From assembly GCF_023698535.1 (NCBI RefSeq), contig NZ_JALJCL010000001.1, positions 1 through 64,000 of the forward strand: a stretch of DNA of 64,000 nt, given 5' to 3'. Source of the stretch: Halorientalis regularis (GTDB taxonomy: Archaea; Halobacteriota; Halobacteria; Halobacteriales; Haloarculaceae). The notes beneath the pieces were generated by a model that saw nothing but the letters and a program-made list of their open reading frames with translations, made no database searches and was not told the origin of the DNA. The translations under genes were made by a program, and so were the position numbers. Below, one piece after another: positions 1 to 64,000 of this stretch. Numbering within the stretch: the first letter of the stretch is position 1; each line of letters begins with the position of its first letter.

Positions 1-151
1 CGCCGTCGATGTCGGTCGTGGTTCGCTCGATCAGCGCCTCGTAGTCGTCGATGCCGTAGGTCTGCATGAACTCCCAGACGTTCGTCGATTCGACGAACGC
101 CTGGCTCGGCTCGTGGACGATCTCGTCCATCTCCGCAATCGAGTCTGTCAT
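1..151 (-). CDS. AMP-dependent acyl-CoA synthetase, N-terminal fragment (cut by window edge)
   Basis: Only the first 50 residues lie in the window, beginning MTDSIAEMDEIVHEPSQAFV and followed by a 'VWEFMQTYGIDDYEALIERT' segment. This resembles the N-terminal region that precedes the AMP-binding domain in haloarchaeal acetyl/acyl-CoA synthetases. Such enzymes activate a carboxylic acid with ATP and CoA. The catalytic domain lies outside, so substrate and integrity cannot be judged. It is the last visible gene of the minus-strand acyl-CoA operon, 29 bp after the MaoC gene. The ATG at 149-151 is the obvious start. The operon therefore encodes two acyl-CoA synthetases, one at each end. Confidence 0.6.
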   Translation of the reverse strand, partial: MTDSIAEMDEIVHEPSQAFVESTNVWEFMQTYGIDDYEALIERTTTDIDG

Positions 152-180
152 GATACTAAAATTCTGAATTCGGGAAGCTG

Positions 181-645
181 TTACTCGGTGTGTTCGCGTT
201 TCAGTGAGAGTGCGGTGCGGTCGAACTCACAGACGAGTTGTTCCTCGTCGCCGTTCACCTTGTACACCTCGACGTGCATTGTGACGATGCCGCGTTCGCC
301 GTCGCTGGTCTCGCGCTTGTCGGTCACGGTCGACTGGACGCGGATCGTGTCGCCGTGGAAGAGGGGATTCGGGTGTTCGACGTTGTCGTACGAGAGGTTC
401 GCGACGATGGTCCCGTCGGTTGTGTCCGGAATCGTCAGCCCGACGGCCAGACTCATCGTGTAGAGGCCGTTGACCAGTCGCTCGCCGAACTCGGTGTCGG
501 CCGCGAACTCGGCGTCGAGGTGCAGCGGCTGCTGGTTCATCGTCATGTCGCAGAACTGCTGGTTGTCGCTCTCGCTAACCGTCCGGCGTTTCCCGTGTTC
601 GATGGTCTCGCCGACCTCGAACTCCTCGTAGTACTTCCCTGTCAT
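181..645 (-). CDS. MaoC family dehydratase
   Basis: This 154-residue protein has the single hot-dog fold length of MaoC/R-hydratase proteins. It shows the typical N-terminal 'YYEEFEVGETIEHGKRRTV' start, then 'MNQQPLHLDAEFA', in which the Asp/His pair matches the hydratase 2 motif, and 'LVNGLYTMSLAVGL'. Family members hydrate enoyl-CoA esters. It lies 15 bp after the carboxyltransferase gene in the same operon, so a role hydrating the product of the carboxylase or dehydrogenase step is reasonable. The substrate is inferred from context only. Confidence 0.85.
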   Translation of the reverse strand: MTGKYYEEFEVGETIEHGKRRTVSESDNQQFCDMTMNQQPLHLDAEFAADTEFGERLVNGLYTMSLAVGLTIPDTTDGTIVANLSYDNVEHPNPLFHGDTIRVQSTVTDKRETSDGERGIVTMHVEVYKVNGDEEQLVCEFDRTALSLKREHTE

Positions 646-660
646 TGTCTCTCTCGTGTG

Positions 661-2376
661 TTAGAGAATCGTGCCGTGTTTCTTGTCCGGCAGGTCCTTC
701 TCGACGGTCTCGTAGAACGCGAAGCGGTTCGACAGCTCTTCTCGGAGATCGCTGGGCGGGACGATCTCGTCGATGACGACCTCGCTGGCCATTCGGTGGA
801 TGTCGATGTCCTCGCGGTACTCCTCGCGGAGTTCCTGTTCGCGTTTTGCGCGTTCTTCTTCGTCATCGATCTCCGAGAGTTTCCGGGCGTAGACGGCGTT
901 GATCGCCGCTTCCGGCCCCATGATCGCGATCTCACCGCTGGGCAGGCCGAGGGTCGATTCGGGGTCGTAGGCCGGGCCGGACATCGCGTAGATGCCCGCG
1001 CCGTAGGCCTTCCTGACGACGACGGACTGTTTGGGAACCGTCGCTGAGGACGTGGCGTAGATCATCTTCTTGCCCTGTTCGAGGATCCCCTCCTTCTCGA
1101 CGCCGGAGCCGGCCATGAAGCCGGGGGTGTCACAGAGATACAACAGCGGGATGTTGTAGGCGTCGCAGGTCCAGATGAACTGAGCCGCCTTCTCGGCGGC
1201 GTCAGGGAAGATCGCACCGGCCCGGTGGTTGGGCTGGTTCGCGACGATCCCTATGGGTCGGCCGTCGATCCGGGCAAACGAGGTGATGATCTCCTTGCCG
1301 TATTCGGGTCGCAGTTCGAGCGTCGAGCCGGCGTCGACCACCCGGTCGATCACGTCGAACATATCGTAACCCTTGTTCGGCTCCTGGGGAACGACGGCGT
1401 CGATCCCCTCCGGGGAGAGCTTCGGCGCAGCGCCGCTGGTCTGTGGTGGGTCCTCGTCGGCGTTGTCGGGCAGGTAGCCGATGAGTTTGGCGACGAGTTC
1501 GCGTGCGTGTTCTTCGTCGTCGGCGACGAGGTCGGCACTCCCTGAATACTGGGCGTGGACATCAGGGCCACCCAAGTCTTCGAGGCTGATCTCCTCGCCG
1601 GTGACCATTTCGACCATCCGGGGACTGGCGATCGCCATCGCGCTCATACCTCGGACCATGACGGTGAAGTCCGCGAACACTGGGGTGTAGGCCGCACCGG
1701 CAATAGAGGGCCCGTACAGCACGCAGATCTGTGGCACCCGACCCGAGAGCATCGAGTGGTTGTAGTAATACTTCCCGATGCCCTCGCGGTTGGCGAAAAA
1801 GCCCGTCTGCTGGTCGATCCGGCCGCCCGAAGAATCCATCAGGTAGAGGACGGGCCGTCCCGTTTTCAGAGCCCGTTGTTGCATCCGCAGGAACTTCTCG
1901 ACGCCCTTGGAGGCCATCGACCCGCGTTTGACCGTGTAGTCGTTGGCCATGAAGTGCAGGTCCCGGCCCTCGAACTCCGCGGCCCCGGTGATGAGCCCGT
2001 CGGCCGGGAGCTGGTCGTCGGAGTCGAACTCCGCGAACGTTCCGTCCTCGAACAGGAAGTCGTCGCCGAACCACAGGTCGACCCGGTCCCGAACGAAGAG
2101 TTTGCCCTGCTCGGGCAACTGCTCTTTGTACTTTTCGGGACCGCCTTCGAGGATCTCCTCGATCTCCTCGATCAGGCTCTCCTCGCGCTCGGTCGGGCCG
2201 AGGTCGTCCGCGCGCCGTTCGGCCGCCTCGCGCTCGTCGCCGTCGTAGGTCGCGCTGCCGATCTCCTCGCCGCTGTCGACGACGAGGATCACGTCGTCCT
2301 CGAAGTGCGTCGCCAGCGCCTCCGCGATCGCCTCTGCCTCCGATTCGGTCGTGTCGTCCGAGATTCTGATGCGCAT
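661..2376 (-). CDS. Acyl-CoA carboxylase carboxyltransferase (beta) subunit with an N-terminal extension
   Basis: Residues about 75-571 form a complete acetyl/propionyl/methylcrotonyl-CoA carboxyltransferase: 'LEGGPEKYKEQLPEQGKL' at the front, two crotonase-like halves, 'YGPSIAGAAYTPVFADF', 'VTGEEISLEDLGG' and 'DTPGFMAGSGVEKEG'. It transfers CO2 from carboxybiotin to an acyl-CoA. The first 70 or so residues are extra: they open with MRIRISDDTTESEAEAIAEA and are strongly acidic, weakly like the small epsilon/PccX subunit that is a separate gene in some relatives. The start follows the biotin carboxylase stop by 2 bp, with a GGAGGA Shine-Dalgarno inside the upstream gene. The substrate (propionyl-, methylcrotonyl- or another acyl-CoA) is undetermined. 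Confidence 0.9.
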   Translation of the reverse strand: MRIRISDDTTESEAEAIAEALATHFEDDVILVVDSGEEIGSATYDGDEREAAERRADDLGPTEREESLIEEIEEILEGGPEKYKEQLPEQGKLFVRDRVDLWFGDDFLFEDGTFAEFDSDDQLPADGLITGAAEFEGRDLHFMANDYTVKRGSMASKGVEKFLRMQQRALKTGRPVLYLMDSSGGRIDQQTGFFANREGIGKYYYNHSMLSGRVPQICVLYGPSIAGAAYTPVFADFTVMVRGMSAMAIASPRMVEMVTGEEISLEDLGGPDVHAQYSGSADLVADDEEHARELVAKLIGYLPDNADEDPPQTSGAAPKLSPEGIDAVVPQEPNKGYDMFDVIDRVVDAGSTLELRPEYGKEIITSFARIDGRPIGIVANQPNHRAGAIFPDAAEKAAQFIWTCDAYNIPLLYLCDTPGFMAGSGVEKEGILEQGKKMIYATSSATVPKQSVVVRKAYGAGIYAMSGPAYDPESTLGLPSGEIAIMGPEAAINAVYARKLSEIDDEEERAKREQELREEYREDIDIHRMASEVVIDEIVPPSDLREELSNRFAFYETVEKDLPDKKHGTIL

Positions 2377-2378
2377 GA

Positions 2379-4160
2379 TTACTCCTCCAGAACGACGAGG
2401 GTGTCGCCCATGTCCACCGAGTCGCCCTCCGCGACTGGGACCGATGCGACGGTCCCGCCGGTCGACGCCACCACGTCGTTTTCCATCTTCATCGCTTCCA
2501 GCACGCAGACGACGTCGCCCGCCGCGACCTCGTCGCCGGGGTCGACCGCCACCGACAGGACAGTGCCCTGCATCTCGGCCGTGATCGCGCCCGAGGCGGC
2601 CACGTCCGCCGCGGCGCTTCCGGACGAGCCACCGCCGGAACTCCCGCCGCTCGATCCGCCGCCGTCGCCGCCCCGCGGGGTCCGTGGAAGGTCGTCCTCG
2701 ACGACTACGTCGAAGCGCTTCCCGTCGACCTCCACGGCGATTTCGTCGGTCGACGCCGACGGCGTGTCGCCGCCGACCGCGTCGGCACCCCAGCGCTCGA
2801 CGGCCGCGTCGAGGGCCTCGTCGTCGAGCTCTTCATCGAGGTACTTCGTGGTGTGATCGCCGCCGACGAACCGCTCGTCGTCGAGCATCAGCAGGTGGAA
2901 CGGGATCGTCGTGTGGACGCCCTCGACAGTGAAGTGGTCCAGGGCACGCTTCGACCGGTCCAGACAGTGGTCGCGGTCCTCGCCGGTGACGATCAGCTTC
3001 GCGATCATCGAGTCGTAGTCGCCGCCGATCTCGTCGCCCTGCGCGACCGCGTGATCGAGGCGGACACCGATACTGCTCGGGGGCTCGTACGTTTCGAGCG
3101 GTCCCGGCGTCGGCGCGAAGTCCTCGGCCGGGTTCTCCGCGTTGATCCGGTACTCGACGGCGTGACCCTCGATCTCCACGTCGTCCTGTGCGAAGTCGAG
3201 TTCCTCGTCCGCGGCGACACGCAGCTGCCAGCGAACGATGTCGATCCCGGTTACTTCCTCGGTGACGGTGTGTTCGACCTGGATTCGGGTGTTGACCTCC
3301 ATGAAGTAGAACTCGCCGTCCTCGACGAGGAACTCGACTGTGCCGGCGTTGGTGTAGCCGGCTTCCCGGACGCCCTGGCGAGCGGCCTCGCCAATCTCCT
3401 CGCGCAGCTCGGCGTCCAGCGCAGGGCTTGGGGCCTCTTCGATGACCTTCTGTTGGCGGCGCTGGAGCGAGCAGTCGCGTTCGCCTAGATGCCGGACGTT
3501 GCCGTGTTCGTCCGCGAGCACCTGCACCTCGATGTGTTTGGGGGCTTCGAGGTACTTTTCTACGTAGACCGAGTCGTTGTCGAAGTAGGCCTCGCCCTCG
3601 CGCTTTGCGCTTTCCAGCGCGTCCTCGACTTCAGCCTCGCTTCGGACGATCTTCATTCCGCGGCCGCCACCGCCGCCCTCTGCCTTGATCGCGATGGGAT
3701 AGCCGTACTCCTCGCCCAACTGGCGTACTTCTTCGGGGTCGTCGACGGGGTCGGTCGTCCCGGGGACGACCGGGACACCAGCCTCCTGCATGACGGTCCG
3801 GGCTTTTGTCTTCTCGCCCAGCGTCTCCATCGCGTCGCTTGGCGGGCCGACCCAGGTGATGCCGTCGGCGGCCTCGACCCGGGCGGCGAACGCGGCGTTC
3901 TCCGCGAGGAAGCCGTAGCCGGGGTGGATCGCGTCGGCGTCCGCTCGCTGTGCCACGTCGACGATCTCCGCCTGGTCGAGGTAGGACTCGCTGGCCGGCG
4001 GGGGGCCGACGTTGTAGGCCTCGTCGGCGTACTCAACGTGGCCGCCGTTGCGGTCGGCGTCGCTGTAGACGGCGACCGTCTCGATGCCCAGTTCTTCACA
4101 TGCCGCCATCACGCGGACCGCGATTTCCCCGCGGTTGGCGACGAGAACTTTCCCGAACAT
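2379..4160 (-). CDS. Acyl-CoA carboxylase alpha subunit (biotin carboxylase plus biotin carrier)
   Basis: A 593-residue protein from [17 protein letters not shown]. It carries an N-terminal biotin carboxylase domain, an ATP-grasp region ('[14 protein letters not shown]', '[19 protein letters not shown]'), a Gly/Ser linker near residues 500-520 and a C-terminal biotinyl domain whose 'EAMKMEN' motif contains the biotinylated Lys. It carboxylates its own biotin with bicarbonate and ATP and hands it to the downstream carboxyltransferase. The open frame continues 33 codons upstream, but that part lies inside the preceding gene; the ATG at 4158-4160 overlaps the dehydrogenase stop as TGATG, so it is the coupled start. 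Confidence 0.92.
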
Positions 4161-5326
4161 CAGTAGGACTTGGGGAAGCCGAGTTCCTGGCTGATGTGGT
4201 TGTACGCCATCTGCTGGGAGACCGGTGCTAGACGGGTGAGGTTGATCTCGCGCCACCACCGCTCCACGTCGTACTCCTTGGCGTAGCCCCAGCCACCAAA
4301 GGCCTGCATCGACTGCTTGACGGCCTCGATACCGGCTTCGACGGCCGTTGCCTTCGCGACGTTTGTCTCGTAGCCACAGGGCTCGCCGTTATCGTAAAGC
4401 CACTCTGCCTTCTGGCGCATCAGCGTAGCCGTCTCCATGCGTGCGTAGGCCTTGGTGATGGGGAACGAGACCGCCTGGTGTTCGCCGACGGGGCGCCCGA
4501 ACACCTCGCGGTCGTTAGCGTACTCGATGGCCTGGTCGGCGGCGAGTTTGCCGATGCCGGTCCCGGCGGCCGCAAAGCCGATGCGTTCGGGGTTGAGCAT
4601 CGATACGAGCGCGGGCCAGCCCTCGTCTTCCGTGCCGAGCAGGTCGTCTTCGTGGACGCGCACGTCCTCGAAGAAGACCTCACAGGATTTGGAGTAGTTG
4701 ATACCGTGTTTGGGAATTGGCGACACGTCGATCCCGGGGGCGTCCATGTCGACGATGAACAGGCTGATACCGTCGGTGCCTTTTTCAACTTCCTCGCGGG
4801 GTGTCGTGCGGGTGACGAGGATCATGTTGTCGGCCCGATCGGAGAAGGTGATCCAGGCTTTCTGGCCGTTGAGGACATACTCGTCGCCGTCTTTCTCGGC
4901 CCGGGTCGCGACGTTCAGCGTGTTCGTCCCGGCTTCGGGTTCGGTGATGCCGATGGAGAAGTTGCGCTTTCCATCGGCGATGTCGGGCAGATAGGTTTGC
5001 TTTTGATCCTCGGTGCCGTTCTGTTGGATACCGACGGCGGCCATGCCCGCGGTGAGTACCAGGTACCAGGTGCCGGCCATGCCACAGCCCTCGGCACAGA
5101 GCGTCTCCATGGCCAGGCCCATCTCCTGCATGCCCATGTCGGCACCCCCGTACTCCTCGGGGACCAGCAGGCCGTGGAAGCCCGCCTCGGCCAGTTCGTC
5201 CCAGAACGCCTCGGAAAATTCGCCTTGCTCTTCTTTTTTTCGCCAGTGCTCCGGTCCGTACTCGGCCGCCACGTCTGCCGCGGTCGACCGAATCATCGAA
5301 CGTTCTGCCGTGGATTCGAAGTTCAT
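4160..5326 (-). CDS. Acyl-CoA dehydrogenase
   Basis: A 388-residue flavoprotein of usual family length. It contains '[23 protein letters not shown]' (flavin/substrate region), '[13 protein letters not shown]', and the C-terminal '[20 protein letters not shown]', matching the 'GG.GY..E.P..R..RD' signature. It makes an alpha,beta-double bond in an acyl-CoA thioester and passes electrons to ETF. In operon order it follows an acyl-CoA synthetase and precedes the carboxylase, as in the isovaleryl-CoA/methylcrotonyl-CoA or citronellyl/geranyl-CoA routes. An AT-rich patch (gatatataat) directly abuts the ATG, 34 bp after the upstream stop. Substrate unknown. Confidence 0.92.
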
Positions 5327-5360
5327 TGATATATAATATTGCGGCTCTGCTCAGCAAGCG

Positions 5361-7043
5361 TCAGGGCTCAACGTCGGCTTCTTCCTCGGCTTCGTCCTGG
5401 AGTTCGGTCCGGCGGATCTTGCCCGTCACCGTCTTGGGCAGTTCATCACGGAACTCGATCTCGCGTGGGTACTCGTGGGCCGAGAGTTCCTCTTTTACGT
5501 GGTTCTGGATGTCCTCCGCGAGACCATCGGACGGCTCCGACCCCTCGCTCGGAACGACATAGGCCTTGACGATGTTGCCCCGTTCTTCGTGGGGTTTAGG
5601 GACGACCGCTGCCTCGGCAACGGCCTCGTGTTCGCCCAGCGAACTCTCGACTTCAAAGGGACCAATCCGGTAGCCCGACGAGAGGATCACGTCGTCGGCC
5701 CGCCCCTCGAACCAGAAGTAGCCGTCTTCGTCTTTGTGTGCCAGGTCGCCCGAGAGATACCACTCGCCGTCGGGGCCGTCGACGAAGGCCTTCCGGGTCT
5801 TCTCGGGTTTCTCCCAGAACTCGGCGAAGAAACACGGGTAGTCCCCACGCTGGGCGATCTCGCCGGTTTCGCCAGGTTCCATGACCTCACCCGTCTCGGG
5901 GTCGACGATGTCGGCTTCGATGCCGGGCAGTGGTTTGCCCATCGACCCCGGCCGGAGATCCATCGTCGGATAGTTGTTGATAATCATATTCCCGGTCTCG
6001 GTCTGGCCGTACGTATCGAGGATGGTGACGCCGAGTTCCTCCTCGCCCCACTCGACGACGCCGGCGCTGAGTGGTTCACCGATCGAGAGGGCATGTCGCA
6101 GGTCAAGATTGGCGTCGTCGAGTACCTCTTCGTTCTCCCGAAGCATCCGGTAGGCCGTCGGGACCGAGAACAGGACGTTGATCGGGTACTCGTCGAGTAA
6201 GTCGGCCCACTCCTCGGGGTCGAACTCGCCCTCGTAGGTGAACAGTGAGGTGCCCCAGAACCACGCGCCGAGCGTGTTGATCGCACCCGTCAGCCAGCCA
6301 AGGTCGCCGGTCGACCAGTAGAGGTCCCCGTCTTGGAGGTCGACGGCGTACTTCTGGGTCGCCGCGACGCCGGCGATCCAGCGCTGTTTGTGGAGGACGC
6401 CCTTGGCGAGGCCGGTCGTTCCAGACGTGTAGTACAGCAGAGCATCGTCTTCACCGCCGGTTTCGGCAACCTCGTACTCAGTACTCGCCTCGTCCAGCGC
6501 GGTGTTGAAGACCACGTCGTCGGCCGGTGCACCACCGCCGCGGTCGACGGTGATCACGTGTTCGACTGCTGGCGCGTCGTCCAGTGCGTCTTCGACCGTA
6601 TCACGGTTGTCCGTCGTCGTGACGAGGACCTTGGCGTCGCAGTCGTCCAGGCGGTAGGAGATTCCATCGGGGCCAAATCGTTCGTTGACGCTTCCCCAGA
6701 CGGCGCCGTGTTTGAGCGTCCCGACCAGCGCCACGTAGTGTTCGGGGATTCGGGGCATGTACGAGAACACCCGGTCGCCCTGCTCGACGCCGAGATCGTC
6801 GAGGACGTGGGCGAACTGGCTCGACCGATCGGCGAGTTCCCAGAAGGTCATCGTCGTCAGTTCCCCGTCGGTTCCGACTTGATAGAGCGCGACCTGTCCA
6901 CGGTCGGTCGCGTGGCGGTCGGCGACCTCGTGCCCGATGTTCAGTTCGTTCGGCGCATCCCAGTCGGCTTCCGCGTAGATGTCGTCCCACGAGAACTCTT
7001 CCCGAACCGTTTCGTAGTCCGTGAGGTTGTGGCTAGTCACCAT
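5361..7043 (-). CDS. AMP-forming acyl-CoA synthetase (acetate/medium-chain type)
   Basis: A 560-residue ANL-superfamily enzyme. It has the P-loop-like 'YYTSGTTGLAKGVLHK', the adenylate motif 'DTYGQTETGN', 'GEWYLSGDLAHKDEDGYFWFEGRADDVI' and the C-terminal catalytic Lys motif 'PKTVTGKIRR'. It makes acyl-CoA from a carboxylate, ATP and CoA. The frame is open for 27 more codons upstream, but a TATA box at 7067-7076 places transcription start at about 7043, so I take the ATG at 7041-7043 as a leaderless start. It is the first gene of the operon and presumably supplies its substrate. Confidence 0.92.
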   Translation of the reverse strand: MVTSHNLTDYETVREEFSWDDIYAEADWDAPNELNIGHEVADRHATDRGQVALYQVGTDGELTTMTFWELADRSSQFAHVLDDLGVEQGDRVFSYMPRIPEHYVALVGTLKHGAVWGSVNERFGPDGISYRLDDCDAKVLVTTTDNRDTVEDALDDAPAVEHVITVDRGGGAPADDVVFNTALDEASTEYEVAETGGEDDALLYYTSGTTGLAKGVLHKQRWIAGVAATQKYAVDLQDGDLYWSTGDLGWLTGAINTLGAWFWGTSLFTYEGEFDPEEWADLLDEYPINVLFSVPTAYRMLRENEEVLDDANLDLRHALSIGEPLSAGVVEWGEEELGVTILDTYGQTETGNMIINNYPTMDLRPGSMGKPLPGIEADIVDPETGEVMEPGETGEIAQRGDYPCFFAEFWEKPEKTRKAFVDGPDGEWYLSGDLAHKDEDGYFWFEGRADDVILSSGYRIGPFEVESSLGEHEAVAEAAVVPKPHEERGNIVKAYVVPSEGSEPSDGLAEDIQNHVKEELSAHEYPREIEFRDELPKTVTGKIRRTELQDEAEEEADVEP

Positions 7044-7066
7044 ACACCGCTCGGAATAGTGTCCCC

Positions 7067-7076
7067 TTATATAAAT
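7067..7076 (-). promoter_or_regulatory. TATA box of the acyl-CoA operon
   Basis: The plus-strand sequence ttatataaat is centred 28 bp upstream of the ATG at 7043, the spacing for a haloarchaeal promoter that yields a leaderless mRNA. The whole 7044-7253 stretch is AT-rich, unlike the surrounding GC-rich DNA, and also holds U-rich sequence suitable for terminating the upstream UbiD-like gene. Confidence 0.7.
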
Positions 7077-7253
7077 GCACCGTAAAATTTTATTGTTATA
7101 GTTATTGGAAGAAATATGAGCCAATATTCTTTGAGGGAAATAATAGACCGACGTATTGCGTAAACAGAAGCGTTTTCGATATATTCGTATATTTTTATTT
7201 TCAAAGTAATTCTAACGAGGGATTGCAACCTTGATGAAGTCAGGTAGCAAAAC

Positions 7254-8624
7254 TCAGCTGGTAGTTTCTTCGTTCCACAGCGCCAATGCCGTATCGCGGA
7301 CGACGCTCGGGAACGAGTTCTCGAACGTGACACGTGGTGCGATGTACGTATCCTCCCAGCGCGGATCCCAAGCTGCATTGACGTACACGCGAGACCCCGT
7401 CTCGCCGTCCCGTCTGTACCGGGGGCGTGTCGCCGCAGGCGCGTCCGGATCGCTAAAAATCCAGTCGCGAGCGGGGTGGGCCTTCAGCCAGATGTCGGCC
7501 AGAACACGGCCGAAGTCCTGTGGTGGGACGTCCTCGTCGACGATGACGACGGTATCGAACAGCGACGAGAACGAGAAGAGAATGTTGGCAAGTTGCCACT
7601 CAAACCCAGCATAGAGGACATCGCTGGCCACAAAACAGACACCAAGTTCGGCTTCCGCCGGCACGAGAATCCACTCCACGGGCGAGATGCCCCAGTAGTT
7701 GTTGACTCGGTGGTAAAGTGCCGCAGCCGTCGTCAACCCCGTGAGCTGGAGATCGTCAGCGAGCGGCCGGCCGACTGGGGTGACGGGAACGACCGGATCG
7801 TCGGTGGTGAGGACACGCTCGACTGACAGCGAGAGCGACTCACTTTTGGTAACGTACTCCCAGGCTTCTCGACGGTCGGACCGGAAGTCCGGCTGTCGGT
7901 CGGTAATCTTCGTCTCGACGACGATCTCCGTCGTACTCGGGACGAGTCCGCCGTTCGTCGGCACGAGCGGGACGGCGCTGGCCACCCCACAGGATTGAAT
8001 CGGCGTGTCGACGCGCTCGGTGACGGCAAGCAGGTACGCAGCCGTGATAGCTGCCGGCGGGACGCCGAGGGTGATCGTGATCGTTGCGTCGTCGCTTAGG
8101 AGCGACTGTAAGGAATCGGGCACGCGGACCCTGAGTTTTTCACCACTCACAACCGAGCCATGGATCGGCGCCCAATGTGTCCCGTCAGCCGTTGCAACCG
8201 ACGCAACACCGAGTGTCAGCGCGGGCCACGTGTCGGCCTCCCCCTGTGGCAATTGTACTTCCTGTACGTCTGCATCTGTCCCCGACGCCGACTGCCCCGT
8301 ATAGGTCGGGTCCGGGTCCACGGCGCCCGGTCCGAGATCGCTGATCCGCTCCAGGAGGTCGACGAGTGTCGCGTCGGGATCCAACCCGAGTCCGAGCGAG
8401 AGTCGCGACCACGGTTGAGCGTCGCGTTGCTGCATCAGATCCGCGCCACTGAACACTCCGCTGACCAGATCGACCCCGTTGGAGCGCTCGAACTGGAGGG
8501 CCGGGCCGCTCGCACGAAGCGCCTCACCAGCGAGGACATCGACCGGAACGTCGAATGGCCCGTCGAGGTGCACGAGATCGTCGTCGCCGGCCAGTCCCTG
8601 GACGTACTGCGCAAACGGAATCAT
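7254..8624 (-). CDS. UbiD-like protein, probably catalytically degenerate
   Basis: A 456-residue protein recognisable as a UbiD relative by its C-terminal half ('TVVIVDEDVPPQDFGRVLADI', like the VDEDIDP region of UbiD) and by 'PTNGGLVPSTTEIVVETKI', aligning with the VPA.AE.VLEG segment. The EGPFG..GY block that follows in true UbiD enzymes and supplies a catalytic Glu is absent: here the segment reads DRQPDFRSDRREAW. It probably does not decarboxylate with prenylated FMN and may be a structural partner of the upstream UbiD. Its start overlaps the stop of that gene by ATGA, so the two are translationally coupled. Confidence 0.65.
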   Translation of the reverse strand: MIPFAQYVQGLAGDDDLVHLDGPFDVPVDVLAGEALRASGPALQFERSNGVDLVSGVFSGADLMQQRDAQPWSRLSLGLGLDPDATLVDLLERISDLGPGAVDPDPTYTGQSASGTDADVQEVQLPQGEADTWPALTLGVASVATADGTHWAPIHGSVVSGEKLRVRVPDSLQSLLSDDATITITLGVPPAAITAAYLLAVTERVDTPIQSCGVASAVPLVPTNGGLVPSTTEIVVETKITDRQPDFRSDRREAWEYVTKSESLSLSVERVLTTDDPVVPVTPVGRPLADDLQLTGLTTAAALYHRVNNYWGISPVEWILVPAEAELGVCFVASDVLYAGFEWQLANILFSFSSLFDTVVIVDEDVPPQDFGRVLADIWLKAHPARDWIFSDPDAPAATRPRYRRDGETGSRVYVNAAWDPRWEDTYIAPRVTFENSFPSVVRDTALALWNEETTS

Positions 8625-10126
8625 CGTGACTCGCCCTCCCGCTCGTCGAGGCGGTCGAAGCGTCCAGCGTCTAGTCCGGCCTCGACCAGGCGTTCCTGGG
8701 CTTGTTTCCGGGTTTCGGCGGCCGAAGTCGATTCCTTCGGGTCACCATCGGTTGTCGCATCGATGTAAGCTTTGGCAGTCTTGGCCTTCGAGGTTCCCAC
8801 ATCTGCGCTCCCTTTCTCGTCGGGCGTCTGGTAGATGTTGAGCGGGACTTTTGGCATCCGTTCGACACCGAATTGGTGGAAATCGGCATCCGGATCGGCG
8901 TCGAGTGCGATCGTCGAAAGCACCGCTCGTGGGTTGTGCGGATCAACATCGGCATCGACGAACACAAAGAAGTCGATATGGAGCATTCCCCACGTCGTGA
9001 AGATAAAGTTCGCGAGCTCGTGGAGGTATCCCGGGTAGGGACAGTCCGTCGAAATAACCCAGACGGTTCGTGACGTAAACTGCCACGGAACCGCCATTTC
9101 GACATCGAAACCGGCGGCCCTGAGCCCGACCGTCGCGTCGGGCCCGGCCGCCGCGACTCGGAGTGTGCTCGAAGAGTTTTGCCCATATCCGACGCCGGTT
9201 CCCTCGACGCAGAAGGGGAGACGTGGTTCTCGTCGGTGCGTAATCGCGTCAACCTCGAACACCGGCATGGACCGACGTGGCCCGTTCATGTACCCGAAGT
9301 AGTCCCCGAACGGGCCCTCGTCAAGACGATCCGCAGGGCGAACGTGCCCTTCGAGCACCAACTCGGCCGTCGCCGGGACGTACAGGTCACTCGTCTCGCA
9401 CTCGACGAGAGTTACGGGCCCGTTCTTGAGTCCACCCGCGAAGGCAGCTTCACTCCGACCGGACGGAATCCACATATCCGCAGTGCACTCGACAGTGGGT
9501 TCCGCGCCGATGACGACTGCGATCGGCATCGGTTCGTCCCGTGGTTCGTAGTCATAGTAGTACCGGTTAGGGACCTGCTCGCCGGCCAGTAACAGCAGAC
9601 TGGCCTGCGAATCGTCGTGGAGCATCATCCGATGGCTCGACCAGCGCCCCCACTCCGTGTCGGGATCCGGTGCGACGATCGTGTGGAGGTTCGAGTATCG
9701 CCCCCCGTCACCCTCGTGAATGTACGGCCACGGAAACGAGAGGAGGTCGACGTCACCGCCCGTCCGGATCGTCGTTTTGCAGGGGGCGTCCTGTCGGTCG
9801 ACGAGTCGCGGCTCCGTCGGTGTGTGGAGTCGGTCGATGACACGGTCGTAGTACGTGCGCCCCGAGAGTCCCGCCGAAAACCCCAGCGCACGAGCAAAGT
9901 GGTCCCACGGACGGGAACGGGGGCCGCGGTACGGATCACCGACCAGCTTCGTCTCCGTTTCCAGCCCTGCGATCGACTGGAAAAAGGGAATCGGCCCATC
10001 ACGGACATTAGCGAGCATCGTCACTGCACTGGCTTCGAGGTCCCATGATACCGACTCCTCGAACGTCCGAATCCAGCCATCCGCAGCGAGCAGGTCGAGA
10101 TAGTCGCGAAACGAGTTGGCAGCCAT
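8621..10126 (-). CDS. UbiD family decarboxylase (prenylated-FMN dependent)
   Basis: A 501-residue protein of full UbiD length with conserved blocks: 'YSNLHTIVAPDPDTEWGRWS' and 'SHRMMLHD' (prFMN/metal-binding region), 'VPATAELVLEGHVRPADR', and the catalytic 'DEGPFGDYFGYM'. Family members reversibly decarboxylate aromatic or alpha,beta-unsaturated acids using prFMN made by UbiX. No UbiX gene is nearby. The C-terminal 80 residues are charged and Ala/Lys-rich, longer than the usual core. It starts 3 bp after the 164-residue protein gene. The substrate cannot be named from sequence. Confidence 0.88.
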   Translation of the reverse strand: MAANSFRDYLDLLAADGWIRTFEESVSWDLEASAVTMLANVRDGPIPFFQSIAGLETETKLVGDPYRGPRSRPWDHFARALGFSAGLSGRTYYDRVIDRLHTPTEPRLVDRQDAPCKTTIRTGGDVDLLSFPWPYIHEGDGGRYSNLHTIVAPDPDTEWGRWSSHRMMLHDDSQASLLLLAGEQVPNRYYYDYEPRDEPMPIAVVIGAEPTVECTADMWIPSGRSEAAFAGGLKNGPVTLVECETSDLYVPATAELVLEGHVRPADRLDEGPFGDYFGYMNGPRRSMPVFEVDAITHRREPRLPFCVEGTGVGYGQNSSSTLRVAAAGPDATVGLRAAGFDVEMAVPWQFTSRTVWVISTDCPYPGYLHELANFIFTTWGMLHIDFFVFVDADVDPHNPRAVLSTIALDADPDADFHQFGVERMPKVPLNIYQTPDEKGSADVGTSKAKTAKAYIDATTDGDPKESTSAAETRKQAQERLVEAGLDAGRFDRLDEREGESR

Positions 10127-10129
10127 TGG

Positions 10130-10624
10130 TCACTCTCGTTGCTCGAGAGCACGCCCGAGCGGATCGTCGTCCAACTCTTCACGGACCTCGGCGTAGGTGT
10201 CGATGAGGGCCGGATGTTCTGCAGCGAGGTAACTAAAGGCGATTTCGCGGAGCGCGTTGGCAGTTGATTCGTACTCGCCGGTTTCGACGAGATATCGGAG
10301 TAGTACGCTCAGGTCGTCGGACCGAGTGTTGAGGATATTCGAGCGGGTCTCTTGTTCGGTCGCTAACTGGGTCAACAACTCTCGGTCGAAGCCCGACGTA
10401 TCGGTTTCATCGAGGAGCTCGATATATCTGGTTTCGCTGACGTTCTCGTGTGGGCCAGCGACGACTGTCACCGGCTCCGGATCGGTGAGTTCGTCCGGGT
10501 CCTGTGCGATCCGTACGCGTGCCTCGAAGATCCGTTTTGTCTTGGCATCTGTGATCTGCAGCGTGGTTTCAGCCTGTGACTCCTCGGGTAGATGGTCTGC
10601 TGATGTGATGTAGTGGCTTGACAT
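10130..10624 (-). CDS. Uncharacterised 164-residue protein, first gene of the UbiD cassette
   Basis: I do not recognise the family. The N-terminal half looks like a small beta domain ('ETTLQITDAKTKRIFEARVR', 'EPVTVVAGPHENVSETRYIE'). The C-terminal half is helical and acidic, with 'YESTANALREIAFSYLAAEH' somewhat like a ribbon-helix-helix dimerisation segment. No membrane span or Cys cluster is visible. It is 3 bp upstream of the UbiD gene. A TATA-like gatatatgt at 10678-10686 would give a short leader of about 30 nt. A role as accessory subunit or regulator of the UbiD pair is inference from position only. Confidence 0.7.
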   Translation of the reverse strand: MSSHYITSADHLPEESQAETTLQITDAKTKRIFEARVRIAQDPDELTDPEPVTVVAGPHENVSETRYIELLDETDTSGFDRELLTQLATEQETRSNILNTRSDDLSVLLRYLVETGEYESTANALREIAFSYLAAEHPALIDTYAEVREELDDDPLGRALEQRE

Positions 10625-10677
10625 TACAGGGCCCCGATTGTTTCGTGAATGTTCTTGGGACTCTCCAGCGCCACTGT

Positions 10678-10686
10678 GATATATGT
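10678..10686 (-). promoter_or_regulatory. Probable TATA box of the UbiD cassette
   Basis: The sequence gatatatgt is the only TATA-like element in the 220-bp gap upstream of the cassette. Centred 58 bp from the ATG at 10624, it would give a transcript with a leader of about 30 nt. Confidence 0.4.
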
Positions 10687-10844
10687 ACCGTCAACGCACT
10701 CCGAAGCGACTGGCTCGGCGGTCACTTCCCGCTGTGTCGATGGGGCCGGTGTCCTGGCTCAACTGGATGCCGCAAAAATACCGTGCTCTGGGAAAGAAAT
10801 GACGACTTCGTTTTCGTTTCAATCGAAGGCGATGGACTGGCTGA

Positions 10845-11948
10845 TTAGTCGGTACTCGGTGAGCGGGTGGGCTCGTGGGAACTGCCAGTACTTCCAGCAG
10901 AAACACTCTCAGATCCCCAGCCCATGCTGCTACTGTGCAGGACAACACCTCCGTCGGTGGTAATCTGGACTGAGGCCGGACTCGTGACAGGCGAGATCGT
11001 ATCCTGCTGGGGCCGCTCGGTACTTATCCGGAGGTCCTGGGTGGAGCCATCGAAGTAGAGATAGCGAGTGGCGCCTGCTGTGAGCGAACTGTTCAAACTC
11101 ACCGTCCCAGTCGTTCCGTTGGAGTCCACTCGCACTGTTGCCGTACGTGGGACGACATCGCCTTCGGTGTGCGTGAGGGAGAGATACGAGTCGTTTTCCA
11201 CGTCGACGGCAAACTGGGCCTGCACGGTCGCACCCGAGGGCACGTTGGCTACCCAGTCCGGTTTGGAAACGCTCTCGACGCCGGCTTGGCGCAATCTGTA
11301 CTCATAGGACACCTGCTCACCGCCTCGAGTGAGTGTGACCGACAAGCTGTGAATCTGCCCGGTCTCGGTGACTACAAGACGGCCGTCGAACCGCTCAGCC
11401 GCAGGCATCGATGTGTCCGCATCCGATGCGCTATCAGCGGTCAAAACGATCAGCCCGTCACCGGCCGTCTGATTGGCTACCGTAAATTCGCCAACTGAGA
11501 GGAAGCCTTCGATCGCGGACAGACTAGTGAGTCGCTCCTCGGATCCATCGAGAACCCGATAGTTCGACTGCCCACCTGCGGACGTGCGGACGAATTGTGT
11601 GGTTTCGTTGCTCCACTGGTCGATAGCCGTGGATTGAGTGTCACCTACCGTCCCAGAGGCCGAGAGACGATGCGTTGCGAAGCCAGCCCCGATGACGAGA
11701 CGTGCGTCGATATCCATCTCCGCCGAGGACTCGTTGATCTGGAGGATAGCCCCATCAGCTGTCACAGCGTTCCGGTTCGCTTCGACGAGCGCTGACGCGT
11801 TTGACAGCGTCCCATTCGTGACGCCAGGCACCTGTTCGGTCGAGACGTTCGTCGGTTCGGAGGGCTCTGTTTCACCGCTCAAAACGCCCATGCAGCCCGC
11901 CAGTAGGAGAACTGGAACGAGTACGAGAAGGACAATTTGTCGTTTCAC
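10845..11948 (-). CDS. Secreted lipoprotein of the haloarchaeal DUF7537 type
   Basis: A 367-residue protein with an N-terminal Sec lipoprotein signal: MKRQIVLL, a hydrophobic core, then the lipobox 'LLLAGCMG' (Cys 19). The rest is Ser/Thr/Asp-rich beta-sheet-like sequence, with 'LSNASALVEANRNAVTADGA' typical of DUF7537 haloarchaeal lipoproteins, which are remotely LolA-like. It is expected to be anchored on the outer face of the cytoplasmic membrane. Function unknown. The Ser/Thr-rich C-terminus (last 20 residues) looks disordered. It is monocistronic, between the UbiD cassette and the divergently transcribed DUF2250-like gene. Confidence 0.8.
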   Translation of the reverse strand: MKRQIVLLVLVPVLLLAGCMGVLSGETEPSEPTNVSTEQVPGVTNGTLSNASALVEANRNAVTADGAILQINESSAEMDIDARLVIGAGFATHRLSASGTVGDTQSTAIDQWSNETTQFVRTSAGGQSNYRVLDGSEERLTSLSAIEGFLSVGEFTVANQTAGDGLIVLTADSASDADTSMPAAERFDGRLVVTETGQIHSLSVTLTRGGEQVSYEYRLRQAGVESVSKPDWVANVPSGATVQAQFAVDVENDSYLSLTHTEGDVVPRTATVRVDSNGTTGTVSLNSSLTAGATRYLYFDGSTQDLRISTERPQQDTISPVTSPASVQITTDGGVVLHSSSMGWGSESVSAGSTGSSHEPTRSPSTD

Positions 11949-12174
11949 AGTTGAACATTATCCCGGGTAATCAAAGTGGTTGAGTAAGAACAAAGATCTC
12001 TTTGTGTGTAACCTGTTCTCACGGCTCTGAGACTGAACTTCCCGTGTCGTATTCGAATTGATAGACGATGCTGTTGAACGGAGTTTGTCACGGCGAGGAA
12101 GCGCTCTCGTTCCTTGGTGATACACTGACCGACACGGTGGCTTCAAGCGAGCGACGGGTGTACTGGGAGCTAGG

Positions 12175-13044
12175 ATGGTCTCCGAGGCCGAGATCGAGCG
12201 CCTTCGGTTGGAAGCCGACACGATCATGACCCGCTATCAGACGGTCGAAGAAGCACTCCAGGACGCGCGAAATGAACCTGGCGACCATTGGGACGAGGAA
12301 GAACTCACGGTCACACTGGAGACCCCACAGGGTGAGTCCATCGAGGTCGTGCTGGATCTCGATCAAGACCCAGCGGCCAACGCTCAACAACGCTACGAAC
12401 GGGTGAAGGAGTTAGAAGCCGAGCTCGAACAGCAACAGGCCGTCGTCGGCCAGCTGGCCCCACTACCAGCCGATCCGGTGGCGTATCGCATTCTGTATCA
12501 TCTCGATACGGTGGAGGGGAACTATCCGCGGTCGATGGCCGGGCACCTCGATGCCGAACGGAAACAGGTCGAGGCACTGTGTGAGGAGATGGAAACAGCC
12601 GGCCTCCTGGAGCGCGTCGAGTCGGGGACAGTCAAGCAACGCCGTGTCAAGGCGAAGAAGGCCGACGAGGTCCGCCAGCACCACACCTACTACCGCCTCT
12701 CGCGTGAGGGCGATCATCTCCTGCGCTTTCTGGCAGACCGGGACGGGAAGAAGAACGTCCTCCGGCACTTGCCGGACGGACAGAAGATTGCAAAGCGACT
12801 GGCCCGCGGCGGCCCCGACTATCCGCGGATGACCGCCGAGGAACTGGACATGGACTTCGAGTACGTCCGCCACCTGTACCGTGCGCTTCGGCGCGTGGGA
12901 CTGGTGACTACCTACGAGGGGAGTACGATCAAGGCTAGCGAGCGCAAGCTGAAACCCAAAGACGAGACCCACCGCAAGCACACCTACTACGTGACGACAT
13001 CCGTGGCTGACGAATTGCTGCGGGAGTTAGACAAAGAGGATTGA
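12175..13044 (+). CDS. DUF2250-like tandem winged-helix protein
   Basis: A 289-residue protein. Residues about 1-85 are acidic and coiled, and include 'LDLDQDPAANAQQRYERVKE', reminiscent of the 'LDP..S..ENA..Y...KK' junction of NFACT/Rqc2 proteins. Residues about 95-185 and 195-285 look like two winged-helix repeats, each ending in a parallel segment ('HHTYYRLSREGDHLLRFL' and 'KHTYYVTTSVADELLREL'). The middle matches my memory of archaeal DUF2250 proteins, regarded as transcription regulators. A short gggag lies 6 bp before the ATG. It is divergent from the lipoprotein gene. Regulatory function is likely; its targets are unknown. Confidence 0.75.
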   Translation: MVSEAEIERLRLEADTIMTRYQTVEEALQDARNEPGDHWDEEELTVTLETPQGESIEVVLDLDQDPAANAQQRYERVKELEAELEQQQAVVGQLAPLPADPVAYRILYHLDTVEGNYPRSMAGHLDAERKQVEALCEEMETAGLLERVESGTVKQRRVKAKKADEVRQHHTYYRLSREGDHLLRFLADRDGKKNVLRHLPDGQKIAKRLARGGPDYPRMTAEELDMDFEYVRHLYRALRRVGLVTTYEGSTIKASERKLKPKDETHRKHTYYVTTSVADELLRELDKED

Positions 13045-13994
13045 ATTAGTCGTGGTTAGATAGTATTTAAATATGTAATTTATGAATTTGTAGCATGAAT
13101 ATAAACCCACGGCTGATTTTCGTGAGAAGATCATTCGACGTCAGAACGAGCACTCAAAACCCGAACTGATAGACGCTATGGCGGAGCGGGTCGGTGAACG
13201 GACAACAAGCGTCAACCCACTCACTACGGCGATGTTTTCCGAAGTTAGACCTGGGACACAACCTGTTGAGTATGCGCGTAGGAGTGATGATTATTCTAAT
13301 CAAGAACTAACAACCTCTCTTGGAATGTGCTCCGCGTTGGTTACTATTCATCTTGTTTCACTGTTGTCGGCACTATTCCGTGAGATACTATCGGGAGAAT
13401 TCGGGGTCTTCGGCGCCTGGCGCGTGTCCGGCACCTGTTTGGGCTGTCCGCTGTTCGTTAGTCTCAGTCACCACTCGGAGCGATGTCGTGGCTGGTGTCG
13501 TCCTCCGAGCGTCGCCAGCGCTGAAGAGCGAGGAGAACGGTGACGGTGATCGTGACAATACCTGCGAACTGTGTTCGAGTCGGACGCATACCTGTCCCTT
13601 GTGGGGACTGGATATTAAACGACGATCCGGTGTTTCAGAGCTAGAGACTCCGTCGGATGCCGTCGCGGATTCTTCGACGGCAGCGAGTACTCGGTCGGAT
13701 GGACAGACGCGCCACGGGATCATGGTTCCCAGCCGACATTGATCCACTGGAGCAAAGACGACCTCGGACTCGCTCCCTCGATGGGTGAACAGAGTCTGAA
13801 CTAGACGATCGGCTACGGATGTCTCTGACGCACACTCCAGATTCACCACGAGCGCGGGGCCGTAACTGAAGCCCTCCTCGACCATCTCTCGTGAAGGCCA
13901 TCTTGGGGACGGACCGCTCCCCGTCGAGCAGTGTGTCCATTGTTTATATTTTGGGGTGTGATTCCGGGTCGGAAACCCTGTTTCCCGTCTTAAT
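13045..13994. other. Gene-poor interval with decayed coding fragments
   Basis: No intact gene is convincing in these 950 bases. The first 60 bp are very AT-rich. On the plus strand an open frame from about 13096 reads coding-like protein ('FREKIIRRQNEHSKPELIDA') without a good start. On the minus strand, between about 13885 and 13640, a frame reads 'EEGFSYGPALVVNLECASET' and then degenerates, while a plausible upstream ATG at 13938-13940 is one base out of frame. Both look like relics of genes disrupted by frameshift or deletion. A TATA box for the next gene lies at 13942-13951. Confidence 0.45.
13942..13951 (+). promoter_or_regulatory. TATA box upstream of the LolA-like lipoprotein gene
   Basis: The sequence gtttatattt stands out in otherwise GC-rich DNA about 50 bp before the first start codon of the downstream gene. 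It predicts transcription from about 13973 with a short untranslated leader. Confidence 0.5.
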
Positions 13995-13997
13995 GTG

Positions 13998-15140
13998 ATG
14001 GGAACGGAAGATGGGAGTGTAATGTCCGCTGACGACTTTCCGCCCTCCAGATTGGTCGCGATGCTCGGAGCCCTCCTCCTGGTCTCCAGTGCCGTGACCG
14101 GTGCTGTCGCAATGGCAGCCCCGATAGGCAGTACACCGACCGCCGACGGACCATCTGACGTCTCCGATACGTCCGGCGAGGAGATCGTCGACACGTTCAA
14201 ACAGCGAGTCGACTCGATAGACACGCTGGTGCTGACCAAGACGACGAAAATGACCATGGACGGGAACCAAACCTCGACGACCGAGACGAAACTCTGGGCC
14301 GACTTCGAGACTGATCGAATCCGACGCGAAGTCGTCGGTTCCGGTTCTGGCTCGGAGACGATCACCGTCCGGAACGAAACCGGGACGATCACCTATCGAC
14401 CCGATGAGAACCAGTACAATACGTACGATGTGAGCTCGAACGTCTCGACGATGGCCACACGCATGGTCGGGTCCGCCGAGTTCGAGTACGAGGCCAGTGA
14501 GACAGTCGACGGCAACGAGGTCTATCGACTCCGTGCCATTCCGAACACCACGTCGGACCGGAATGCTGACGTAACGGGGACAGTCTGGGTCGACACCGAG
14601 ACGTACTTCCCGACGAAAGTGACCGTCGACACCGACACCGAGCGGATGAACTACACCATGACGATGCAGTTCTCGAACGTCAGCCTGAACGATGACCTGT
14701 CGGACTCGCGATTCACTATCGACATCCCGGCCAACGCCAGTGAGCCCGAGCCGCATCATCACGAACGACACACCTTCGATTCACTCTCGGACGTCCGTTC
14801 GGAAGCCGAAATGTCGGTGCCCTCACCCGAGGTTCCCGACGAATACGAGTTCGAGTCAGCCTATCTCTCCGAGGGCGACGACTACTCGGTAGTGCGCCTT
14901 CGTTACACGAACGGGTCAGACGGCGACGTGAGCCTCTCGAAGCGATCTGATACTGGCTACAACTACAGCGACAACGACGTGTTCGAGGCCGTCGACATCG
15001 GCAACCGGACTGGCTGGTACAACGAGTTCGACGGCAACTCGATCCTCATCTGGGAGTCTGCTAACCACACCTACACCCTCTATGGCGACCTCTCGAAATC
15101 GGAGACGATCGAGATAGCCGAGCCCATCGAGGGTGAATAA
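13998..15140 (+). CDS. Secreted LolA/DUF4367-like protein
   Basis: A 380-residue protein beginning with a signal-peptide-like segment ('LVAMLGALLLVSSAVTGAVA') after a short charged lead. The mature part resembles haloarchaeal LolA-like outer-surface proteins: 'VDTFKQRVDSIDTLVLTKT', many Asn-X-Ser/Thr sequons, then 'GTVWVDTETYFPTKVTVDT', the strand pattern of a lipoprotein-carrier beta barrel, followed by a DUF4367-like C-terminal half. It probably acts on the cell surface; the ligand is unknown. The start is ambiguous: GTG 13995, ATG 13998 and ATG 14022 are all in frame. I saw no lipobox Cys, so it is secreted or N-anchored rather than a clear lipoprotein. Confidence 0.78.
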   Translation: MGTEDGSVMSADDFPPSRLVAMLGALLLVSSAVTGAVAMAAPIGSTPTADGPSDVSDTSGEEIVDTFKQRVDSIDTLVLTKTTKMTMDGNQTSTTETKLWADFETDRIRREVVGSGSGSETITVRNETGTITYRPDENQYNTYDVSSNVSTMATRMVGSAEFEYEASETVDGNEVYRLRAIPNTTSDRNADVTGTVWVDTETYFPTKVTVDTDTERMNYTMTMQFSNVSLNDDLSDSRFTIDIPANASEPEPHHHERHTFDSLSDVRSEAEMSVPSPEVPDEYEFESAYLSEGDDYSVVRLRYTNGSDGDVSLSKRSDTGYNYSDNDVFEAVDIGNRTGWYNEFDGNSILIWESANHTYTLYGDLSKSETIEIAEPIEGE

Positions 15141-15501
15141 AGCGCGTGTTTCAGACCCTGCAATAGTGCGACCCGGTTGATATCCCCACACCCCCTATCC
15201 TGACATACCCGCCCCGGGTCAGAGGCGGGACACCCAGTATCTGACCACGGTTCAGAGCCGTCTCCGTTAGTCACCCGCTACTTCCAAACCCCCACCCCTC
15301 TTTTTGGCTCTTCCGTCGGACCGCGCCAGTTTCGGTTCGGGAGACCTCGTCGGTCTTCGACTGTTTTGAAGTCGGGTATGCCGAATCCCGTTTGCCCCCC
15401 GACGGTGACAGCCGCCGGTCTCTGTGGATACCAGTTCCGGCACTGCGTCAGGCCCCGAAACACGTCGGCGGGAGTCTTTAGGACACTGGAAGTAGTGCAC
15501 G

Positions 15502-15675
15502 ATGCTGACAGCTGCTGACGGTTGGTCTCTGGTACACGCTCCGACCGCCGATCAACAGTGCGCTGTCAGCTGGTCCCCCATGAAACGTACTGATACCGAC
15601 GCTCGTGACATCGCCGATCGGATCCGGGCACAACGGACCCGGCAGCACAACGGTTGCGACGACCCAGAAGGATAG
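15502..15675 (+). CDS. Possible 57-residue small protein
   Basis: An uninterrupted frame from an ATG at 15502 to TAG at 15675. Its start, MLTAADGWSLVHAPTADQQC, and the acidic/Arg-rich tail 'DARDIADRIRAQR' look more protein-like than the other frames here. It has two Cys residues but no zinc-knuckle pattern. A second in-frame ATG is at 15580. There is no clear TATA or Shine-Dalgarno, so this is a weak call and could be chance. Confidence 0.25.
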   Translation: MLTAADGWSLVHAPTADQQCAVSWSPMKRTDTDARDIADRIRAQRTRQHNGCDDPEG

Positions 15676-15825
15676 GCCACCCGACCCTCCTCACCCACAG
15701 GACCCTCGACGATTTTTCCGACTCCTTACCACTACGTCGAGGACACTGGTCCAGTCGCTGATAGACAGAATTGGAATCGGACTAGTCTCACGCCCCGTGG
15801 CACGATGTAGTGGCAGAAGACGCCC

Positions 15826-15999
15826 TCAAGAGACACTCACGAGGGCGTTCACGAGTCCGACGAGTGACATTTGGTGTTGTCGACTTCCGACGAAACACTC
15901 GACGGCAGCCTCGTGGTCGGTATCGGGCTCGATCGAGACACGATAGACGGCACGCGTGATACGCAAATCGACACGAGCGGACGACTCCGCTTGTTTCGG
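15826..15999 (-). pseudogene. Decayed coding remnant
   Basis: The minus-strand frame ending at TGA 15826-15828 reads convincing protein sequence ('ITRAVYRVSIEPDTDHEAAV' followed by 'VGSRQHQMSLVGLVNALVSV') but has no ATG or GTG. Upstream the same frame continues as plausible protein ('FPLGAQLPSRQFVGE') after a single in-frame TAG at 16000-16002. This looks like the 3' end of a gene inactivated by a stop codon and loss of its 5' part. The family is unrecognised. Confidence 0.4.
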
Positions 16000-16086
16000 C
16001 TACTCTCCGACGAATTGTCTGCTCGGTAGCTGTGCCCCGAGCGGGAATTTACTCGGGCTCGGTGGCCCGATAGCGAGGGCTGTGCG

Positions 16087-16461
16087 TCACTCGGGGCCCT
16101 GCCAGCGCGTGACCTCACCTGTCGCACCGTCGTCGCTCGCGAAGATCCGGACCGCCTCGCTGGCGGGGTCGGCGGCGACTTCGAGCGTGGTCCCGGCCCC
16201 GATCGTTTCGTCGTCAGCGAAGTTGCCAACCCGATCGGTGAACAGTCCCGGCGCTTCCTGTGGCTGTGCAAGGAGCGTATCCGCGTCGGTGTCCGACGTC
16301 ACTTCGGTGGTGAGGGTTCCGAGGTCGCCCCCCTCGGGTGGTTCGTAGGTGAACGACGGCACCTCGGGTGGGACAGCCTGTCTCGCTTCCCCGGCCGTGA
16401 GTTCGTCGGTCGGAACCCGAACCGTGGCCACGGGGTATTTCAGCAACGCCGAGCGAGACAC
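16087..16461 (-). CDS. Hypothetical protein resembling the C-terminal half of a type IV pilin; possibly truncated
   Basis: This 124-codon frame ends 'TIGAGTTLEVAADPASEAVR' and then 'EVTRWQGPE'. That is the beta-rich C-terminal pattern of haloarchaeal DUF1628 pilins, in which 'vGAGttL.v' leads to 'vrliy....t.vL..W'. No class III signal peptide or N-terminal hydrophobic helix is present. The frame is open up to about 16500 without an ATG, and the only start is GTG 16461. It may be the remnant of a pilin gene rather than an expressed protein. It is divergent from the polymerase gene. Confidence 0.4.
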   Translation of the reverse strand: MSRSALLKYPVATVRVPTDELTAGEARQAVPPEVPSFTYEPPEGGDLGTLTTEVTSDTDADTLLAQPQEAPGLFTDRVGNFADDETIGAGTTLEVAADPASEAVRIFASDDGATGEVTRWQGPE

Positions 16462-16570
16462 AGCCGACGACTGGCTCCAATCGTTCGCCTTCGCATGGAA
16501 TCAGCTAATCTGACCACTACCCGTTCCGCCGGGCGAGAGACTTAGGTGGGGGCGGTCCGAACCCCAGCGC

Positions 16571-17851
16571 ATGGACGGGCGGCTGCCGGGCGTCGACGAC
16601 GGCTCGCCGGAGCAGGTGATCTGTCACGTCGACATGGACTGCTTCTACGCCGCCTGCGAACGCCTCCGTGAGCCTGCCCTCGAGGACGAACCCCTCGTGG
16701 TCGGGATGGGCTACGAGTCCGGCGAGGCACACGGCGCAGTCGCCACCGCCAGCTACGAGGCCCGCGAGTTCGGCGTCGAGAGCGCCATGGCCATCTCGCA
16801 GGCGCTGGAACTGCTCCCCCGGAAGGTCGACGCCGTCGACGACCCGGAGATCGACCCCGAGGCGGCTGGCTTCTACCGGACGGTCGACCTGGACTACTAC
16901 GAGTCGGTCGCCAGCGAAGTCAAGACGATCCTGCACGACACCGCCGACACGGTGCGAGAGGTGAGCATCGACGAGGCCTACCTCGACGTGACCGAGACCG
17001 TGGAGTGGGCGGCGGCCGCCGAGTTCGGCCAGGACCTCAAGGACCGGATCGAGGAGGAGGTGGGTGTCGTCGCCAGCGTGGGGGTCGCACCGACGATGAG
17101 CGCGGCCAAGATCGCCAGCGACCACGACAAACCCGACGGGCTGGTGATCGTCGAACCCGGCGAAGTCCGGGCGTTCCTCGCACCGCTGGACGTTGCGGAG
17201 GTCCACAACGTCGGTCCCGTCACCGCCCGCGAACTCCGGTCGATGGGGGTGGAGACGGCCGGCGACCTCGCCGACGCCGATCCGGAGCGCCTCGAAGCCC
17301 GCTTCGGCGAACGCGGCCGCGAGATCTGGTCGTACGCCCGCGGCGAGGACGACAGACCCGTCGAACCCGTCGGGAAGCCAAAGAGCCTCTCCCGAGAGTC
17401 GGCGTTCACCGAAGCGACCGACGACGGCGAGCGCAAGCACGAACGGGTCCAGGCGCTGGCCGGCGACGTGGCCGAACGCGCGCGGAGCAAGGACGCGCTC
17501 TATCAGACCATCGGAATCAAGGTCGTCACGCCACCGTTCGACGTGCACACCCGCGCGGAGTCGCTCCCGGGGCCCGTCGAGGACGCCGACCTCGTAGAAG
17601 AGGTCGCGCTCGACCTCCTGACGGAATTCCACGACGACGAGGTGCGGAAGGTCGGCGTGCGCGTCTCCAATCTGGACTTTTCGGACGCCCAGCAGGCCAG
17701 CCTGGACGGCTTCGAGGACGCATCGGCGGGTGACGCAGGGACCGGTCGGCGGGAGAACCACTCGCTGGGCGCGTTTACCGAGCGGGACGACACACGGAAG
17801 GGCGACGACCAGGACCCGGAGGGGCAGACCTCGCTGGGCGAGTTCGAGTGA
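16571..17851 (+). CDS. dinB: Y-family DNA polymerase IV
   Basis: A 426-residue translesion polymerase. The N-terminal palm motif 'ICHVDMDCFYAACERLREP' supplies the first catalytic Asp. 'REVSIDEAYLDVTE' supplies the SIDE catalytic carboxylates. 'ASVGVAPTMSAAKIASDHDKPDG' and the HhH segment 'NVGPVTARELRSMGV' follow, then a little-finger domain. The last residues, 'GQTSLGEFE', fit a PCNA-interacting peptide (QxxLxxF), and a second similar 'HSLGAF' lies about 30 residues earlier. It is expected to bypass DNA lesions on the sliding clamp. A weak TATA-like cttagg is about 30 bp upstream of the ATG, fitting a leaderless message. Confidence 0.93.
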   Translation: MDGRLPGVDDGSPEQVICHVDMDCFYAACERLREPALEDEPLVVGMGYESGEAHGAVATASYEAREFGVESAMAISQALELLPRKVDAVDDPEIDPEAAGFYRTVDLDYYESVASEVKTILHDTADTVREVSIDEAYLDVTETVEWAAAAEFGQDLKDRIEEEVGVVASVGVAPTMSAAKIASDHDKPDGLVIVEPGEVRAFLAPLDVAEVHNVGPVTARELRSMGVETAGDLADADPERLEARFGERGREIWSYARGEDDRPVEPVGKPKSLSRESAFTEATDDGERKHERVQALAGDVAERARSKDALYQTIGIKVVTPPFDVHTRAESLPGPVEDADLVEEVALDLLTEFHDDEVRKVGVRVSNLDFSDAQQASLDGFEDASAGDAGTGRRENHSLGAFTERDDTRKGDDQDPEGQTSLGEFE

Positions 17852-17928
17852 CGGCTCTCGGGAACGGCGGACCAGACGGTTACGGCGAGACCGCACATTG
17901 TATTACCGGCGGGCGTCAGCGTCTGAAC

Positions 17929-18546
17929 ATGGACCCCGAGGACGTTCGCCAGGACTGGGCCGACCGTTCCGGGCGGTTCTCGCCCTCCTACTACGCCGAG
18001 ATCGGTCCCAACGAGGTGAGCGAGACCATCGGCCGCGTCCTCGACCACTACGCCATCGAGGACGCCAGCATCCTCGAAGTCGGCTGTGGCTGTGGCCGCC
18101 ACCTCGAACACCTCCGTCGACAGGGCTTCGAGAACCTCACCGGGATCGACATCAACCCGGACGCCTTCGAGGTCATGGGCGCCCACTATCCCGAACTGGT
18201 CGAGACCGGCACGTTCCTCGACGGTGCCCTCGAAGACCACCTGCCCGAGATGCCTGACGGGGCGTTCGACGCCATCTACACCGTCGAGACGCTCCAGCAC
18301 GTCCACCCCGACGACGTGTGGGTGTTCGACGAGTTTCAGCGGCTCACGACCGATCTGCTCGTGACCGCCGAAAACGAGGGGAACGGACCGAACCGCGGGC
18401 GAGGCGAGACCGACGTGAGCTACGTCGACGACGAGTTCCCGCTGTACCACCGCGACTGGAAACAGGTGTTCTCCGAACGTGGCTTCGCCCAGTTGATCCG
18501 CGAACCCACGAAGCGGGACACGATCCGCGTGTTTCGGGCCGTCTGA
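17929..18546 (+). CDS. Class I SAM-dependent methyltransferase
   Basis: A 205-residue protein with motif I 'ILEVGCGCGRHLEHLRRQGF', an acidic post-I 'GIDINPDAFEVM' and 'FDAIYTVETLQHVHPDDVW' as the motif IV region. It transfers a methyl group from SAM to an unknown acceptor. The open frame extends upstream to 17848, but a TATA-like attgtatta at about 17897-17905 lies 29 bp before the ATG at 17929 and 'MDPEDVRQDWADRSGRFSP' is a typical N-terminus, so I place the start there. It follows dinB by 77 bp in the same direction. Confidence 0.85.
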   Translation: MDPEDVRQDWADRSGRFSPSYYAEIGPNEVSETIGRVLDHYAIEDASILEVGCGCGRHLEHLRRQGFENLTGIDINPDAFEVMGAHYPELVETGTFLDGALEDHLPEMPDGAFDAIYTVETLQHVHPDDVWVFDEFQRLTTDLLVTAENEGNGPNRGRGETDVSYVDDEFPLYHRDWKQVFSERGFAQLIREPTKRDTIRVFRAV

Positions 18547-18570
18547 ATGGCCGACTGTCCCGCATCCGTC

Positions 18571-18960
18571 TCAGTCCAGCCCGCTCTCCAAGTTCTCCAG
18601 GAGTTTCCCCACGAACAGCCCCATCCGCGGCGAGAGATCAGTCCCGTTGTCTGTCTCGGCCTCGCCGTCCCCCTCACCGGCGGTCCTCGTCGGCGACTCT
18701 GACGGATGTGTCCGGAGCATCTCGACGAACGACTCGCCGTGGGTCATCGCCTCCATCATGTCCACTACGTCGACGATCATCCCCTCGTCGGACGTATCGA
18801 GGTCGTCGTAGTACTCTTTCTCCCAGTCGGAGTACTCGATGGTCCAGGCGTGTCCGCCGACGGCGTCGATGATCCGGTCGAGCGCGCCGACTTCCAACCG
18901 GCCGTCACCGGTCTCGACGTATACGGTGCGGTCCTCGACGGTGGTCTCGTGACGGCGCAT
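18571..18960 (-). CDS. Conserved-looking acidic hypothetical protein
   Basis: A 129-residue protein of unknown family. It starts MRRHETTVEDRTVYVETGDG, a short beta hairpin, followed by 'WTIEYSDWEKEYYDDLD' and an amphipathic helical segment 'VVDMMEAMTHGESFVEMLRT'. Residues about 90-110 are a disordered acidic linker before a final helix 'MGLFVGKLLENLESGLD'. There are no membrane spans or metal ligands. It is convergent with the methyltransferase (24-bp gap) and divergent from the HerA-like ATPase. Confidence 0.7.
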   Translation of the reverse strand: MRRHETTVEDRTVYVETGDGRLEVGALDRIIDAVGGHAWTIEYSDWEKEYYDDLDTSDEGMIVDVVDMMEAMTHGESFVEMLRTHPSESPTRTAGEGDGEAETDNGTDLSPRMGLFVGKLLENLESGLD

Positions 18961-19032
18961 GGTGAACGGGTTCGGTATGTGTGTTCTTCACACCGCTTGG
19001 TAATATTGGTTCGGCCCGTGTCGGCGGTGGAA

Positions 19033-19060
19033 CCTCCGTCTGACGGCTGGCTGACGGAGG
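19033..19060. repeat. Perfect 8-bp inverted repeat upstream of the HerA-like gene
   Basis: CCTCCGTC and GACGGAGG flank a 12-bp spacer that contains a further GACGG, giving nested pairing. It ends immediately before a TATA-like attatg at 19061-19066, about 32 bp before the ATG at 19095. It could be an operator for the ATPase gene or for the divergent gene at 18960. No protein partner is suggested by sequence. Confidence 0.4.
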
Positions 19061-19094
19061 ATTATGTCGCCTCGGTGTGAGTACCCGACAAGCG

Positions 19095-20981
19095 ATGGGA
19101 GACGAGAAAGAGACAATCACTGTCGCCGAGTTGAGCGACGGCCCGCCGACGGGGACGACACCGAACGAGTCGGTCGACCTGCCGGTCGTCGAGATCCTGA
19201 CCGGGCGCGGGTTCGTCACCGGCAAGAGTGGCAGCGGGAAGTCCAACACGGCCAGCGTGATCGCCGAGAACCTGCTCGACGCCGGCTTCGGCATCCTCAT
19301 CGTCGACATCGACGGGGAGTACTACGGTCTGAAAGAGGCGTACGAGATCCTCCACGTCGGGGCCGACGAGGAGTGTGACATCCAGGTGACGACCGAGCAT
19401 GCCGGCAAGATCGCCTCGCTGGCGCTGGAACAGAACGTTCCCATCATCCTCGACGTGTCCTCGTTCCTCGACGAGGACGAGGCCGAGACCCTGCTGACGG
19501 AGGTCTCCAAACAGCTGTTCGCCAAGGAGAAGAAGCTGAAACAGCCGTTCCTGATGCTCGTCGAGGAGGTCCACGAGTGGATTCCCGAGAAGGGGTCGAT
19601 GACCGAAGCGGGCAAGATGCTGATCAAGGTCGCAAAACGCGGCCGGAAACACGGCCTCGGGATGGTCGGGATCAGCCAGCGGCCGGCCGACGTAAAGAAG
19701 GACTTCATCACGCAGTGTGACTGGCTGGTCTGGCACCGGCTGACCTGGAACAACGACACGAAAGTCGTCAGCCGCATCCTTGGCAGCGAGTACGCCGAGG
19801 CAGTCGAGGACCTGAACGACGGCGAGGCGTTCATGATGAACGACTGGACCGAGCGCGTCCAGCGCGTCCAGTTCCACCGCAAGCAGACCTTCGACGCCGG
19901 GGCGACCCCCGGACTGGACGACGTGGACCGACCGGACCTCAAGTCGGTGAGCTCGGATCTGGTCTCGGAACTCGAAGAGATCAGCGAGGAGAAACAGCGA
20001 ACCGAGGACCGCATCCAGGAACTCCGCGAGCAACTGGACGAGAAGAACTCCCGAATCGCGGAACTGGAAAAGGAGTTGCAGGACGCCCGCGATATGTCCC
20101 GGATGGCCGACCAGTTCGTCGACGCCCTGCTGGACACCGTGAAAGGCGTCAACCCCGGCCGCACCGAACAGGAGCGGATGCGCGAGCAACGACAACTGGC
20201 GGCCGGTGAACCGTCGGTCGACGATGCGCCAGACGGAACCACCAGTGAGGCCGCCACGGAGGAAGCGGCGGGTGACACGGCCGCCGACGACGACGACCCG
20301 GACCGCCAGCCGATGCCCGATTTCGGGGCGGAGGAGGCGGACAGGAGCACGGACGACGCGACGGCCGACGGCGACGGAACTGCGACGGCCGACGGTGGGG
20401 CGACAGCAGGACATAGCGGCGACGATTCCGACCCTGAATCGGATCCGGCCACGACCCCGACCTCGTTCTTCGAGGGACCACCTGGCGAGGACAGCGGGAC
20501 AGACGAGGCGATCAGCCGCAACGGCGAGGGTGACGACGCCGACGACGGCGACGTGGCGGCGGCGATGGCTGCGGTCGGAGACGACGAGGGGTTGAACGAC
20601 GGCGAGTCCGGCGAAGCGGTCTCCGTCGACGCCGACCCCTGGCCCGGCGAGGTACCGCCCGAAGGCGAAGAACTCGTCGAGCAATTGCGCCAGGCCATCG
20701 ACGCGATGCCGCCGAAGACGCGGGGCATGTTGCGGTACTACCGGAAGGAAGGCCCCGCCAAGCCCCTCGACGCGCACTTCGCCGGCGGCGGCGACGGCGA
20801 CCGCACCAGCGCGTACGCCCACAACCGCACCCTCCGGACCCACGGCTACATCGAACACGTGGGCCGTGGCTACTACGGCTATAGACTCTCCGACCTCGTC
20901 GAGGAGGAGGTCCCCGGCGAACCGGACGCCGACGAACTCGACGCGCTGGTGTCCGCCATCGAGGAAACGTTCGTGAAGTGA
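19095..20981 (+). CDS. HerA/VirB4-type ATPase with C-terminal winged helix
   Basis: A 628-residue protein. The N-terminal ATPase has a Walker A 'VTGKSGSGKSNTASVIAENL', 'ILIVDIDGEYYGL' and 'FLMLVEEVHEWIPEKGSM' (Walker B with Glu), then 'GMVGISQRPADVKKD' typical of DUF87/HerA-like translocases. A coiled coil (about residues 285-340) and a long acidic, low-complexity linker (about 370-530) lead to a winged-helix-like domain ('LRTHGYIEHVGRGYYGYRLS'). Family members move DNA or remodel nucleoprotein; no NurA partner is adjacent. GTG 19077 is a possible earlier start, but ATG 19095 fits the upstream TATA-like element better. Confidence 0.85.
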   Translation: MGDEKETITVAELSDGPPTGTTPNESVDLPVVEILTGRGFVTGKSGSGKSNTASVIAENLLDAGFGILIVDIDGEYYGLKEAYEILHVGADEECDIQVTTEHAGKIASLALEQNVPIILDVSSFLDEDEAETLLTEVSKQLFAKEKKLKQPFLMLVEEVHEWIPEKGSMTEAGKMLIKVAKRGRKHGLGMVGISQRPADVKKDFITQCDWLVWHRLTWNNDTKVVSRILGSEYAEAVEDLNDGEAFMMNDWTERVQRVQFHRKQTFDAGATPGLDDVDRPDLKSVSSDLVSELEEISEEKQRTEDRIQELREQLDEKNSRIAELEKELQDARDMSRMADQFVDALLDTVKGVNPGRTEQERMREQRQLAAGEPSVDDAPDGTTSEAATEEAAGDTAADDDDPDRQPMPDFGAEEADRSTDDATADGDGTATADGGATAGHSGDDSDPESDPATTPTSFFEGPPGEDSGTDEAISRNGEGDDADDGDVAAAMAAVGDDEGLNDGESGEAVSVDADPWPGEVPPEGEELVEQLRQAIDAMPPKTRGMLRYYRKEGPAKPLDAHFAGGGDGDRTSAYAHNRTLRTHGYIEHVGRGYYGYRLSDLVEEEVPGEPDADELDALVSAIEETFVK

Positions 20982-20997
20982 CTGCTGTCGTCGCCGG

Positions 20998-21708
20998 CTA
21001 CGCTTTCTCCAGTGCGGTCCGGTAGTAATAGGCGTCGTGTGGCCGCCGCACGTCGGCGACGCGCCAGACGGTCTTCGCGGCCGCCTCACGGAGTCGGTCG
21101 GGACTCACGAGTCGGAAGAGCAGGGTCGGGTCCACCGTCCCGTCGTACTCGTAGGTGACGACGCGGAACGCGAGGCCGGGCGTGGGATCGGCCCGGAAGC
21201 CGAGCATGTCCGGGGCACCCTCGTCGGTCGGGTCGTACCCATCGACGACCACCGTTCCGTCGGCCGTCGTGACGGCGGCGAGGTCGTCGAGCAGCGACCG
21301 CAGGCCCTGCATCGATTTCGACAGCCCGAGTTGCGTGCCGACACAGAGCACCGACCGAAAGCGGTCCCGCGCGAACCGCTCGGGGAGGGCAAACATATCG
21401 CCCCGTCGCACATCTGTGACACCGCGTTCGTCCATCAGCGTCACGAGCGCCGGATCGACGTCCAGCGCGACCGTCTCGAACCGGTCCTGGAAGTGGAGGC
21501 TGTCGCGGCCGGCCCCGGCACCGAGGTCCAGCAGGGGACCGTCGAGCCACGTTGTGACCCAGTCGGCGGCCGGTTCGTCCGGAAACTCGCCGAAGTAGAA
21601 GTCCTCGACCGGGTGGACCTTGCTCGCCTCGCCATCGCGCTGGTGGAGCGGCGTCTCCCGCTCGCCGCGGTACTGATCCAGCAGGGCCTGTCCGAACGCA
21701 CTGGGCAT
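20998..21708 (-). CDS. Class I SAM-dependent methyltransferase
   Basis: A 236-residue protein. 'PLLDLGAGAGRDSLHFQDRF' is motif I, 'VALDVDPALVTLMDERGVTD' binds the SAM ribose, and 'VRRGDMFALPERFARD' and 'SVLCVGTQLGLSKSMQGLR' follow. The C-terminal third is beta-rich with 'GLAFRVVTYEYDGTVDPTL', fitting a small-molecule methyltransferase. Acceptor unknown. It is convergent with the HerA-like ATPase, stops 16 bp apart. It is unrelated in detail to the methyltransferase at 17929. Confidence 0.85.
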   Translation of the reverse strand: MPSAFGQALLDQYRGERETPLHQRDGEASKVHPVEDFYFGEFPDEPAADWVTTWLDGPLLDLGAGAGRDSLHFQDRFETVALDVDPALVTLMDERGVTDVRRGDMFALPERFARDRFRSVLCVGTQLGLSKSMQGLRSLLDDLAAVTTADGTVVVDGYDPTDEGAPDMLGFRADPTPGLAFRVVTYEYDGTVDPTLLFRLVSPDRLREAAAKTVWRVADVRRPHDAYYYRTALEKA

Positions 21709-21789
21709 GGCAGTGAGTCGGAGCGAGCCGACTAATGGCTGAGGATTTACGCCAGTCGAGTCGGCGCTGGGGGTCCGGGAGCGGACCGT

Positions 21790-23115
21790 TCACCTCACGA
21801 CCGATTCGAGACAGTCGAGATACCGGTCGGTGAACGACGTGGCGGCGTCGGCGTCGAACGTTCGTCGCCAGTAGCGGCCAGTGAGGTGGATCGTTCCGCC
21901 GACGGTGGCGACGCCGATCCCCACTGGAGCCAGCGTGAACGACGGCGGCGAGAACCAGAGCGTCGGGTCGTCGTCGGGGATGAATCCCGGCCACGGGGCG
22001 GGCATCCGGCCGAGATTCGACAGCACGGCGGTGTCGACGAACCGACGACCGAGTCCGTCCAACAGTTCCGGCACCCACTCCTTCAGGCCGACGGGCGTCC
22101 CTGACGGGAGGAGTTTGGCCACCTCGTGCGGTATCGTGGTCCGGTCGCGGTCTTTGACTCGACGGGTCTGCTCCACGACGGTCCGCAGGGTCGTCCCTGT
22201 GCCCCGTCTATCCCGTCGTCGGGTACTCACGCTGGCGATGGTCGTGAACATCCCGACCACGTCGTAGAACCACTCCCTGGGGCGCAGGTTCAGTGGCATC
22301 ATCACGCTGATCCGTCGGGCTGGCTCCCCGTGCTCCCGGTTCCAGGCCTCGATACAGCGGTGAAGTGCCGCCAGCAACACGTCGTTGACCGTCGCCCCCT
22401 CCGACCGCTCTCCCAGCACCCGTTCGGTTAAGTCGGCGTCGAGCCGTCGCCGCTCGAACAGCCAACCCTCGGTCTCGACGCCCCCGTTTCCCGCGATTCG
22501 GGCCGGTTCTCTGAGCGTGGTTCCGAGAGAGCGGAGGCCGTCGCCCAGCAGCTTCAGGGCGGTACGTGGACTCGTCGGACCGGCGTCCCCGACCGCCGCG
22601 CGAGCCGTCCCAAGGTCCACCGATGGGGCGTCGAGGGCTTCACCGCGGTAGGCGCGACACACCGAGCGGACGAACCGCGCGCACCCCACGCCGTCGGCGG
22701 CGACGTGGTTCGAGCAGATCAGCACGCGGTCGCCGTCGGCCTGCCCGTCGCCGCGACCGACGAGGATCCGGAACGGCAACTCCGCAGTTGGATCGAATCG
22801 CTCGCGGTAGAACGCTGACGTCTCGCTCGCAGACAGGTCATCGGCGACGGTAACGGTCCCGGGCGGGAGCTCCGAGATTGCCCCGGGAACGACCCAGTGA
22901 CAGCGACCGTCCCGCCCGTCGGACTCGTCGTGCGGTCGTCTGCGTGCACGGGCGAGCGGGTGGACGTTACAGGCCGTGACGACGGCCGCCCGGAGACGGG
23001 CTGGGTCGATCCCCGCCGTCGTCTCGACCTCGAACTGGACGTTCCAGGGTCCGTGCATGCGCTCGATGTAGAAGATCGCCTCTTCCAGCGGCGTGAACGG
23101 AACCGTCTCGGTCAT
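21790..23115 (-). CDS. Stand-alone condensation-domain-like acyltransferase
   Basis: A 441-residue protein of the CoA-dependent acyltransferase/condensation superfamily. The key motif is 'ICSNHVAADGVGCARFV' (HxxxDG, residues about 150-165). It is preceded by 'FDPTAELPFRILVGRG' and followed by 'LLAALHRCIEAWNREHG', 'ISVMMPLNLRP' and 'VLSNLGRMPAPWPG', all typical of condensation/WS-DGAT-like folds. It probably transfers an acyl group to an alcohol or amine. No NRPS or carrier-protein gene is nearby, so it is not part of a visible assembly line. The substrate is unknown. Confidence 0.75.
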   Translation of the reverse strand: MTETVPFTPLEEAIFYIERMHGPWNVQFEVETTAGIDPARLRAAVVTACNVHPLARARRRPHDESDGRDGRCHWVVPGAISELPPGTVTVADDLSASETSAFYRERFDPTAELPFRILVGRGDGQADGDRVLICSNHVAADGVGCARFVRSVCRAYRGEALDAPSVDLGTARAAVGDAGPTSPRTALKLLGDGLRSLGTTLREPARIAGNGGVETEGWLFERRRLDADLTERVLGERSEGATVNDVLLAALHRCIEAWNREHGEPARRISVMMPLNLRPREWFYDVVGMFTTIASVSTRRRDRRGTGTTLRTVVEQTRRVKDRDRTTIPHEVAKLLPSGTPVGLKEWVPELLDGLGRRFVDTAVLSNLGRMPAPWPGFIPDDDPTLWFSPPSFTLAPVGIGVATVGGTIHLTGRYWRRTFDADAATSFTDRYLDCLESVVR

Positions 23116-23190
23116 CGGTGACTCGTCACTGTCTCCGTCTCGGGCTCCGGTCCTGATTTATTTGCGGCTTCAGGACGAGCCGTTTGCCCG

Positions 23191-23763
23191 TTATCCTCCG
23201 GTTCCGGCCTCCGGCCGGACGAGCCACAGCGCCTCGGCCAGTCCACCGGCGATCCAGCCCCCGAGGTGGTGGTCGGTGATCCGGACGCAGAAGAAACTCC
23301 CCGTCAGGAAGCCCCGGGTGTACAGGACCAGCGCGAGCACGGCGATTGCCCCGCCGAGGATCGCTCGCACCGCGTCCGCGTCTCCACATCCGGTCACGAC
23401 CGCCGCGGCGCGGACGAACGTGGCCGCGATCAGCCCGGCCACTGCGAGGCTGGCCCCAACACCGTGAGCGGAATAGAGGATCGGGAACAGGATCGAGACG
23501 GGAACGTGCGCGGCGAGGATCACGACGAGGACGCACTCATCACTCGTCAGGGCCGTCAACACCCCGCCAAACAGCAGGAATAGGACCATGTTCCCCAGGT
23601 AGTGGCACAGTCCCTCGTGCATGAACAGACTCAGCACGTGGGCGTTGGCGAGGTTGACGAGCGAGGCGAGCGGGCCCCACACCCCGAACGCGGGAATCCG
23701 GACCAGCTGGATGCCCGCAAGCGTGAAGACCCCCGCGACGCCGAAGGCGGTCAGCACCGTCAC
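23191..23763 (-). CDS. Rhomboid-family intramembrane protease
   Basis: A 190-residue polytopic membrane protein. 'FMHEGLCHYLGNMVLFLLFGG' matches the rhomboid TM2 signature (H...H...N). 'HGVGASLAVAGLIAATFV' matches TM4, with G-A-S-L where most rhomboids have GxSG, so the nucleophilic Ser is present but the following Gly is Leu. 'DHHLGGWIAGGLAEALW' supplies the TM6 catalytic His. It is expected to cleave membrane proteins within the bilayer. The start is uncertain: GTG 23763 is used, and the frame is open further upstream without an ATG. Confidence 0.75.
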   Translation of the reverse strand: MTVLTAFGVAGVFTLAGIQLVRIPAFGVWGPLASLVNLANAHVLSLFMHEGLCHYLGNMVLFLLFGGVLTALTSDECVLVVILAAHVPVSILFPILYSAHGVGASLAVAGLIAATFVRAAAVVTGCGDADAVRAILGGAIAVLALVLYTRGFLTGSFFCVRITDHHLGGWIAGGLAEALWLVRPEAGTGG

Positions 23764-23937
23764 CGGCAGGTAGTCCCGGACCGTCGGTCCGCCGCTGCCG
23801 TCCCAGTCTGCTCGCGCTCGTCCGGTACAGTTCGGCGGACGGTGTACCCCTGCTTCGCTCCGAGCCGTCGCTCACAGACGCGCACACTCACAGCGGTCAC
23901 AAAAGTGTCGCTGAATCGAACAGGTCGATGCGAGCGG

Positions 23938-25038
23938 TTACATCAGGCCGAAGCGAGCGGCCCAGATGTAGTTCCCCTCGTTGATCGCCCGTGCGAGTGC
24001 CGTAATGTCGCCGTCGATGCGGACGCCCCGCCCGTCCGTTCGCACCGCTGTGTAGTCGACCGCAGCGGGCTCCCAGACGATTTCCTGATCGCCGCCGTCT
24101 GCTCTGAGGGCACCCTCGTCCGTGACCCCGAACCGGTCGCGAGCCTCGGTTGCTGTGGCCTCGTCCTCGAACGTGTAGAGTTCGACCTTCCGCTCGGTCT
24201 CGAAGTCGATTGCGACGGACTTCGACACGGCGTCGATCCACGCGTCGTCGTCGAGCTGGTAAGTGTGGAGCATGTCCAGCTCCGAGAGTCGGCTGACGGG
24301 GTGGTCACCGAGGTCGACGGAGGAGCCAGCGCGCTCGACTGCGCCGGTCAGGTGGCCGTAGTTTCTCTCTCCCGGCTCTTCGGATAGGCTCCCGATCTGG
24401 TCGACTAGGACGCCGTCCTCCAGCGCGTAGGTACTGCTGACGAACTGCTCGGATTCGTTGTAGGTATTGAGCGTTTTCGTGACCGAGACGGAATCGACCT
24501 GTTTGAACGTCCGCCCGTGGTTCGACATGTACTCTTTCAGTTCTTTTTTGCTGTCCGAATCGGGCAGCTCGTACACCGTGAGGTGTTTCAGGGATTCTTC
24601 GTCGTCTCCCGTCTGGATCGTCATCGACGCCATCGCGGGGATCCCCTTACTGTGGTGCCAGGACTCGCCCTCCTGCTCGACGACGAAGGGGCTGCCGCCG
24701 GCGATTACATCTCTCGGCACCAGCGGGTAGTCGGACCGGTCCGCGGGCTGTGGCGCGGGTTGGCCGTACCACTCGGTGAACGCCGACCACGGAACATCCT
24801 CCATTTCGCCGACAGCGCTGTAGATGCTGCTGAAGTCGGCATAGCCGGACGCGACTGCCTGGTCCATCCTCGTCGGTGTGATCCATGAGGCCGGTTGCAG
24901 AGAGACATCCCGCTCGTCCTCGCCCAGAATCCCGAGATCGAGACAGCCCGCGAGACCGGCGGCCGCTGCCGCACTACCCAGCCCTTGGAGTGCCCTTCGC
25001 CGGGAGAACCCCTGGCGGTCAGGTGCGTCATCGTCCAT
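23938..25038 (-). CDS. Tat-exported lipoprotein of unknown function
   Basis: A 366-residue protein beginning MDDDAPDRQGFSRRRALQGL, a twin-arginine signal. The hydrophobic stretch 'SAAAAAGLAGC' ends in a lipobox Cys, so it is exported folded and lipid-anchored, as is common in haloarchaea. The body is acidic, with many Ser/Thr and strand-rich segments ('ESLKHLTVYELPDSDSKKEL', 'VELYTFEDEATATEARDRFG'), and no motif I can name. The frame is open upstream to 25296, but that part lacks haloarchaeal composition and the Tat signal fixes the start at ATG 25036-25038. Confidence 0.8.
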   Translation of the reverse strand: MDDDAPDRQGFSRRRALQGLGSAAAAAGLAGCLDLGILGEDERDVSLQPASWITPTRMDQAVASGYADFSSIYSAVGEMEDVPWSAFTEWYGQPAPQPADRSDYPLVPRDVIAGGSPFVVEQEGESWHHSKGIPAMASMTIQTGDDEESLKHLTVYELPDSDSKKELKEYMSNHGRTFKQVDSVSVTKTLNTYNESEQFVSSTYALEDGVLVDQIGSLSEEPGERNYGHLTGAVERAGSSVDLGDHPVSRLSELDMLHTYQLDDDAWIDAVSKSVAIDFETERKVELYTFEDEATATEARDRFGVTDEGALRADGGDQEIVWEPAAVDYTAVRTDGRGVRIDGDITALARAINEGNYIWAARFGLM

Positions 25039-25159
25039 ATGGACCCGGGACGACACGCGCGAACGAAAAGGGTTCGTGATCGCTCGGACCGCCGAAGGAC
25101 ACGCGAGGCCGACTCCGAGGATACCCTCCGGGCCCGGGAATCGCGACGCTTCCGGACTA

Positions 25160-25807
25160 TCAGGCCACCGGGTCCACGAGGTCTTCCAGCGCCGCCCTCG
25201 GGTCGTCGGCCTTGGCGACGCCACTGGCGAGCAGGACGCCCTCGGCACCGAGGTCCTGTGCGGACGCCAGGTCCTCACCGGTGGAGATGCCAGCACCGCA
25301 GAGCACGTCCACGGAGGCGTCGACGGCGGCCGCGGCGTCGACGGCGTCCCGGACGATGTCGGGATCGGCCTTGCTGACGGGTGTGCCGGTCCCGATCAAC
25401 TCCGGCGGTTCGACGGCGACGGCGTCGGGGCCCAGCGCCGCGGCGGCGGCGATCTGATCGGGGTCGTTGGCACAGACGATGGTCTCGAAGTCGACGCGTT
25501 CGGCGGCGTCGAGGCTCGCGTCGAGGTCGGCGAGTTTCAATCGGTTCTCGGAGTGGTTCAGCAGGGCCCCGACCGCGCCCGCGTCGGCGGCGGCCTCAGC
25601 GAGCGTCGAGCCGGTGTGACTGCCGTGCTCGACGGGGCTGACGTGCTGAACCCAGGTCTCGACGCCGGTGTCGGCCACGGCCGAGAGGTGGGCGGCCTGC
25701 GGTGCGATGGCGATTCGGACGCCAGTGGACTCGCTGACCTCGTGGGCCGCGGTCGCGACCGCGACGGGGTCACACGGGTACGCCTTCAGGTTGACGAGGA
25801 CGAACAT
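25160..25807 (-). CDS. tpiA: Triosephosphate isomerase
   Basis: A 215-residue archaeal-type TIM, shorter than bacterial enzymes. It shows '[13 protein letters not shown]' (N and K of the active site), '[20 protein letters not shown]', '[11 protein letters not shown]' (catalytic His), '[15 protein letters not shown]' (catalytic Glu and flexible loop) and '[21 protein letters not shown]' (phosphate binding). It interconverts DHAP and glyceraldehyde-3-phosphate. ATG 25805-25807 gives the conserved N-terminus; an in-frame start 27 bp upstream would add nothing conserved. It is divergent from the HalX response-regulator gene. Confidence 0.96.
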
Positions 25808-25871
25808 AGCGAGAGGGGCGACCGCGGCGTGCATAAAGGGTGGGAGTTCGGCACGGTGAGTCGGAGGGCCG

Positions 25872-25879
25872 TTTTAATA
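25872..25879 (+). promoter_or_regulatory. TATA box of the HalX regulator gene
   Basis: The sequence ttttaata is centred 27 bp before the GTG at 25902. This supports a leaderless transcript and that GTG as start, although a second GTG lies at 25911. Confidence 0.6.
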
Positions 25880-25901
25880 CGCCGGGGCCAGTACGATTGC
25901 A

Positions 25902-26477
25902 GTGATAGTCGTGTCATCGCCAACTTCGGAGGCGACGGTGCTGGTCGCGGAGGACGAACAGCACCTCGCTGACCTCTACACCGACTACCTGGCCGAACAC
26001 TACGAGGTGCTGACGGCCTACGGCGGGGAAGACGCAATCGAGGTCCTCCACGACGACACTGTCGAGGTCGACGTGGCACTGCTCGACCGTCGGATGCCCG
26101 ACCTCTCGGGCGACAAGGTCCTCGCGGATATCAACGAGAACGGGTCGGACTGCCGGGTCGCGATGGTGACCGCGGTCAACCCAGGCTTCGATATCATCGA
26201 CATGGGCTGTGACGACTACCTCGTCAAACCGGTCTCCCGGGACGACCTGCTCGACGTAGTCCACCGCCTGCTCAAGTTGTCCGAGTACAGCGAGAAACAC
26301 CAGCAGCTCACCTCCAAGAAACTGAAACGCAACGTCCTCAAGGTCGAGAAGAGCGCCGCGGAACTAGAACGGAGCGACCAGTTCGAGCGTCTGACCGCCG
26401 AGATAGACGGGCTCGAAGCCGAGCTAGACGAGATCGGCGAGGACCTCTCTATCGAAGATGTCCAGCGTCACATCTAG
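25902..26477 (+). CDS. HalX-domain response regulator
   Basis: A 191-residue protein. The receiver domain shows 'TVLVAEDEQHLADLYTDYL' (acidic pocket), 'VDVALLDRRMPDLSGDKVL' (phosphoacceptor Asp), 'VAMVTAVNP' (switch Thr) and 'CDDYLVKPVSRDDLLD' (conserved Lys). The C-terminal HalX region ('LLKLSEYSEKHQQLTSKKLK', then a coiled coil) is the haloarchaeal output module of unknown mechanism. It presumably relays signals from an unlinked histidine kinase. Its last codons overlap the convergent MBF1 gene by 4 bp. Confidence 0.9.
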   Translation: MIVVSSPTSEATVLVAEDEQHLADLYTDYLAEHYEVLTAYGGEDAIEVLHDDTVEVDVALLDRRMPDLSGDKVLADINENGSDCRVAMVTAVNPGFDIIDMGCDDYLVKPVSRDDLLDVVHRLLKLSEYSEKHQQLTSKKLKRNVLKVEKSAAELERSDQFERLTAEIDGLEAELDEIGEDLSIEDVQRHI

Positions 26478-27037
26478 GAGTCTTTTCGCTGTACCACGTC
26501 GCCCAGCGTGTACTCACCGTCACTGGAGCCGCCGCTCCACTCCGTGTCGTCGGCGCTCCCGCCACCCTCGGTCAGGACGATGTCGAGTTCACTTTCGAGT
26601 TTCTGCTGCACCGAGTCGCTCGGAAGGGTGTCACCGAGTTCGAGTTTGCGGATGAGACTGGCCTTCTCGTTGAGCTGATTGGCCAGTTCCTCCTGGTTCA
26701 GTCCCGCGTTCTCCCGGGCCTGTCGGATGCGCTGGTCGTAGTCCTGTGCCACTTCGTCCATCTCGTCGAACATGTCGCGGCGGCGACCGCCACCACCACC
26801 ACCGCCACCCGACGAAGCGCTCGTCCCGGAGCTCGATCCACCGCTGGACCCCGAACTCACCGAGTCCGAGCCGGAGGAACCGCTCGTCGAGTATTTCGTG
26901 GACGAGCTAGAACTGCTCTCGGTGCGGACCTCGGTGCCGAAGTCGGCACAGTCGTCGCACACGTCGAGTTCCGCGCCCTCGACTTTCACCGTGTTCGGCG
27001 AGGCCGTATCGGCGCCGCACATCTCACACTGGACCAT
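26474..27037 (-). CDS. Multiprotein bridging factor 1 (aMBF1)
   Basis: A 187-residue protein. The N-terminal zinc ribbon is CEMCGADT...CDDC. A long Ser/Gly-rich linker (about residues 40-90) contains a run of eight Gly, and a Cro/C1-type HTH follows ('YDQRIRQARENAGLNQEELA', 'NEKASLIRKLELGDTLPSD'). It acts as a transcription coactivator or ribosome-associated factor. The Gly/Ser linker is longer than in most archaeal MBF1. ATG 27037 is supported by the TATA box at 27062-27068, 28 bp upstream. Confidence 0.92.
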   Translation of the reverse strand: MVQCEMCGADTASPNTVKVEGAELDVCDDCADFGTEVRTESSSSSSTKYSTSGSSGSDSVSSGSSGGSSSGTSASSGGGGGGGGRRRDMFDEMDEVAQDYDQRIRQARENAGLNQEELANQLNEKASLIRKLELGDTLPSDSVQQKLESELDIVLTEGGGSADDTEWSGGSSDGEYTLGDVVQRKDS

Positions 27038-27061
27038 GAGTGACTCTTCGCCGTGCCCGTG

Positions 27062-27068
27062 TATAAAT
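27062..27068 (-). promoter_or_regulatory. TATA box of the MBF1 gene
   Basis: Plus-strand tataaat is centred 28 bp upstream of the MBF1 ATG at 27037, the spacing for a leaderless haloarchaeal transcript. Confidence 0.65.
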
Positions 27069-27102
27069 CGTACGCCAGGCGACACAGCCGTCGAGACGGC
27101 CG

Positions 27103-27729
27103 TCAGGACAGCGCCCGGAACGCCCCGACGAACCGCTGGAGCGCCGTCAGGTGACCGACGACCGCGAAGACCGCGAGCAGCCAGCCGACCGCCGTCAACC
27201 CGTAGAGTTCCGACGGAATGACGAACGAGTACAGGGCGATCACGCCGATCAGCGCCAGCCGGTCGGCCCGGCCTAGCAGACCGCCATAGACCCGATCCAG
27301 CCCCACGGCCTGAGACTGCGTGCCGAGATAGGAGGTCATGAGGACGCCGGTGACGGCCGCCAGTCCGAGCGGGTAGCGGTCGACGCCCGCCGCCAGCCCG
27401 ACGATCATCACGATGTCGGCGTAGCGGTCGAGAACGTGATCCAGCAGGTCCCCGGCCCGCGAGTCCGTCCCCAGACGCCGGGCCAGTGCACCGTCGAGCA
27501 GGTCCAGCCAGCCGTTCAGGAAGACGAACAGCGCACCGACGAGGTACCAGATCGGGTCGGTCGCGCCAACCCGGCCACCGCCACCGAGGTAGAACGCGCC
27601 ACCAGCACCGGCCGCCAGCACGAAGGCGATCACGCTCACGACGTTGGGCGTCACACCCAATCTGCTCGACGCACTCACGAATGGTGTCAGCGCACGGTCG
27701 GCCAGCGGCCTGAGTCTATCCAGCGTCAT
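27103..27729 (-). CDS. CDP-alcohol phosphatidyltransferase (archaetidylinositol-phosphate-synthase-like)
   Basis: A 208-residue polytopic membrane enzyme. The diagnostic CDP-alcohol motif D-G-x2-A-R-x8-G-x3-D-x3-D is present in 'LDGALARRLGTDSRAGDLLD' followed by HVLDRYAD. It condenses CDP-archaeol or a similar CDP-lipid with an alcohol such as inositol phosphate. About six hydrophobic spans flank the motif. Its start overlaps the AK6-like kinase gene by 4 bp, and that gene overlaps hisC, giving a compact hisC-AK6-transferase operon. The precise polar head group is not decided by sequence. Confidence 0.87.
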   Translation of the reverse strand: MTLDRLRPLADRALTPFVSASSRLGVTPNVVSVIAFVLAAGAGGAFYLGGGGRVGATDPIWYLVGALFVFLNGWLDLLDGALARRLGTDSRAGDLLDHVLDRYADIVMIVGLAAGVDRYPLGLAAVTGVLMTSYLGTQSQAVGLDRVYGGLLGRADRLALIGVIALYSFVIPSELYGLTAVGWLLAVFAVVGHLTALQRFVGAFRALS

Positions 27730-28232
27730 AGATACTCGATGAACGAGACGGTCCCCGCGCTCGGTTCGCGCTCGCCGTCGATCACGCGCTCGATCTCACC
27801 GGCCACTGCCTCGGGGTCCCGGTCGGTCGCGTCGATCTCGTAAACGGCTTCCTCGCCGTGGCGCTCGACTGCCTCCGCGAGGATCACGTCCAGGGCCTCG
27901 CTCTCGGCGTTCTCCTCGGCCTTGGCCGCAGGCTCACCCCGCTCGGTTAGTCGCCGTTCGAGTTCCTCGGGGTGACAGCGCAGGACGATCACGCGGTCCA
28001 CGTTCAGTTGATGGGCCAGATGGGAGTCGAGCAAGAGGTCCTCGCAGTCGCCCAGCCAGTCGGCCACGGCGTCGAGATCGGCGACGAGGCTGTCGCGTTC
28101 CTCGTCCCGGCCGGTCGCCAGCCCCTCCTCGCGGATGACCTCGTTGAGGTGGACGGGTTCGAGGTCCGTCTCGACGAGGTCCGTCGCGGTGGTCTTGCCC
28201 GTCCCGGGCGTGCCTGTCACCGCGACTCTCAC
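27726..28232 (-). CDS. AK6/hCINAP-type adenylate kinase
   Basis: A 168-residue P-loop kinase. 'VRVAVTGTPGTGKTTATDLV' is Walker A, 'LDAVADWLGDCEDLLLDSHL' resembles the AK6 NMP-binding region with the conserved DSH, and 'RVIVLRCHPEELERRLTERG' follows. Archaeal and eukaryotic members have adenylate kinase activity and take part in ribosomal small-subunit maturation. I choose GTG 28232: it gives the canonical N-terminus and overlaps the hisC stop as GTGA; the longer frame adds Arg-rich sequence that belongs to hisC read in another frame. Confidence 0.88.
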   Translation of the reverse strand: MRVAVTGTPGTGKTTATDLVETDLEPVHLNEVIREEGLATGRDEERDSLVADLDAVADWLGDCEDLLLDSHLAHQLNVDRVIVLRCHPEELERRLTERGEPAAKAEENAESEALDVILAEAVERHGEEAVYEIDATDRDPEAVAGEIERVIDGEREPSAGTVSFIEYL

Positions 28233-29347
28233 GCGTCGATCACCTCGTTCAGTACCTCGACCGCCCGCTCCATCTGCTCGGGTGTGCCGCAGGTGATCCG
28301 AATGCACTCGGGGAGGCCGAAACTCGAACAGTCACGGACGATGATCCCCTCGCGCTGGGCGGCGTCGGTGACGGCTTCGCCGCTCGCGGTCTGCGACCGC
28401 TCGCCAGCGGGACTGCCTCCCTCGCTATCCCCAACTTCCGCCAGCACGAAGTTCCCCTGGCTCTCCCAGGTTCGGGCGTCGAGGTTCTCGTAGAGGTACT
28501 CGCGGGCGTCTTCGACCATCGCCACCGTCTTCTCGATGTGTTCGTCGTCGTCGAGTGCCGCCAGCCCCGCTCGGCAGGTGAGTTCACCCGTGTCGAAGGG
28601 GGTGTGAATGCGGGCGTAGGCGTCGGCCCAGTCCTCGGGGACCAGTCCATAGCCCAGGCGCATCCCGGCCAGGCCGTAGGCCTTCGAGAAGGTCCGGAGG
28701 ACGGCCACGTCGTCGCGCTCGCGGACGAGGTCCACCGCGCTCTCGACGTCCGCGAACTCGCCGTAGGCTTCGTCCACGAGGATCAGCGTGTCCTCGCCGG
28801 TCTCGTCGGCCAGCCGTTCCACTTCGTCCAGTGGCATGACCGAGCCCGTCGGGTTGTGCGGGCTGGTGACGGCGACGATGCGCTCGCCGTCGTAGGCGTC
28901 GAGGACCCTGTCGGCCGTCTGTACGAAGTCGTCGGCCTTCGACAGGCAGTAGGTCGCCACTTCGCCGTGGTGATAGCGGGCGCTCATGGCGTAGTAGGCG
29001 AAGCCCGGACGTGGCACCAGCACGCGCTCGCCAGGGCGGATGAGTGCCCGCGAGAGACAGTCGAGGACGCCGTCCCCGCCGTTTGCTAGCCAGACCTGCT
29101 CGGACGCGACGTTCCAGTCGTCGGCCAGGCGTTCGATCAGGTCGGTGTGTGAACTCTTCGGGTAGAGGTGTACGGAGTCGGCGTGCTCGCGGATCGCGGC
29201 GGCCGCCTTCGGGCTGGGACCCAGTACGTTCTCGTTCGAGGAGAGTTTGACCAAGTCGTCGGGATCGAGTCCCAGATCCCGGGCGACCTCTTCGATTCCC
29301 CGCCCGGCCCGGTAGACGGAGTGGTCCGACAGGTCCCGTGGTTCCAT
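28229..29347 (-). CDS. hisC: Histidinol-phosphate aminotransferase
   Basis: A 372-residue fold type I PLP enzyme. Conserved elements are 'LVKLSSNENVLGPSPKAAAA', 'LANGGDGVLDCLSRALIRPG', 'VTSPHNPTGSVMP', 'LILVDEAYGEF' and the PLP-lysine segment 'FSKAYGLAGMRLGYG'. It transaminates imidazole-acetol phosphate in histidine synthesis. Near residue 320 an insertion (DSEGGSPAGERSQ) lies before the conserved 'GIIVRDCSSFGLPECIRIT', probably a surface loop. ATG 29347 gives the conserved MEPRDLSDH start. It is the first gene of a three-gene overlapping operon. Confidence 0.93.
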   Translation of the reverse strand: MEPRDLSDHSVYRAGRGIEEVARDLGLDPDDLVKLSSNENVLGPSPKAAAAIREHADSVHLYPKSSHTDLIERLADDWNVASEQVWLANGGDGVLDCLSRALIRPGERVLVPRPGFAYYAMSARYHHGEVATYCLSKADDFVQTADRVLDAYDGERIVAVTSPHNPTGSVMPLDEVERLADETGEDTLILVDEAYGEFADVESAVDLVRERDDVAVLRTFSKAYGLAGMRLGYGLVPEDWADAYARIHTPFDTGELTCRAGLAALDDDEHIEKTVAMVEDAREYLYENLDARTWESQGNFVLAEVGDSEGGSPAGERSQTASGEAVTDAAQREGIIVRDCSSFGLPECIRITCGTPEQMERAVEVLNEVIDA

Positions 29348-29440
29348 GTACGGGGGAAGCGGACCGCGATTCTTAAGCCTGCTTGAACGAGGTGGCCGGA
29401 ACTCACCAGTTTCAAGAGGTGATGCCCACAGCACTCGGGT

Positions 29441-29902
29441 ATGGCGTCTATCGACCTGACAATCGGGTACGTAATCCACATGCTGTTCGCCGGCCTCTGG
29501 ACCGGCGCTGTCCTGTTCATGACCTACGGCGTCCTCCCCATCGCCCGGGAGGGCAGTATCGACACCGACCCCTTCGCCGACATCACGAGCCGCCTGCTCA
29601 CGCTCTCGCGGGCCTCCGCACTGATCCTGTTCCTGACCGGTGGCCACCTCGCGGGCAACCTCTACACCGTCGGGACTCTGACCGGTTCGACGCGTGGCTA
29701 CCTCGTCATCGCCATGATCGTCCTCTGGCTGGCGCTCGCGGGCCTGGTCGAGGTCGGCACCAGCAAGATCAGCGACGGGCTCGCGGAACGGAAACTCCGC
29801 GAACCCGCGAACAACGCTCGACCCTTCTTCCTCGCCGGCTCCGTGGCCGCGCTCGGTCTGCTCGTGGTCGCCGGCCTGCTCCTGAGCGGCTTCGGCATCT
29901 GA
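29441..29902 (+). CDS. CopD-like multispan membrane protein
   Basis: A 153-residue protein with four predicted hydrophobic helices: 'IGYVIHMLFAGLWTGAVLFM', 'LSRASALILFLTGGHLAGNL', 'VIAMIVLWLALAGLV' and 'LAGSVAALGLLVVAGLLLSG'. The first helix has the 'H.l.aglWtG' pattern of CopD/DUF420-like integral membrane proteins, in which His may bind heme or copper. Transport of a specific ion is not shown. It is divergent from hisC and convergent with the GMC oxidoreductase gene. Confidence 0.75.
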   Translation: MASIDLTIGYVIHMLFAGLWTGAVLFMTYGVLPIAREGSIDTDPFADITSRLLTLSRASALILFLTGGHLAGNLYTVGTLTGSTRGYLVIAMIVLWLALAGLVEVGTSKISDGLAERKLREPANNARPFFLAGSVAALGLLVVAGLLLSGFGI

Positions 29903-29918
29903 TCACGACGCCTTTCTC

Positions 29919-31547
29919 TCAGAGCCGTTCGTCGACGTGATCCGCACACTTCAGCGACAGCGCCGCGATGGTCAACGTGGGATTCAGCGCCCCGGGCGTG
30001 ACGAACACGCTACTCGACGCCACCGAGAGGTTGGGCACGTCGTGCGTCCGTAGTTGTGGGTTCACGACGCTCTCTGCAGGATCGGTCCCCATCCGGGTCG
30101 TCCCCATGTGGTGGAAGGCCGGGCCGGTGTTCTCGGGGCCGACCGTCCAGCCGATGTCGACGCCGAGTTCCTCCAGGATCGTGTGCTGGATCTCGTTTGC
30201 TCGTCGGATCGTCCGCTTCGTCCGGGAATCGAGCGACCACGTGATGTCGGGCACGGGGTTGCCGTGGTCGTCGGTCCGAGACGTGTCGAGCGTGATCCGG
30301 TTTTCCTTCCTGGGTAACTGGCCGACCAGTCCGCCCATCGCGATGTTGTTGCCGTACGCATCCCGCAGCGAGGAGAGCAGGTCGTCGCCGAACTCGTCGG
30401 CGCTCAGGGCCAGTTCCACGGGCGACGGGCCGGCGTAGTTCAAAAACTCCAGTTTCATCGGGCCGAGGTCGGCGTCGCTGCCCGGAATCCCGCCGTCGCT
30501 CCCCTCCGTGGCGCGGCCGGGCTCGTCGTAGAACTGGTGACACTCGCTGGTGATGAAGCCGACGTGATTCTGCCGGGTGCGCTCGTCGAGCAGGCCACCG
30601 GCACCACAGAAGAGGTGTTCGGTGAAGTAGCGGCCGACGAGTCCGGAACTGTTGGCGAGGCCGTCCGGATGATCGGTCGAGCGCGACATGAGCAACAGTC
30701 TGGGAATCTCGACGCCGCCACAGGCGAGGACGAACTCGCGAGCGGTCTGGCGGTGGGTCTCGCCGTCGGGCGTGGCGTACCGGGCGGCCTCGACCCGTCC
30801 CGCGTCGTCGGTGACGAGTTCCTGGACCGGGGCGCGGTCGATCACGCGAGCGCCCGCATCCTCGGCTTTGCGGACGTGCACGTCGGCGCTGTACTTCGCG
30901 CCGGAGGGACAGACCGGCTTGCAGGTGCCGTAGCCGACGCAGGCGCTCCGGTCGTCGTAACCTTCCGAGTTGCGGGCGTTCGGGACCGAGTGCATGACGA
31001 CGCCCAGCCGCTCGCAGGCCTCGGCGAACAGCGAGTCGCTGTAGGACGGCTCGAACGCGGGCAGTGGATGTGGGTCGTCGCGGGGCGGCGCGAATGGGTT
31101 GTCCGAGGCTCCCGCGACACCCAGTTCCGTCTCCGCCGTAGCGTAGTAGGGTTTCAGATCGTCGTAGCCGATGGGCCAGTCGGCGGCGACGCCGTCCCGC
31201 GTCCGGCGCTCGAAGTCGGCCTCGTGGTGGCGCATCACCATCCCCTGCCAGTGGAGCGTGGAGCCGCCGATTCCCTTGACGCGGGCAGCGTTCAGGGGAT
31301 AGAACAGCTCGCCGCTGGAACTGTAGGCGTCGCGCTCGCCGCCCATGTTCCACACCGAGTTATCGGAATGGGCCGGCCTGATGGCCCGCTCCATGCGGTC
31401 GAGGCGCGACTCGAATTCGAACCGCGGGCCCGCCTCCAGCACGACGACCTCGTGGCCCCGCTCGGCGAGTCGGTGCGCGGCGAGCGCGCCCGCCGGCCCC
31501 GCCCCGACGACACACACGTCGACCCGGTCGCTTGGCCGTCGATCCAT
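29919..31547 (-). CDS. GMC-family FAD-dependent oxidoreductase
   Basis: A 542-residue flavoenzyme. 'VDVCVVGAGPAGALAAHRLA' is the FAD Rossmann motif. 'GIGGSTLHWQGMVMR' and 'CVGYGTCKPVCPSGAKYSAD' match the gluconate-2-dehydrogenase/sugar dehydrogenase branch. 'GGVEIPRLLLMSRSTDHPDG' follows, and the C-terminal 'FHHMGTTRMGTDP' contains the active-site His region. It oxidises an alcohol or sugar of unknown identity. A TATA-like element at 31571-31579 and an iron-box-like palindrome at 31559-31572 precede the ATG at 31547, suggesting a leaderless, metal-regulated promoter. Confidence 0.9.
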   Translation of the reverse strand: MDRRPSDRVDVCVVGAGPAGALAAHRLAERGHEVVVLEAGPRFEFESRLDRMERAIRPAHSDNSVWNMGGERDAYSSSGELFYPLNAARVKGIGGSTLHWQGMVMRHHEADFERRTRDGVAADWPIGYDDLKPYYATAETELGVAGASDNPFAPPRDDPHPLPAFEPSYSDSLFAEACERLGVVMHSVPNARNSEGYDDRSACVGYGTCKPVCPSGAKYSADVHVRKAEDAGARVIDRAPVQELVTDDAGRVEAARYATPDGETHRQTAREFVLACGGVEIPRLLLMSRSTDHPDGLANSSGLVGRYFTEHLFCGAGGLLDERTRQNHVGFITSECHQFYDEPGRATEGSDGGIPGSDADLGPMKLEFLNYAGPSPVELALSADEFGDDLLSSLRDAYGNNIAMGGLVGQLPRKENRITLDTSRTDDHGNPVPDITWSLDSRTKRTIRRANEIQHTILEELGVDIGWTVGPENTGPAFHHMGTTRMGTDPAESVVNPQLRTHDVPNLSVASSSVFVTPGALNPTLTIAALSLKCADHVDERL

Positions 31548-31558
31548 TTCGGCCGGGA

Positions 31559-31572
31559 TTAGGTGAGCCTAA
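31559..31572. promoter_or_regulatory. Candidate DtxR/IdeR-type iron box at the GMC oxidoreductase promoter
   Basis: TTAGGTGAGCCTAA is a 5-bp-arm palindrome that matches 13 of 14 positions of the DtxR/IdeR consensus core TTAGGTTAGCCTAA. It lies 12 bp upstream of the ATG, between the TATA box (centre about 31575) and the predicted transcription start, where a bound repressor would block initiation. Haloarchaea encode DtxR-family regulators (SirR, Idr1, Idr2). Confidence 0.5.
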
Positions 31573-31644
31573 ACTTATGGCTTCTGGTGTCGGCCGACGG
31601 ACACCCGTGGCTGGGAGGCGTGGAGAGAACCGAGAAAACGCGAC

Positions 31645-32418
31645 TCAGGGGATATGAACGGTGTTGCGCAGGGTGCCGACTCCCTCTATCTCGACTTCGA
31701 CCTCGTCGCCGTCGGCCAGCGGGCCGACGCCCGCGGGGGTCCCCGTCGAGATCACGTCGCCGGGTTCGAGCGTCATGTAGGTCGTGATCTCCTCGATGAG
31801 TTCGGGAACGGAGAAGATGAACTGGTCGCGCGAGGACTGCTGTTTGACTTCGCCGTTGACGCGACACTCGATGGTCGCGTCCTCGGGGACGTGTTCCGGG
31901 GTCGAGACGAGCGGGCCGATGGGTGCGGCGTCGTCGAAGGCCTTGCCGCGGACCCAGTTCCGTTCGACCTCCTGGTCGTCCCGGTTCGAGAGGTCGTTGA
32001 GACAGGTAAAGCCGGAGACGCGGTCCATCGCTTCGTCGGCGCTGACGCCCTTGCAGCGCTCGCCGATGACGACGGCGAGTTCGGCCTCGTAGTCGATGCG
32101 AGCCTTGTTCGCCGGGAGCGTGAGTTCCTTGTTGTGGCTCGTGACCGTGTTCGGCGGTTTGAGAAAGAGCATGGGCCGATCCGGCACGTCCGCGTCCTGT
32201 TCGGCGGCGTGGTCGGCGTAGTTGAGGCCGACACAGACGATCTTGGTCGGCTCACAGGGCGAGAGAATCTCCACGTCGTCGGGGGCGAACTTCTCGTCGC
32301 CAAAGGAGATGCGCCCGTACGGTCCGGCCGCGGCCGTCACCAGCTCTTCCCCGTTCTCGACGGTCCAGCGACCCCCACGCACGTTGCCCGCGGAATCCCG
32401 GAAGCGCACGCGTTTCAT
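31645..32418 (-). CDS. Fumarylacetoacetate hydrolase family protein
   Basis: A 257-residue protein. Core FAH motifs are 'KIVCVGLNYADHAAEQD', 'RPMLFLKPPNTVTSHNKELT', 'DYEAELAVVIGERCKGVSAD' (metal-binding Glu residues) and 'GDVISTGTPAGVGPLADGDE'. Family members hydrolyse or isomerise beta-diketo acids or decarboxylate oxaloacetate. The substrate is not settled by sequence. It appears monocistronic, behind the divergent small secreted-protein gene. Confidence 0.9.
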   Translation of the reverse strand: MKRVRFRDSAGNVRGGRWTVENGEELVTAAAGPYGRISFGDEKFAPDDVEILSPCEPTKIVCVGLNYADHAAEQDADVPDRPMLFLKPPNTVTSHNKELTLPANKARIDYEAELAVVIGERCKGVSADEAMDRVSGFTCLNDLSNRDDQEVERNWVRGKAFDDAAPIGPLVSTPEHVPEDATIECRVNGEVKQQSSRDQFIFSVPELIEEITTYMTLEPGDVISTGTPAGVGPLADGDEVEVEIEGVGTLRNTVHIP

Positions 32419-32480
32419 GTCCCGCGAATCGGAGCGCCGCCTGATAAGCGTTTACAAGCACTCATCACTTACACCGGCAC

Positions 32481-32726
32481 GTGTCCCGACTGGCCTGCTG
32501 CCTGCTGGTGATTCTCGCCATCGTGCCGACGGCTGGGGTCGTGACGGCTGGCGCGCCCGATGGAGCATCGACGGCCGCCACGACCACCGTGAACGCGACA
32601 GCGACGGAGACTGCCACGCCCGACCGGACGGTGATGGCCTCGGACGGTACCTTCGGCGGGTTCACGCTCGGGGCGGCGATTCTGGCGGTCCTGGTCGCGG
32701 GCTCGTATCGCTATCTCCGGGGCTGA
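32481..32726 (+). CDS. Small secreted or membrane-anchored protein with a PGF-CTERM-like tail
   Basis: An 81-residue protein starting at GTG 32481. An N-terminal signal ('[20 protein letters not shown]') is followed by a Thr/Ala-rich middle ('[20 protein letters not shown]') likely to be O-glycosylated, and a C-terminal hydrophobic helix '[18 protein letters not shown]'. The order, Thr-rich spacer then a single span and a basic end, resembles archaeosortase substrates, but the PGF triad is replaced by 'TFGGFT'. Probably a tiny cell-surface protein. The GTG start is inferred. Confidence 0.6.
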
Positions 32727-32787
32727 GCCGGTCGGCTCTGCAGGCTCCTGTACCGTTAAGTGGGCTTCGACCCAACCGAGTCGTGCA

Positions 32788-33516
32788 ATGGATCTCACCT
32801 GGCACGGTCACGCGACCTGGAGTGTCTCGGTCGGTGACACGGACATCCTGATCGACCCGTTCTTCGACAATCCCAAGACCGACGCCGAGGCCCCCGATTT
32901 CGACCCGGACGTGGTACTCGTGACACACGGCCACGACGACCACGTCGCCGACGTGGGCGAGTACACCGACGCCACGCTCGGCGGGACGCCCGAAGTCGTC
33001 GGCCACCTCGCGGATGCACACGACTTCGCCGAAGACGACGTGGTCGGGTTCAACCTCGGCGGCACCGTCGAGTTCGGCGACGCCTACGTGACGATGCACC
33101 GCGCCGACCACACGAACGGCATGGGCGAGGGCTTCGTCGCCCCGAGCGGCGGCAACTGTGCGGGCTACGTCATCAGCGACACCGTCCCGACGCAGGTGGC
33201 CGACGAGGATTCGACGACGTTCTACCACGCCGGCGACACCGGCCTCATGACCGAGATGCGCGAGGTCATCGGTCCGTACCTGGAACCCGACGCCGCAGCC
33301 CTACCTGTCGGCGACCACTTCACCATGGGCCCGATGCAGGCCGCCATCGCGGCCGACTGGCTTGACGTCGATCACGTCTTCCCGATGCACTACGACACCT
33401 TCCCGCCCATCGAGATCGACACCGACCGGTTCGTCGACGAAGTGGCGGCGACCGACAGTGACGCCGCGGTCCACGTCCTCGACGGCGACGAGTCGGTCGA
33501 TCTGGACGAGCTGTAA
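32788..33516 (+). CDS. UPF0173 metal-dependent hydrolase (metallo-beta-lactamase fold)
   Basis: A 242-residue protein. '[20 protein letters not shown]' is the UPF0173 N-terminus, '[18 protein letters not shown]' is the HxHxDH metal motif, and further ligands lie in '[13 protein letters not shown]', '[13 protein letters not shown]' and '[13 protein letters not shown]'. It is a zinc-dependent hydrolase of unknown substrate, conserved across archaea and bacteria. The ATG at 32788 is preceded by about 60 bp. A T7 run at 33530-33536 follows the stop and could terminate transcription. Confidence 0.92.
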
Positions 33517-33529
33517 CTGAGACGGCGCT

Positions 33530-33536
33530 GTTTTTT
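33530..33536 (+). terminator. T-tract terminator after the UPF0173 gene
   Basis: A run of seven T residues about 14 bp after the TAA stop at 33516, in otherwise GC-rich DNA, is the usual archaeal termination signal. Confidence 0.5.
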
Positions 33537-33634
33537 TCGATGGTGGCGGCGTGTCAGCGACCCCCACTGTCATAAACGACCGTCCATAACCGGCGACACT
33601 ATCAGTGGGGATGGGCGAATTGAGTTAGTTGCTA

Positions 33635-33760
33635 CTTCGGTCGGGGGGTGGGACCGGCGACCGAGGGGGCACCGTGTTACAGGCTTCGGCCTGTCGGACG
33701 ACGCACCATGGGTGGGGACCCAGTTGCCACGTGGGGGTGGCACCGACACGCATCGTCCGC
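33635..33760 (+). ncRNA. Candidate structured small RNA
   Basis: This intergenic segment has dense nested complementarity. Helix 1 pairs 33635-33643 with 33658-33666 (core TCGGTCG/CGACCGA). Helix 2 is a perfect 6-bp UUCG tetraloop hairpin, 33679-33694. Helix 3 pairs 33695-33704 with 33750-33759 (9 of 10 pairs) and encloses hairpins 33709-33722 (TGGGT-GGGG-ACCCA) and 33725-33742 (TGCCAC/GTGGCA). No protein frame is convincing. I did not recognise SRP, RNase P or tRNA signatures. Strand is assumed plus; it could be the 5' leader of the downstream DUF5799 gene or an independent RNA. Confidence 0.4.
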
Positions 33761-33843
33761 CGCGGACTCCGTTTCTTCGTGACCGACCATCGAGCGACGC
33801 GTCCGTGACAACGCTGAAGCCACTCGGCCGCCACACTCGATAC

Positions 33844-34314
33844 ATGGAACACTGGACCGACCGGATCGTCGGCGACCGGATGACGGTCGACCAGCAGTTC
33901 ACCGACCGCGTCGAGTCGTCACCGTTCTCCCGCCAGCAGTGGGGACTGGTCATGACCGCCATCGAATTCGAGATCGAAGAGCCGACCGACGACGACGCGG
34001 CACAGCTCGTCGCCGACACGTCCGCGCTCCCGTCGGTCCTCCCGGAACTGGACTCGATGGACGAACATCCGATGGCCGGGCCAGGCGGTTCGGGCGGACC
34101 GGGTGGACGTGGGGGTGACGGCGATGGTGTGATCGGTGGAATCAAGCAGGCCCTCGGGCTGGGAGGCGGGGGCGCTGACGACGACCTCGACGAGGAGCGA
34201 CTGGCGACGGCCGAGCGGCTGGCCGACGAGTACGCCACGGAGTTACAGGCACACCTCGAAGAGACCGGCCGGTGGAGTACGGTCCGGGCCGCGGCCGCCG
34301 AGTCGGATCAGTAG
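33844..34314 (+). CDS. DUF5799 family protein
   Basis: A 156-residue haloarchaeal protein of unknown function, beginning MEHWTDRIVGDRMTVDQQFT. The N-terminal half ('SSPFSRQQWGLVMTAIEFEI') is the conserved DUF5799 domain. A Gly-rich linker (about residues 75-110) leads to a helical C-terminus 'ATAERLADEYATELQAHLEE'. ATG 33844 is chosen because it gives the conserved start; upstream in-frame codons run into the structured RNA segment. Its stop overlaps the stop of the convergent small gene by 7 bp. Confidence 0.8.
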   Translation: MEHWTDRIVGDRMTVDQQFTDRVESSPFSRQQWGLVMTAIEFEIEEPTDDDAAQLVADTSALPSVLPELDSMDEHPMAGPGGSGGPGGRGGDGDGVIGGIKQALGLGGGGADDDLDEERLATAERLADEYATELQAHLEETGRWSTVRAAAAESDQ

Positions 34315-34460
34315 TCCTCGTCGCTGCCCCGGAACAGCGTCAGCTCCTCGGCCTGGTAGATGTTGATGAGTTCGTTGATGACCTCGTCGTAGCTCTCGTC
34401 TTCGACCCGGAGGCCGTCCAGTCGTTCGATGGTCTCCTCGTCGAGATCGACGGTTGGCAT
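34308..34460 (-). CDS. Small ribbon-helix-helix-like protein (DUF7557 type)
   Basis: A 50-residue protein starting MPTVDLDEETIERLDGLRVE, a beta strand followed by a helix as in RHH/antitoxin-like proteins. 'ESYDEVINELINIYQAEELT' forms the second helix. Haloarchaea carry many such DUF7557-like small proteins, sometimes annotated as antitoxins, although no toxin gene is adjacent here. The last 7 bp overlap the convergent DUF5799 gene. Function unknown; DNA binding is plausible. Confidence 0.75.
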   Translation of the reverse strand: MPTVDLDEETIERLDGLRVEDESYDEVINELINIYQAEELTLFRGSDEDY

Positions 34461-34594
34461 ACACCGACACTGACTCCCCCCATTCAGTTAAGTTCCACGT
34501 CGCTTCGGTCCCGGTGGAGACCGACGGGGCCCTCCTCTTTCACTCGTTTTGCTCCGACCGCTGCCGGCCGGCGTGGGACCCGTAATCGGCTCGC

Positions 34595-35575
34595 CTACAG
34601 CGCGTCCAGCACCGCCTCGGTCACGTCGGCAGTCGACGCATCGCCGCCAAGATCCGGCGTCCGCGGCCCGTCCTCCAGCACGGCCGTAACTGCATCCCGG
34701 ACCTGCGTCGCCTCCCCGCCGTAGCCCATGTGATCGAGCATCATCGCCGCGCTCAGGATCATCGCCGCCGGGTTCGCGATGCCCTCGCCCGCGATGTCCG
34801 GTGCCGACCCGTGGACCGGCTCGAACAGCGCGTTGTCCGGCCCGATGTTCGCGCTCGGGAGCAGGCCGAGCCCACCAACGAGTCCAGCCGCCAGGTCCGA
34901 GAGCATATCGCCCGCGAGGTTCGGACAGATCACCACCCCGTAGTCTTCGGGGTGCATGATGAGGTGCATCGCCAACGCGTCCATCAGCGCCTCGTCGTAC
35001 TCGTAGTCGCCTTCCCCGGCGACGGCCTCACAGGCTTCGAGGAATCGCCCATCGGTCTTTCGCATGACGTTTGCCTTGTGTGCCACCGTCACGTCCGAGA
35101 AGCCGTTCGCCTCGGCGTACTCGAAGCCGAATTCGGCGATCCGCCGGGAGGCCGACTCGGTGATGAGCCGCGTGAGCGTTGTCACGTCGTCGGTCAGGTC
35201 GTCCTCGATGCCGGCGTAGACGCCCTCCGTGTTCTCCCGGACGAACACGAGGTCGGTCGCGGGCTTGACCGCGTCCACGCCCGGGTACGCGCGGGCCGGG
35301 CGAACGTTTGCGAACGAGTCGACGGCCTCCCGGAGCGGGAGGATCACGTCCGCGGCGGTCTCGCCCGCCGCGCCGAACAGCGTCGCGTCGGCCTCGGCCG
35401 CGAGGTCGTAGGTCTCCTGTGGGAGCGCCTCGCCGCGCTCTTCTTTCACGTAGTCGCCCGCCTCGCCGTCGACGAACTCGAAGCCGAGATCGAGTGCTTC
35501 GAGGACCTCGATGGCCGCAGGGACGACTTCGCCGCCGATACCGTCGCCGGGGATGACCGCGATCCGGTGTGTCAT
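34595..35575 (-). CDS. leuB: 3-isopropylmalate dehydrogenase
   Basis: A 326-residue NAD-dependent decarboxylating dehydrogenase. It shows '[20 protein letters not shown]', '[20 protein letters not shown]', '[20 protein letters not shown]' (substrate contacts), '[20 protein letters not shown]' (metal Asp) and '[20 protein letters not shown]' (NAD binding). It catalyses the third leucine-specific step. ATG 35575 is preferred over GTG 35581. It lies 123 bp downstream of leuD, so it may be co-transcribed with the ilv-leu operon or have its own start. Family relatives include isocitrate dehydrogenase; operon position supports LeuB. Confidence 0.94.
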
Positions 35576-35698
35576 TACCACGTCGGGCGACCGCCCGAGC
35601 GAATAGGCTTGCGGTTTCTCGGAACGACGCGACGACAGCCCTGGCTATCGTCGGCGAGATTCCGAATCGAAAATCCGCAGGCTGTCCCGAGTGCCGGC

Positions 35699-36316
35699 TC
35701 AGACGTACGGCAGGCCGTCGGCCGTCTCGGAGATGGCCTGCTGGTTGGCCTTCATCAGGGCCGTCGTGTCCCAGATGCCATCCACGAGGGCCTTCCGCTG
35801 GCCCTCGTCGACGGTCACGTCGACGGTCTTGCCGTCGTAGGTCACAGTTTCGTCGGCCACGTCGATGTCGATCTCGGCGTCAGGGTTCTCGTCGACGAAG
35901 TTCTGCAGGTCCTCGATGGTCTCCTGGTCGCCCGTCACCGTCGGCATCCCGAGTGCGAGACAGTTGCCGGCGAAGATCTCGGCGAAGGACTCGCCGATGA
36001 ACGCGTCGATGCCCCAGCGCATCAGCGCCTGGGGCGCGTGTTCGCGGGACGAGCCACAGCCGAAGTTCGCGTTGACGACCATGATATTGGCGTCCTGGAA
36101 CCGATCCTCGTTCATCGGGTGGTCCTTGGGCTCGTCCTCGTCGTCGAACCGCTGATCGAAGAAGGAGAACTCCCCGAGGCCGTCGAAGGTGACGACCTTC
36201 ATGAACCGCGCCGGAATGATCTGGTCGGTGTCGATGTCGTTCCCGCGGATCGGGATCCCCGAGCCCGTGACTTCCTTGACTTCGGGGATCTCTACCTCAT
36301 CAGCCTCCCGACTCAT
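35699..36316 (-). CDS. leuD: 3-isopropylmalate dehydratase small subunit
   Basis: A 205-residue swivelling-domain subunit. It shows '[20 protein letters not shown]', '[20 protein letters not shown]' (the substrate-binding GSSREHA signature) and '[20 protein letters not shown]'. It pairs with LeuC to isomerise 2- to 3-isopropylmalate through an Fe-S centre, and the same enzyme can serve citramalate-derived isoleucine synthesis. Its ATG overlaps the leuC stop by 4 bp. Length is usual for the family. Confidence 0.95.
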
Positions 36317-37734
36317 ACACTGACCACCTCCTCGAGATCGCGCACGTCAGTCACTTCCCCGTTGATCGCCGCCGCGGCGACCATCTGGGGGTTCATCAGG
36401 ACCGTCCGACCGTCCTTGCTCCCCTGGCGGCCGACGAAGTTCCGGTTCGAGGAGGAGGCACAGGCCTCGTCACCCTCCAGCTGGTCCTCGTTCATCCCCA
36501 GACACATCGAACAGCCGGCGTTGCGCCAGTCGAAGCCGGCCTCGGTGAAGACATCCTTCAGCCCTTCCTCCTCGGCAGCCCGCTGGACGCGCTGGCTGCC
36601 GGGGACGACGAACGCGCGCACGTCGTCGGGGACTTGACGGCCCTCGACGATCTCCGCTGCGCGTCGCAGGTCGGGCAGGCGGGCGTTCGTACACGACCCC
36701 AGGAAGGCCACGTCGATGTCGTAGCCCTCCATCGTGTCGCCGGGTTCGACGCGCATGTGTTCCTGGGCGCGCCGGGCGGTGTCTTGTTTCTCTGGCGGGA
36801 GGTCCTCGGGTTCCGGGATGGGATCGGTGACCCCCACGCCCTGGCCGGGCGTGGTGCCCCACGTGACGACGGGTTCCAGTTCACTCGCGTCGATGTGGAC
36901 CACGTCGTCGTACTCCGCGTCGTCGTCGCTGCGGATGGACTCCCAGTACGGCTTGAGTTCCTCGAATTTCTCGGGGTGCTCCTGGAAGTAGTCCGTTTGC
37001 TCCAGCCACTCGTAGGTGGTCTCGTCGGGGTTGACGTAGCCCGCGCGAGCGCCACCCTCGATGGACATGTTACAGATCGACATCCGTCCCTCCATGCCCA
37101 GATCCTCGATGGCCTCGCCGGCGTACTCGTAGACGTAGCCGACGCCGCCCTCCGTGCCCAGACGGCGGATAATCTCCAGGATGATGTCCTTGGCCTCGAC
37201 GCCCTCGGCGAGTTCGCCGTCGACCTGGATCTTCCGGACCTTCTGTTTCTCCATCGCGATGGTCTGGGTCGCCAGCACGTCACGGATCTGGCTGGTCCCG
37301 ATGCCGAACGCCAGCGCGCCGAACGCGCCGTGGGTGGAGGTGTGGCTGTCGCCACAGACGATGGTCTTGCCGGGTTGGGTCAGTCCCTGCTCCGGGCCGA
37401 TGACGTGGACGATGCCCTGCTCGCCGGTCTCCGGCGAGAGGAACTCGATGCCCGCGTCACGGACGTTCTCCTCCAGTTCGGACATCATCTCTTCGGCCGC
37501 GTCGTCGCTGTAGGGCCGGGACTGGTCCGCGGTGGGGACGATGTGGTCGACGGTCGCCAGCGTCAGGTCTGGCCGGGCGACCTCCAGGTCCCGTTCCTGG
37601 AGCATCCCGAACGCCTGCGGGCTCGTGACCTCGTGGATGAGGTGCAGGCCAACGAACAGCTGATCCTGCCCGTTTGGCAGCGTCGTCACCTTGTGTCGAT
37701 CCCAGACTTTGTCGTACAGCGTATTGTCACTCAT
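36313..37734 (-). CDS. leuC: 3-isopropylmalate dehydratase large subunit
   Basis: A 473-residue aconitase-family protein. It shows '[20 protein letters not shown]', '[20 protein letters not shown]' (first cluster Cys), '[20 protein letters not shown]' (second) and '[15 protein letters not shown]' (third), with '[20 protein letters not shown]' near the end. It binds the 4Fe-4S cluster of the LeuCD isomerase. Its ATG overlaps the stop of a 38-codon ORF by ATGA, and its own stop overlaps leuD, so translation of the whole segment is coupled. Confidence 0.96.
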
Positions 37735-37847
37735 GCTGTCTCAGCTCGTCCTTCGGTGCCACGCTCGAAGGCACGCTCCGCGCCTTCGCCGTGTGGCGGT
37801 GTGTGGTCCACGTCGCGCATCGTCTGTCGGTCGGATTCCTCGGTCAT
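37731..37847 (-). CDS. 38-residue ORF translationally coupled between ilvC and leuC
   Basis: This frame starts at ATG 37847, which overlaps the ilvC stop as ATGA, and ends at TGA 37731-37733, which overlaps the leuC ATG as ATGA. It exactly bridges the two genes. The product is very polar and looks unstructured, with '[20 protein letters not shown]' in the middle and no Cys or hydrophobic helix. I recall that other haloarchaea also carry a small hypothetical gene at this position in the ilv-leu operon, but cannot check it here. Either the peptide is functional or the frame keeps ribosomes moving to leuC. Confidence 0.65.
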
Positions 37848-38845
37848 TCTTGCTCCTCGTCCCATGCGAAGAGGTCGCGCAGGCGTTCGCCGACCGCCTC
37901 GATCTGGTGGTCCTGTTCGGCCTGTCGGTACTGCTTGTAGGCCGGCCGGTTGGCCTGGTTCTCGTTGATCCACTCGCGGGCGAACTCGCCGTTCTGGACG
38001 CCCTCGAGGATCTCTTCCATCCCTTCGCGGTCGATGACCGACTCGCCGCGGGTTAGGCCGCCGTACTCGGCGGTATCGGAGACGGAGTTCCACATCTCCA
38101 TGTGGCCGCCCTCGTACATCAGATCGACGATGAGTTTGAGTTCGTTCAGACACTCGAAGTAGGCCATCTCCGGGGAGTAGCCCGCGTCCACGAGCGTCTC
38201 GAAGCCGGCCTTCACGAGGTCGGTCACGCCGCCACAGAGGACGGCCTGCTCGCCGAACAGGTCGGTCTCGGTCTCCTCGCGGAACGTGGTCTGGATCGTG
38301 CCGGCACGCGTACAGCCGATGGCCTTCGCGTAGGCCAGCCCCTCCGCTTTGGCCTCGCCCGTCGCATCCTGATAGATGGCCAGCAGGCCGGGCGTCCCCT
38401 CGCCTTTCTCGTAGTTCCGGCGCACGAGGTGGCCCGGAGACTTGGGCGCGACCATGGTCACGTCCACGTCTTCCGGGGGCTCGATCTGGCCGTAGTGGAT
38501 GTTGAACCCGTGGGCGAACTGGAGCGTGTCGCCGGCGTCGAGTTCGTCGCGGATCTGGTCGTAGACCGCGGGCTGAACGGTGTCGGGAACGAGCATCTTC
38601 ACGATGTCGCCCTGGGACGCCGCGTCGACCGGCGTCGTCACTTCGAGCCCTTCGTCTTTGGCGGCCTCGCGCGAGGACGACCCCTTCCGGAGGCCGACGA
38701 CCACGTCGACACCGCTGTCTTGGAGGTTGAGCGCGTGGGCGTGGCCCTGGCTCCCGTAGCCCAGTACGGCCACGGTCTTATCTTCGATGTTCGATACGTC
38801 GGCATCCTCGTCGTAGTAGATCTCGCTGGTAAATTCGTCAGTCAT
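37844..38845 (-). CDS. ilvC: Ketol-acid reductoisomerase
   Basis: A 333-residue class I KARI. The Rossmann motif '[20 protein letters not shown]' is followed by '[19 protein letters not shown]' (cofactor-selecting loop with R and SSS, suggesting NADPH). Metal and substrate residues lie in '[20 protein letters not shown]' and '[20 protein letters not shown]'. It converts acetolactate or acetohydroxybutyrate to the dihydroxy acids of valine/leucine/isoleucine synthesis. It overlaps ilvN by 8 bp upstream and the 38-codon ORF by 4 bp downstream. Confidence 0.97.
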
Positions 38846-39485
38846 CGTCTGCTGGCACCTCTGTGTCCGCAGTCAGTTTCACTTCGTCTTCGACTTCCGC
38901 CGTCTGCTGTTCGCCGCGGGAGAGCGCGGCGTAGCCCGTCCGGACGATCTCCCGGATGCCGAACTGCTTGTACGCGTCGATGGCGTCGTCGATCTTCTGG
39001 ACGTTGCCGGTGATCTCGACGGTGATCGTTCGGGGCCCGGCGTCGAGGGTCTCGCCGCCGTACATCTCGGTGATAGCGTGAACTTTGTCCGGTTCCTCGC
39101 CGTTGACCTTCACGATCACCAGTTCACGCTGTATCGAATCGTGGTCCAGTTCCCGCACCGAGATCACGGGGATCAGCTTCCGCAGCTGCTTTTTCGCCTG
39201 CTGAATCCCGGGTCGGGTCTCCTCGATGACGATCGTCATGCGCGCCCGGCTCTCGTCCACGGTTGTACCAACCGTGAGACTCTCGATGTTGAATTGCCGC
39301 CGACTGAACAGGCCCGACACCTCCGCCAGGACGCCGGGCTCGTGTTCGACCAGCGCCGACAGCACCGCGCGGCGCGGTTCGTGTTTCGCCTCCGCTTCGG
39401 GGTCGATGCGAATACCGTCCTCGTTGCGCCGGCCCTCGGGTCGCATCCGCTCGCCCGGGCCCGGCCCTGGAAGTTTCCCTGTCAT
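38838..39485 (-). CDS. ilvN: Acetolactate synthase small (regulatory) subunit
   Basis: A 215-residue protein with an N-terminal ACT domain ('[20 protein letters not shown]', '[20 protein letters not shown]') that in this family binds valine for feedback inhibition, and the ALS small-subunit C-terminal domain ('[20 protein letters not shown]'). About 35 acidic/Gly residues precede the ACT domain, longer than in bacteria. It begins 2 bp after the ilvB stop and overlaps ilvC by 8 bp. Confidence 0.95.
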
Positions 39486-39487
39486 CG

Positions 39488-41281
39488 TCAGATCTCGTCC
39501 AGATGGTCTTCCGACAGCGCGAACAGGCTGTTGTCACCGCCGCTGGGCACCATCGGGTACACGTTCTCTTCGGGGTCGATGATCGCGTCGACGACCGCCG
39601 GCCCGTCGTAGGCAAGCGCCTTCTGGATGACCTCGTCGACTTCGTCGTAGTCTTCCAGCCGGAAGCCACGAGCGCCGTAGGCCTCTGCGAGCTTGTCGAA
39701 TTCGGGCACCCACGGATACTCCGAGGCCATCCGGCGACCCTCGTAGAAGCCGTCCTGCCACTGGCGGACCATCCCGACCGCCTCGTTGTTCAGGACGACG
39801 ATTGTGATGTCGAGGTTCTCCCGCACCGCAACGGAGAGTTCCTGACTCGTCATCAGGAAGGAGCCGTCGCCCTCGAAGGCGATAACCTCCTTGTCGGGTT
39901 TGGCCAGTTTCGCACCGATGGCCGCGGGGAACCCGTAGCCCATCGTCCCCAGGCCGTGGGAGGTGACCCACGTCCGGGGTTCCGTCCAGGTCCAGTACTG
40001 CCAGGCCCACATCTGGTGTTGCCCGACACCGGCCGTGACGATGGTGTCGTCGGGCATGGCCTCGTCGAACTGCTCGACGATGTACTGGGGCTTGAGCGGT
40101 CGATCCTCGGGCATCTCGTAGTCCAGCGGGTACTCGTCTTTCCAGGTCTGGCACTGTTCGCGCCAGGCCTCGGCCCTCGGCGAGTCCGTCATGGCGTCGG
40201 CCAGCTGGTCCAGCACCGCCTTGGCGTCGCCCAGCAGGGGGTAGTCGGCCTTGACGTTCTTACTGATCTCGGCCGGGTCGATGTCGACGTGAACGATGTC
40301 GGCATCCGGCGCGAACGTCTTCACGTCGCCGGTCAGCCGGTCGTCGAACCGCGTCCCGATGGCGAGCATGCAGTCGGTCAGCGTGATCGCCATGTTGGCG
40401 TAGCCGGTGCCGTGCATGCCGGCGATGCCCATCGACAGCTCGTGGGTCTGGTCGAAGGCACCGGTCCCCGGCATCGTCGTCATGACCGGAATGTCGTGTT
40501 CCTTGGCGAACGCCCGCAGTTCGTCGCTGGCGTTGGCCTTGATCACGCCACCGCCGGCCAGGATGATCGGTTTCTCGGCGTCGGAGATCACGTCGGCCAC
40601 CTCGGAGACGGCGTCCTCGTCGGCCTTCTCCGGCGGGTTGTACGTGTCCGGCATCTCCGGCTTGCCCGGTTCCACGTCGGTCTCGGGCTGGGTCACGTCC
40701 TTGGGCAGGTCGACCAGCGTCGGTCCCTGCCGGCCCTCGTCGGCCAGCGCGAAGGCCGTACTCACGTCGTCGCCCACCTCGTCGGGCGAGGCCGCGAAGT
40801 GGTTGTACTTGGTTATCGGCTGGGTGACGCCGATGGTGTCGGTCTCCTGGAAGGCGTCGTTGCCCACCAGGTCGGTCGGTACCTGCCCCGTCAGCGCGAT
40901 TAGCGGGTCCGAGTCCATGCTGGCGTCGGCGATGCCGGTCACCAGATTGGTGGCACCCGGGCCCGAAGTGGCCATGCAGACGCCCGGATCGCCGGTGACG
41001 ATCCCGTATGCGTCGGCGGCGTGGACTGCACCCTGTTCGTGGGCCATCGTGACGTGGGTCATGTCCGACTCGCTGTACAGCGCGTCGTAGACGGGCATGA
41101 TCGCCCCGCCCTGCACGCCGAACAGGTAGTCGACGCCGGCGTTTTTCAGGGCCGCGACGACCGCGTCCGCGCCGGTCTCGATGGGTTCGACGTGGCTCTC
41201 GCCCTCGGGTTCGTCCGGTCTGTCGTCCGTCGCTTCCGTTTCGACTTCGTCCGCGTGTGGTGTCTGTGCGCTATCGCTCAT
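39488..41281 (-). CDS. ilvB: Acetolactate synthase large (catalytic) subunit
   Basis: A 597-residue ThDP enzyme. It shows 'YLFGVQGGAIMPVYDALY' (with 'MAHEQGAVHAADAYGIVTGD' carrying the catalytic Glu), the FAD region 'GTRFDDRLTGDVKTFAPDAD', and the ThDP motif 'FEGDGSFLMTSQELSVAVRE' ending in VLNN. It condenses pyruvate with pyruvate or 2-oxobutyrate. A 40-residue acidic N-terminal extension precedes the domain. GGAGG lies 7 bp before the ATG. That ATG also overlaps the stop of a 13-codon mini-ORF, so initiation is probably coupled and leader-controlled. Confidence 0.97.
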   Translation of the reverse strand: MSDSAQTPHADEVETEATDDRPDEPEGESHVEPIETGADAVVAALKNAGVDYLFGVQGGAIMPVYDALYSESDMTHVTMAHEQGAVHAADAYGIVTGDPGVCMATSGPGATNLVTGIADASMDSDPLIALTGQVPTDLVGNDAFQETDTIGVTQPITKYNHFAASPDEVGDDVSTAFALADEGRQGPTLVDLPKDVTQPETDVEPGKPEMPDTYNPPEKADEDAVSEVADVISDAEKPIILAGGGVIKANASDELRAFAKEHDIPVMTTMPGTGAFDQTHELSMGIAGMHGTGYANMAITLTDCMLAIGTRFDDRLTGDVKTFAPDADIVHVDIDPAEISKNVKADYPLLGDAKAVLDQLADAMTDSPRAEAWREQCQTWKDEYPLDYEMPEDRPLKPQYIVEQFDEAMPDDTIVTAGVGQHQMWAWQYWTWTEPRTWVTSHGLGTMGYGFPAAIGAKLAKPDKEVIAFEGDGSFLMTSQELSVAVRENLDITIVVLNNEAVGMVRQWQDGFYEGRRMASEYPWVPEFDKLAEAYGARGFRLEDYDEVDEVIQKALAYDGPAVVDAIIDPEENVYPMVPSGGDNSLFALSEDHLDEI

Positions 41282-41319
41282 GTGGGTTCCTCCGTCCGTT
41301 GTGTGCGTGGTCGTTGCAT
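41278..41319 (-). CDS. 13-codon mini-ORF overlapping the ilvB start
   Basis: The frame from ATG 41319 encodes MQRPRTQRTEEPT and ends in a TGA sharing ATGA with the ilvB start. A GGGAGG Shine-Dalgarno lies 6 bp upstream of its ATG, and the ilvB GGAGG is within the mini-ORF itself. Ribosomes translating it would unwind and deliver themselves to the ilvB start. The peptide has no branched-chain residues, so it looks like a coupling device rather than a sensor. Confidence 0.5.
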   Translation of the reverse strand: MQRPRTQRTEEPT

Positions 41320-41374
41320 GTGTCGCCTCCCGGTCGCTACCGACTGTGCTGCAGAATTCGGGGTGAGAACGTGT

Positions 41375-41396
41375 GTAGGGGCTACAGGGCCCCTAC
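41375..41396 (-). promoter_or_regulatory. 8-bp hairpin spanning the end of the ilv leader peptide
   Basis: GTAGGGGC and GCCCCTAC pair perfectly around the 6-nt loop CCTGTA in the leader RNA. The 5' arm covers the Val-Gly-Ala codons of the leader peptide, the loop holds the last Leu codon and the first bases of the stop, and the 3' arm follows. A ribosome stalled at the Ile-Val codons would mask the 5' arm. There is no U-run after the hairpin, so a classical terminator is not evident. Confidence 0.6.
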
Positions 41397-41465
41397 GATA
41401 CCCGCGAGAATCACGAGCGCGCCGCTGGGGTCGGGGGCGCTCCCGGGTCCAGCACGCGCGGTCAT
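41382..41465 (-). CDS. Candidate ilv leader peptide (27 residues)
   Basis: The frame from ATG 41465 to TAG 41382 encodes 27 residues ending ALVILAGIVGAL, in which 7 of 12 are Leu, Val or Ile, the products of the downstream pathway. The TATA box centred near 41496 lies 31 bp upstream, so the mRNA should start almost at this ATG. ilvB itself begins about 185 nt later with its own Shine-Dalgarno. Position and composition match the leader peptides of bacterial ilvB and ilvGMEDA operons. The N-terminal half is Gly/Pro/Ala-rich. Expression is inferred. Confidence 0.6.
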   Translation of the reverse strand: MTARAGPGSAPDPSGALVILAGIVGAL

Positions 41466-41490
41466 CGTATGCCGAGTAGGCCCGTCCAGT

Positions 41491-41500
41491 GATATAATTC
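41491..41500 (-). promoter_or_regulatory. TATA box of the ilvBNC-leuCD operon
   Basis: Plus-strand gatataattc (TATA core 41493-41499) is the only AT-rich element in the 283-bp gap between leuA and ilvB. It predicts transcription from about 41468, just before the leader peptide ATG and about 185 nt before ilvB. Confidence 0.65.
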
Positions 41501-41563
41501 TTCCGAGTCGTCACGCCCTTTACCAGCCGCTGACGGGCGCGAGCACCGCGAGGGGAGGCCATG

Positions 41564-42793
41564 TTAGACCCGGACCTCCTCCTCGGTGACGCCGACTTCA
41601 CGGGCGAACTTCTCCAGCACGTCCATCGTGACCCGCTTTTTTTCGGCGCCGTAGTCTTTGACGCGACGGGTGACCTCACGGACTTCCTCCTCGGTGGGGT
41701 CGTACCCGGCGTCGACCAGCCGCTCCCGGACGGAGTGCTGGCCGGTGTGTTTCCCGAGGACGAGCTCGCGCTCGGCCCCGACCATCTCCGGCGTCATCAC
41801 ACCCGGCTCGAACGTGTCCGAGTTCTCGATGACGCCCGCGGCGTGGATGCCGCTCTCGTGGGAGAAGGCGTTCTCGCCGACCACCGGCTTGTTCGCCGGC
41901 ACCGGAATCGACGACCGGTCCTCGACGAGCCGCGACAGCTCGGTGATGCGAGTCGTGTCGATGTGGGTCTCCACGTCGTAGAGACTCTCGAGGGCCATCA
42001 CGACCTCCTCGTAGGCCGCGTTGCCCGCCCGCTCACCGATGCCGTTGACCGACACCTGCGACTGGCTCGCGCCAGCTTCGAAGCCCGACAGGGCGTTCGC
42101 CGCTGCCAGCCCGAAGTCGTCGTGTGTGTGAACGTCCACGCGCGCGTCGATGGCATCGACTACCTTTTCGACCATGTCGTAGAACCGCCGCGGCGTGGCG
42201 ACGCCGCAGGTGTCCGGAATGTTCACCCAGTCGGCGCCGGCCGCGTCGGCGGCCTGTACGACCTCGATCAGGAAGTCTTCGTCCGTTCGCGTGGCGTCCA
42301 TCGGCGAGAACATACACTCGACGCCGGCTTCCGTGACACGCTCGACGCTCTCGACGGCGGCCTGTTTGGCCTCCTCGCGAGTGGCGTGCATGGAGTCCTG
42401 TAGCTGCACGTCGCTGGTGGACACGAACACGTGTACCAGATCGACGCCGCTGTCGAGTGCAGCCTCGACGTCCTCGTCGACCACGCGCGCTAACCCACAG
42501 ACTTCGCTGTTCTGTGCGGATTCGGCGATGTCGCGGACGGCCTCGAACTCCGCGTCCGAGTTGACCGGGAACCCCGCCTCGATGACGTGGGTACCCATGT
42601 CGTCCAGCACAGCCGCTATCTCGCGTTTGTCGTCGTACGAGAACGACGTGCGTGGCGACTGCTCACCGTCGCGCAGCGTGGTGTCGAAAATGCGCGCTTC
42701 TGTTATCTCAGAAGTGGAATCCAGTGTGCCCTGGAAGAACTCGATCCGCCGGGGATCCCGACGTGCCCTCTGTATCGTTGGACATTGTAGCAC
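41564..42793 (-). CDS. leuA: 2-isopropylmalate/citramalate synthase family, short form lacking the regulatory domain
   Basis: A 409-residue DRE-TIM metallolyase. It shows 'ARIFDTTLRDGEQSPRTSFS' (catalytic Arg, metal Asp), 'VNIPDTCGVATPRRFYDMVE', 'VDVHTHDDFGLAAANALSGF' (HxH metal ligands) and 'HESGIHAAGVIENSDTFEP'. It condenses acetyl-CoA with 2-oxoisovalerate or pyruvate. It ends shortly after the catalytic/subdomain region, without the C-terminal LeuA dimer allosteric domain of about 500-residue enzymes. A TATA box at 42815-42823 puts the transcript start at about 42793, where a GTG is the only start upstream of the catalytic motif, so I use that. Substrate choice (LeuA or CimA) is open. Confidence 0.85.
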   Translation of the reverse strand: MLQCPTIQRARRDPRRIEFFQGTLDSTSEITEARIFDTTLRDGEQSPRTSFSYDDKREIAAVLDDMGTHVIEAGFPVNSDAEFEAVRDIAESAQNSEVCGLARVVDEDVEAALDSGVDLVHVFVSTSDVQLQDSMHATREEAKQAAVESVERVTEAGVECMFSPMDATRTDEDFLIEVVQAADAAGADWVNIPDTCGVATPRRFYDMVEKVVDAIDARVDVHTHDDFGLAAANALSGFEAGASQSQVSVNGIGERAGNAAYEEVVMALESLYDVETHIDTTRITELSRLVEDRSSIPVPANKPVVGENAFSHESGIHAAGVIENSDTFEPGVMTPEMVGAERELVLGKHTGQHSVRERLVDAGYDPTEEEVREVTRRVKDYGAEKKRVTMDVLEKFAREVGVTEEEVRV

Positions 42794-42814
42794 TTGTTCC
42801 AAAACCCCGTATCG

Positions 42815-42823
42815 TATATAAAA
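42815..42823 (-). promoter_or_regulatory. TATA box of leuA
   Basis: Plus-strand tatataaaa is centred 26 bp upstream of the GTG at 42793. This supports a leaderless leuA message starting with GTG and excludes the in-frame start at 42838, which would lie upstream of the promoter. Confidence 0.65.
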
Positions 42824-42901
42824 CTGTCCGTGCGACACGGCGTGTGCGTTTAATTGTCATATATCCAACGGGGAACTGCCATGGCCGACCCCCAGCAGGA
42901 T

Positions 42902-42911
42902 TTTTTATATT
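42902..42911 (+). promoter_or_regulatory. TATA box of the membrane/winged-helix gene
   Basis: tttttatatt is centred about 24 bp before the ATG at 42931, as expected for a leaderless transcript. Confidence 0.6.
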
Positions 42912-42930
42912 CCGGGCCACAGATCAGACT

Positions 42931-43593
42931 ATGTCCCTGCAATCGCGGCCCATCGCCCTCCTCCGGCGGTACTCCCTGGCGCTAGAACTCGCCGGTACGG
43001 CCACCGGGCTCCTCCTCGTCTGGTATTTCACCGACATCTCGGCCGGCGGCCTCGGCGGTGCAGCGATCGGAATCACCGCGGCGACGGTCTGGCCCCACGT
43101 CCGGCGGCGCTACGGGATCAATCGGGGCTGGGGCAAGCTCCCGCTCGGACTCGCACTGATCGGACTGGGCGCGTACGCCCTCGCGTTCACCGGTGGCAAC
43201 GACGCTCTCAAAGTGGCGTTCCTGGTCGTCGGCGCGTGGTTGGCACTCGATGGCGTCTACGACCTGCAGTCCGGTGCTGGCCGGACCGACCCGGGTGCAC
43301 CCGACGCCATGGACCGGTTCGGTGACGCGTCCATCGTCGGCCAGTCCCTCGACGAACGGCCGAAATCCGTCCCGGAACTGGACGACTCGCTCGACCTCTC
43401 CCGGTCGCGGATCGAGGACGCACTCGACACCCTGCTGGATCTGGACGTGATCGAACGCGACGGGGAGCGCTACACGTCGCGGCTGGACGACCGGAGCCTC
43501 ACCGACACACTCCGGACCGAACGGCGGCGGGCGCGTGAGCGGGTCGACGGCCTCCCCCAGCGCATCCTTCGGCCGTTCCGGCTATTCACCTGA
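42931..43593 (+). CDS. Membrane protein with C-terminal winged-helix-like domain
   Basis: A 220-residue protein. Residues about 15-110 contain three to four hydrophobic helices ('ALELAGTATGLLLVWYFTDI', 'LGLALIGLGAYALAFTGG', 'VAFLVVGAWLALDGVYDL'). The C-terminal part has a helix-turn-helix pattern ('SRSRIEDALDTLLDLDVIER'), suggesting a small regulator or sensor tethered at the membrane. ATG 42931 fits the TATA box. It is divergent from leuA across about 140 bp. The specific family is not recognised. Confidence 0.75.
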   Translation: MSLQSRPIALLRRYSLALELAGTATGLLLVWYFTDISAGGLGGAAIGITAATVWPHVRRRYGINRGWGKLPLGLALIGLGAYALAFTGGNDALKVAFLVVGAWLALDGVYDLQSGAGRTDPGAPDAMDRFGDASIVGQSLDERPKSVPELDDSLDLSRSRIEDALDTLLDLDVIERDGERYTSRLDDRSLTDTLRTERRRARERVDGLPQRILRPFRLFT

Positions 43594-43651
43594 ACGGCGT
43601 CCCGTCAGACGTTGCGAGGGGTTTTTGCCGGGCCAGTGCGAGGGAGCCGGT

Positions 43652-43942
43652 ATGAGCGATTTCGACCTCGACCTGCAGGCGGTCGAGGACCAGATGGACG
43701 ACGACGAGCGCGAGGGGAGCCGGATCGTGCTCGGCATCCTCGACGGCTCGACGCCCGACGAGGAGTGGATCGCGGAGGTCGACGGCGGTGCCGTACTCGT
43801 GCTGGACGTGGAGGGCGACGTGAACGAACTCGCCGCCGGATTCGCCCGCCAGGTGACGGAAATGGGCGGCGAATTGATGCGGTTTCGGAACTTCCTGCTC
43901 GTGACACCGCCGGGCGTCGTCGTCGACACCGAGCGGCTGTAA
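43652..43942 (+). CDS. DUF5779 family protein
   Basis: A 96-residue acidic protein. It starts MSDFDLDLQAVEDQMDDDER, followed by 'SRIVLGILDGSTPDEEWIAE', 'GAVLVLDVEGDVNELAAGFA' and 'LMRFRNFLLVTPPGVVVDTE', the pattern of haloarchaeal DUF5779. Function unknown. The ATG at 43652 gives the conserved start and lies 58 bp after the preceding gene, with no TATA evident, so co-transcription is possible. Confidence 0.8.
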   Translation: MSDFDLDLQAVEDQMDDDEREGSRIVLGILDGSTPDEEWIAEVDGGAVLVLDVEGDVNELAAGFARQVTEMGGELMRFRNFLLVTPPGVVVDTERL

Positions 43943-44232
43943 CGGAACGGGTCGAGACAGGGACCTCGTCCCGTCCCCCGGCAGGAACACCGAATCGTCG
44001 GACGGTCACGTCTCCGTGGACCGTTCGGTACGGGATGCACGGCGACGGAACAGCCACGGCGTCGACATGCAGTGGAGGAGCCGTACAGGGCTGCCGCTTG
44101 CATCAATCGGCTCGGGTAGTGGCCCGACGGACGCTGTTCGGGCCCCGAAACTGTGGTCGCCATCGCTTGTGCCAGACTTCAGCGTCTGAAGCCAGGCAGG
44201 TACTGTCGTTTGTGTACGGCACCTCCCCCCGA

Positions 44233-45255
44233 ATGGCGATGTCGAATCAGAGTTCCCCCGCCGACGCGAGCGACGACACCGCACGTTCGGCCCTCGACTC
44301 GGCCGACGGAGAGAGCGATAGTCCCCTCCGGCGAGCGGGCCAGGCACTGGTCGCACCGTTTTACAACCACAGACATGGACGGGTCAGAGCGTTCTGGCGC
44401 GTCTTAGTACCGCTTCTCGTCTTTCTGGCTGGTTCCCAGGTCGTCGCCTCCGTGATCGGTCCGCGGTTCGGGATGACCGCGGGGAGCCTTCTGATGTACT
44501 CGCTCCGGGCCGCCCTCGTCGTCGGCCTGCTGATCGTCTGGGCGCGATACGTCGACCGCCGCACCGTGTCTGCGTACGGAATCCACTTCGGCTCCGACAG
44601 TCTCCAACATCTCCTCGCGGGACTGGTGATCGGTATCGGGATTCACGCCCTGGCGCTGGTCGTCTTCCTCGCTGGCGGGTGGGTGGAGGTGACCGGTTTC
44701 GTCAACATCGGAGCCGCCACGCTTCCGTTCACACTGGTCGTCCTCGGATGGACCGTCGCGTGGGTCTGTGTCGGAATCTCCGAGGAACTGCTGTTCCGTG
44801 GCCTGTTCATCCCCAACGCCGCCGAGGGACTCGGTCACCTATCGAACCGGGCCGCCCTTATCGGTGCCTGGGCCGTCTCGTCGGCGGTGTTCGCGGTGGT
44901 GCACTTCGGTCAGGTCACCTCGCCGGTGGCATTTCTGTTCTGGAGCCTGATCGGAGGTGGCTTACTCGGAACCGCGTACGTCGTCACCGGCGACCTCGCG
45001 TTACCGCTCGGGCTCCATATCGCCTACAACTTCGCCGGCAACACCCTGTTCGGGCTCACGATGGTCGAGAGCGAGCGGGTCCCGAGCGTTCTCGATCTCA
45101 CGTTTACCGGCCCGAACGCCATCGTCGGGATTCCCGGGGCGGTCAACGCGGCGACCGTCGTCGTCGGCGTCGCCGCCACGCTGGCGTGGGCTCGATACCG
45201 CTGTGGCGGGCTCGGTCTCCAGACCGACCTGGCAACCTGGGAGTCCCGGGACTGA
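44233..45255 (+). CDS. CPBP-family intramembrane metalloprotease
   Basis: A 340-residue polytopic protein with about eight hydrophobic spans. The CPBP/Abi motifs are all present: 'CVGISEELLFRGLFIPNAAE' (EExxxR), 'AVSSAVFAVVHFGQVTSP' (FxxxH) and 'LALPLGLHIAYNFAGNTLFG' (HxxxN). These are the Glu and His residues of Rce1-like enzymes. It may cleave membrane-bound substrates or modify prenylated proteins. The first 50 residues are an acidic cytoplasmic tail. ATG 44233 and ATG 44239 are both possible. The preceding 290 bp hold no gene; a CTTCAG/CTGAAG hairpin at 44175-44189 is the only feature seen. Confidence 0.87.
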   Translation: MAMSNQSSPADASDDTARSALDSADGESDSPLRRAGQALVAPFYNHRHGRVRAFWRVLVPLLVFLAGSQVVASVIGPRFGMTAGSLLMYSLRAALVVGLLIVWARYVDRRTVSAYGIHFGSDSLQHLLAGLVIGIGIHALALVVFLAGGWVEVTGFVNIGAATLPFTLVVLGWTVAWVCVGISEELLFRGLFIPNAAEGLGHLSNRAALIGAWAVSSAVFAVVHFGQVTSPVAFLFWSLIGGGLLGTAYVVTGDLALPLGLHIAYNFAGNTLFGLTMVESERVPSVLDLTFTGPNAIVGIPGAVNAATVVVGVAATLAWARYRCGGLGLQTDLATWESRD

Positions 45256-45356
45256 CTGGCGAGTCTCCTCGGGGATGGACCGTCCCGGCACGGACAGCAC
45301 GGCACGTGCGTCGATCTGGACGCCAGCGGGCCGTCGCCGATCACAGGCGGTCTGGT

Positions 45357-45674
45357 TCAGTCCCGACGTGGCGTCCACAGTCCGTACAGAATCAGCCCCA
45401 GACCGGCGATCTCGACGAACTGGTTGGCGCTGTTGACGATCGGAGCGGGGACGTTCAGCAGGACGTACAGCAAGAGCGCCAGAATGCCCGGAACGAACAG
45501 CACCAGAACGAACCCGATCGCGATGAACAACATGGGACGGCTCTGGTTCTCGCGGTACGCGGTGTAGGCGATGTAGCTGATCGCCACCCCGAACAGAACG
45601 ACGATCGCTTCGCTGGCCTGGCGGACGACACGGAGCGTTTCGAGGTCGGTCGACTGGAGCAGTATTTCGAGCAT
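45357..45674 (-). CDS. DUF7521 family membrane protein
   Basis: A 105-residue protein with three hydrophobic helices ('SEAIVVLFGVAISYIAYTAY', 'MLFIAIGFVLVLFVPGILAL', 'FVEIAGLGLILYGLWTPRRD'). The layout matches haloarchaeal DUF7521 proteins, which sit beside an ArsR-type winged-helix gene, as here. It probably forms a small membrane partner or sensor for that regulator. Its ATG is 1 bp after the stop of the regulator, so the two are one transcription unit. Confidence 0.8.
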   Translation of the reverse strand: MLEILLQSTDLETLRVVRQASEAIVVLFGVAISYIAYTAYRENQSRPMLFIAIGFVLVLFVPGILALLLYVLLNVPAPIVNSANQFVEIAGLGLILYGLWTPRRD

Positions 45675-45675
45675 A

Positions 45676-46098
45676 TCAGGGTCCCTCTACGAACTGCACG
45701 AAGCGGTCGCGCATCCGATCACGACGCGAGATCGTTATCTCGAACCCATCCTCGTCGAGATCGAGTTCGATACCGTCGAGCCGTGTCCGGTACAGTTTGT
45801 AGTTTTTGCCGTCGGTGACTGGCTGAATCTCTTCGGTAACCAGATCGTACTCGCGAAGTCGTTCGAGGCGGCGATAGACCGTCGGCTCCGAGACGCCTGC
45901 GCGGTCGCTGAGTTCGGACGCGGAGCGAGGCTCCTTTTTCGCCTCCACGAGGATGGTGCGCACGCACTCGTCACCGAGTAGATCCGCGAGCCCCTCGGGA
46001 TCTCGCACGTCGGACACGATATGTGATCCATCTCCCAGCTCGCTGATATGCGTTGTGTCGGCCTCCTGGTCGTGGCTGGCTTCAGCCGGTGAAGCCAC
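45676..46098 (-). CDS. Winged-helix (ArsR-like) transcriptional regulator
   Basis: A 140-residue protein. The HTH core is 'PRSASELSDRAGVSEPTVYR' followed by RLERLREYDLVTEE. The N-terminal 40 residues are acidic and the C-terminus is beta-rich ('GFEITISRRDRMRDRFVQF'). 'CVRTILVEAKKEPRSASELS' is typical of haloarchaeal small ArsR-like regulators paired with DUF7521. The start is GTG 46098. An 8-bp palindrome covers the start region, suggesting autoregulation. Confidence 0.85.
   Translation of the reverse strand: MASPAEASHDQEADTTHISELGDGSHIVSDVRDPEGLADLLGDECVRTILVEAKKEPRSASELSDRAGVSEPTVYRRLERLREYDLVTEEIQPVTDGKNYKLYRTRLDGIELDLDEDGFEITISRRDRMRDRFVQFVEGP
46077..46097. repeat. Perfect 8-bp palindrome over the start of the winged-helix gene
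   Basis: TGGCTTCA and TGAAGCCA are separated by 5 bp, directly at the GTG start codon of the regulator. If the transcript is leaderless, this is just downstream of the transcription start, a repressor position. The same sequence could also fold as an mRNA hairpin limiting translation. Confidence 0.5.
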
Positions 46099-46118
46099 AC
46101 GGAACCGCTTTCAGGGGC

Positions 46119-46805
46119 TCAGACGAGCGTCACCCGGTGCCCGTCGGGATCTTCGAGTCGGATACCTTCGCCCAGTTCGGTCACCGACCGTGCCTGCTCA
46201 CGCACGGATTCGACGACCGCGTCGCGATCCTCGACCCCCAACCCCACGTCCACGTGGACCCCGCCGCGTCCGTCCGCGAGGCCGAGCTGCGGTTCCCACA
46301 GTTCGAAGTCGAACGGCCCCGCGGTCAGCCGAACTCGCTTGCGGTCGTCACCCCGTCCCATCAGTTCCATCCCGAGGTCGCGGTAGAACTCCTCCGCGCG
46401 CTGGAGGTCGGCGACTTCGACCACGACCTCGAAGATGCCGGTGATGCCGTCCGTCGCGGTTCCCTCGTCGCGCTGGCCGATTTCGACGCAGTTCCCGTCC
46501 ACGTCGTACAAGTACAGCGACTTGGCGTCCCCGAACTGGTGTTCCACGAGGTCGAATGACTCCGAGAGACGGTCCCACCAGCCGTCGTAGGCCGCCGGCG
46601 GCGTCGAGAACGCGTAGTGGGTGTGGACGCCGCCCCGTGGGACGGCGGTCGGACGGCGCAGGATCAGATCCGTCTCGCCGGCGGCCAGCACCACTTCAGC
46701 TTCCCGGTCGCGTCGCACGTCCAGATCGAGAAACGACTCGTAGAACGACTGGGCGCGATCGAGGTACTTGGCCTCCAGCGCGAGCCAGCGCAGATCCGTG
46801 AGCAT
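46119..46805 (-). CDS. VOC-family (glyoxalase/dioxygenase-like) protein
   Basis: A 228-residue protein with two vicinal-oxygen-chelate modules: 'WLALEAKYLDRAQSFYESFL' to 'YLYDVDGNCVEIGQRDEG', and 'VVVEVADLQRAEEFYRDLGM' to 'EGIRLEDPDGHRVTLV'. His and Glu ligands occur at the usual strand ends ('GVHTHYAF', 'NCVEIG', 'GVHVDVG'). This fits catechol-dioxygenase-like or glyoxalase-like enzymes acting on a metal centre. The substrate is unknown. It stands alone between the winged-helix gene and a divergent gene. Confidence 0.87.
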   Translation of the reverse strand: MLTDLRWLALEAKYLDRAQSFYESFLDLDVRRDREAEVVLAAGETDLILRRPTAVPRGGVHTHYAFSTPPAAYDGWWDRLSESFDLVEHQFGDAKSLYLYDVDGNCVEIGQRDEGTATDGITGIFEVVVEVADLQRAEEFYRDLGMELMGRGDDRKRVRLTAGPFDFELWEPQLGLADGRGGVHVDVGLGVEDRDAVVESVREQARSVTELGEGIRLEDPDGHRVTLV

Positions 46806-46960
46806 ACCTGCACTTGGTTCCGTCCGGCCTTAACGGTGGGCGACGGGGAACGCCGTGGCGACGCCCGGCCGGGAGCCGGAGTGTACACTGGTAGCCAACA
46901 GCCGAGGGGTCGTTGCCAGTTTACGATTATTTTTGAGTCGTGGCCCCGTACGGCCGATAT

Positions 46961-47641
46961 ATGCCGATGAAAGGCTCGGGACCGGCGACGGAGTATCGCG
47001 AGATCGACCGCCGCGAACACGGCGTCGGGTGGATGGCCTACCCCAACGAACGGATGCAGCGTGCCAGCCACGCCTTCGAGGTCGACGGGGACGTGTACGT
47101 CGTCGATCCGGTCGACGTGGGCGGACTCGACGACCTGCTCGCGGAGTTCGGCGAGGTCGCAGGCGTCCTGATCCTGCTGGATCGACACAAACGCGATTCG
47201 GCCGAGGTCGCCAACCGCCACGACGTACCGGTGTACGTGCCCGACTGGATGGACGGGGTCGCCGGCGAACTCGACGCGCCGGTCGAGCGCGTCCACGTCG
47301 AACTCGACGACACGGGAGTCGGGGTTCACAAACTCATCGACAACCGGTTCTGGCAGGAGGCCGCCGTCTCCATCGAGGACCACGGCGAGTTACTCGTCCC
47401 GGAATCGGTCGGGTCGGCGAGTTACTTCCTGTCGTCCTCGGAACGCCTGGGCGTTCACCCGGCGCTCCGGCTCAAACCGCCGACGAAGCTCAAGCGGTTC
47501 TCGCCCGGGACTGTACTGGTCGGACACGGAACCGGGATTCACGAGGACGCGACCGAGGCGCTCCACGACGCGGTGTCGGGGTCGCGCTCTCGGACACCCG
47601 CACTCTACGCGAAGATCGGCAAGGAGTTCGTCTTCGGCTGA
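46961..47641 (+). CDS. Metallo-beta-lactamase-fold-like protein with altered metal motif
   Basis: A 226-residue protein. 'RASHAFEVDGDVYVVDPVDV' and 'GVLILLDRHKRDSAEVANRH' align in position with the early strands and the HxHxDH loop of metallo-beta-lactamase-fold proteins. The loop reads D-R-H-K-R-D, so canonical zinc binding is doubtful. 'GTVLVGHGTGIHEDATEALH' near the C-terminus resembles the later 'GHG' segment. Likely a divergent haloarchaeal member of unknown function. ATG 46961 is chosen after an AT-rich stretch around 46925-46935. Confidence 0.7.
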   Translation: MPMKGSGPATEYREIDRREHGVGWMAYPNERMQRASHAFEVDGDVYVVDPVDVGGLDDLLAEFGEVAGVLILLDRHKRDSAEVANRHDVPVYVPDWMDGVAGELDAPVERVHVELDDTGVGVHKLIDNRFWQEAAVSIEDHGELLVPESVGSASYFLSSSERLGVHPALRLKPPTKLKRFSPGTVLVGHGTGIHEDATEALHDAVSGSRSRTPALYAKIGKEFVFG

Positions 47642-47642
47642 C

Positions 47643-47936
47643 TCAGGCTGTCACGACTTCCAGATCGTCGAGGTACGAATCCTCCCACTCCCGGCGGTCC
47701 GAGAGGGTCTCCGTGCCGGCATCGGTCAACTCGTAGGAGTTGGTCCGGCGGTCGATCTGCCCTTTCTCGACGTAGCCGCGTTCGACCAGATCGTCGAGGT
47801 TCGGGTAGAGCCGTCCGTGGTTGACCTCACCTTCGTAGTACCCCTCCAGTTCGGACTTGATCGCCAACCCGTAAGCCTCGTCGAGTCCGGCAAGGACGTA
47901 CAGCACGTCGCGCTGGAACGCGGTCAGGTCGTGCAT
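47643..47936 (-). CDS. PadR-family transcriptional regulator
   Basis: A 97-residue winged-helix protein. It shows 'MHDLTAFQRDVLYVLAGLDE', 'YGLAIKSELEGYYEGEVNHG' and 'RLYPNLDDLVERGYVEKGQI', the classic PadR helix-turn-helix with the 'GrlYP.L..L...Glv' signature. PadR proteins are repressors that respond to small molecules. It is convergent with the preceding gene (stops 1 bp apart). An AT-rich ttatatgttatgg lies 7-19 bp upstream of the ATG, closer than a usual TATA, so the true start may be slightly downstream or the element may be an operator. Confidence 0.9.
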   Translation of the reverse strand: MHDLTAFQRDVLYVLAGLDEAYGLAIKSELEGYYEGEVNHGRLYPNLDDLVERGYVEKGQIDRRTNSYELTDAGTETLSDRREWEDSYLDDLEVVTA

Positions 47937-48099
47937 CGTCTGTTATATGTTATGGTTTGACAGGCAAAAACGTGTTGCCAGGGAGATACCACCGTCCAGT
48001 CGATTGGTAGCGTATTCCGTGTCGCCGTCGGGTCGTCGGCCCGCGGTTGGGGAATCGAGATGACGATGCAATTAAATCGCCGTGTCTCGAACAGCCACT

Positions 48100-48510
48100 G
48101 TGGTCTACATCACGCGGGGGTTGGCCGAGACGCTGCTCAGGCTGGGAGAGGACCGTGATCCGGAATCGACCACGATCCGGCTCTCGGTGTCACCGGCAAG
48201 CGACCTCGACGAGGCCGACCTGCCGCCGGAGACGCCGGTGTTCACACACTTCTACATGCCCGAAGCCGGCGGCTCCGTCGGCGCGGTGTTCGGCATCGAC
48301 CTCGGAACGCCCCCGGGACAGACGCAGGGACTGTTCGTCTCCCATCCCGTCGGCGACCTGTCGATTTCCGAGCGTGACGACCTCGCCGAAGTCGTCTTCG
48401 TGGCTGTGCCGCCGTACGAGGAAGAGTCGCTGGCGGCGTTCGACCGGAGCGGCCGCCGGAAGGATCTGGAGGTCGTCGACGCCGAACCGCCCGAGGAACG
48501 GGTCGCCTAG
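48100..48510 (+). CDS. Conserved-looking hypothetical protein
   Basis: A 136-residue protein beginning VVYITRGLAETLLRLGEDRD, with 'ETPVFTHFYMPEAGGSVGAV' and 'LAEVVFVAVPPYEEESLAAF'. The alternating strand-helix pattern could be a JAB/MPN-like fold, but no JAMM zinc motif is visible, so I leave the function open. A TATA-like caattaaatc at 48068-48077 lies 27 bp before GTG 48100, favouring that start over GTG 48082. The stop overlaps the convergent ribbon-helix-helix gene. Confidence 0.65.
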   Translation: MVYITRGLAETLLRLGEDRDPESTTIRLSVSPASDLDEADLPPETPVFTHFYMPEAGGSVGAVFGIDLGTPPGQTQGLFVSHPVGDLSISERDDLAEVVFVAVPPYEEESLAAFDRSGRRKDLEVVDAEPPEERVA

Positions 48511-48716
48511 TCCAGATAGCCCAGATCCTGTAGCTGTTCGGTTATCTCCTGGAACTCCGACTCGGTGAGTTCGCCGCGTTTCTCGTGTTGAATGACGATA
48601 CTCCGGAGCAGGAACCGCACCAGATCGCTCGTACTCGAAAAGCTGGTGCCCTCGATGGTCTCCTCGACGCGGTCGGCCAGGTCCTGGGGGATCGAGACGG
48701 TGGTGTAGTCTGTCAT
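48507..48716 (-). CDS. Ribbon-helix-helix (CopG-type) regulator
   Basis: A 69-residue protein. 'DYTTVSIPQDLADRVEETIE' forms the beta strand and first helix, and 'FSSTSDLVRFLLRSIVIQHE' the second helix with the Ser-Thr-Ser turn and Arg typical of RHH repressors. It likely binds DNA as a dimer, possibly its own promoter. No partner toxin gene is adjacent. Convergent with the gene at 48100 (4-bp overlap). Confidence 0.85.
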   Translation of the reverse strand: MTDYTTVSIPQDLADRVEETIEGTSFSSTSDLVRFLLRSIVIQHEKRGELTESEFQEITEQLQDLGYLD

Positions 48717-48837
48717 GTGGGCTTGGAGGTCGACCGCCCGGAAATGGGTTGTGTTGTCGCTGGTCTACCTGTCAACAGTCCTGGGGTCGAACGGCGAGGG
48801 ATAGGGTTTTCGGGGCTGGAAGCGAAAGGAGACAACG

Positions 48838-49164
48838 ATGGGAGTTCGGCCACCACAACAGGACGACGACGAACCGGATGCCATCGAGTTCGGCATCGCG
48901 GCGCTGGACGCCCGGCTCTCGGAGGCAGGGGTGGCGTTCCCGGCGGACAAAGACAGCATCGTCGCCACGCTCGGCGACCGCAAGATTCCCTACAACGCGA
49001 CCGGGAACACGGTCACTGTCGAGGAGGCCATCGACCGCTCGGGCAAGGAGTACTTCGAGACCGAACAGGAATTCCTGAACGCGCTTCACCCGGTGTTCGA
49101 GGAGATGCGCGAATCGGCTTCCTCGAGTGTCCTGATGCAGCTGCGAGCGCTCGTCCCCTTCTAA
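48838..49164 (+). CDS. DUF5789 family protein
   Basis: A 108-residue protein. 'IEFGIAALDARLSEAGVAFP' , 'GDRKIPYNATGNTVTVEEAI' and 'FETEQEFLNALHPVFEEMRE' match haloarchaeal DUF5789 proteins. These have unknown function, perhaps regulatory, and occur in many copies per genome. Its stop overlaps the convergent aglJ stop by 4 bp. Confidence 0.8.
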   Translation: MGVRPPQQDDDEPDAIEFGIAALDARLSEAGVAFPADKDSIVATLGDRKIPYNATGNTVTVEEAIDRSGKEYFETEQEFLNALHPVFEEMRESASSSVLMQLRALVPF

Positions 49165-50204
49165 TCGCGTTCGTCGGCGGACGCGAGTTCGTCGGCCTCC
49201 GGGTCGCCGTCCGCGTCGGCTGCCCCGTTAGCCGGTGCCCGTGGGGCAGGGTCCTCGGCCACCGTGTCGGGTCGCTCACCACCCAGTTGCTCGGCCAGTT
49301 CTTCGAGTCGGCGGGTCTGCTCGCGGTTCAACGCGACGATCATGTCCGAGAGGACGCCGAAGATCAGGAGCTGCACCCCGACGAGAATCGAGAACACGCT
49401 GACGATAGCGATGACCTCGTGTGACGTGCGGGGCGGAACGAACCAGTCGTAGGCGACGTACCCACCCAGGACGAACCCGACGAGCGAACTGAGTGCGCCG
49501 ACGCTCCCGAAATAAAAGAGCGGGTTGTTCGTCTTGGCCATCTGGTACAGCGTCAGGATGATCGTCGCGCCGTCACGGAACGGGTGGAGGTTCGTCTCCG
49601 ATTCGTCGGGTCGGGCTTCGTACCGGATCGGGACCACCTCCGTCCGGACGCCGTGTTTGACGCACTCGACGGCCATCTCGGTCTCGATCCCGAACCCCGT
49701 TTCGGTGAGTGTGAGCCGCTCGGCCGACTCGCGGGTGAACGCGCGATAGCCGCTCAGGATGTCTTCGAGGTTCCGGCCGTGAATCCAGCGGAACGCCCGG
49801 TTGATGATCCGGTTGCCCGTCCTGTTGAGCCGGGACATCGCCCCCGACTCCATGTCTGCGAACCGGTCGCCGATGACGTGTTCGGCACGCCCGGAAAACA
49901 GCGGTTCGAGCATCGCCTCGGCGTCCTCGACGCGGTACGTGGCGTCGCCGTCCAGCATCAGAATGTAGGGGGCCTCGACGTGGCGGAGCGCCTCGCGGAC
50001 CGCCTGCCCCTTCCCCGTCCCCGACTGGACGATCACCCTGGCCCCGTGGTCGCGGGCGATATCGCGGGTGCCGTCCGTGGAGTCGCCGTCGATCACGAGG
50101 ATGTTCTCGAAGCCGTGCTCGGAGAAGGACTCGATGACAGTACCGATAGTCTCGGCCTCGTTGAGCGTCGGCACCAGCACACAGACCTCCGAGCGGTCGG
50201 GCAT
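49161..50204 (-). CDS. aglJ: S-layer glycoprotein N-glycosyltransferase AglJ-like (GT2)
   Basis: A 347-residue GT2 enzyme with a C-terminal membrane region. 'VCVLVPTLNEAETIGTVIES', 'ILVIDGDSTDGTRDIARDHG', 'YILMLDGDATYRVEDAEAML' (DxD-like) and 'GYRAFTRESAERLTLTETGF' fit AglJ, which in Haloferax adds the first hexose to dolichol phosphate in N-glycan assembly. Two spans ('SVGALSSLVGFVLGGYVAYD', 'IVSVFSILVGVQLLIFGVLS') and a long acidic tail follow. It borders a cluster of glycosyltransferases and a flippase, which supports a glycan role. A plain polyprenyl-phosphate mannosyltransferase is the alternative. Confidence 0.82.
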   Translation of the reverse strand: MPDRSEVCVLVPTLNEAETIGTVIESFSEHGFENILVIDGDSTDGTRDIARDHGARVIVQSGTGKGQAVREALRHVEAPYILMLDGDATYRVEDAEAMLEPLFSGRAEHVIGDRFADMESGAMSRLNRTGNRIINRAFRWIHGRNLEDILSGYRAFTRESAERLTLTETGFGIETEMAVECVKHGVRTEVVPIRYEARPDESETNLHPFRDGATIILTLYQMAKTNNPLFYFGSVGALSSLVGFVLGGYVAYDWFVPPRTSHEVIAIVSVFSILVGVQLLIFGVLSDMIVALNREQTRRLEELAEQLGGERPDTVAEDPAPRAPANGAADADGDPEADELASADERD

Positions 50205-50279
50205 CGTCGCTCTATCGTTACGGTGGCCGCAAAAAGGTACGGTTCCCGACTCCCGAACCGACCCGTGGCGGCGCGATTC

Positions 50280-50393
50280 TCACCCCTCGTCGCGGTGTTC
50301 GCTCATGTGTTCCCACATCTCGGTACACCCGCACCCGTCGCTCACGCCGTCCAGATGCTCGTCCGCCTCCTGTTGTGCAAGGTCGTCCGACAT
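50280..50393 (-). CDS. 37-residue Cys-Gly-Cys small protein
   Basis: A short frame starting MSDDLAQQEADEHLDGVSDG, followed by CGCTEMWEHMSEHRDEG. It is very acidic, with a CxC motif and several His/Glu residues that could bind a metal or act in redox. I believe similar tiny Cys-Gly-Cys proteins are widespread in haloarchaea. A good TATA (tatttatc on this strand, 50432-50439) is about 45 bp upstream and shared with the divergent TrmB-family gene. A perfect palindrome lies in the predicted 5' leader, abutting the ATG. Confidence 0.65.
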   Translation of the reverse strand: MSDDLAQQEADEHLDGVSDGCGCTEMWEHMSEHRDEG

Positions 50394-50394
50394 A

Positions 50395-50415
50395 GTTACT
50401 CAGTCTGTGAGTAAC
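50395..50415. promoter_or_regulatory. Palindromic operator candidate matching the TrmB motif
   Basis: GTTACTCA-GTCTG-TGAGTAAC is a perfect 8-bp palindrome with a 5-bp spacer. It contains TACT-N8-GAGTA, which fits the TACT-N(7-8)-GAGTA motif published for Halobacterium TrmB. It lies upstream of the TATA of the trmB-like gene but between TATA and start codon for the divergent small Cys protein gene, predicting activation of the first and repression of the second. Confidence 0.6.
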
Positions 50416-50431
50416 CAGTTCGTTGACGAGC

Positions 50432-50439
50432 GATAAATA
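50432..50439. promoter_or_regulatory. Shared TATA element of a divergent promoter
   Basis: gataaata is a TATA-like element readable on both strands. On plus it would start transcription near 50462, about 20 nt before the TrmB-family ATG; on minus near 50410, about 18 nt before the small Cys protein ATG. Confidence 0.5.
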
Positions 50440-50482
50440 CCTTTCGGCGAGTTTACAAGGCCGGCCGGCGACAGGCCGAGGT

Positions 50483-51331
50483 ATGACCGACGAAGCGGTC
50501 GGCCTGCTGGACCGACTCGGCCTGACCGAGTACGAGGCGACGGCGTTGCAGGAGTTGCTGACGCTGGGACGGACGACGGCCCCGAACCTGGCACAGGCGA
50601 CGGGCATCCCGAAGGCCCGCATCTACGGCGTGCTGGACTCGCTGTCGGATCGCGGATTCATCAAGATCATCCCCGGTCGGCCCAAGGAGTACCAGCCGAA
50701 ATCGCCCGACACGATCCTGGAACGGGCCAAAGAGAACCGACGCCAGGAGTTCGAGGGATTCGTCCAGGAACTCGAGGAGGTGCGCGAGGAGTTCCTCGCG
50801 GAGTTTCAGCCACGCTTCGAGCGCGCCAGCGAGGACATCACGCCGACCGAAGAACTGTTCCACGTCGTCGACGTGGGCCAGCCGAGCGAACGCGAGACCC
50901 GCCAGCTCTACCACGAGGCCGACGAACGCGTCCGGATCATCACCAAGAGTTTCGAGTACTTCGACTCGGTTCGGCCGGCCTTCGAGGACGCCATCGACCG
51001 CGGGATCGACGTGGACGCGCTCTTTCTCCATCCCGACCTGCTGGAAGCCGAGAACCGGCCGATCCAGGCCGAGATCGTCGCGGAACTCCGGGCGACGTAC
51101 CCGTCCGTCGACCTGCGGTTCAGCGAGGAACAGCTCCCCTGGCGCGGGACCGTCGCCGATCCGAGCATGGATTACGAGGCCGGACGCGCGATCATCCTCG
51201 TCGAGGAGAAAGACGTGCCCCTCCACATGCGCCAGGCCGCACTGACCGACAACGGGTCGTTCGTCGCCGGACTCCAGCGGTACTTCGATCTCGTCTGGGA
51301 ACACGAGAGCGTCGCCGAGTATCCGGACTGA
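50483..51331 (+). CDS. TrmB-family transcriptional regulator
   Basis: A 282-residue protein. The N-terminal winged helix 'LLDRLGLTEYEATALQELLT' and 'LAQATGIPKARIYGVLDSLS' followed by DRGFIKIIPGRPKEYQP is the TrmB signature. A coiled coil (about residues 75-115) leads to a C-terminal effector domain ('TRQLYHEADERVRIITKSFE', 'AFEDAIDRGIDVDALFLHPD') like the PLD-type sensor of haloarchaeal TrmB-like regulators. TrmB proteins sense sugars and control central and glycan metabolism. ATG 50483 gives the conserved start. It precedes a glycosyltransferase/flippase pair it may control. Confidence 0.88.
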   Translation: MTDEAVGLLDRLGLTEYEATALQELLTLGRTTAPNLAQATGIPKARIYGVLDSLSDRGFIKIIPGRPKEYQPKSPDTILERAKENRRQEFEGFVQELEEVREEFLAEFQPRFERASEDITPTEELFHVVDVGQPSERETRQLYHEADERVRIITKSFEYFDSVRPAFEDAIDRGIDVDALFLHPDLLEAENRPIQAEIVAELRATYPSVDLRFSEEQLPWRGTVADPSMDYEAGRAIILVEEKDVPLHMRQAALTDNGSFVAGLQRYFDLVWEHESVAEYPD

Positions 51332-51348
51332 TCGGTGCGGACCGCGGG

Positions 51349-51356
51349 ATATATTA
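51349..51356 (+). promoter_or_regulatory. TATA box of the GT4-flippase operon
   Basis: atatatta is centred 28 bp before the ATG at 51380, just after the TrmB-family stop, indicating that the glycosyltransferase and flippase genes have their own leaderless promoter. Confidence 0.65.
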
Positions 51357-51379
51357 GCTGCCCCTCCACGTCTCGGAAC

Positions 51380-52486
51380 ATGCGCGTCCTCTATCTCACC
51401 GAAGAGGCCATCTCGTTTTCCGACGCGATGGTCCGAGGGGGCGCGATTCACGTCCGGAACGTCGTCACCGGTCTCCGTGACCGGGGCCACGACGTGACCC
51501 TGCTCGACTGGAACGACGCGCCGGAACGCCCGTTCCAGCTCTCGGTGTCGCCACGGACCCGGTTCGTCGACGGACCGCTCCGGACGCTCGGCCACGCCGT
51601 CCGGATCGGCGACCGACGGAACGTGGACGTGATCGTCTCGAAGACGCGCAAGACCTACCTCCCGGGACTGTTCGCCGCCCGACGGTTGGGCGTCCCCCAC
51701 GTCGTCCACGTCGGGTCGAGTCTGGACCCGCCGGTCGAGGGCCTGAGGGGACGCCTCGATCTGGCGTCGTTCGGGGCACGGCTCCGCGCCCCGCACGACG
51801 GCTACCTCGTCGTCTGTGCTCACATCGGCGACCAGTTGCGGGAGCGTGGTGTCGCTCCCGACCGCATCTTCGACGTTCGCAACGCCGTCGACGTGGACCG
51901 GTTCCACCCGGACCGGGTACCGACGCCGCTGGCCGACCGGTTCCGGGACCAGCTCCCGGCGGATGACGGACTCGTGGTCGGCTTCGTCGGCGGCCTCCAG
52001 CCCTACAAGGGCCTCGACGACTTGGCGGACGCACTGGAGCGGACGGAACGGGACTGGCACCTGCTGGTGGCCGGCGACGGGCCGGATCGGGACCGGCTGG
52101 AAGGACGATTCGGCCAACAGGCGACGTTCCTCGGCTCCGTCCCGTACGAGCAGATCCCGGCGCTGTACCACGAGTTCGACGCGTTCGCGCTCCCCTCTCA
52201 CACCGAGGGACTGCCCCGCGTCGTCCTCGAAGCGCAGGCGACGGCCACACCGGTGGTCGCCACTCGCGTCGGCGGTGTCCCGGAAGTGATCGAGGACGGC
52301 GGGACGGGCCTGCTCTGTGACCCCCACCAGCCCGCCGATCTGGCGGACGCGCTGGACCGACTGACGCCGGACGCGGGGGAGCGCGACCGTCTGGGCCGGC
52401 AGGGCCGGGCGGCCGTCGAGACCGAGTTCTCCTGGCCGGCGCTGTACGAGCGGTACGAGCGGGACCTGCGGCAGGTGATCGAATGA
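51380..52486 (+). CDS. Glycosyltransferase family 4
   Basis: A 368-residue GT-B enzyme. The N-terminal acceptor domain has 'VRGGAIHVRNVVTGLRDRGH'. The nucleotide-sugar half shows 'VVGFVGGLQPYKGLDDLADA', 'WHLLVAGDGPDRDRLEGRFG', 'FLGSVPYEQIPALYHEFDAF' and the Glu-rich 'PSHTEGLPRVVLEAQATATP' (EX7E-like). It transfers a sugar from a nucleotide donor; donor and acceptor are unknown. Its stop overlaps the flippase ATG by 4 bp, so saccharide building and export are coupled. Confidence 0.92.
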   Translation: MRVLYLTEEAISFSDAMVRGGAIHVRNVVTGLRDRGHDVTLLDWNDAPERPFQLSVSPRTRFVDGPLRTLGHAVRIGDRRNVDVIVSKTRKTYLPGLFAARRLGVPHVVHVGSSLDPPVEGLRGRLDLASFGARLRAPHDGYLVVCAHIGDQLRERGVAPDRIFDVRNAVDVDRFHPDRVPTPLADRFRDQLPADDGLVVGFVGGLQPYKGLDDLADALERTERDWHLLVAGDGPDRDRLEGRFGQQATFLGSVPYEQIPALYHEFDAFALPSHTEGLPRVVLEAQATATPVVATRVGGVPEVIEDGGTGLLCDPHQPADLADALDRLTPDAGERDRLGRQGRAAVETEFSWPALYERYERDLRQVIE

Positions 52487-54012
52487 GCGATACCGATCAG
52501 GCGATCCGCGACGTGGTCAAGGGGGCGAGCGTCGTCACCATCGGGCTGTTCCTCGAACTCCTCATCGCGTTCGTCGCGCAGGTCGTCGCCGCGCGCTACC
52601 TCTCGGCCGCCGACTTCGGTGGTCTGACTGCAGGGACGGCGCTGCTGGACATCGGAGCCATTCTCGCCGGTCTCGGCCTGGCGTCGGGACTGACGCGGTA
52701 CCTCCCGCGGGTCGAAACGGGCGAGAAGCGCATGCTCGCGCTGGTGACCGTCGTGCTTTCGCTTGCGACCTCGACGGCGCTGGGTGTCGCCGTCGCGACG
52801 AACGCCGCTTTCATCGCCAGCGAGGTGTTCGGCAACCCGAACGTCACGGTCAGTATCCGCGTGTTCGGTGCCGCGATCCCGTTCGCGACGCTGTTGAACG
52901 TCGCGGTCGGCGGCATCCGCGGCCAGGAGCGGTCGACCTACTGGGTGCTGGTCAAGAACATCGTCCACCCCATCGTTCGCATCGGGCTCGTCGTCGCCGC
53001 CGTCCTGTACGGTGCCGATCAGGCCGGACTGGCCGGGGCCTACGCCGTCCCGTACGTCGTCAGCGCGACCATCGGACTGGTCCTGTTGCACCGGACGCTC
53101 CCGCGCACCCGCACCGCGTTCGACCGCGACCGGATCGAGGAGCTGACCCGCTACTCCCTGCCGTTCACCGTCACCGGTGTGTCGAGCTTCGTCTACCGGA
53201 GTATCGACATCTTCCTGGTGCTGTACTTCATCGGTGACGCGGCGACCGGCGTCTACGGCGTCGCCTACGCGGCCGTGAGCTTCATGGGCATGTTCTCGAC
53301 GGCGGTGAACTTCCTGGGGTCGCCCATCGCGAGTCGGCTGGAGAGCGACGGTGCCGTCGCGGACGTGATGGCGATGTTCCGGGCGGTCGTGCGGTGGTTG
53401 CTCGTCGCCAGCGTCTGTGCCCTGGTGCCGCTGGGCGTGTTCGCGACCGACTTCATCGGCGTCATCTACGGCTCGAAGTACGCCGCGGGCGGGACGGTCC
53501 TGACGATCCTCGCCGTCGGGTTCGCCGTGAAGAACGTCCTGAGCATCCACAATTCGATCCTGGAGGCGGTCGGCCGCTCGAAGGTACTCTCGTTCAACAG
53601 CGCCCTCGCGGCCGTCACGAACCTCGCCCTCAACGTCGTGCTCATCCCGCGCATGGGCATCGTCGGCGCGGCCGTCGCGACGACCGCCTCCTTCCTCCTG
53701 CGGGACGGCCTGGCCGCGATCCAGGTCTACCTCGCGCTCGACGAGACGCCGCTGTCCTGGCGCGCCACTCGGTCGGTCACCCTGGCCGTCCCTTTCCTCG
53801 CGATCGTCTGGACAGTCGTCGCGCCGGCGACGCCTGGAACCGTCCTCTGGCTGGTCGGCATCACGGGCGTGACTGCGACCGCCTACGTCGTCGCGGTGTT
53901 GCTGGTCTTCGGGCTCTCGGAGACCGACGTGATGATCATCCGGTCGGCCGAGGAACAGTACGGCCTCCCGCTTGGACGGGTCGACGGGCTCATCCGCTGG
54001 CTCGCGAATTGA
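52483..54012 (+). CDS. Polysaccharide/lipid-linked oligosaccharide flippase (Wzx/MATE-like)
   Basis: A 509-residue protein with about 12-14 hydrophobic helices. It begins 'VVKGASVVTIGLFLELLIAF' and 'ARYLSAADFGGLTAGTALLD', the N-terminal pattern of the polysaccharide biosynthesis/oligosaccharide flippase family. 'YSLPFTVTGVSSFVYRSIDI' is the conserved mid-protein block. It probably flips a lipid-linked glycan across the membrane. Translationally coupled to the GT4 gene upstream (ATGA). AglR-type function in N-glycosylation is one possibility. Confidence 0.92.
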   Translation: MSDTDQAIRDVVKGASVVTIGLFLELLIAFVAQVVAARYLSAADFGGLTAGTALLDIGAILAGLGLASGLTRYLPRVETGEKRMLALVTVVLSLATSTALGVAVATNAAFIASEVFGNPNVTVSIRVFGAAIPFATLLNVAVGGIRGQERSTYWVLVKNIVHPIVRIGLVVAAVLYGADQAGLAGAYAVPYVVSATIGLVLLHRTLPRTRTAFDRDRIEELTRYSLPFTVTGVSSFVYRSIDIFLVLYFIGDAATGVYGVAYAAVSFMGMFSTAVNFLGSPIASRLESDGAVADVMAMFRAVVRWLLVASVCALVPLGVFATDFIGVIYGSKYAAGGTVLTILAVGFAVKNVLSIHNSILEAVGRSKVLSFNSALAAVTNLALNVVLIPRMGIVGAAVATTASFLLRDGLAAIQVYLALDETPLSWRATRSVTLAVPFLAIVWTVVAPATPGTVLWLVGITGVTATAYVVAVLLVFGLSETDVMIIRSAEEQYGLPLGRVDGLIRWLAN

Positions 54013-54079
54013 CGGTGGCGAGAGTGGACCGTTCGGGAAACCAACACACCTAACTCGGCCGCTCTGGCACCTACGGGTG

Positions 54080-54940
54080 ATGGGTCTCGATCCGCGACAC
54101 GCCCTCTCCGAGGTGCGCAAGAACTTCACCTCGCTCAACTGGTGGCGAAACCGGGTGTTCGTCCCGTTCGTCTTCGGTACGGCGACCAGGCTCTATCCGG
54201 GGTATCCCGGGTACGACGAGGCGGTGCGCGTCATGGAGGAGGACTGGGACACGATGATCGTCCTCGACGCCTGCCGAGCGGACTGCTTCGAGCGGACCGT
54301 CGATCTCGACCGCTTCGACGAGTACCAGTCCCGCGTCAGCCTCGGGAGCCACTCCAGCGAGTGGACCCGCCGGAACTTCCAGGGAGGTTCGTTCGGGGAC
54401 ACGGTATACGTCTCGGCCAACCCGCACACCGCACTCGAAGCCGGCGACGCCTTCCACCACGTGGTCGAACTCTGGGAGACCGACTTCGACGACGACGCGG
54501 GCGTCGTCCGCCCCGAAGTCGTCCGCGACGCCGCCATCGAAGCCCACGAAGAATTCCCCGACAAGCGGCTGATCGTCCACTTCATGCAACCACACGGGCC
54601 CTACATCGGAAGCGACATCGGCGACGACCCTGACGACGAACGGCGTCACTGGCGGGCCTACACTGAGAACCTCGAATACGTCTTGCCCTTCGCCGACGAT
54701 ATCATCGAAGTAGTGCCTGGAAAAACCGTCGTCACCGCTGACCACGGCCAGATCCACGCGACCGGGATCGCCGACAAACTGGGCTTGGGCGGCCACAAAC
54801 CCCGTCTCCGCCTCCCCGAACTCGTCGAGATACCGTGGGCCGTGCTGGACGGCGAGCGCCGCGAGATACGGGCCGGCGAGACCAGTCAGGCCCAGGGCGA
54901 ACAGGTTCAGAATCGGCTCGAGGACCTGGGCTATCTCTGA
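54080..54940 (+). CDS. Short sulfatase-like (alkaline phosphatase superfamily) protein
   Basis: A 286-residue protein. 'DTMIVLDACRADCFERTVDL' carries the metal-binding Asp of the N-terminal strand, and 'GKTVVTADHGQIHATGIADK' the Asp-His metal pair. 'KRLIVHFMQPHGPYIGSDIG' matches the sulfatase 'H..PHgPY' block. No CxPxR formylglycine motif is present; the candidate nucleophile region is 'GSHSSEWTRRNFQGGSFG'. It ends 'QVQNRLEDLGYL', the tail shared with its neighbours. It may transfer or remove a phospho-substituent on the locus glycan. It follows the flippase by 67 bp in the same direction. Confidence 0.8.
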   Translation: MGLDPRHALSEVRKNFTSLNWWRNRVFVPFVFGTATRLYPGYPGYDEAVRVMEEDWDTMIVLDACRADCFERTVDLDRFDEYQSRVSLGSHSSEWTRRNFQGGSFGDTVYVSANPHTALEAGDAFHHVVELWETDFDDDAGVVRPEVVRDAAIEAHEEFPDKRLIVHFMQPHGPYIGSDIGDDPDDERRHWRAYTENLEYVLPFADDIIEVVPGKTVVTADHGQIHATGIADKLGLGGHKPRLRLPELVEIPWAVLDGERREIRAGETSQAQGEQVQNRLEDLGYL

Positions 54941-54961
54941 GCACTCGGGATGGGAGTTCCC

Positions 54962-56320
54962 TCACTCAACGTATCCGAGGTCCTCGAGCCGCTGTTTCAC
55001 CTCGTCGCTCTCTTCGACCTCGGGGAGGTCGGTATCGGTAGCTCGAGCCTCGGCAGCGTGGTCTTCCAGCAGAGCGCGGAATTGCTCGACGATTTCGGGA
55101 CTCTCCGCGCTCACGTCGTGTTCTTCGCCGGGGTCCTCGGTGAGGTGGTACAATTCCACGGTGTCGGCCTCGCGGTCCCACAGGAGTTTCCACTCCGGAG
55201 TTCGGGTGGCGAGCATCCCGCCGCCCGAGGCGGTACAAACGACGACTTGCTCCTCGCGCTCCTCGCCAGCCATCAGCGGTTCGAGACTGCGCCCCTGGAC
55301 GGCCTCGGGCGTCTCGACGCCCAGCAGGTCGTACAGTGTCGGGGGTACGTCGATGAGCGACACCTGCTGGTCGATCTGCCGACCATCACGGCCTGGCACG
55401 TCGAACACCAGCGGGACGTGGAGGAGTTCGTCGTAGTTGTAGGGATGGTGACCGTAGCGGTCGTGTTCACCGAACGCCTCGCCGTGGTCCGCCGTCACGA
55501 CGACGGTCGTGTCCTCGCGGGCATCCTGTGCTTCGAGTTTTTCGAGAAGCCGGTTCAGGTTGTGATCCATGTAGCGAATCTCTCCATCGTAGAGATCGAG
55601 CAAGTCCGACTGGTCCTCCGCGGTCAGCGAGTCAGGATCCTCCTGCATCCGGCCGTTGAGGTCGGCGGTCCGCCGGGTCGATAGCGGGTCGACATCGATG
55701 TCTTCGAGGAACCGGTCCGGCGGCGTGAACGGGTAGTGGACATCCATATAGTGGAGCCACATGAAGTAGGGCGAGTGGCCGTCCCAGTCGGACTCCAGCC
55801 AGTCGATGGCCCGGTCCGTTATCTCTGTCGCCGGCGCGTACGCGGAGGTCTCCGTCTTCATCGTCACGTAGTGCCAGATGCGCCGCAGGACGGTGTAAAG
55901 TCGTGAGTCGGACGGCACCTGCTCGTCGACGAAGTTCTTTATCGTACGAGCGTCGTCGTCGTCTTCCGCACCGTCGTTGAACGTGTCGAACCCGTGGTTG
56001 TAGTTCTTCTCCGGGCCCAGGTGGGGGTTGGAGTGGTACCCCACCGTTCGCATACCTGCGTCCTGCAGGGTGGCAGAGAGGAAGGGTCGCCGCTCGTCGA
56101 GGTACCGGTACCCGCCGTACATCGCTGGGTACGTGCCGGTCAGGAGGGTCGGGAAACTGGAGGGCGTGTTGGGTCCGTTCGCGAACGCCCTATTGAAGCA
56201 GAACCCGTCCTTGGCCAGACGTGAGAGGGTGGGTGCCGGGGTAACCGCCCTGTCCGACTGGAGGGCTCTGTCGTAGCGGAGACTGTCGATGGTGACGAGA
56301 ACCACGTTCGAGACGGACAT
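54962..56320 (-). CDS. Sulfatase-like hydrolase/transferase, Thr/Ser-nucleophile type
   Basis: A 452-residue enzyme. 'NVVLVTIDSLRYDRALQSDR' opens with the metal Asp. 'FANGPNTPSSFPTLLTGTYP' occupies the nucleophile position with Thr/Ser instead of the Cys of CxPxR sulfatases. 'SPYFMWLHYMDVHYPFTPPD', 'TTVVVTADHGEAFGEHDRYG' and 'LHVPLVFDVPG' are sulfatase-family blocks. It ends 'VKQRLEDLGYVE'. Without the formylglycine Cys, phosphodiesterase or phosphoglycerol-transferase-like chemistry is more likely. A TATA at 56345-56352 lies 28 bp before the ATG at 56320, excluding the upstream in-frame start. Confidence 0.86.
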   Translation of the reverse strand: MSVSNVVLVTIDSLRYDRALQSDRAVTPAPTLSRLAKDGFCFNRAFANGPNTPSSFPTLLTGTYPAMYGGYRYLDERRPFLSATLQDAGMRTVGYHSNPHLGPEKNYNHGFDTFNDGAEDDDDARTIKNFVDEQVPSDSRLYTVLRRIWHYVTMKTETSAYAPATEITDRAIDWLESDWDGHSPYFMWLHYMDVHYPFTPPDRFLEDIDVDPLSTRRTADLNGRMQEDPDSLTAEDQSDLLDLYDGEIRYMDHNLNRLLEKLEAQDAREDTTVVVTADHGEAFGEHDRYGHHPYNYDELLHVPLVFDVPGRDGRQIDQQVSLIDVPPTLYDLLGVETPEAVQGRSLEPLMAGEEREEQVVVCTASGGGMLATRTPEWKLLWDREADTVELYHLTEDPGEEHDVSAESPEIVEQFRALLEDHAAEARATDTDLPEVEESDEVKQRLEDLGYVE

Positions 56321-56344
56321 TTTACGTCCGACTTTCAACAGCGT

Positions 56345-56352
56345 CTATATCA
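56345..56352 (-). promoter_or_regulatory. TATA box of the sulfatase-like gene ending at 54962
   Basis: Plus-strand ctatatca is centred 28 bp upstream of the ATG at 56320, consistent with a leaderless transcript. Confidence 0.6.
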
Positions 56353-56456
56353 GTTTTTCCCGTCGGACGCGGTTCGAAGCCGTCTATTCCGTAGTCCCCG
56401 GATATCCAAACATATACGGTTCTCTCCAGCGGTTGTAGGAACGACTCGAACCGCCA

Positions 56457-57908
56457 ATGCCACGTCACGCAATCCTGATTACCGTCGACTGTTTGCGGTA
56501 CGACCGGCTCTCAGTCGCCGGCTACGACCGGCCCGTCTCGCCGACGATGGACGCGCTCGCCGAGGTGGGGGCCTTCTGCGACGAGGCTATCGCGACGGGG
56601 CCGAACACCCGCACGAGTTTTCCGGGGATTCTCTGTTCGACATATCCGCTGATGTACGGTGGGTACGCCCAGTTGACGGGCACTCGACAGGTCGTCAGCG
56701 AGGCGTTTCAGGACCGAGGATTCCGGACCGTCGGTGTCAACACAAACACGCAACTGCACTCACGGTTCGGCTGGGACCGCGGCTTCGACGTGTACTACGA
56801 CAACGAACGGACGCTGGTCGACGACCAGTCACTCGATATAGAGACCGGCGACAGTAGCGACGACGGTTCGCGTGCGGCGGAGTTCGTCGAGACGGCCAAG
56901 GAAAAAGTATACGCCTCGCTGGACCAGAACGGCCTCCCATACCGGCTGGTCGAATCCGTCTATCGACGGGTAGCGACCCGTTCAGCACCGCACACGTCGG
57001 CCAGCGAGGCCGTCGACCGCGCCTTCAGGTACCTGGACGCGCTCCCCGGTGAGAAACCGCTCTTCCTGTGGGTTCACTTCATGGAGCCACACTCGCCATA
57101 CGTCCCGCCGAGGTCCTACCGCGAGCAGTTCCTCGACGAACCGCTCTCGGACAGTGAGATGTGGCGCATCAACGACAAGGTGAACACGAAGGAAGCGGAC
57201 GCGACCGACCGTGAAGTCTCGATAATCTCGGATCTCTACGACGCTTCTATCAGAGAGGTCGACGACCAGATTGGCCGCTTGGTCGAGGGTCTCCGTGAGC
57301 GTGGCTACTGGGAGGACGCGATGGCCATTCTCTGTGGCGACCACGGCGAGGAGTTCCGGGAACACGGCGAACTGGCACACGGCGGCCGACCCTACGACGA
57401 ACTCGTCCGCGTGCCCCTCATCGTCCGGCGTGGCGACGAGTCGATATCGTTCCCCGAGGGCGTGACCTCGACCATCGACGTCGCGCCGACTCTACTCGAC
57501 GCGACAGTCGAGGACGCGACCGTCCCCGAGCGGTTCCACGGTCTCTCGCTCGACCCCATCCTCCGGAGCGAGGAACCGATGCCCGAGGATCGGGCCGTCT
57601 TCAGCCAGATCGCGGCAGGTGGCTGGCGCGAAATCGACCTGAACAACCGGATAACTGCCTGCCGGACCGACGAGTGGAAGTTCATCACCTCCGTCCGTGA
57701 CGAGGACGCCGACGAACTGTTCTACATCCCCGAGGACCAGTACGAACAGAACGATTGCGCGGCGGCCAACCCAGAAACGGTCGACGCGATGATCGACCGC
57801 GTCGCGGATCATTACGCGCTCGACGCCTACGAGAACTACGCCATCGAGGACGCGGTCGAACCCGACGACCTCGGCGACCAGCTCGAAGCCCTCGGATACG
57901 TGAAGTGA
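56457..57908 (+). CDS. Sulfatase-like hydrolase/transferase, Thr-nucleophile type
   Basis: A 483-residue paralogue of the preceding gene. 'HAILITVDCLRYDRLSVAGY' supplies the metal Asp, 'IATGPNTRTSFPGILCSTYP' has Thr at the nucleophile site, 'KPLFLWVHFMEPHSPYVPPR' and 'AMAILCGDHGEEFREHGELA' are the metal/His blocks, and the C-terminus is 'LGDQLEALGYVK'. No CxPxR motif. It is probably extracytoplasmic-substrate directed, but no signal peptide is visible, so it may act in the cytoplasm on lipid-linked or nucleotide intermediates. A TATA-like catatac lies about 45 bp before the ATG. Confidence 0.86.
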   Translation: MPRHAILITVDCLRYDRLSVAGYDRPVSPTMDALAEVGAFCDEAIATGPNTRTSFPGILCSTYPLMYGGYAQLTGTRQVVSEAFQDRGFRTVGVNTNTQLHSRFGWDRGFDVYYDNERTLVDDQSLDIETGDSSDDGSRAAEFVETAKEKVYASLDQNGLPYRLVESVYRRVATRSAPHTSASEAVDRAFRYLDALPGEKPLFLWVHFMEPHSPYVPPRSYREQFLDEPLSDSEMWRINDKVNTKEADATDREVSIISDLYDASIREVDDQIGRLVEGLRERGYWEDAMAILCGDHGEEFREHGELAHGGRPYDELVRVPLIVRRGDESISFPEGVTSTIDVAPTLLDATVEDATVPERFHGLSLDPILRSEEPMPEDRAVFSQIAAGGWREIDLNNRITACRTDEWKFITSVRDEDADELFYIPEDQYEQNDCAAANPETVDAMIDRVADHYALDAYENYAIEDAVEPDDLGDQLEALGYVK

Positions 57909-57918
57909 CGAGTAGTTC

Positions 57919-59307
57919 TCAGCTTTCCTCCTCTTCGCGCAGTTCCATGTAGCCCAGCGCTTCGAGTTGTTCGCGGTCCACCTCGTCTTCCGGCTCTCGC
58001 GGGTCCTCCACGTCGCGGTCGAGCACGGAGTCGGGGATCGGCCGTGCGAGTCGGGCGGCCACGTCGGGGTTGTCGTCGACGACGTTCTCGGTCTCGGCCG
58101 GGTCGGCGGTCAGATCGTACAACCGTTCGCCCTCGCCGGTGTCGATGTACTTCCACCCGTCGTGACGCACTGCGACGGCCGGGTCTCTGTCGTTTGGCTG
58201 GCCGAGTGTGACGACTTCGCGTCCGTCGCCCTCGAACAGCGGCGTCCCCTGGAAGTCGTACGCGTCGGGGTCCAGACCGTGGAACTGGCAGATCGTCGGT
58301 GCCAGGTCGAGCAACTGGCGCTGTTCGGTGACGGTCGCCCCGCCTGCGGGGTCGTCCGCCCGCTTGGCGATCAGGGGCACGTGGATGAGCTCGTCGTAGG
58401 GGTAGTTCCGGTGGAAGTACTTCCCGTGTTCGTAGAACTCCTCGCCGTGGTCGCTGGAGAACAGCAGGTTCGTCTCGTCCCAGAGCCCCCGGTCGCGGAG
58501 GTAGTCGAAGAGTCGAGCGATGTGTCGCGAGCAGTAGCGAACGTCCGAATCGTAGAGGTCGACCAGCAACTGGCGCTCGGACTCGGAGATGGCGTCGGGG
58601 TTGGTGCCGGCCGTCTTCATCAGTTCACGGACGCACTCCTGCTCGACCGTCCCGTCGTGGTAGGCCGGGTCGTCGTCGTGGACGCCGTACGGGCGGTGGG
58701 CTTCCATGTAGTGGACCCACAGGAAGAAGTCCTCGCGGTCGGTCTCCTCGAACCAGTCGATGACCCGGTCGGTGACCACTTCGGCGCTGGTGTAGCCGCT
58801 GTGTTCGAAGGGTGTCTCCGGATAGAGCCTCCGGTAGGGGCGCTTCAACACGTCGTAGAGCCTGTCGGCACCGCGACGCTGGAGTTGCTGGCTGATCCAC
58901 GTCGCGACCTTGTTCACCCGGTAGCCGATCAGTTCCGTCAGCGGGCGGTCGGCGTTGGCCTCGTCGAAGTTCTCGTCGCGGCCGAGGTCGATGGTCTCCC
59001 CGTACTCGAACCCCCCGTGGACGAGCCCGATGCCGGTCTGGGTCCCGATCACTGCGGTCTCGGTACCACCCGATTCCAGCGTCGGTGCGAGTTTCGGAAT
59101 GGCGTCCAGATTCTCGTAGGCCAGGTAGCGCGAGGTCTGGAACGACGGGACCGAGATGCGGGTGTACGTCCCGTTCGAGAACGCAGATTCGAACCGCGTC
59201 CCCGCCCCCGTGAGTTCGTCCAGCACCGGCATCGTGTCGCGTTCGTACCCGTACTGACCGAGGTGATCGGCACGGAGCGCGTCGACGGTCAGCAGTAACG
59301 TCTTCAT
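57919..59307 (-). CDS. Sulfatase-like hydrolase/transferase
   Basis: A 462-residue member. 'KTLLLTVDALRADHLGQYGY' is the N-terminal metal block, 'FSNGTYTRISVPSFQTSRYL' occupies the nucleophile position (Thr/Ser, no Cys), and 'DFFLWVHYMEAHRPYGVHDD' and 'NLLFSSDHGEEFYEHGKYFH' follow. 'EQLEALGYMELREEEES' ends the protein, with the LGY tail extended by a short acidic end. The stop is 10 bp from the stop of the convergent paralogue. ATG 59307 is supported by a TATA at 59333-59340. Confidence 0.86.
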   Translation of the reverse strand: MKTLLLTVDALRADHLGQYGYERDTMPVLDELTGAGTRFESAFSNGTYTRISVPSFQTSRYLAYENLDAIPKLAPTLESGGTETAVIGTQTGIGLVHGGFEYGETIDLGRDENFDEANADRPLTELIGYRVNKVATWISQQLQRRGADRLYDVLKRPYRRLYPETPFEHSGYTSAEVVTDRVIDWFEETDREDFFLWVHYMEAHRPYGVHDDDPAYHDGTVEQECVRELMKTAGTNPDAISESERQLLVDLYDSDVRYCSRHIARLFDYLRDRGLWDETNLLFSSDHGEEFYEHGKYFHRNYPYDELIHVPLIAKRADDPAGGATVTEQRQLLDLAPTICQFHGLDPDAYDFQGTPLFEGDGREVVTLGQPNDRDPAVAVRHDGWKYIDTGEGERLYDLTADPAETENVVDDNPDVAARLARPIPDSVLDRDVEDPREPEDEVDREQLEALGYMELREEEES

Positions 59308-59332
59308 TGGTGAAGCCGTCAATTGCGTGTCT

Positions 59333-59340
59333 GATAAAGT
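59333..59340 (-). promoter_or_regulatory. TATA box of the sulfatase-like gene ending at 57919
   Basis: Plus-strand gataaagt is centred 29 bp upstream of the ATG at 59307. Confidence 0.55.
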
Positions 59341-59364
59341 ATTCCGAGTCGCGTCGCGGCCGGA

Positions 59365-60162
59365 TCAGGCCTCGACATCCGAGAGGTGGACCCCGTGGTC
59401 GACCGCGTCACACAGCCGCTCGAACGCCTCGAATCCGTCCGCGAGTCGCATACAGGCGGGGTGGGCCAGGACGGTCGCGACCGTCCCCGAGTCCCGGTGG
59501 CCTTCGACGTGTTCCAGCACCCAGTTGGCCCAGTCCGCGGGCGAGCGCGACTCGGTCCCGAACGGCCCCTCGAAGTCGTCGTCGGCGACGAACTCGGGCG
59601 TTCTGAACGCGTGATAGACGTGTTCGTGGTCGGGCGGCGTGTTGATCGGGACGACCGTCAGCCGACTCTCCTGTCTGATTTCGCCGTCGGGGTCGACGTG
59701 ATCCGAGAAGTGCGTGACGCCGTACCGCGAGAGGAGGTCGGCAGTGTGACGGTCGTGGCGGTAGGCGTGGTCGCGCCAGCTCCGCACGAGGACGCCCAGT
59801 TGCTCGAACGCGTCGACCGTCTTCCGGATCTCGTAGGCCTGGAACACGCGGGGTCCGTTCCACGAGCCGATCGCCCCACCGGTCACCTTCCCCAGCGCAC
59901 GCCACGCCGCGTGGACCGGGGTCGTGAACGCCCAGTAGTTGTGCCCGCCCAGTTCCACGTTGTCCATCTCGGCCAGCGTCCGCATCCGCTCGGGCTCCTC
60001 TTCGATGCACTTGGCCGTACAGAATAGCGTGACCGGCACGTCGTGTTCGGCCGCGATCTCGGCGTACTCGACGGCCGCCGCGACTTCCGTCCCGTCCAGG
60101 TACTCCTGATCGCGGGTCGCCATCGACACGTGGTGAACGTCGCCAGTGATGCAGACGGTCAT
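59365..60162 (-). CDS. Polysaccharide deacetylase family protein (NodB-like)
   Basis: A 265-residue protein. 'TVCITGDVHHVSMATRDQEY' begins the NodB-like barrel with the catalytic/metal Asp, 'HDVPVTLFCTAKCIEEEPER' is strand/helix 2, 'DNVELGGHNYWAFTTPVHAA' carries the metal-binding His (H.NYW), and 'VRSWRDHAYRHDRHTADLLS' and 'TVATVLAHPACMRLADGFEA' complete the fold. It likely deacetylates an amino sugar in the locus glycan. The ATG overlaps the stop of the upstream phosphodiesterase-like gene by 4 bp; the longer open frame upstream is antisense-like. Confidence 0.83.
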   Translation of the reverse strand: MTVCITGDVHHVSMATRDQEYLDGTEVAAAVEYAEIAAEHDVPVTLFCTAKCIEEEPERMRTLAEMDNVELGGHNYWAFTTPVHAAWRALGKVTGGAIGSWNGPRVFQAYEIRKTVDAFEQLGVLVRSWRDHAYRHDRHTADLLSRYGVTHFSDHVDPDGEIRQESRLTVVPINTPPDHEHVYHAFRTPEFVADDDFEGPFGTESRSPADWANWVLEHVEGHRDSGTVATVLAHPACMRLADGFEAFERLCDAVDHGVHLSDVEA

Positions 60163-61670
60163 TCGAGGTAGCCGAGGTCTTCGAGGCGGTCCTGTACGTC
60201 CCCCCGGGCGGCGTCGGTCACGGCGTCGAACGGGAGCGGGTCGCAGGTCTCGACCTCGCGGTCGCCGAACAGCGGGACAGGATCGCCGTCCACGTCGGTC
60301 GGAACGGCACAGTCGACGCTGTGCAGTACGGTCGGCGCGATGTCGGTGATCGAGATCGGACCGTCGATCTCGGTCGCCTCGACGGCCGGTCCGTCGACCA
60401 GAAACAGTCCGGTGCGGACGTTCTCGGCCTCCCACTGGCCGGCGTCCGCGAAGACGGGATTCGAGCCGATCGCACCGCTCGTGTGGACGCCGGGTCGCTG
60501 GTCGAACACGATCTCCGGGGCGTCGTCGACGAACGGGCCGTCGTAAGCCTCTTCGCGGCGCATCACCTGCCGAGCGACGGGATTGCCGTCATCGTCCGTC
60601 AGGGATTCGAGGTCGGCGACGAGCGCGTCGACCGTCTCCGGATCGTCGTCGATTACGTAGACGAGGCCCTGTCCGCTGGCGACGGCGCGCGACTGCTCCC
60701 AGTCGACCTTCTGCAGTTTCTGCTCGCGTTTGAACCCCTCGTCGTCTTCGGGGAGGCGGTCGGTGACCGAATCCGGCGTCAACCGTGTCACCAGATTGTG
60801 AACGCCGAGTTTGTGCGCGAGTTTCGAGAGCCGTTCCTTGTTGATGCCGTACTCGGTGAGCAGGTCCGAGGTGTCTTCGGTGACGAGATACCCCTGCTCT
60901 TCGAGCCAGGAATTGGCGTAGAACACGGTTTCGACGTCCTTACAGCCGTGATCGGACATCAACAGTAGCGTAGCGTCTGGGTGGGAGTCACGGATCGCGC
61001 CGATCTGTTCGTCGATGACCTCCCAGGCGCGCCGGGTCGGCTCCCCGCGCCAAAAGAAGTGCTGGAGGACGTTGACGTAGAAGACGGTACAGTGGGCCAC
61101 GTCCACGTCGGTGTCGTCCAGCCGTTCGCGGAACGTGAGGAGTCGCTCCCGGATCAGGTCGACGACGGCGTCGGCGGCGTCGCGGTCTTCCTTCGAGGTG
61201 ACCGGCACGGCAGGGTGGAGTCGGTACCCTTCCATGTCGAGTCGGTCGCCCAGTTCCGGCGGGTGGGCGTACCCATCCGATTCGCTGTCGGGCCCACCGG
61301 CGATCATGAACTCGTCGACCTCGAACGGTGGGTAAGTCATCGGGAGGTTCATGATCCCGGCGGTCAGCCCCGCGTCGTCGAGGTAATCCCAGTAGTTCGC
61401 GCTCTTGAACGAGCGGGAATCCGGCGTCGTCAGCGTCCGCCGGTCGGTGTCGATGGTCTCCCACCAGAACACGCCGAGTTTGCCGGGGTTCTTGCCGGTC
61501 GAGTAACACCGCCAGTTCGGGCAGGTAACCGGCGGGAAACAGCTGTGCATGTCCGTCCACACCCCCTCGTTCCGAAGGGCCTCGATGTTGGGCAGTCGAC
61601 CCTCATCGAGCCAGGGTTCGAGCAAGGCCCAGTTGGCCCCGTCCAGGCCGAGTACGATCGTCTCAGTCAT
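60159..61670 (-). CDS. Alkaline-phosphatase-family phosphodiesterase/nucleotide pyrophosphatase-like
   Basis: A 503-residue protein of the type I phosphodiesterase branch. 'TIVLGLDGANWALLEPWLDE' holds the metal Asp, 'FPPVTCPNWRCYSTGKNPGK' holds the Thr nucleophile, followed by LGVFWW, and 'TLLLMSDHGCKDVETVFYAN' holds the metal Asp-His pair. It hydrolyses or transfers a phosphodiester. It ends 'DVQDRLEDLGYLE', the same tail as the sulfatase-like neighbours. ATG 61670 gives the conserved start and overlaps the upstream glycosyltransferase gene by 8 bp. Part of the GT4 - phosphodiesterase - deacetylase operon. Confidence 0.87.
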   Translation of the reverse strand: MTETIVLGLDGANWALLEPWLDEGRLPNIEALRNEGVWTDMHSCFPPVTCPNWRCYSTGKNPGKLGVFWWETIDTDRRTLTTPDSRSFKSANYWDYLDDAGLTAGIMNLPMTYPPFEVDEFMIAGGPDSESDGYAHPPELGDRLDMEGYRLHPAVPVTSKEDRDAADAVVDLIRERLLTFRERLDDTDVDVAHCTVFYVNVLQHFFWRGEPTRRAWEVIDEQIGAIRDSHPDATLLLMSDHGCKDVETVFYANSWLEEQGYLVTEDTSDLLTEYGINKERLSKLAHKLGVHNLVTRLTPDSVTDRLPEDDEGFKREQKLQKVDWEQSRAVASGQGLVYVIDDDPETVDALVADLESLTDDDGNPVARQVMRREEAYDGPFVDDAPEIVFDQRPGVHTSGAIGSNPVFADAGQWEAENVRTGLFLVDGPAVEATEIDGPISITDIAPTVLHSVDCAVPTDVDGDPVPLFGDREVETCDPLPFDAVTDAARGDVQDRLEDLGYLE

Positions 61671-62850
61671 GATCTCGTGTACCGGTCGCCCGGAAGCGTT
61701 CGAACCGCCGGACGACACTCGATTCGAGTTGGTCAACGAAGGCGTCCGTTGAGAAGGTTTCGACCTGTTCGCCGAGATCCCCGGCGATTCCGTCCCGCTC
61801 GAACCGTTCGACTGCCTCCCTGATCCCCGCAGGCGTTCCGTCGTGTCGGAACCCGTTCTCGCCGTCCTCGACGAAGATTGCAGGGAACCCCTCGTCGCGG
61901 GTCAGCACCGCCTTGCCGCTGGCGTTGGCCTCGATGGGGACGATCCCGAAGTCCTCGTCGCGGCCGTTGAACACCAGTGCGCGGCAGGTGGCCAGGAGGT
62001 CGTACTTCTTGGATTCGTCGACGAACCCGCGATACTCGATCTCCTCGGCACGGCGAATCCGGTCCATCACGGCGTCGTCCACGTCACCGCGGCCCCCAGC
62101 CAGCACGAGGCGATGGTCGCTCCCGGCGAAGGCCTCGACGACCGCGGGGACGCCCTTCTCCTCGTCGAGTCGGCCGAGATGGAGGTAGAACCCCTCGTCG
62201 CCGTGGGTTTCGTACTCATCGAGGTCGACCGGCGGATACAACACTTCCGAGTCGCGATCGTAGAACTTCCGGATACGGCGGGCGACGACCGGACTGTTGG
62301 CGAAGTAGCCGTCGACGCGGGGGTCGACGGTGGCGTCGCGCATCCGCAGGTATCGCACCAGCGGACGGGCCAGCTGACCCACCAGCGAGTCCTTCCGGTC
62401 GTGATAGAGGTCGTAGAACCACCGCGGCGGCGAGTGACAGTAGTTCAGGTGGAGCGTGTCGTCCGGCGTGATGACCGCACGCGTGGTGGCACCGGAGGTC
62501 ACGAGCACGTCCGGGTTGCCGTACGCCCGCCAGTCCACGTCCTCCCAGAGGGCGTACTCGAAGACGCGGCCGGCCCTGGCCTGCAGTCGCCGGAGCGGGG
62601 CGGGCGAGAGGTCACGCGTTACGTCCACGAACTGCACGTCGCCGTAGGGATTGGGGTCGTGGGGATCGGGGTCGCCGAGCGTGTAGACCCGGTCACAGTC
62701 CAGCGCCTCGGCGAGATGGGTGACGAGGTACTCGGCACCGCCCCAGGCGTTGATCCCCCAGTGGGCGACGGCGACATCGAGGTCCGCGAAACTCGTCGTC
62801 GCCCCCTCTTCGCGCTCCCCGGCGTCGTCCTCGCTCGCCCCGACTGTCAT
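61663..62850 (-). CDS. Glycosyltransferase family 4
   Basis: A 395-residue GT-B enzyme. 'VAVAHWGINAWGGAEYLVTH' is the N-terminal Gly-rich loop, 'LNYCHSPPRWFYDLYHDRKD' and 'YFANSPVVARRIRKFYDRDS' are typical of the mannosyl/rhamnosyl-transferase branch, then 'GFYLHLGRLDEEKGVPAVVE' and 'EDFGIVPIEANASGKAVLTR' (EX7E catalytic region). Donor and acceptor are unknown. ATG 62850 is preferred; a TATA-like ttaagcg lies about 29 bp upstream. First gene of the three-gene operon running to 59365. Confidence 0.9.
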   Translation of the reverse strand: MTVGASEDDAGEREEGATTSFADLDVAVAHWGINAWGGAEYLVTHLAEALDCDRVYTLGDPDPHDPNPYGDVQFVDVTRDLSPAPLRRLQARAGRVFEYALWEDVDWRAYGNPDVLVTSGATTRAVITPDDTLHLNYCHSPPRWFYDLYHDRKDSLVGQLARPLVRYLRMRDATVDPRVDGYFANSPVVARRIRKFYDRDSEVLYPPVDLDEYETHGDEGFYLHLGRLDEEKGVPAVVEAFAGSDHRLVLAGGRGDVDDAVMDRIRRAEEIEYRGFVDESKKYDLLATCRALVFNGRDEDFGIVPIEANASGKAVLTRDEGFPAIFVEDGENGFRHDGTPAGIREAVERFERDGIAGDLGEQVETFSTDAFVDQLESSVVRRFERFRATGTRDHD

Positions 62851-62927
62851 TATCGGGGCCGAGCGACGGCGCGCGCTTAAGCGTACCGACGCCAGTCCGT
62901 GGCCCCGGGGCAGCCCGAAGGCTCCCT

Positions 62928-63848
62928 TCACCGCCACTTGGTCGCGCCGTAGAGATAGCCGAACCCGACCGCGGCGGTGAACACGAACAGCATGACGAAC
63001 TGGAGCGCCTTCTCGCGGGACGGCTCGGCCACGAGACCACGCAGTCGCTGGGGGACGAACTCCCCGAGCAACTGGCCGAGGAAGTCGTACTCCTCACCGG
63101 TCGACTCGGGGACCAGGACTTCCATCCCGCGTTTGGAGTAGCCCTGCCAGAACGCGCGGTCGAGCAGCCACGTCGGATCGGTCCGGTACTCGAAGACCTT
63201 GTGCGCGACGCGTGCGTCAGGATTGTAGTACACCCCGGCATCGTAGGCCTCACGAAGGCGGGCGCAGAGTTCGGTCTCCCCACCCTGGAGGTTCTCGTCG
63301 CCCTTCCGGCCCCCGATGTCGGTGTCGAATCCGTCGAGGTCGAGGAACACGTCGCGGCGAAAGGAGATGTTCGAGCCGAAGGTGTTGCGGACCTCGCCGG
63401 GACCGTCCGCGAACCCGCGCTGGGTGACGCCGACGAGGAAGTAGAACTCCTCGGGGAGGAAGGTGGGCCGGCCGGCGACCCACTCGGGAGTCATCTTTCC
63501 GCCGGCGGCCACGGCGTCTCGATACTCGTAGGCTTCGACGAGCTGGGCGACCCAGTCTTCGTCGGCCACGGCGTCGTCGTCGATGAACGCGACCACGTCG
63601 CCGGTGGCCACCTCGGCCCCGTTGTTGCGACTCTCCAGCAGGCCGACGTTCTCGTCGTTGCAGTGGGTGAGCACGTCCTCGCGGTCACCGAAGTCGGTCC
63701 GGAACCGTTCGTAGACGGCCTCGGAGCCGTCGCTGACCAGTACCAGTTCCGTGTCGTCGTGTGTCTGTTCGAGGACGCTGTGAGCGGCCTCGGTGAAGGT
63801 TTCGTAGCGGTCGAGCGTGTGGGTACAGAGAACGACCGAGACCCGCAT
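62928..63848 (-). CDS. Dolichyl-phosphate-linked GT2 glycosyltransferase, AglG-like
   Basis: A 306-residue GT2 enzyme. 'VSVVLCTHTLDRYETFTEAA', 'TELVLVSDGSEAVYERFRTD' and 'GDVVAFIDDDAVADEDWVAQ' (DDD metal motif) are followed by 'GSNISFRRDVFLDLDGFDTD' and 'GDENLQGGETELCARLREAY' (catalytic base region). A single C-terminal span 'FVMLFVFTAAVGFGYLYG' anchors it. This layout matches Haloferax AglG, which adds glucuronic acid to the dolichol-linked N-glycan. It is 77 bp upstream of the GT4 gene. Confidence 0.82.
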   Translation of the reverse strand: MRVSVVLCTHTLDRYETFTEAAHSVLEQTHDDTELVLVSDGSEAVYERFRTDFGDREDVLTHCNDENVGLLESRNNGAEVATGDVVAFIDDDAVADEDWVAQLVEAYEYRDAVAAGGKMTPEWVAGRPTFLPEEFYFLVGVTQRGFADGPGEVRNTFGSNISFRRDVFLDLDGFDTDIGGRKGDENLQGGETELCARLREAYDAGVYYNPDARVAHKVFEYRTDPTWLLDRAFWQGYSKRGMEVLVPESTGEEYDFLGQLLGEFVPQRLRGLVAEPSREKALQFVMLFVFTAAVGFGYLYGATKWR

Positions 63849-63883
63849 AGAGACGGCTCGTCACCCGCCCGGCAAAGGTATTT

Positions 63884-64000
63884 CTATCCCGCGCTGCTGT
63901 TGGGGGGCCAGCTGGACAGCACCCGCGTCTCGTTCCCGCCGGTGTAGACGATCCGGACCGACGTGTCCGTCGTGATGGGCTTGCCGAACCGTCCGGTCCC
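63884..64000 (-). CDS. C-terminal fragment of a probable type IV pilin-like protein (cut by window edge)
   Basis: The last 38 residues of a minus-strand gene read through the window edge to TAG 63884-63886. 'TTDTSVRIVYTGGNETRVLS' followed by SWPPNSSAG resembles the final beta strands of haloarchaeal DUF1628 pilin-like proteins ('vrivyt.g..t.vL..w'). Two Asn-X-Ser/Thr sequons are present, as expected for a surface protein. The N-terminal pilin signal lies outside, so the identity is tentative. Confidence 0.5.
   Translation of the reverse strand, partial: GTGRFGKPITTDTSVRIVYTGGNETRVLSSWPPNSSAG

Follow-up and report, generated by a model that had tools for sequence, protein, structure and literature searches.

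The locus and its features

The 64,000-nt stretch of Halorientalis regularis DNA that we analysed, referred to throughout as the window, is part of contig C11 in a genome of 4.03 Mb. Within it, a gene for a metal-dependent hydrolase and a gene for a DUF5799 protein are separated by an intergenic segment (33516 to 33844) that is predicted to specify a small RNA, here termed RNA A, whose predicted 175 nt fall inside the sRNA size class of about 50-500 nt. A preliminary description had drawn four stem-loops and an enclosing helix in this segment, and the same elements, at the positions given below, make up its minimum-energy fold. That description had also seen no likeness to tRNA, as was confirmed by ARAGORN, which reports 0 tRNA or tmRNA genes in the window. 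The features of the locus are as follows.

32788..33516, plus strand: upstream gene, metal-dependent hydrolase (beta-lactamase fold)
33572..33596, plus strand: specialised promoter element of RNA A; TATA-like ATAAAC followed by a direct repeat, CCG-N7-CCG, that reaches to the predicted start
33600..33605, plus strand: predicted transcription start region of RNA A, TATCAG; about 28 nt past the TATA-like box, position kept in 9 of 9 sequences
33600..33777, plus strand: predicted small RNA A, about 175 nt; conserved block with variable flanks, matched by the covariance model
33635-33643/33658-33666, plus strand: hairpin P1 of RNA A; loop GGGGGUGGG; all nine sequences have a pair of G tracts there
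33679..33694, plus strand: hairpin P2 of RNA A; UUCG loop in the window copy, variable elsewhere; double change in 4 of 6 pairs
33695-33704/33750-33759, plus strand: closing stem P3 of RNA A, around H3 and H4; 9 of 10 pairs form
33709..33722, plus strand: hairpin H3 of RNA A; GGGG loop
33725..33742, plus strand: hairpin H4 of RNA A; GUGGGG loop; stem nearly invariant; all nine sequences have a G tract in the loop, whose length is 4-6 nt
33735..33751, plus strand: 17-base tail, identical in RNA B of the same genome (see below); contains the unpaired linker CCGACAC
33772..33777, plus strand: possible 3' end of RNA A, T-rich TTTCTT; the six closest sequences have GTTTCTTC or GTTTCTC here
33807..33819, plus strand: separate DUF5799 promoter-like motif GACAACGCTGAAG, upstream of the DUF5799 start
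33844..34314, plus strand: downstream gene, DUF5799 (PF19113)

Conservation and range

RNA A is found in the same place in all eight Halorientalis genomes and in H. pallida, which together provide nine sequences. The segment was recovered by blastn in seven of the eight genomes, the eighth being H. marina, where it holds the same place; covariance model R2, trained with H. marina included, finds it in all eight. Compared with the window copy, the other sequences are on average 83% identical in the promoter (-35 to -1), 81% in P1 and 84% across P3, H3 and H4; over the 39 bases ahead of the promoter the figure is 42%, and in the spacer before DUF5799 it is 56%.

No genus outside Halorientalis gave a match at E<0.01 in searches of 146, 392 and 39 genomes, the first two of them strictly filtered. 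Model R1, which was trained on eight sequences, H. marina not among them, returned seven Halorientalis genomes and one weak match (E 0.21) from 146 genomes of the family under strict filters, a run that missed H. marina (G001), which carries RNA A. R2 returned seven Halorientalis genomes plus five genomes at E 0.05-0.64 from 392 genomes of the order under strict filters, and eight plus one at E 0.74 from 39 relatives under laxer ones. The promoter was not seen by eye at L179, L180 and L181, three of the weak matches from other genera, all of which fall at E 0.05-0.74; L179 holds an AGGU-GGGG-ACCU hairpin. Rfam 15 gave no match at gathering thresholds, at E<=5 on the segment, or at E<=1 on four homologous loci. 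Likewise, a paralogue of the whole of RNA A was not found in its own genome, viral contigs and plasmids contained no match, and a literature search retrieved no Halorientalis sRNA. Judged by these searches, RNA A is probably restricted to the genus.

A pattern search with GCCACN{0,4}GGGGTGGC yielded mostly unrelated palindromes. Palindromes of the type GCCACCCCGGGGTGGC are abundant in some haloarchaeal genomes (G031, G010, G109, G076, G132 and G108); in G031 there were 85 and 68 pattern matches, compared with 0 and 1 for the control, possibly reflecting a dispersed repeat.

Folding energy and covariation

The preliminary description had set the folding energy against shuffled sequences as a refuting test beforehand. 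The energy of the window segment lies within the shuffled range, 22 of 200 dinucleotide shuffles folding equally well (z -1.29), and energy alone would have refuted the claim of a structured RNA on the terms of that description. A 146-nt version was matched by 41 of 200 shuffles (z -0.69) and the G005 orthologue by 178 of 200, and the minus strand of the segment scored slightly better than the plus strand (z -1.68). In GC-rich DNA, folding energy is not decisive.

Comparison among species was more informative. Compensatory changes, which the preliminary description had expected in homologous loci, are present: in a model-fitted alignment, that is, one fitted to the structure, 96% of cells pair and 13 of 34 pairs show a double change, a number equalled by 0 of 500 shuffles. 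The 14 double-change cells come from H. marina (7), G006 (4), G005 (2) and G003 (1). An unfitted MAFFT alignment of eight sequences gave a weaker signal, with a double change in 3 of 35 pairs and 3 of 500 shuffles having as many. The H. marina locus, which was outside the training set of R1, scored 37.2 bits with structure and 16.4 bits with a sequence-only model, so that structure contributes 20.8 bits on an unseen sequence; among 77 loci with the upstream gene it was the sole clear match to R1, the next reaching 16.9 bits. In this species the H3 stem is replaced and a GGGGG loop is retained, and P3 faces an equally stable competitor, a terminator hairpin with TTTT after it (-53.2 against -53.5 kcal/mol). 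The stems of H3 and H4 are uninformative by themselves, since they are nearly invariant.

The structure is conserved and matches no Rfam family, in keeping with the original suggestion of an unknown structured RNA. The arrangement had also been said to look designed; the UUCG hairpin, which gives that impression most strongly, is the least conserved part, both its loop and its stem varying between species. The alignment of RNA A contains nine G-U cells and two A.C cells, and these counts, together with the promoter and the direction of the H. marina terminator, favour the plus strand. An RNA from the minus strand was rejected on the same grounds despite its z of -1.68.

Promoter and transcript boundaries

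All nine Halorientalis sequences conserve the promoter of RNA A, which consists of a TATA-like box and a CCG-N7-CCG repeat, about 28 bases before TATCA or CATCA. Haloarchaeal basal promoter elements have been described (PMC4983044). Between RNA A and DUF5799, H. marina carries a hairpin and T-run terminator and H. salina an insertion. The H. salina insertion (L007) is MITE-like, roughly 110 bases long, with inverted ends CTATAGTAGTC and GGCTACTATAG.

The DUF5799 gene appears to have signals of its own. In 8 of 9 Halorientalis sequences AACGCTGA or AACGCTCA stands in front of it, and in other genera 16 of 24 loci have a GAAACGCTGAT-type motif about 40 bases ahead of its start codon, as counted with a regular expression that was written after the sequences had been seen. 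No RNA A was seen upstream of DUF5799 at these 24 loci. The preliminary description had left the choice between an independent sRNA and a leader of the DUF5799 gene; the former is now favoured and the latter less supported, because RNA A has its own conserved promoter and, in H. marina, a terminator.

A promoter shared with other transcription units

The promoter, and with it a wider set of co-regulated RNAs, had been overlooked in the preliminary description. With one mismatch allowed, the promoter pattern occurs at 31 sites in the eight Halorientalis genomes, and a reversed-pattern control at 0. The sites precede RNA A (8), a second RNA termed RNA B (5), leaders of DUF6230-like genes (8), leaders of CARDB genes (5) and other sequences (5), and two of the last five stand before similar proteins in two species. 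The eight DUF6230-like sites lie 249-279 bases before the gene for a secreted protein whose likeness to DUF6230 falls short of the Pfam cut-off (21.9 bits, with 27.5 required), and their leaders show double changes in 15 of 56 pairs of their fold. The CARDB leaders, also of secreted proteins, are about 220 bases long (five sites; one protein scanned).

Among 29 DUF6230-like loci, a count that leaves aside L244, the promoter element was present upstream within four mismatches in 19 and absent in 10. Of the 19 positive loci, 7 belong to other genera; the rest are the 8 leaders of Halorientalis and 4 additional paralogues from that genus. The shared promoter thus reaches DUF6230-like genes of other genera, and parts of the circuit are therefore wider than RNA A. 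When 146 genomes of the family were searched with a slightly different promoter pattern, 20 gave hits, including 12 from other genera, with the pattern mostly placed ahead of other sequences.

On contig C6 of G000, at about 75-84 kb (L214, L216, L192 and L260), CARDB and DUF6230-like secreted proteins form a cluster in which the shared promoter and a structured leader stand before every member. A conserved leader of another type, about 200 bases long and lacking the shared promoter, is found at other DUF6230-like paralogues (L255, L250, L251 and L253).

RNA B and the G-rich loops

RNA B is a second multi-hairpin RNA (L217; G000, contig C22, near 91.3-91.5 kb). In 5 of 5 genomes it runs head-on to a convergent gene, and for this reason it must stand alone and cannot be a leader. 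In the window's genome, RNAs A and B share an identical 17-mer, GGGTGGCACCGACACGC, and 0 of 200 shuffles gave a shared stretch as long. The unpaired linker reads CCGACAC in both RNAs in three genomes, CCAACAC in A and CCAACTC in B of G007, and CCGCTTC in A and CCAGTTC in B of G005, a partly parallel series. The two RNAs do not have one common fold, as R2, the model of RNA A, misses RNA B; neither RNA B nor the leaders were recognised by it, the best score being 15.2 bits and lying outside a leader. The consensus fold of RNA B has an unfavourable covariation term.

What recurs in the set is a type of loop. Hairpins with a GGGG loop number 17 in RNA A (eight sequences, without H. pallida), 8 in RNA B and 6 in the DUF6230-like leaders, compared with 2.4, 2.0 and 0.8 in shuffles, and 0 of 200 shuffles reach each count; the counts overstate the case, as orthologues do not provide independent cases and hairpins in alternative registers were included. 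Under the same rule no GGGG loop occurs in the CARDB leaders, where an AGUGGG loop is present instead in 5 of 5. In all nine sequences, RNA A carries four tracts of at least three Gs across three loops (P1, H3 and H4), and four further G-rich clusters elsewhere in the window satisfy the same G-run rule. The canonical quadruplex motif (G3+N1-7, four times) is absent from RNA A (0 of 9) and present in 4 of 5 RNA B sequences; the whole window has two such starts. A duplex search of RNA A against RNA B and the leaders found no pairing beyond that of shuffles for RNA A.

Discussion

The segment is best explained, with somewhat better than even confidence and from comparative sequence analysis, as a small RNA, about 175 nt long and standing alone, that would be transcribed from the plus strand under its own promoter, is confined to Halorientalis and forms part of a co-regulated set. 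A single specialised promoter would drive RNA A, RNA B and the mRNAs with long structured DUF6230-like and CARDB leaders, and the hairpins of RNA A would present G-rich loops. That a single partner reads these loops is suggested by the expected production of RNA A together with mRNAs bearing similar hairpins. In the likeliest mechanism, which we hold tentatively, the partner would be an RNA-binding protein that also recognises the leader hairpins, in which case RNAs A and B may act as decoys or co-regulators once the set is switched on. As an alternative to such titration, A and B may both act on the same mRNAs.

Other readings of the segment account for some of the same observations. As a cis-regulatory leader of DUF5799, RNA A would be expected on the same strand, as it is, and near the gene, its predicted end lying 66 nt before the start codon in the window; moreover, the co-regulated DUF6230-like and CARDB genes have long structured leaders behind the same promoter. 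We nonetheless think this role unlikely, given the terminator that precedes DUF5799 in H. marina, the insertion that splits the two in H. salina, the motif that DUF5799 has upstream of its own, and the occurrence of DUF5799 without RNA A in other genera. Nor do we give much credence to a GC-rich spacer with chance hairpins, conserved for another reason such as binding at the DNA level. Such a spacer would agree with an energy within that of shuffles and with nearly invariant H3 and H4 stems, yet it sits poorly with the 20.8 bits that structure adds on the unseen H. marina sequence, with the replacement of stems and retention of G loops in that species, and with the 0 of 500 shuffles in the covariation test. 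That the segment encodes a small protein is very improbable: the open frames of 50-93 codons are as expected for GC-rich DNA and are not alike between species, and indels of one or two bases in loops and linkers shift the frame between close species.

A trans-acting antisense sRNA, whose G-rich loops or 7-nt linker after H4 would base-pair with mRNAs at sites that are C-rich or that match, is a possibility that we hold at modest strength, equal to that of a shared protein partner. RNA A is genus-restricted and syntenic and has its own promoter, like Haloferax sRNA132, and the linkers of A and B alter in step between species, as if one target were matched by both. The linker pattern is based on two changed genomes, however, and RNA A shows no excess complementarity to RNA B or the leaders. 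Binding of the G loops by a shared partner is the mechanism that we carry forward for the stand-alone RNA. A more elaborate form of it would be an archaeal RNA regulon, comprising one promoter class, two G-loop RNAs, G-loop leaders and a shared partner, with the four tracts of RNA A perhaps forming a tertiary G-quadruplex that serves as a salt or potassium switch in the potassium-rich cytoplasm; this version is speculative and rather unlikely as a whole.

The closest precedent is sRNA132 of Haloferax volcanii, of which RNA A is the same kind in range and layout (PMC6560208). As described there, sRNA132 is an intergenic RNA of 138 nt found in one genus at a conserved place between two genes, with its own basal promoter elements and a downstream gene that has its own promoter; it has two predicted stems and a pyrimidine-rich linker, is tied to phosphate starvation and has been proposed to act as an antisense RNA. 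RNA A is likewise intergenic, confined to one genus and conserved in place, with its own promoter and a downstream gene with its own. It differs from sRNA132 in having four hairpins with mostly G-rich loops, the likeness being judged by description and not by sequence, and in a promoter class that also serves another RNA and long leaders.

With respect to the archaeal structured leaders and riboswitches in Rfam, the co-regulated leaders are similarly long structured 5' segments, whereas the window and four homologous loci match no family. In bacteria, CsrB and RsmZ are sRNAs that titrate a protein through several hairpins with like loops (GGA), and the leaders of the target mRNAs have similar hairpins; CsrA is a bacterial protein. 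RNA A resembles such sponges in repeating one loop motif, with three G-tract-loop hairpins in 9 of 9 sequences, but its loops are G tracts and not GGA, and its partner is putative. An RNA G-quadruplex signal has been reported in Haloferax volcanii cells (PMC12873603), and the four loop G tracts of RNA A in 9 of 9 sequences and the canonical motif of RNA B in 4 of 5 recall it to that extent. Unlike a canonical quadruplex, RNA A has its tracts in separate hairpin loops, with no G3+N1-7 motif.

To our knowledge, a partner or mechanism has been established for few archaeal small RNAs. A promoter and a loop type that are common to two small RNAs and to mRNA leaders offer a testable entry point, in that the promoter of the set tells when, and the loops tell with what. 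Were the G loops to bind one protein, the system would be an archaeal counterpart of the bacterial titration systems. RNA A was previously unlisted, and its apparent joint switching with RNA B and with genes for secreted proteins hints at a shared RNA-based control circuit.

Follow-up and report, generated by a model that had tools for sequence, protein, structure and literature searches.

Among the closest described counterparts of the locus reported here is the TrmB system of Halobacterium, where the regulator recognises the motif TACT-N7-8-GAGTA (PMC4158304). Proteins of the TrmB family are reported to follow a position rule, with activation from sites upstream of the BRE/TATA elements and repression from downstream positions (PMC4158304). 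OxsR of Haloferax volcanii is also a haloarchaeal TrmB-family HTH regulator whose activation or repression correlates with site position; it is a thiol sensor of one domain, and its motif is CG-rich (PMC9426492). TrmBL2 of Pyrococcus and Thermococcus is an abundant chromatin protein with many sites. With respect to the sugar discussed below, sulfoquinovose is reported in a haloarchaeal S-layer glycan, and its biosynthesis pathway is described as awaiting identification (PMC8241124); Haloferax volcanii is said to be without an Agl3 homologue (PMC4245038).

The window, i.e. the whole 64-kb stretch of DNA analysed, carries at positions 50395-50415 a perfect palindrome with 8-bp arms, GTTACTCA-GTCTG-TGAGTAAC. 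We consider it highly probable that this is the operator of the adjacent TrmB-family regulator, here named TrmBx, which in haloarchaea would be dedicated to the control of sulfoquinovose and surface-glycan genes and would repress the small gene beside the palindrome and a distant sqdB gene, encoding a putative UDP-sulfoquinovose synthase. The features of the region are the following:

49161..50204, minus strand: aglJ, glycosyltransferase of S-layer N-glycan assembly (TIGR04182, 473 bits, cut-off 325)
50280..50393, minus strand: gene of a 37-aa small protein with the core HLxxVxDGxGCxEIWExxSxxR (ORF list)
50395..50415, no strand: candidate operator, the palindrome GTTACTCA-GTCTG-TGAGTAAC (direct reading and genome-wide pattern counts)
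50433..50446, minus strand: putative BRE/TATA CGAAAGG-TATTTAT of the small gene (read from the sequence)
50452..50459, plus strand: TATA-like TTTACAAG of the regulator gene, 28 nt before its ATG (read from the sequence)
50483..51331, plus strand: TrmB-family regulator TrmBx, 282 aa (PF01978 at 69 bits, AlphaFold model, Foldseek, phyletic co-occurrence)
51380..52486, plus strand: glycosyltransferase-like gene (ORF list; assigned by sequence appearance)

The position of the palindrome and the nature of its neighbours, a 37-aa ORF on the minus strand and a TrmB-family gene on the plus strand, agree with a preliminary description of this DNA, as seen from direct reading of the palindrome, the ORF list and profile matches. 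Contained in the palindrome, at 50397-50413, is TACT-N8-GAGTA, which has the form of the Halobacterium TrmB-type motif and is present as a single exact copy in the window. The 14-base form GTTACTC-N7-GAGTAAC, which is the operator consensus, also has one exact copy in the window, with runners-up at three mismatches; its central bases vary between genomes. The promoter elements previously taken for one bidirectional TATA are present, and are better read as two separate ones (50446-50433 on the minus strand and 50452-50459 on the plus strand). Among related sites, alignment of the flanks commonly shows a BRE/TATA-like stretch at the equivalent place. The edge of the palindrome is 1 nt before the ATG of the small gene, and the transcription start of this gene is predicted at about 50409, inside the right arm. 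On the other side, the operator centre is about 50 bp upstream of the TATA element of the regulator, the transcript of which is predicted to be leaderless. As aglJ follows 75 bp downstream of the small gene on the same strand, the two are possibly co-transcribed, although aglJ may have its own promoter; in Halapricum and Halorhabdus, aglJ is not downstream of the small gene. The glycosyltransferase-like gene, about 50 bp downstream of the regulator, possibly shares the regulator's operon.

The palindrome is a conserved operator and not a chance occurrence. In the 4.03-Mb genome to which the window belongs, GTTACT-N9-AGTAAC has two exact sites and its reversed control none, and these exact operators are confined to the aglJ/TrmBx locus (C11:50395) and the start codon of a sqdB-like gene (C45:54250). 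Copies with three mismatches (C40:16373 and C41:219693) were dropped because they equal the control count in number. The exact operator usually occurs twice per genome of about 4 Mb, and one to three exact sites are found in 98 of 146 same-family genomes, with reversed-control matches in 6 genomes. The preliminary description had proposed conservation upstream of regulator orthologues as a test of the site, and the site is indeed conserved there: at 17 of 27 orthologue loci (L005-L012, L014, L015, L018, L021-L025 and L030), GTTACT-N9-AGTAAC precedes the regulator match by no more than about 135 bp, and at L019, L026 and L031 the palindrome is further upstream of the regulator, beside the small gene. 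It had also proposed a genome scan, and here the loose motif and the full operator part ways. TACT-N8-GAGTA is near background (19 places in the genome against 13 reversed-control matches on the two strands together), and of its 19 places no fewer than 13 are within coding sequence and not at promoters of carbon metabolism, whereas the full operator is well above background. A glycolysis/gluconeogenesis regulon, one of the pathway links suggested earlier, was rejected on these figures; a link with sulfosugar and N-glycan genes is supported.

Nearly all inspected sites fall into two classes. Class A sites are found at the small gene, which has TrmBx and/or aglJ as neighbours; the regulator is usually divergent and aglJ downstream. 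Class B sites precede, by 2-5 nt, the start codon of a SqdB-like gene, which encodes a 395-aa SDR enzyme. With identical contexts removed, 66 distinct sites belong to class A and 53 to class B, and their centres are variable. The class B enzyme has a near full-length match to the UDP-sulfoquinovose synthase profile NF041015 (E 1.8e-106; 356 bits, below the NCBIfam equivalog cut-off of 575) and can be aligned with plant SQD1 structures along most of its length (E 3e-69). From these matches we infer an enzyme like SqdB/Agl3 that would produce UDP-sulfoquinovose, an activity that is putative for haloarchaea. Directly downstream of sqdB is a second SDR gene, with a third nearby, and TrmBx adjoins this cluster in several genera (L022, L024, L025 and L067). 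A single palindrome is shared by a divergent small gene and sqdB in L101, and two of the epimerase genes of the set also have sites, the third in L238 and the second in L243. Many genomes (L038, L024, L160 and others) place the small gene's start codon within the right arm of the operator (GTGAGTAAC or ATGAGTAAC), which gives a protein with MSN as its first residues. The locus had been described as a switch at the border of a glycan locus; this switch is recast as a regulon of the small gene, the regulator and the distant sulfoquinovose-synthase operon, joined in one genus by an S-layer glycoprotein gene.

TrmBx belongs to the TrmB family by its TrmB-type winged HTH (PF01978, 68.9 bits with a cut-off of 25.6, residues 9-75), in which the invariant Tyr48 appears to be the counterpart of the Tyr with which TrmB proteins are reported to contact DNA (PMC4158304). 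It has in common with TrmB of Halobacterium salinarum (VNG1451C) this type of HTH, the half-sites TACTC/GAGTA and their 8-bp spacing, and a position-dependent logic is plausible for TrmBx too. However, it is a different gene. The PF11495 sugar-binding domain is absent from TrmBx in a profile scan, the match to the haloarchaeal TrmB equivalog NF047392 is 40 bits for a cut-off of 500, TrmBx falls far short of every TrmB equivalog cut-off, and the canonical sugar-sensing TrmB is a separate gene of the same genome (NF047392 at 618 bits, with PF11495); for these reasons canonical TrmB was rejected as the orthologue. The operators and regulons also differ: GTTACTC-N7-GAGTAAC is longer than TACT-N7-8-GAGTA and symmetric, and it usually has two sites per genome at sulfosugar/N-glycan genes, in contrast to the carbon-metabolism regulon of H. 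salinarum TrmB. The earlier naming of the palindrome as a TrmB-type site thus holds for the family of the regulator and for the half-site and spacing, and not for the sugar-sensing TrmB system.

In an AlphaFold model, TrmBx consists of a winged HTH, a long helix and a PLD-like domain; the model was used for fold class only because its confidence is modest (pLDDT 76.7, pTM 0.49, 23 sequences). The order of Foldseek matches is TrmBL2, then TrmB, then PLD-fold proteins. TrmBL2, the best structural match (8e-14), is similar in length and, like TrmBx, combines an HTH with a PLD-like domain and has no separate sugar-binding extension. Identity is 20-22%, however, and in place of the many sites of a chromatin protein TrmBx appears to have 1-3 specific operators. 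OxsR was rejected as an orthologue, given that TrmBx is a multi-domain protein of 282 aa with a different motif (the TACTC/GAGTA palindrome) and no cysteine, and therefore not an OxsR-type thiol sensor.

Co-occurrence was followed in 292 class-level genomes, of which 99 carry TrmBx, 111 carry sqdB and 89 carry the exact palindrome; p-values ignore kinship, which inflates them. The exact site is present in 86 of the 99 TrmBx carriers compared with 3 of 193 non-carriers (Fisher 1.5e-55, kinship ignored), and sqdB in 98 and 13, respectively. Among genomes with sqdB, 85 of 98 have the exact site if TrmBx is present, and 0 of 13 if it is not. Within genus g26 alone, the site is found in all 9 species with TrmBx and in none of the 26 without. 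Palindromes in three TrmBx-less genomes (G167, G192 and G208) are off-consensus and were taken as chance, since the inner C/G of the consensus is absent. Near-copies follow the same division (Mann-Whitney p 0.0008, kinship ignored): in 12 inspected genomes, out of the 13 TrmBx carriers without an exact site, the sqdB start shows 11-13 of 14 matches; of eight inspected genomes with sqdB and without TrmBx, five are at background with 6-8 of 14 matches, and L181 and L186 show decayed copies with 10-11 of 14 matches at the same position. Because loss of the regulator goes with loss of the site, TrmBx (50483-51331) is very probably the protein that binds the operator.

In G338 (L175:4867-7089), sqdB consists of two pieces that are far apart, and the operator has decayed to 11/14, the lowest of the 12 genomes mentioned above. 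G012 (L043 and L080) has an intact sqdB operator and no small-gene site; its TrmBx, directly upstream of sqdB, is a fragment interrupted by an internal stop. G216, the last of the eight genomes with sqdB and without TrmBx, keeps a 13/14 operator there (L184:1195-1215), and TrmBx was not detected at E <= 1e-60; recent loss of TrmBx, an assembly gap or a missed gene could account for this exception.

The near-perfect site of G216, together with the correlative nature of phyletic evidence, is what can be said for the binding of a different regulator, co-inherited with TrmBx and sqdB and having TrmBx as just a target. We consider this very unlikely, as TrmBx is the only gene adjacent to the site across genera and is a DNA-binding protein of a family that uses TACT/AGTA half-sites, and sites decay where it is missing. 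Binding by the canonical glucose-responsive TrmB, as part of a gluconeogenesis regulon, would explain why half-site and spacing equal TACT-N7-8-GAGTA (PMC4158304), and Halobacterium TrmB has been linked to S-layer glycosylation (PMC4245038). It is nevertheless very unlikely: the canonical protein has its own separate gene here, the genome's copies of the loose motif are close to background in number, the many same-family genomes with exactly two palindromes have them at the aglJ/sqdB loci, and the site vanishes where TrmBx is absent. Furthermore, none of the 15 ChIP peaks of TrmB in Haloarcula hispanica is listed at an aglJ or sqdB/epimerase gene (PMC10817205). An RNA hairpin (a terminator or leader element) in place of a protein-binding site is the sort of reading that perfect palindromes immediately before start codons can invite, since they are able to form hairpins, but it can practically be dismissed. 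At sites of either class, transcription is predicted to begin within the palindrome or at its edge, such that a hairpin would be only partly transcribed; no T-run follows, and the right arm contains the start codon in many genomes.

TrmBx, as the preferred binder, would attach to GTTACTC-N7-GAGTAAC as a dimer or higher oligomer. At sqdB and the small gene, the site is just downstream of the BRE/TATA and covers or abuts the predicted transcription start, a position from which TrmBx binding should block recruitment of RNA polymerase. Given the position rule of the family (PMC4158304), repression of both genes by TrmBx is likely and activation of its own gene possible. For the small gene, the repression put forward in the preliminary description fits an operator over the gene start with the predicted transcription start in the palindrome. 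For the divergent regulator gene, judged by position, a site about 50 bp upstream of the TATA is compatible with activation or with no effect. There is a considerable chance, somewhat below even, that TrmBx instead represses both divergent genes and does not activate itself: one palindrome serves a short divergent region, and autoregulation is reported for some members of the family (PMC4158304), but the distance to the regulator's TATA corresponds to a reported activating position for TrmB-family proteins (PMC4158304). Release of TrmBx from DNA would presumably follow the sensing of a sugar-derived ligand by the PLD-like C-terminal domain; our guess for the ligand is a sugar nucleotide or sulfosugar intermediate.

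Through this operator, a probable UDP-sulfoquinovose-synthase operon can be named in many haloarchaea, together with its regulator, DNA site and small partner protein. It also presents a TrmB paralogue with a regulon of just a few sites, although TACTC, the half-site of the global sugar regulator, has been retained. A full-text literature search, with most subscription papers outside its scope, returned nothing joining TrmB with AglJ, and novelty is thus provisional; within the same scope, no earlier description of the proposed sulfosugar-glycan control circuit was found. A review that mentions both TrmB and sulfoquinovose treats Halobacterium TrmB and not TrmBx.

The small-protein family (50280-50393 in the window; L194, L195 and L197-L216), paralogues included, is present in 276 of the 292 haloarchaeal genomes, and specificity to the aglJ/TrmBx locus was therefore rejected. 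The "CxC" first noted in this protein is not a feature of the family: among 29 aligned members only the second Cys, C23, is invariant, with Ala, Ser or Asp in place of the first in many genera, so that a CxC zinc protein was also rejected. The common paralogue precedes a DUF7119 gene and, in 12 of 20 examined regions, has a ferredoxin-nitrite/sulfite-reductase-like gene (PF01077) no more than about 1.1 kb away, a count that leaves out a third paralogue without the DUF7119 gene. As UDP-sulfoquinovose synthase consumes sulfite (PMC4245038), a guess is that the small protein acts in sulfite or sulfur handling. A broader and speculative scheme, which we hold to be rather unlikely as a whole, is that TrmBx senses a metabolite of the UDP-sulfoquinovose pathway and jointly controls the sqdB operon, aglJ, the one-Cys micro-protein and, in one genus, the S-layer glycoprotein gene; the micro-protein, with paralogues commonly beside nitrite/sulfite reductase, might then deliver or handle sulfite for sulfoquinovose synthesis.

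The genus in question is g7, two species of which have an extra operator (L236:3001-3021 and L237:3001-3021) about 320 nt upstream of an S-layer-glycoprotein-like gene and downstream of a distal TATA-like element; the gene product has NF041335 domain matches and a halo signal peptide. A membrane-protein-like ORF has another extra palindrome about 570 bp upstream (L240:3001-3021; G353:C37:5774), and sugar epimerase-like and UDP-sugar dehydrogenase-like ORFs occur in the same region.
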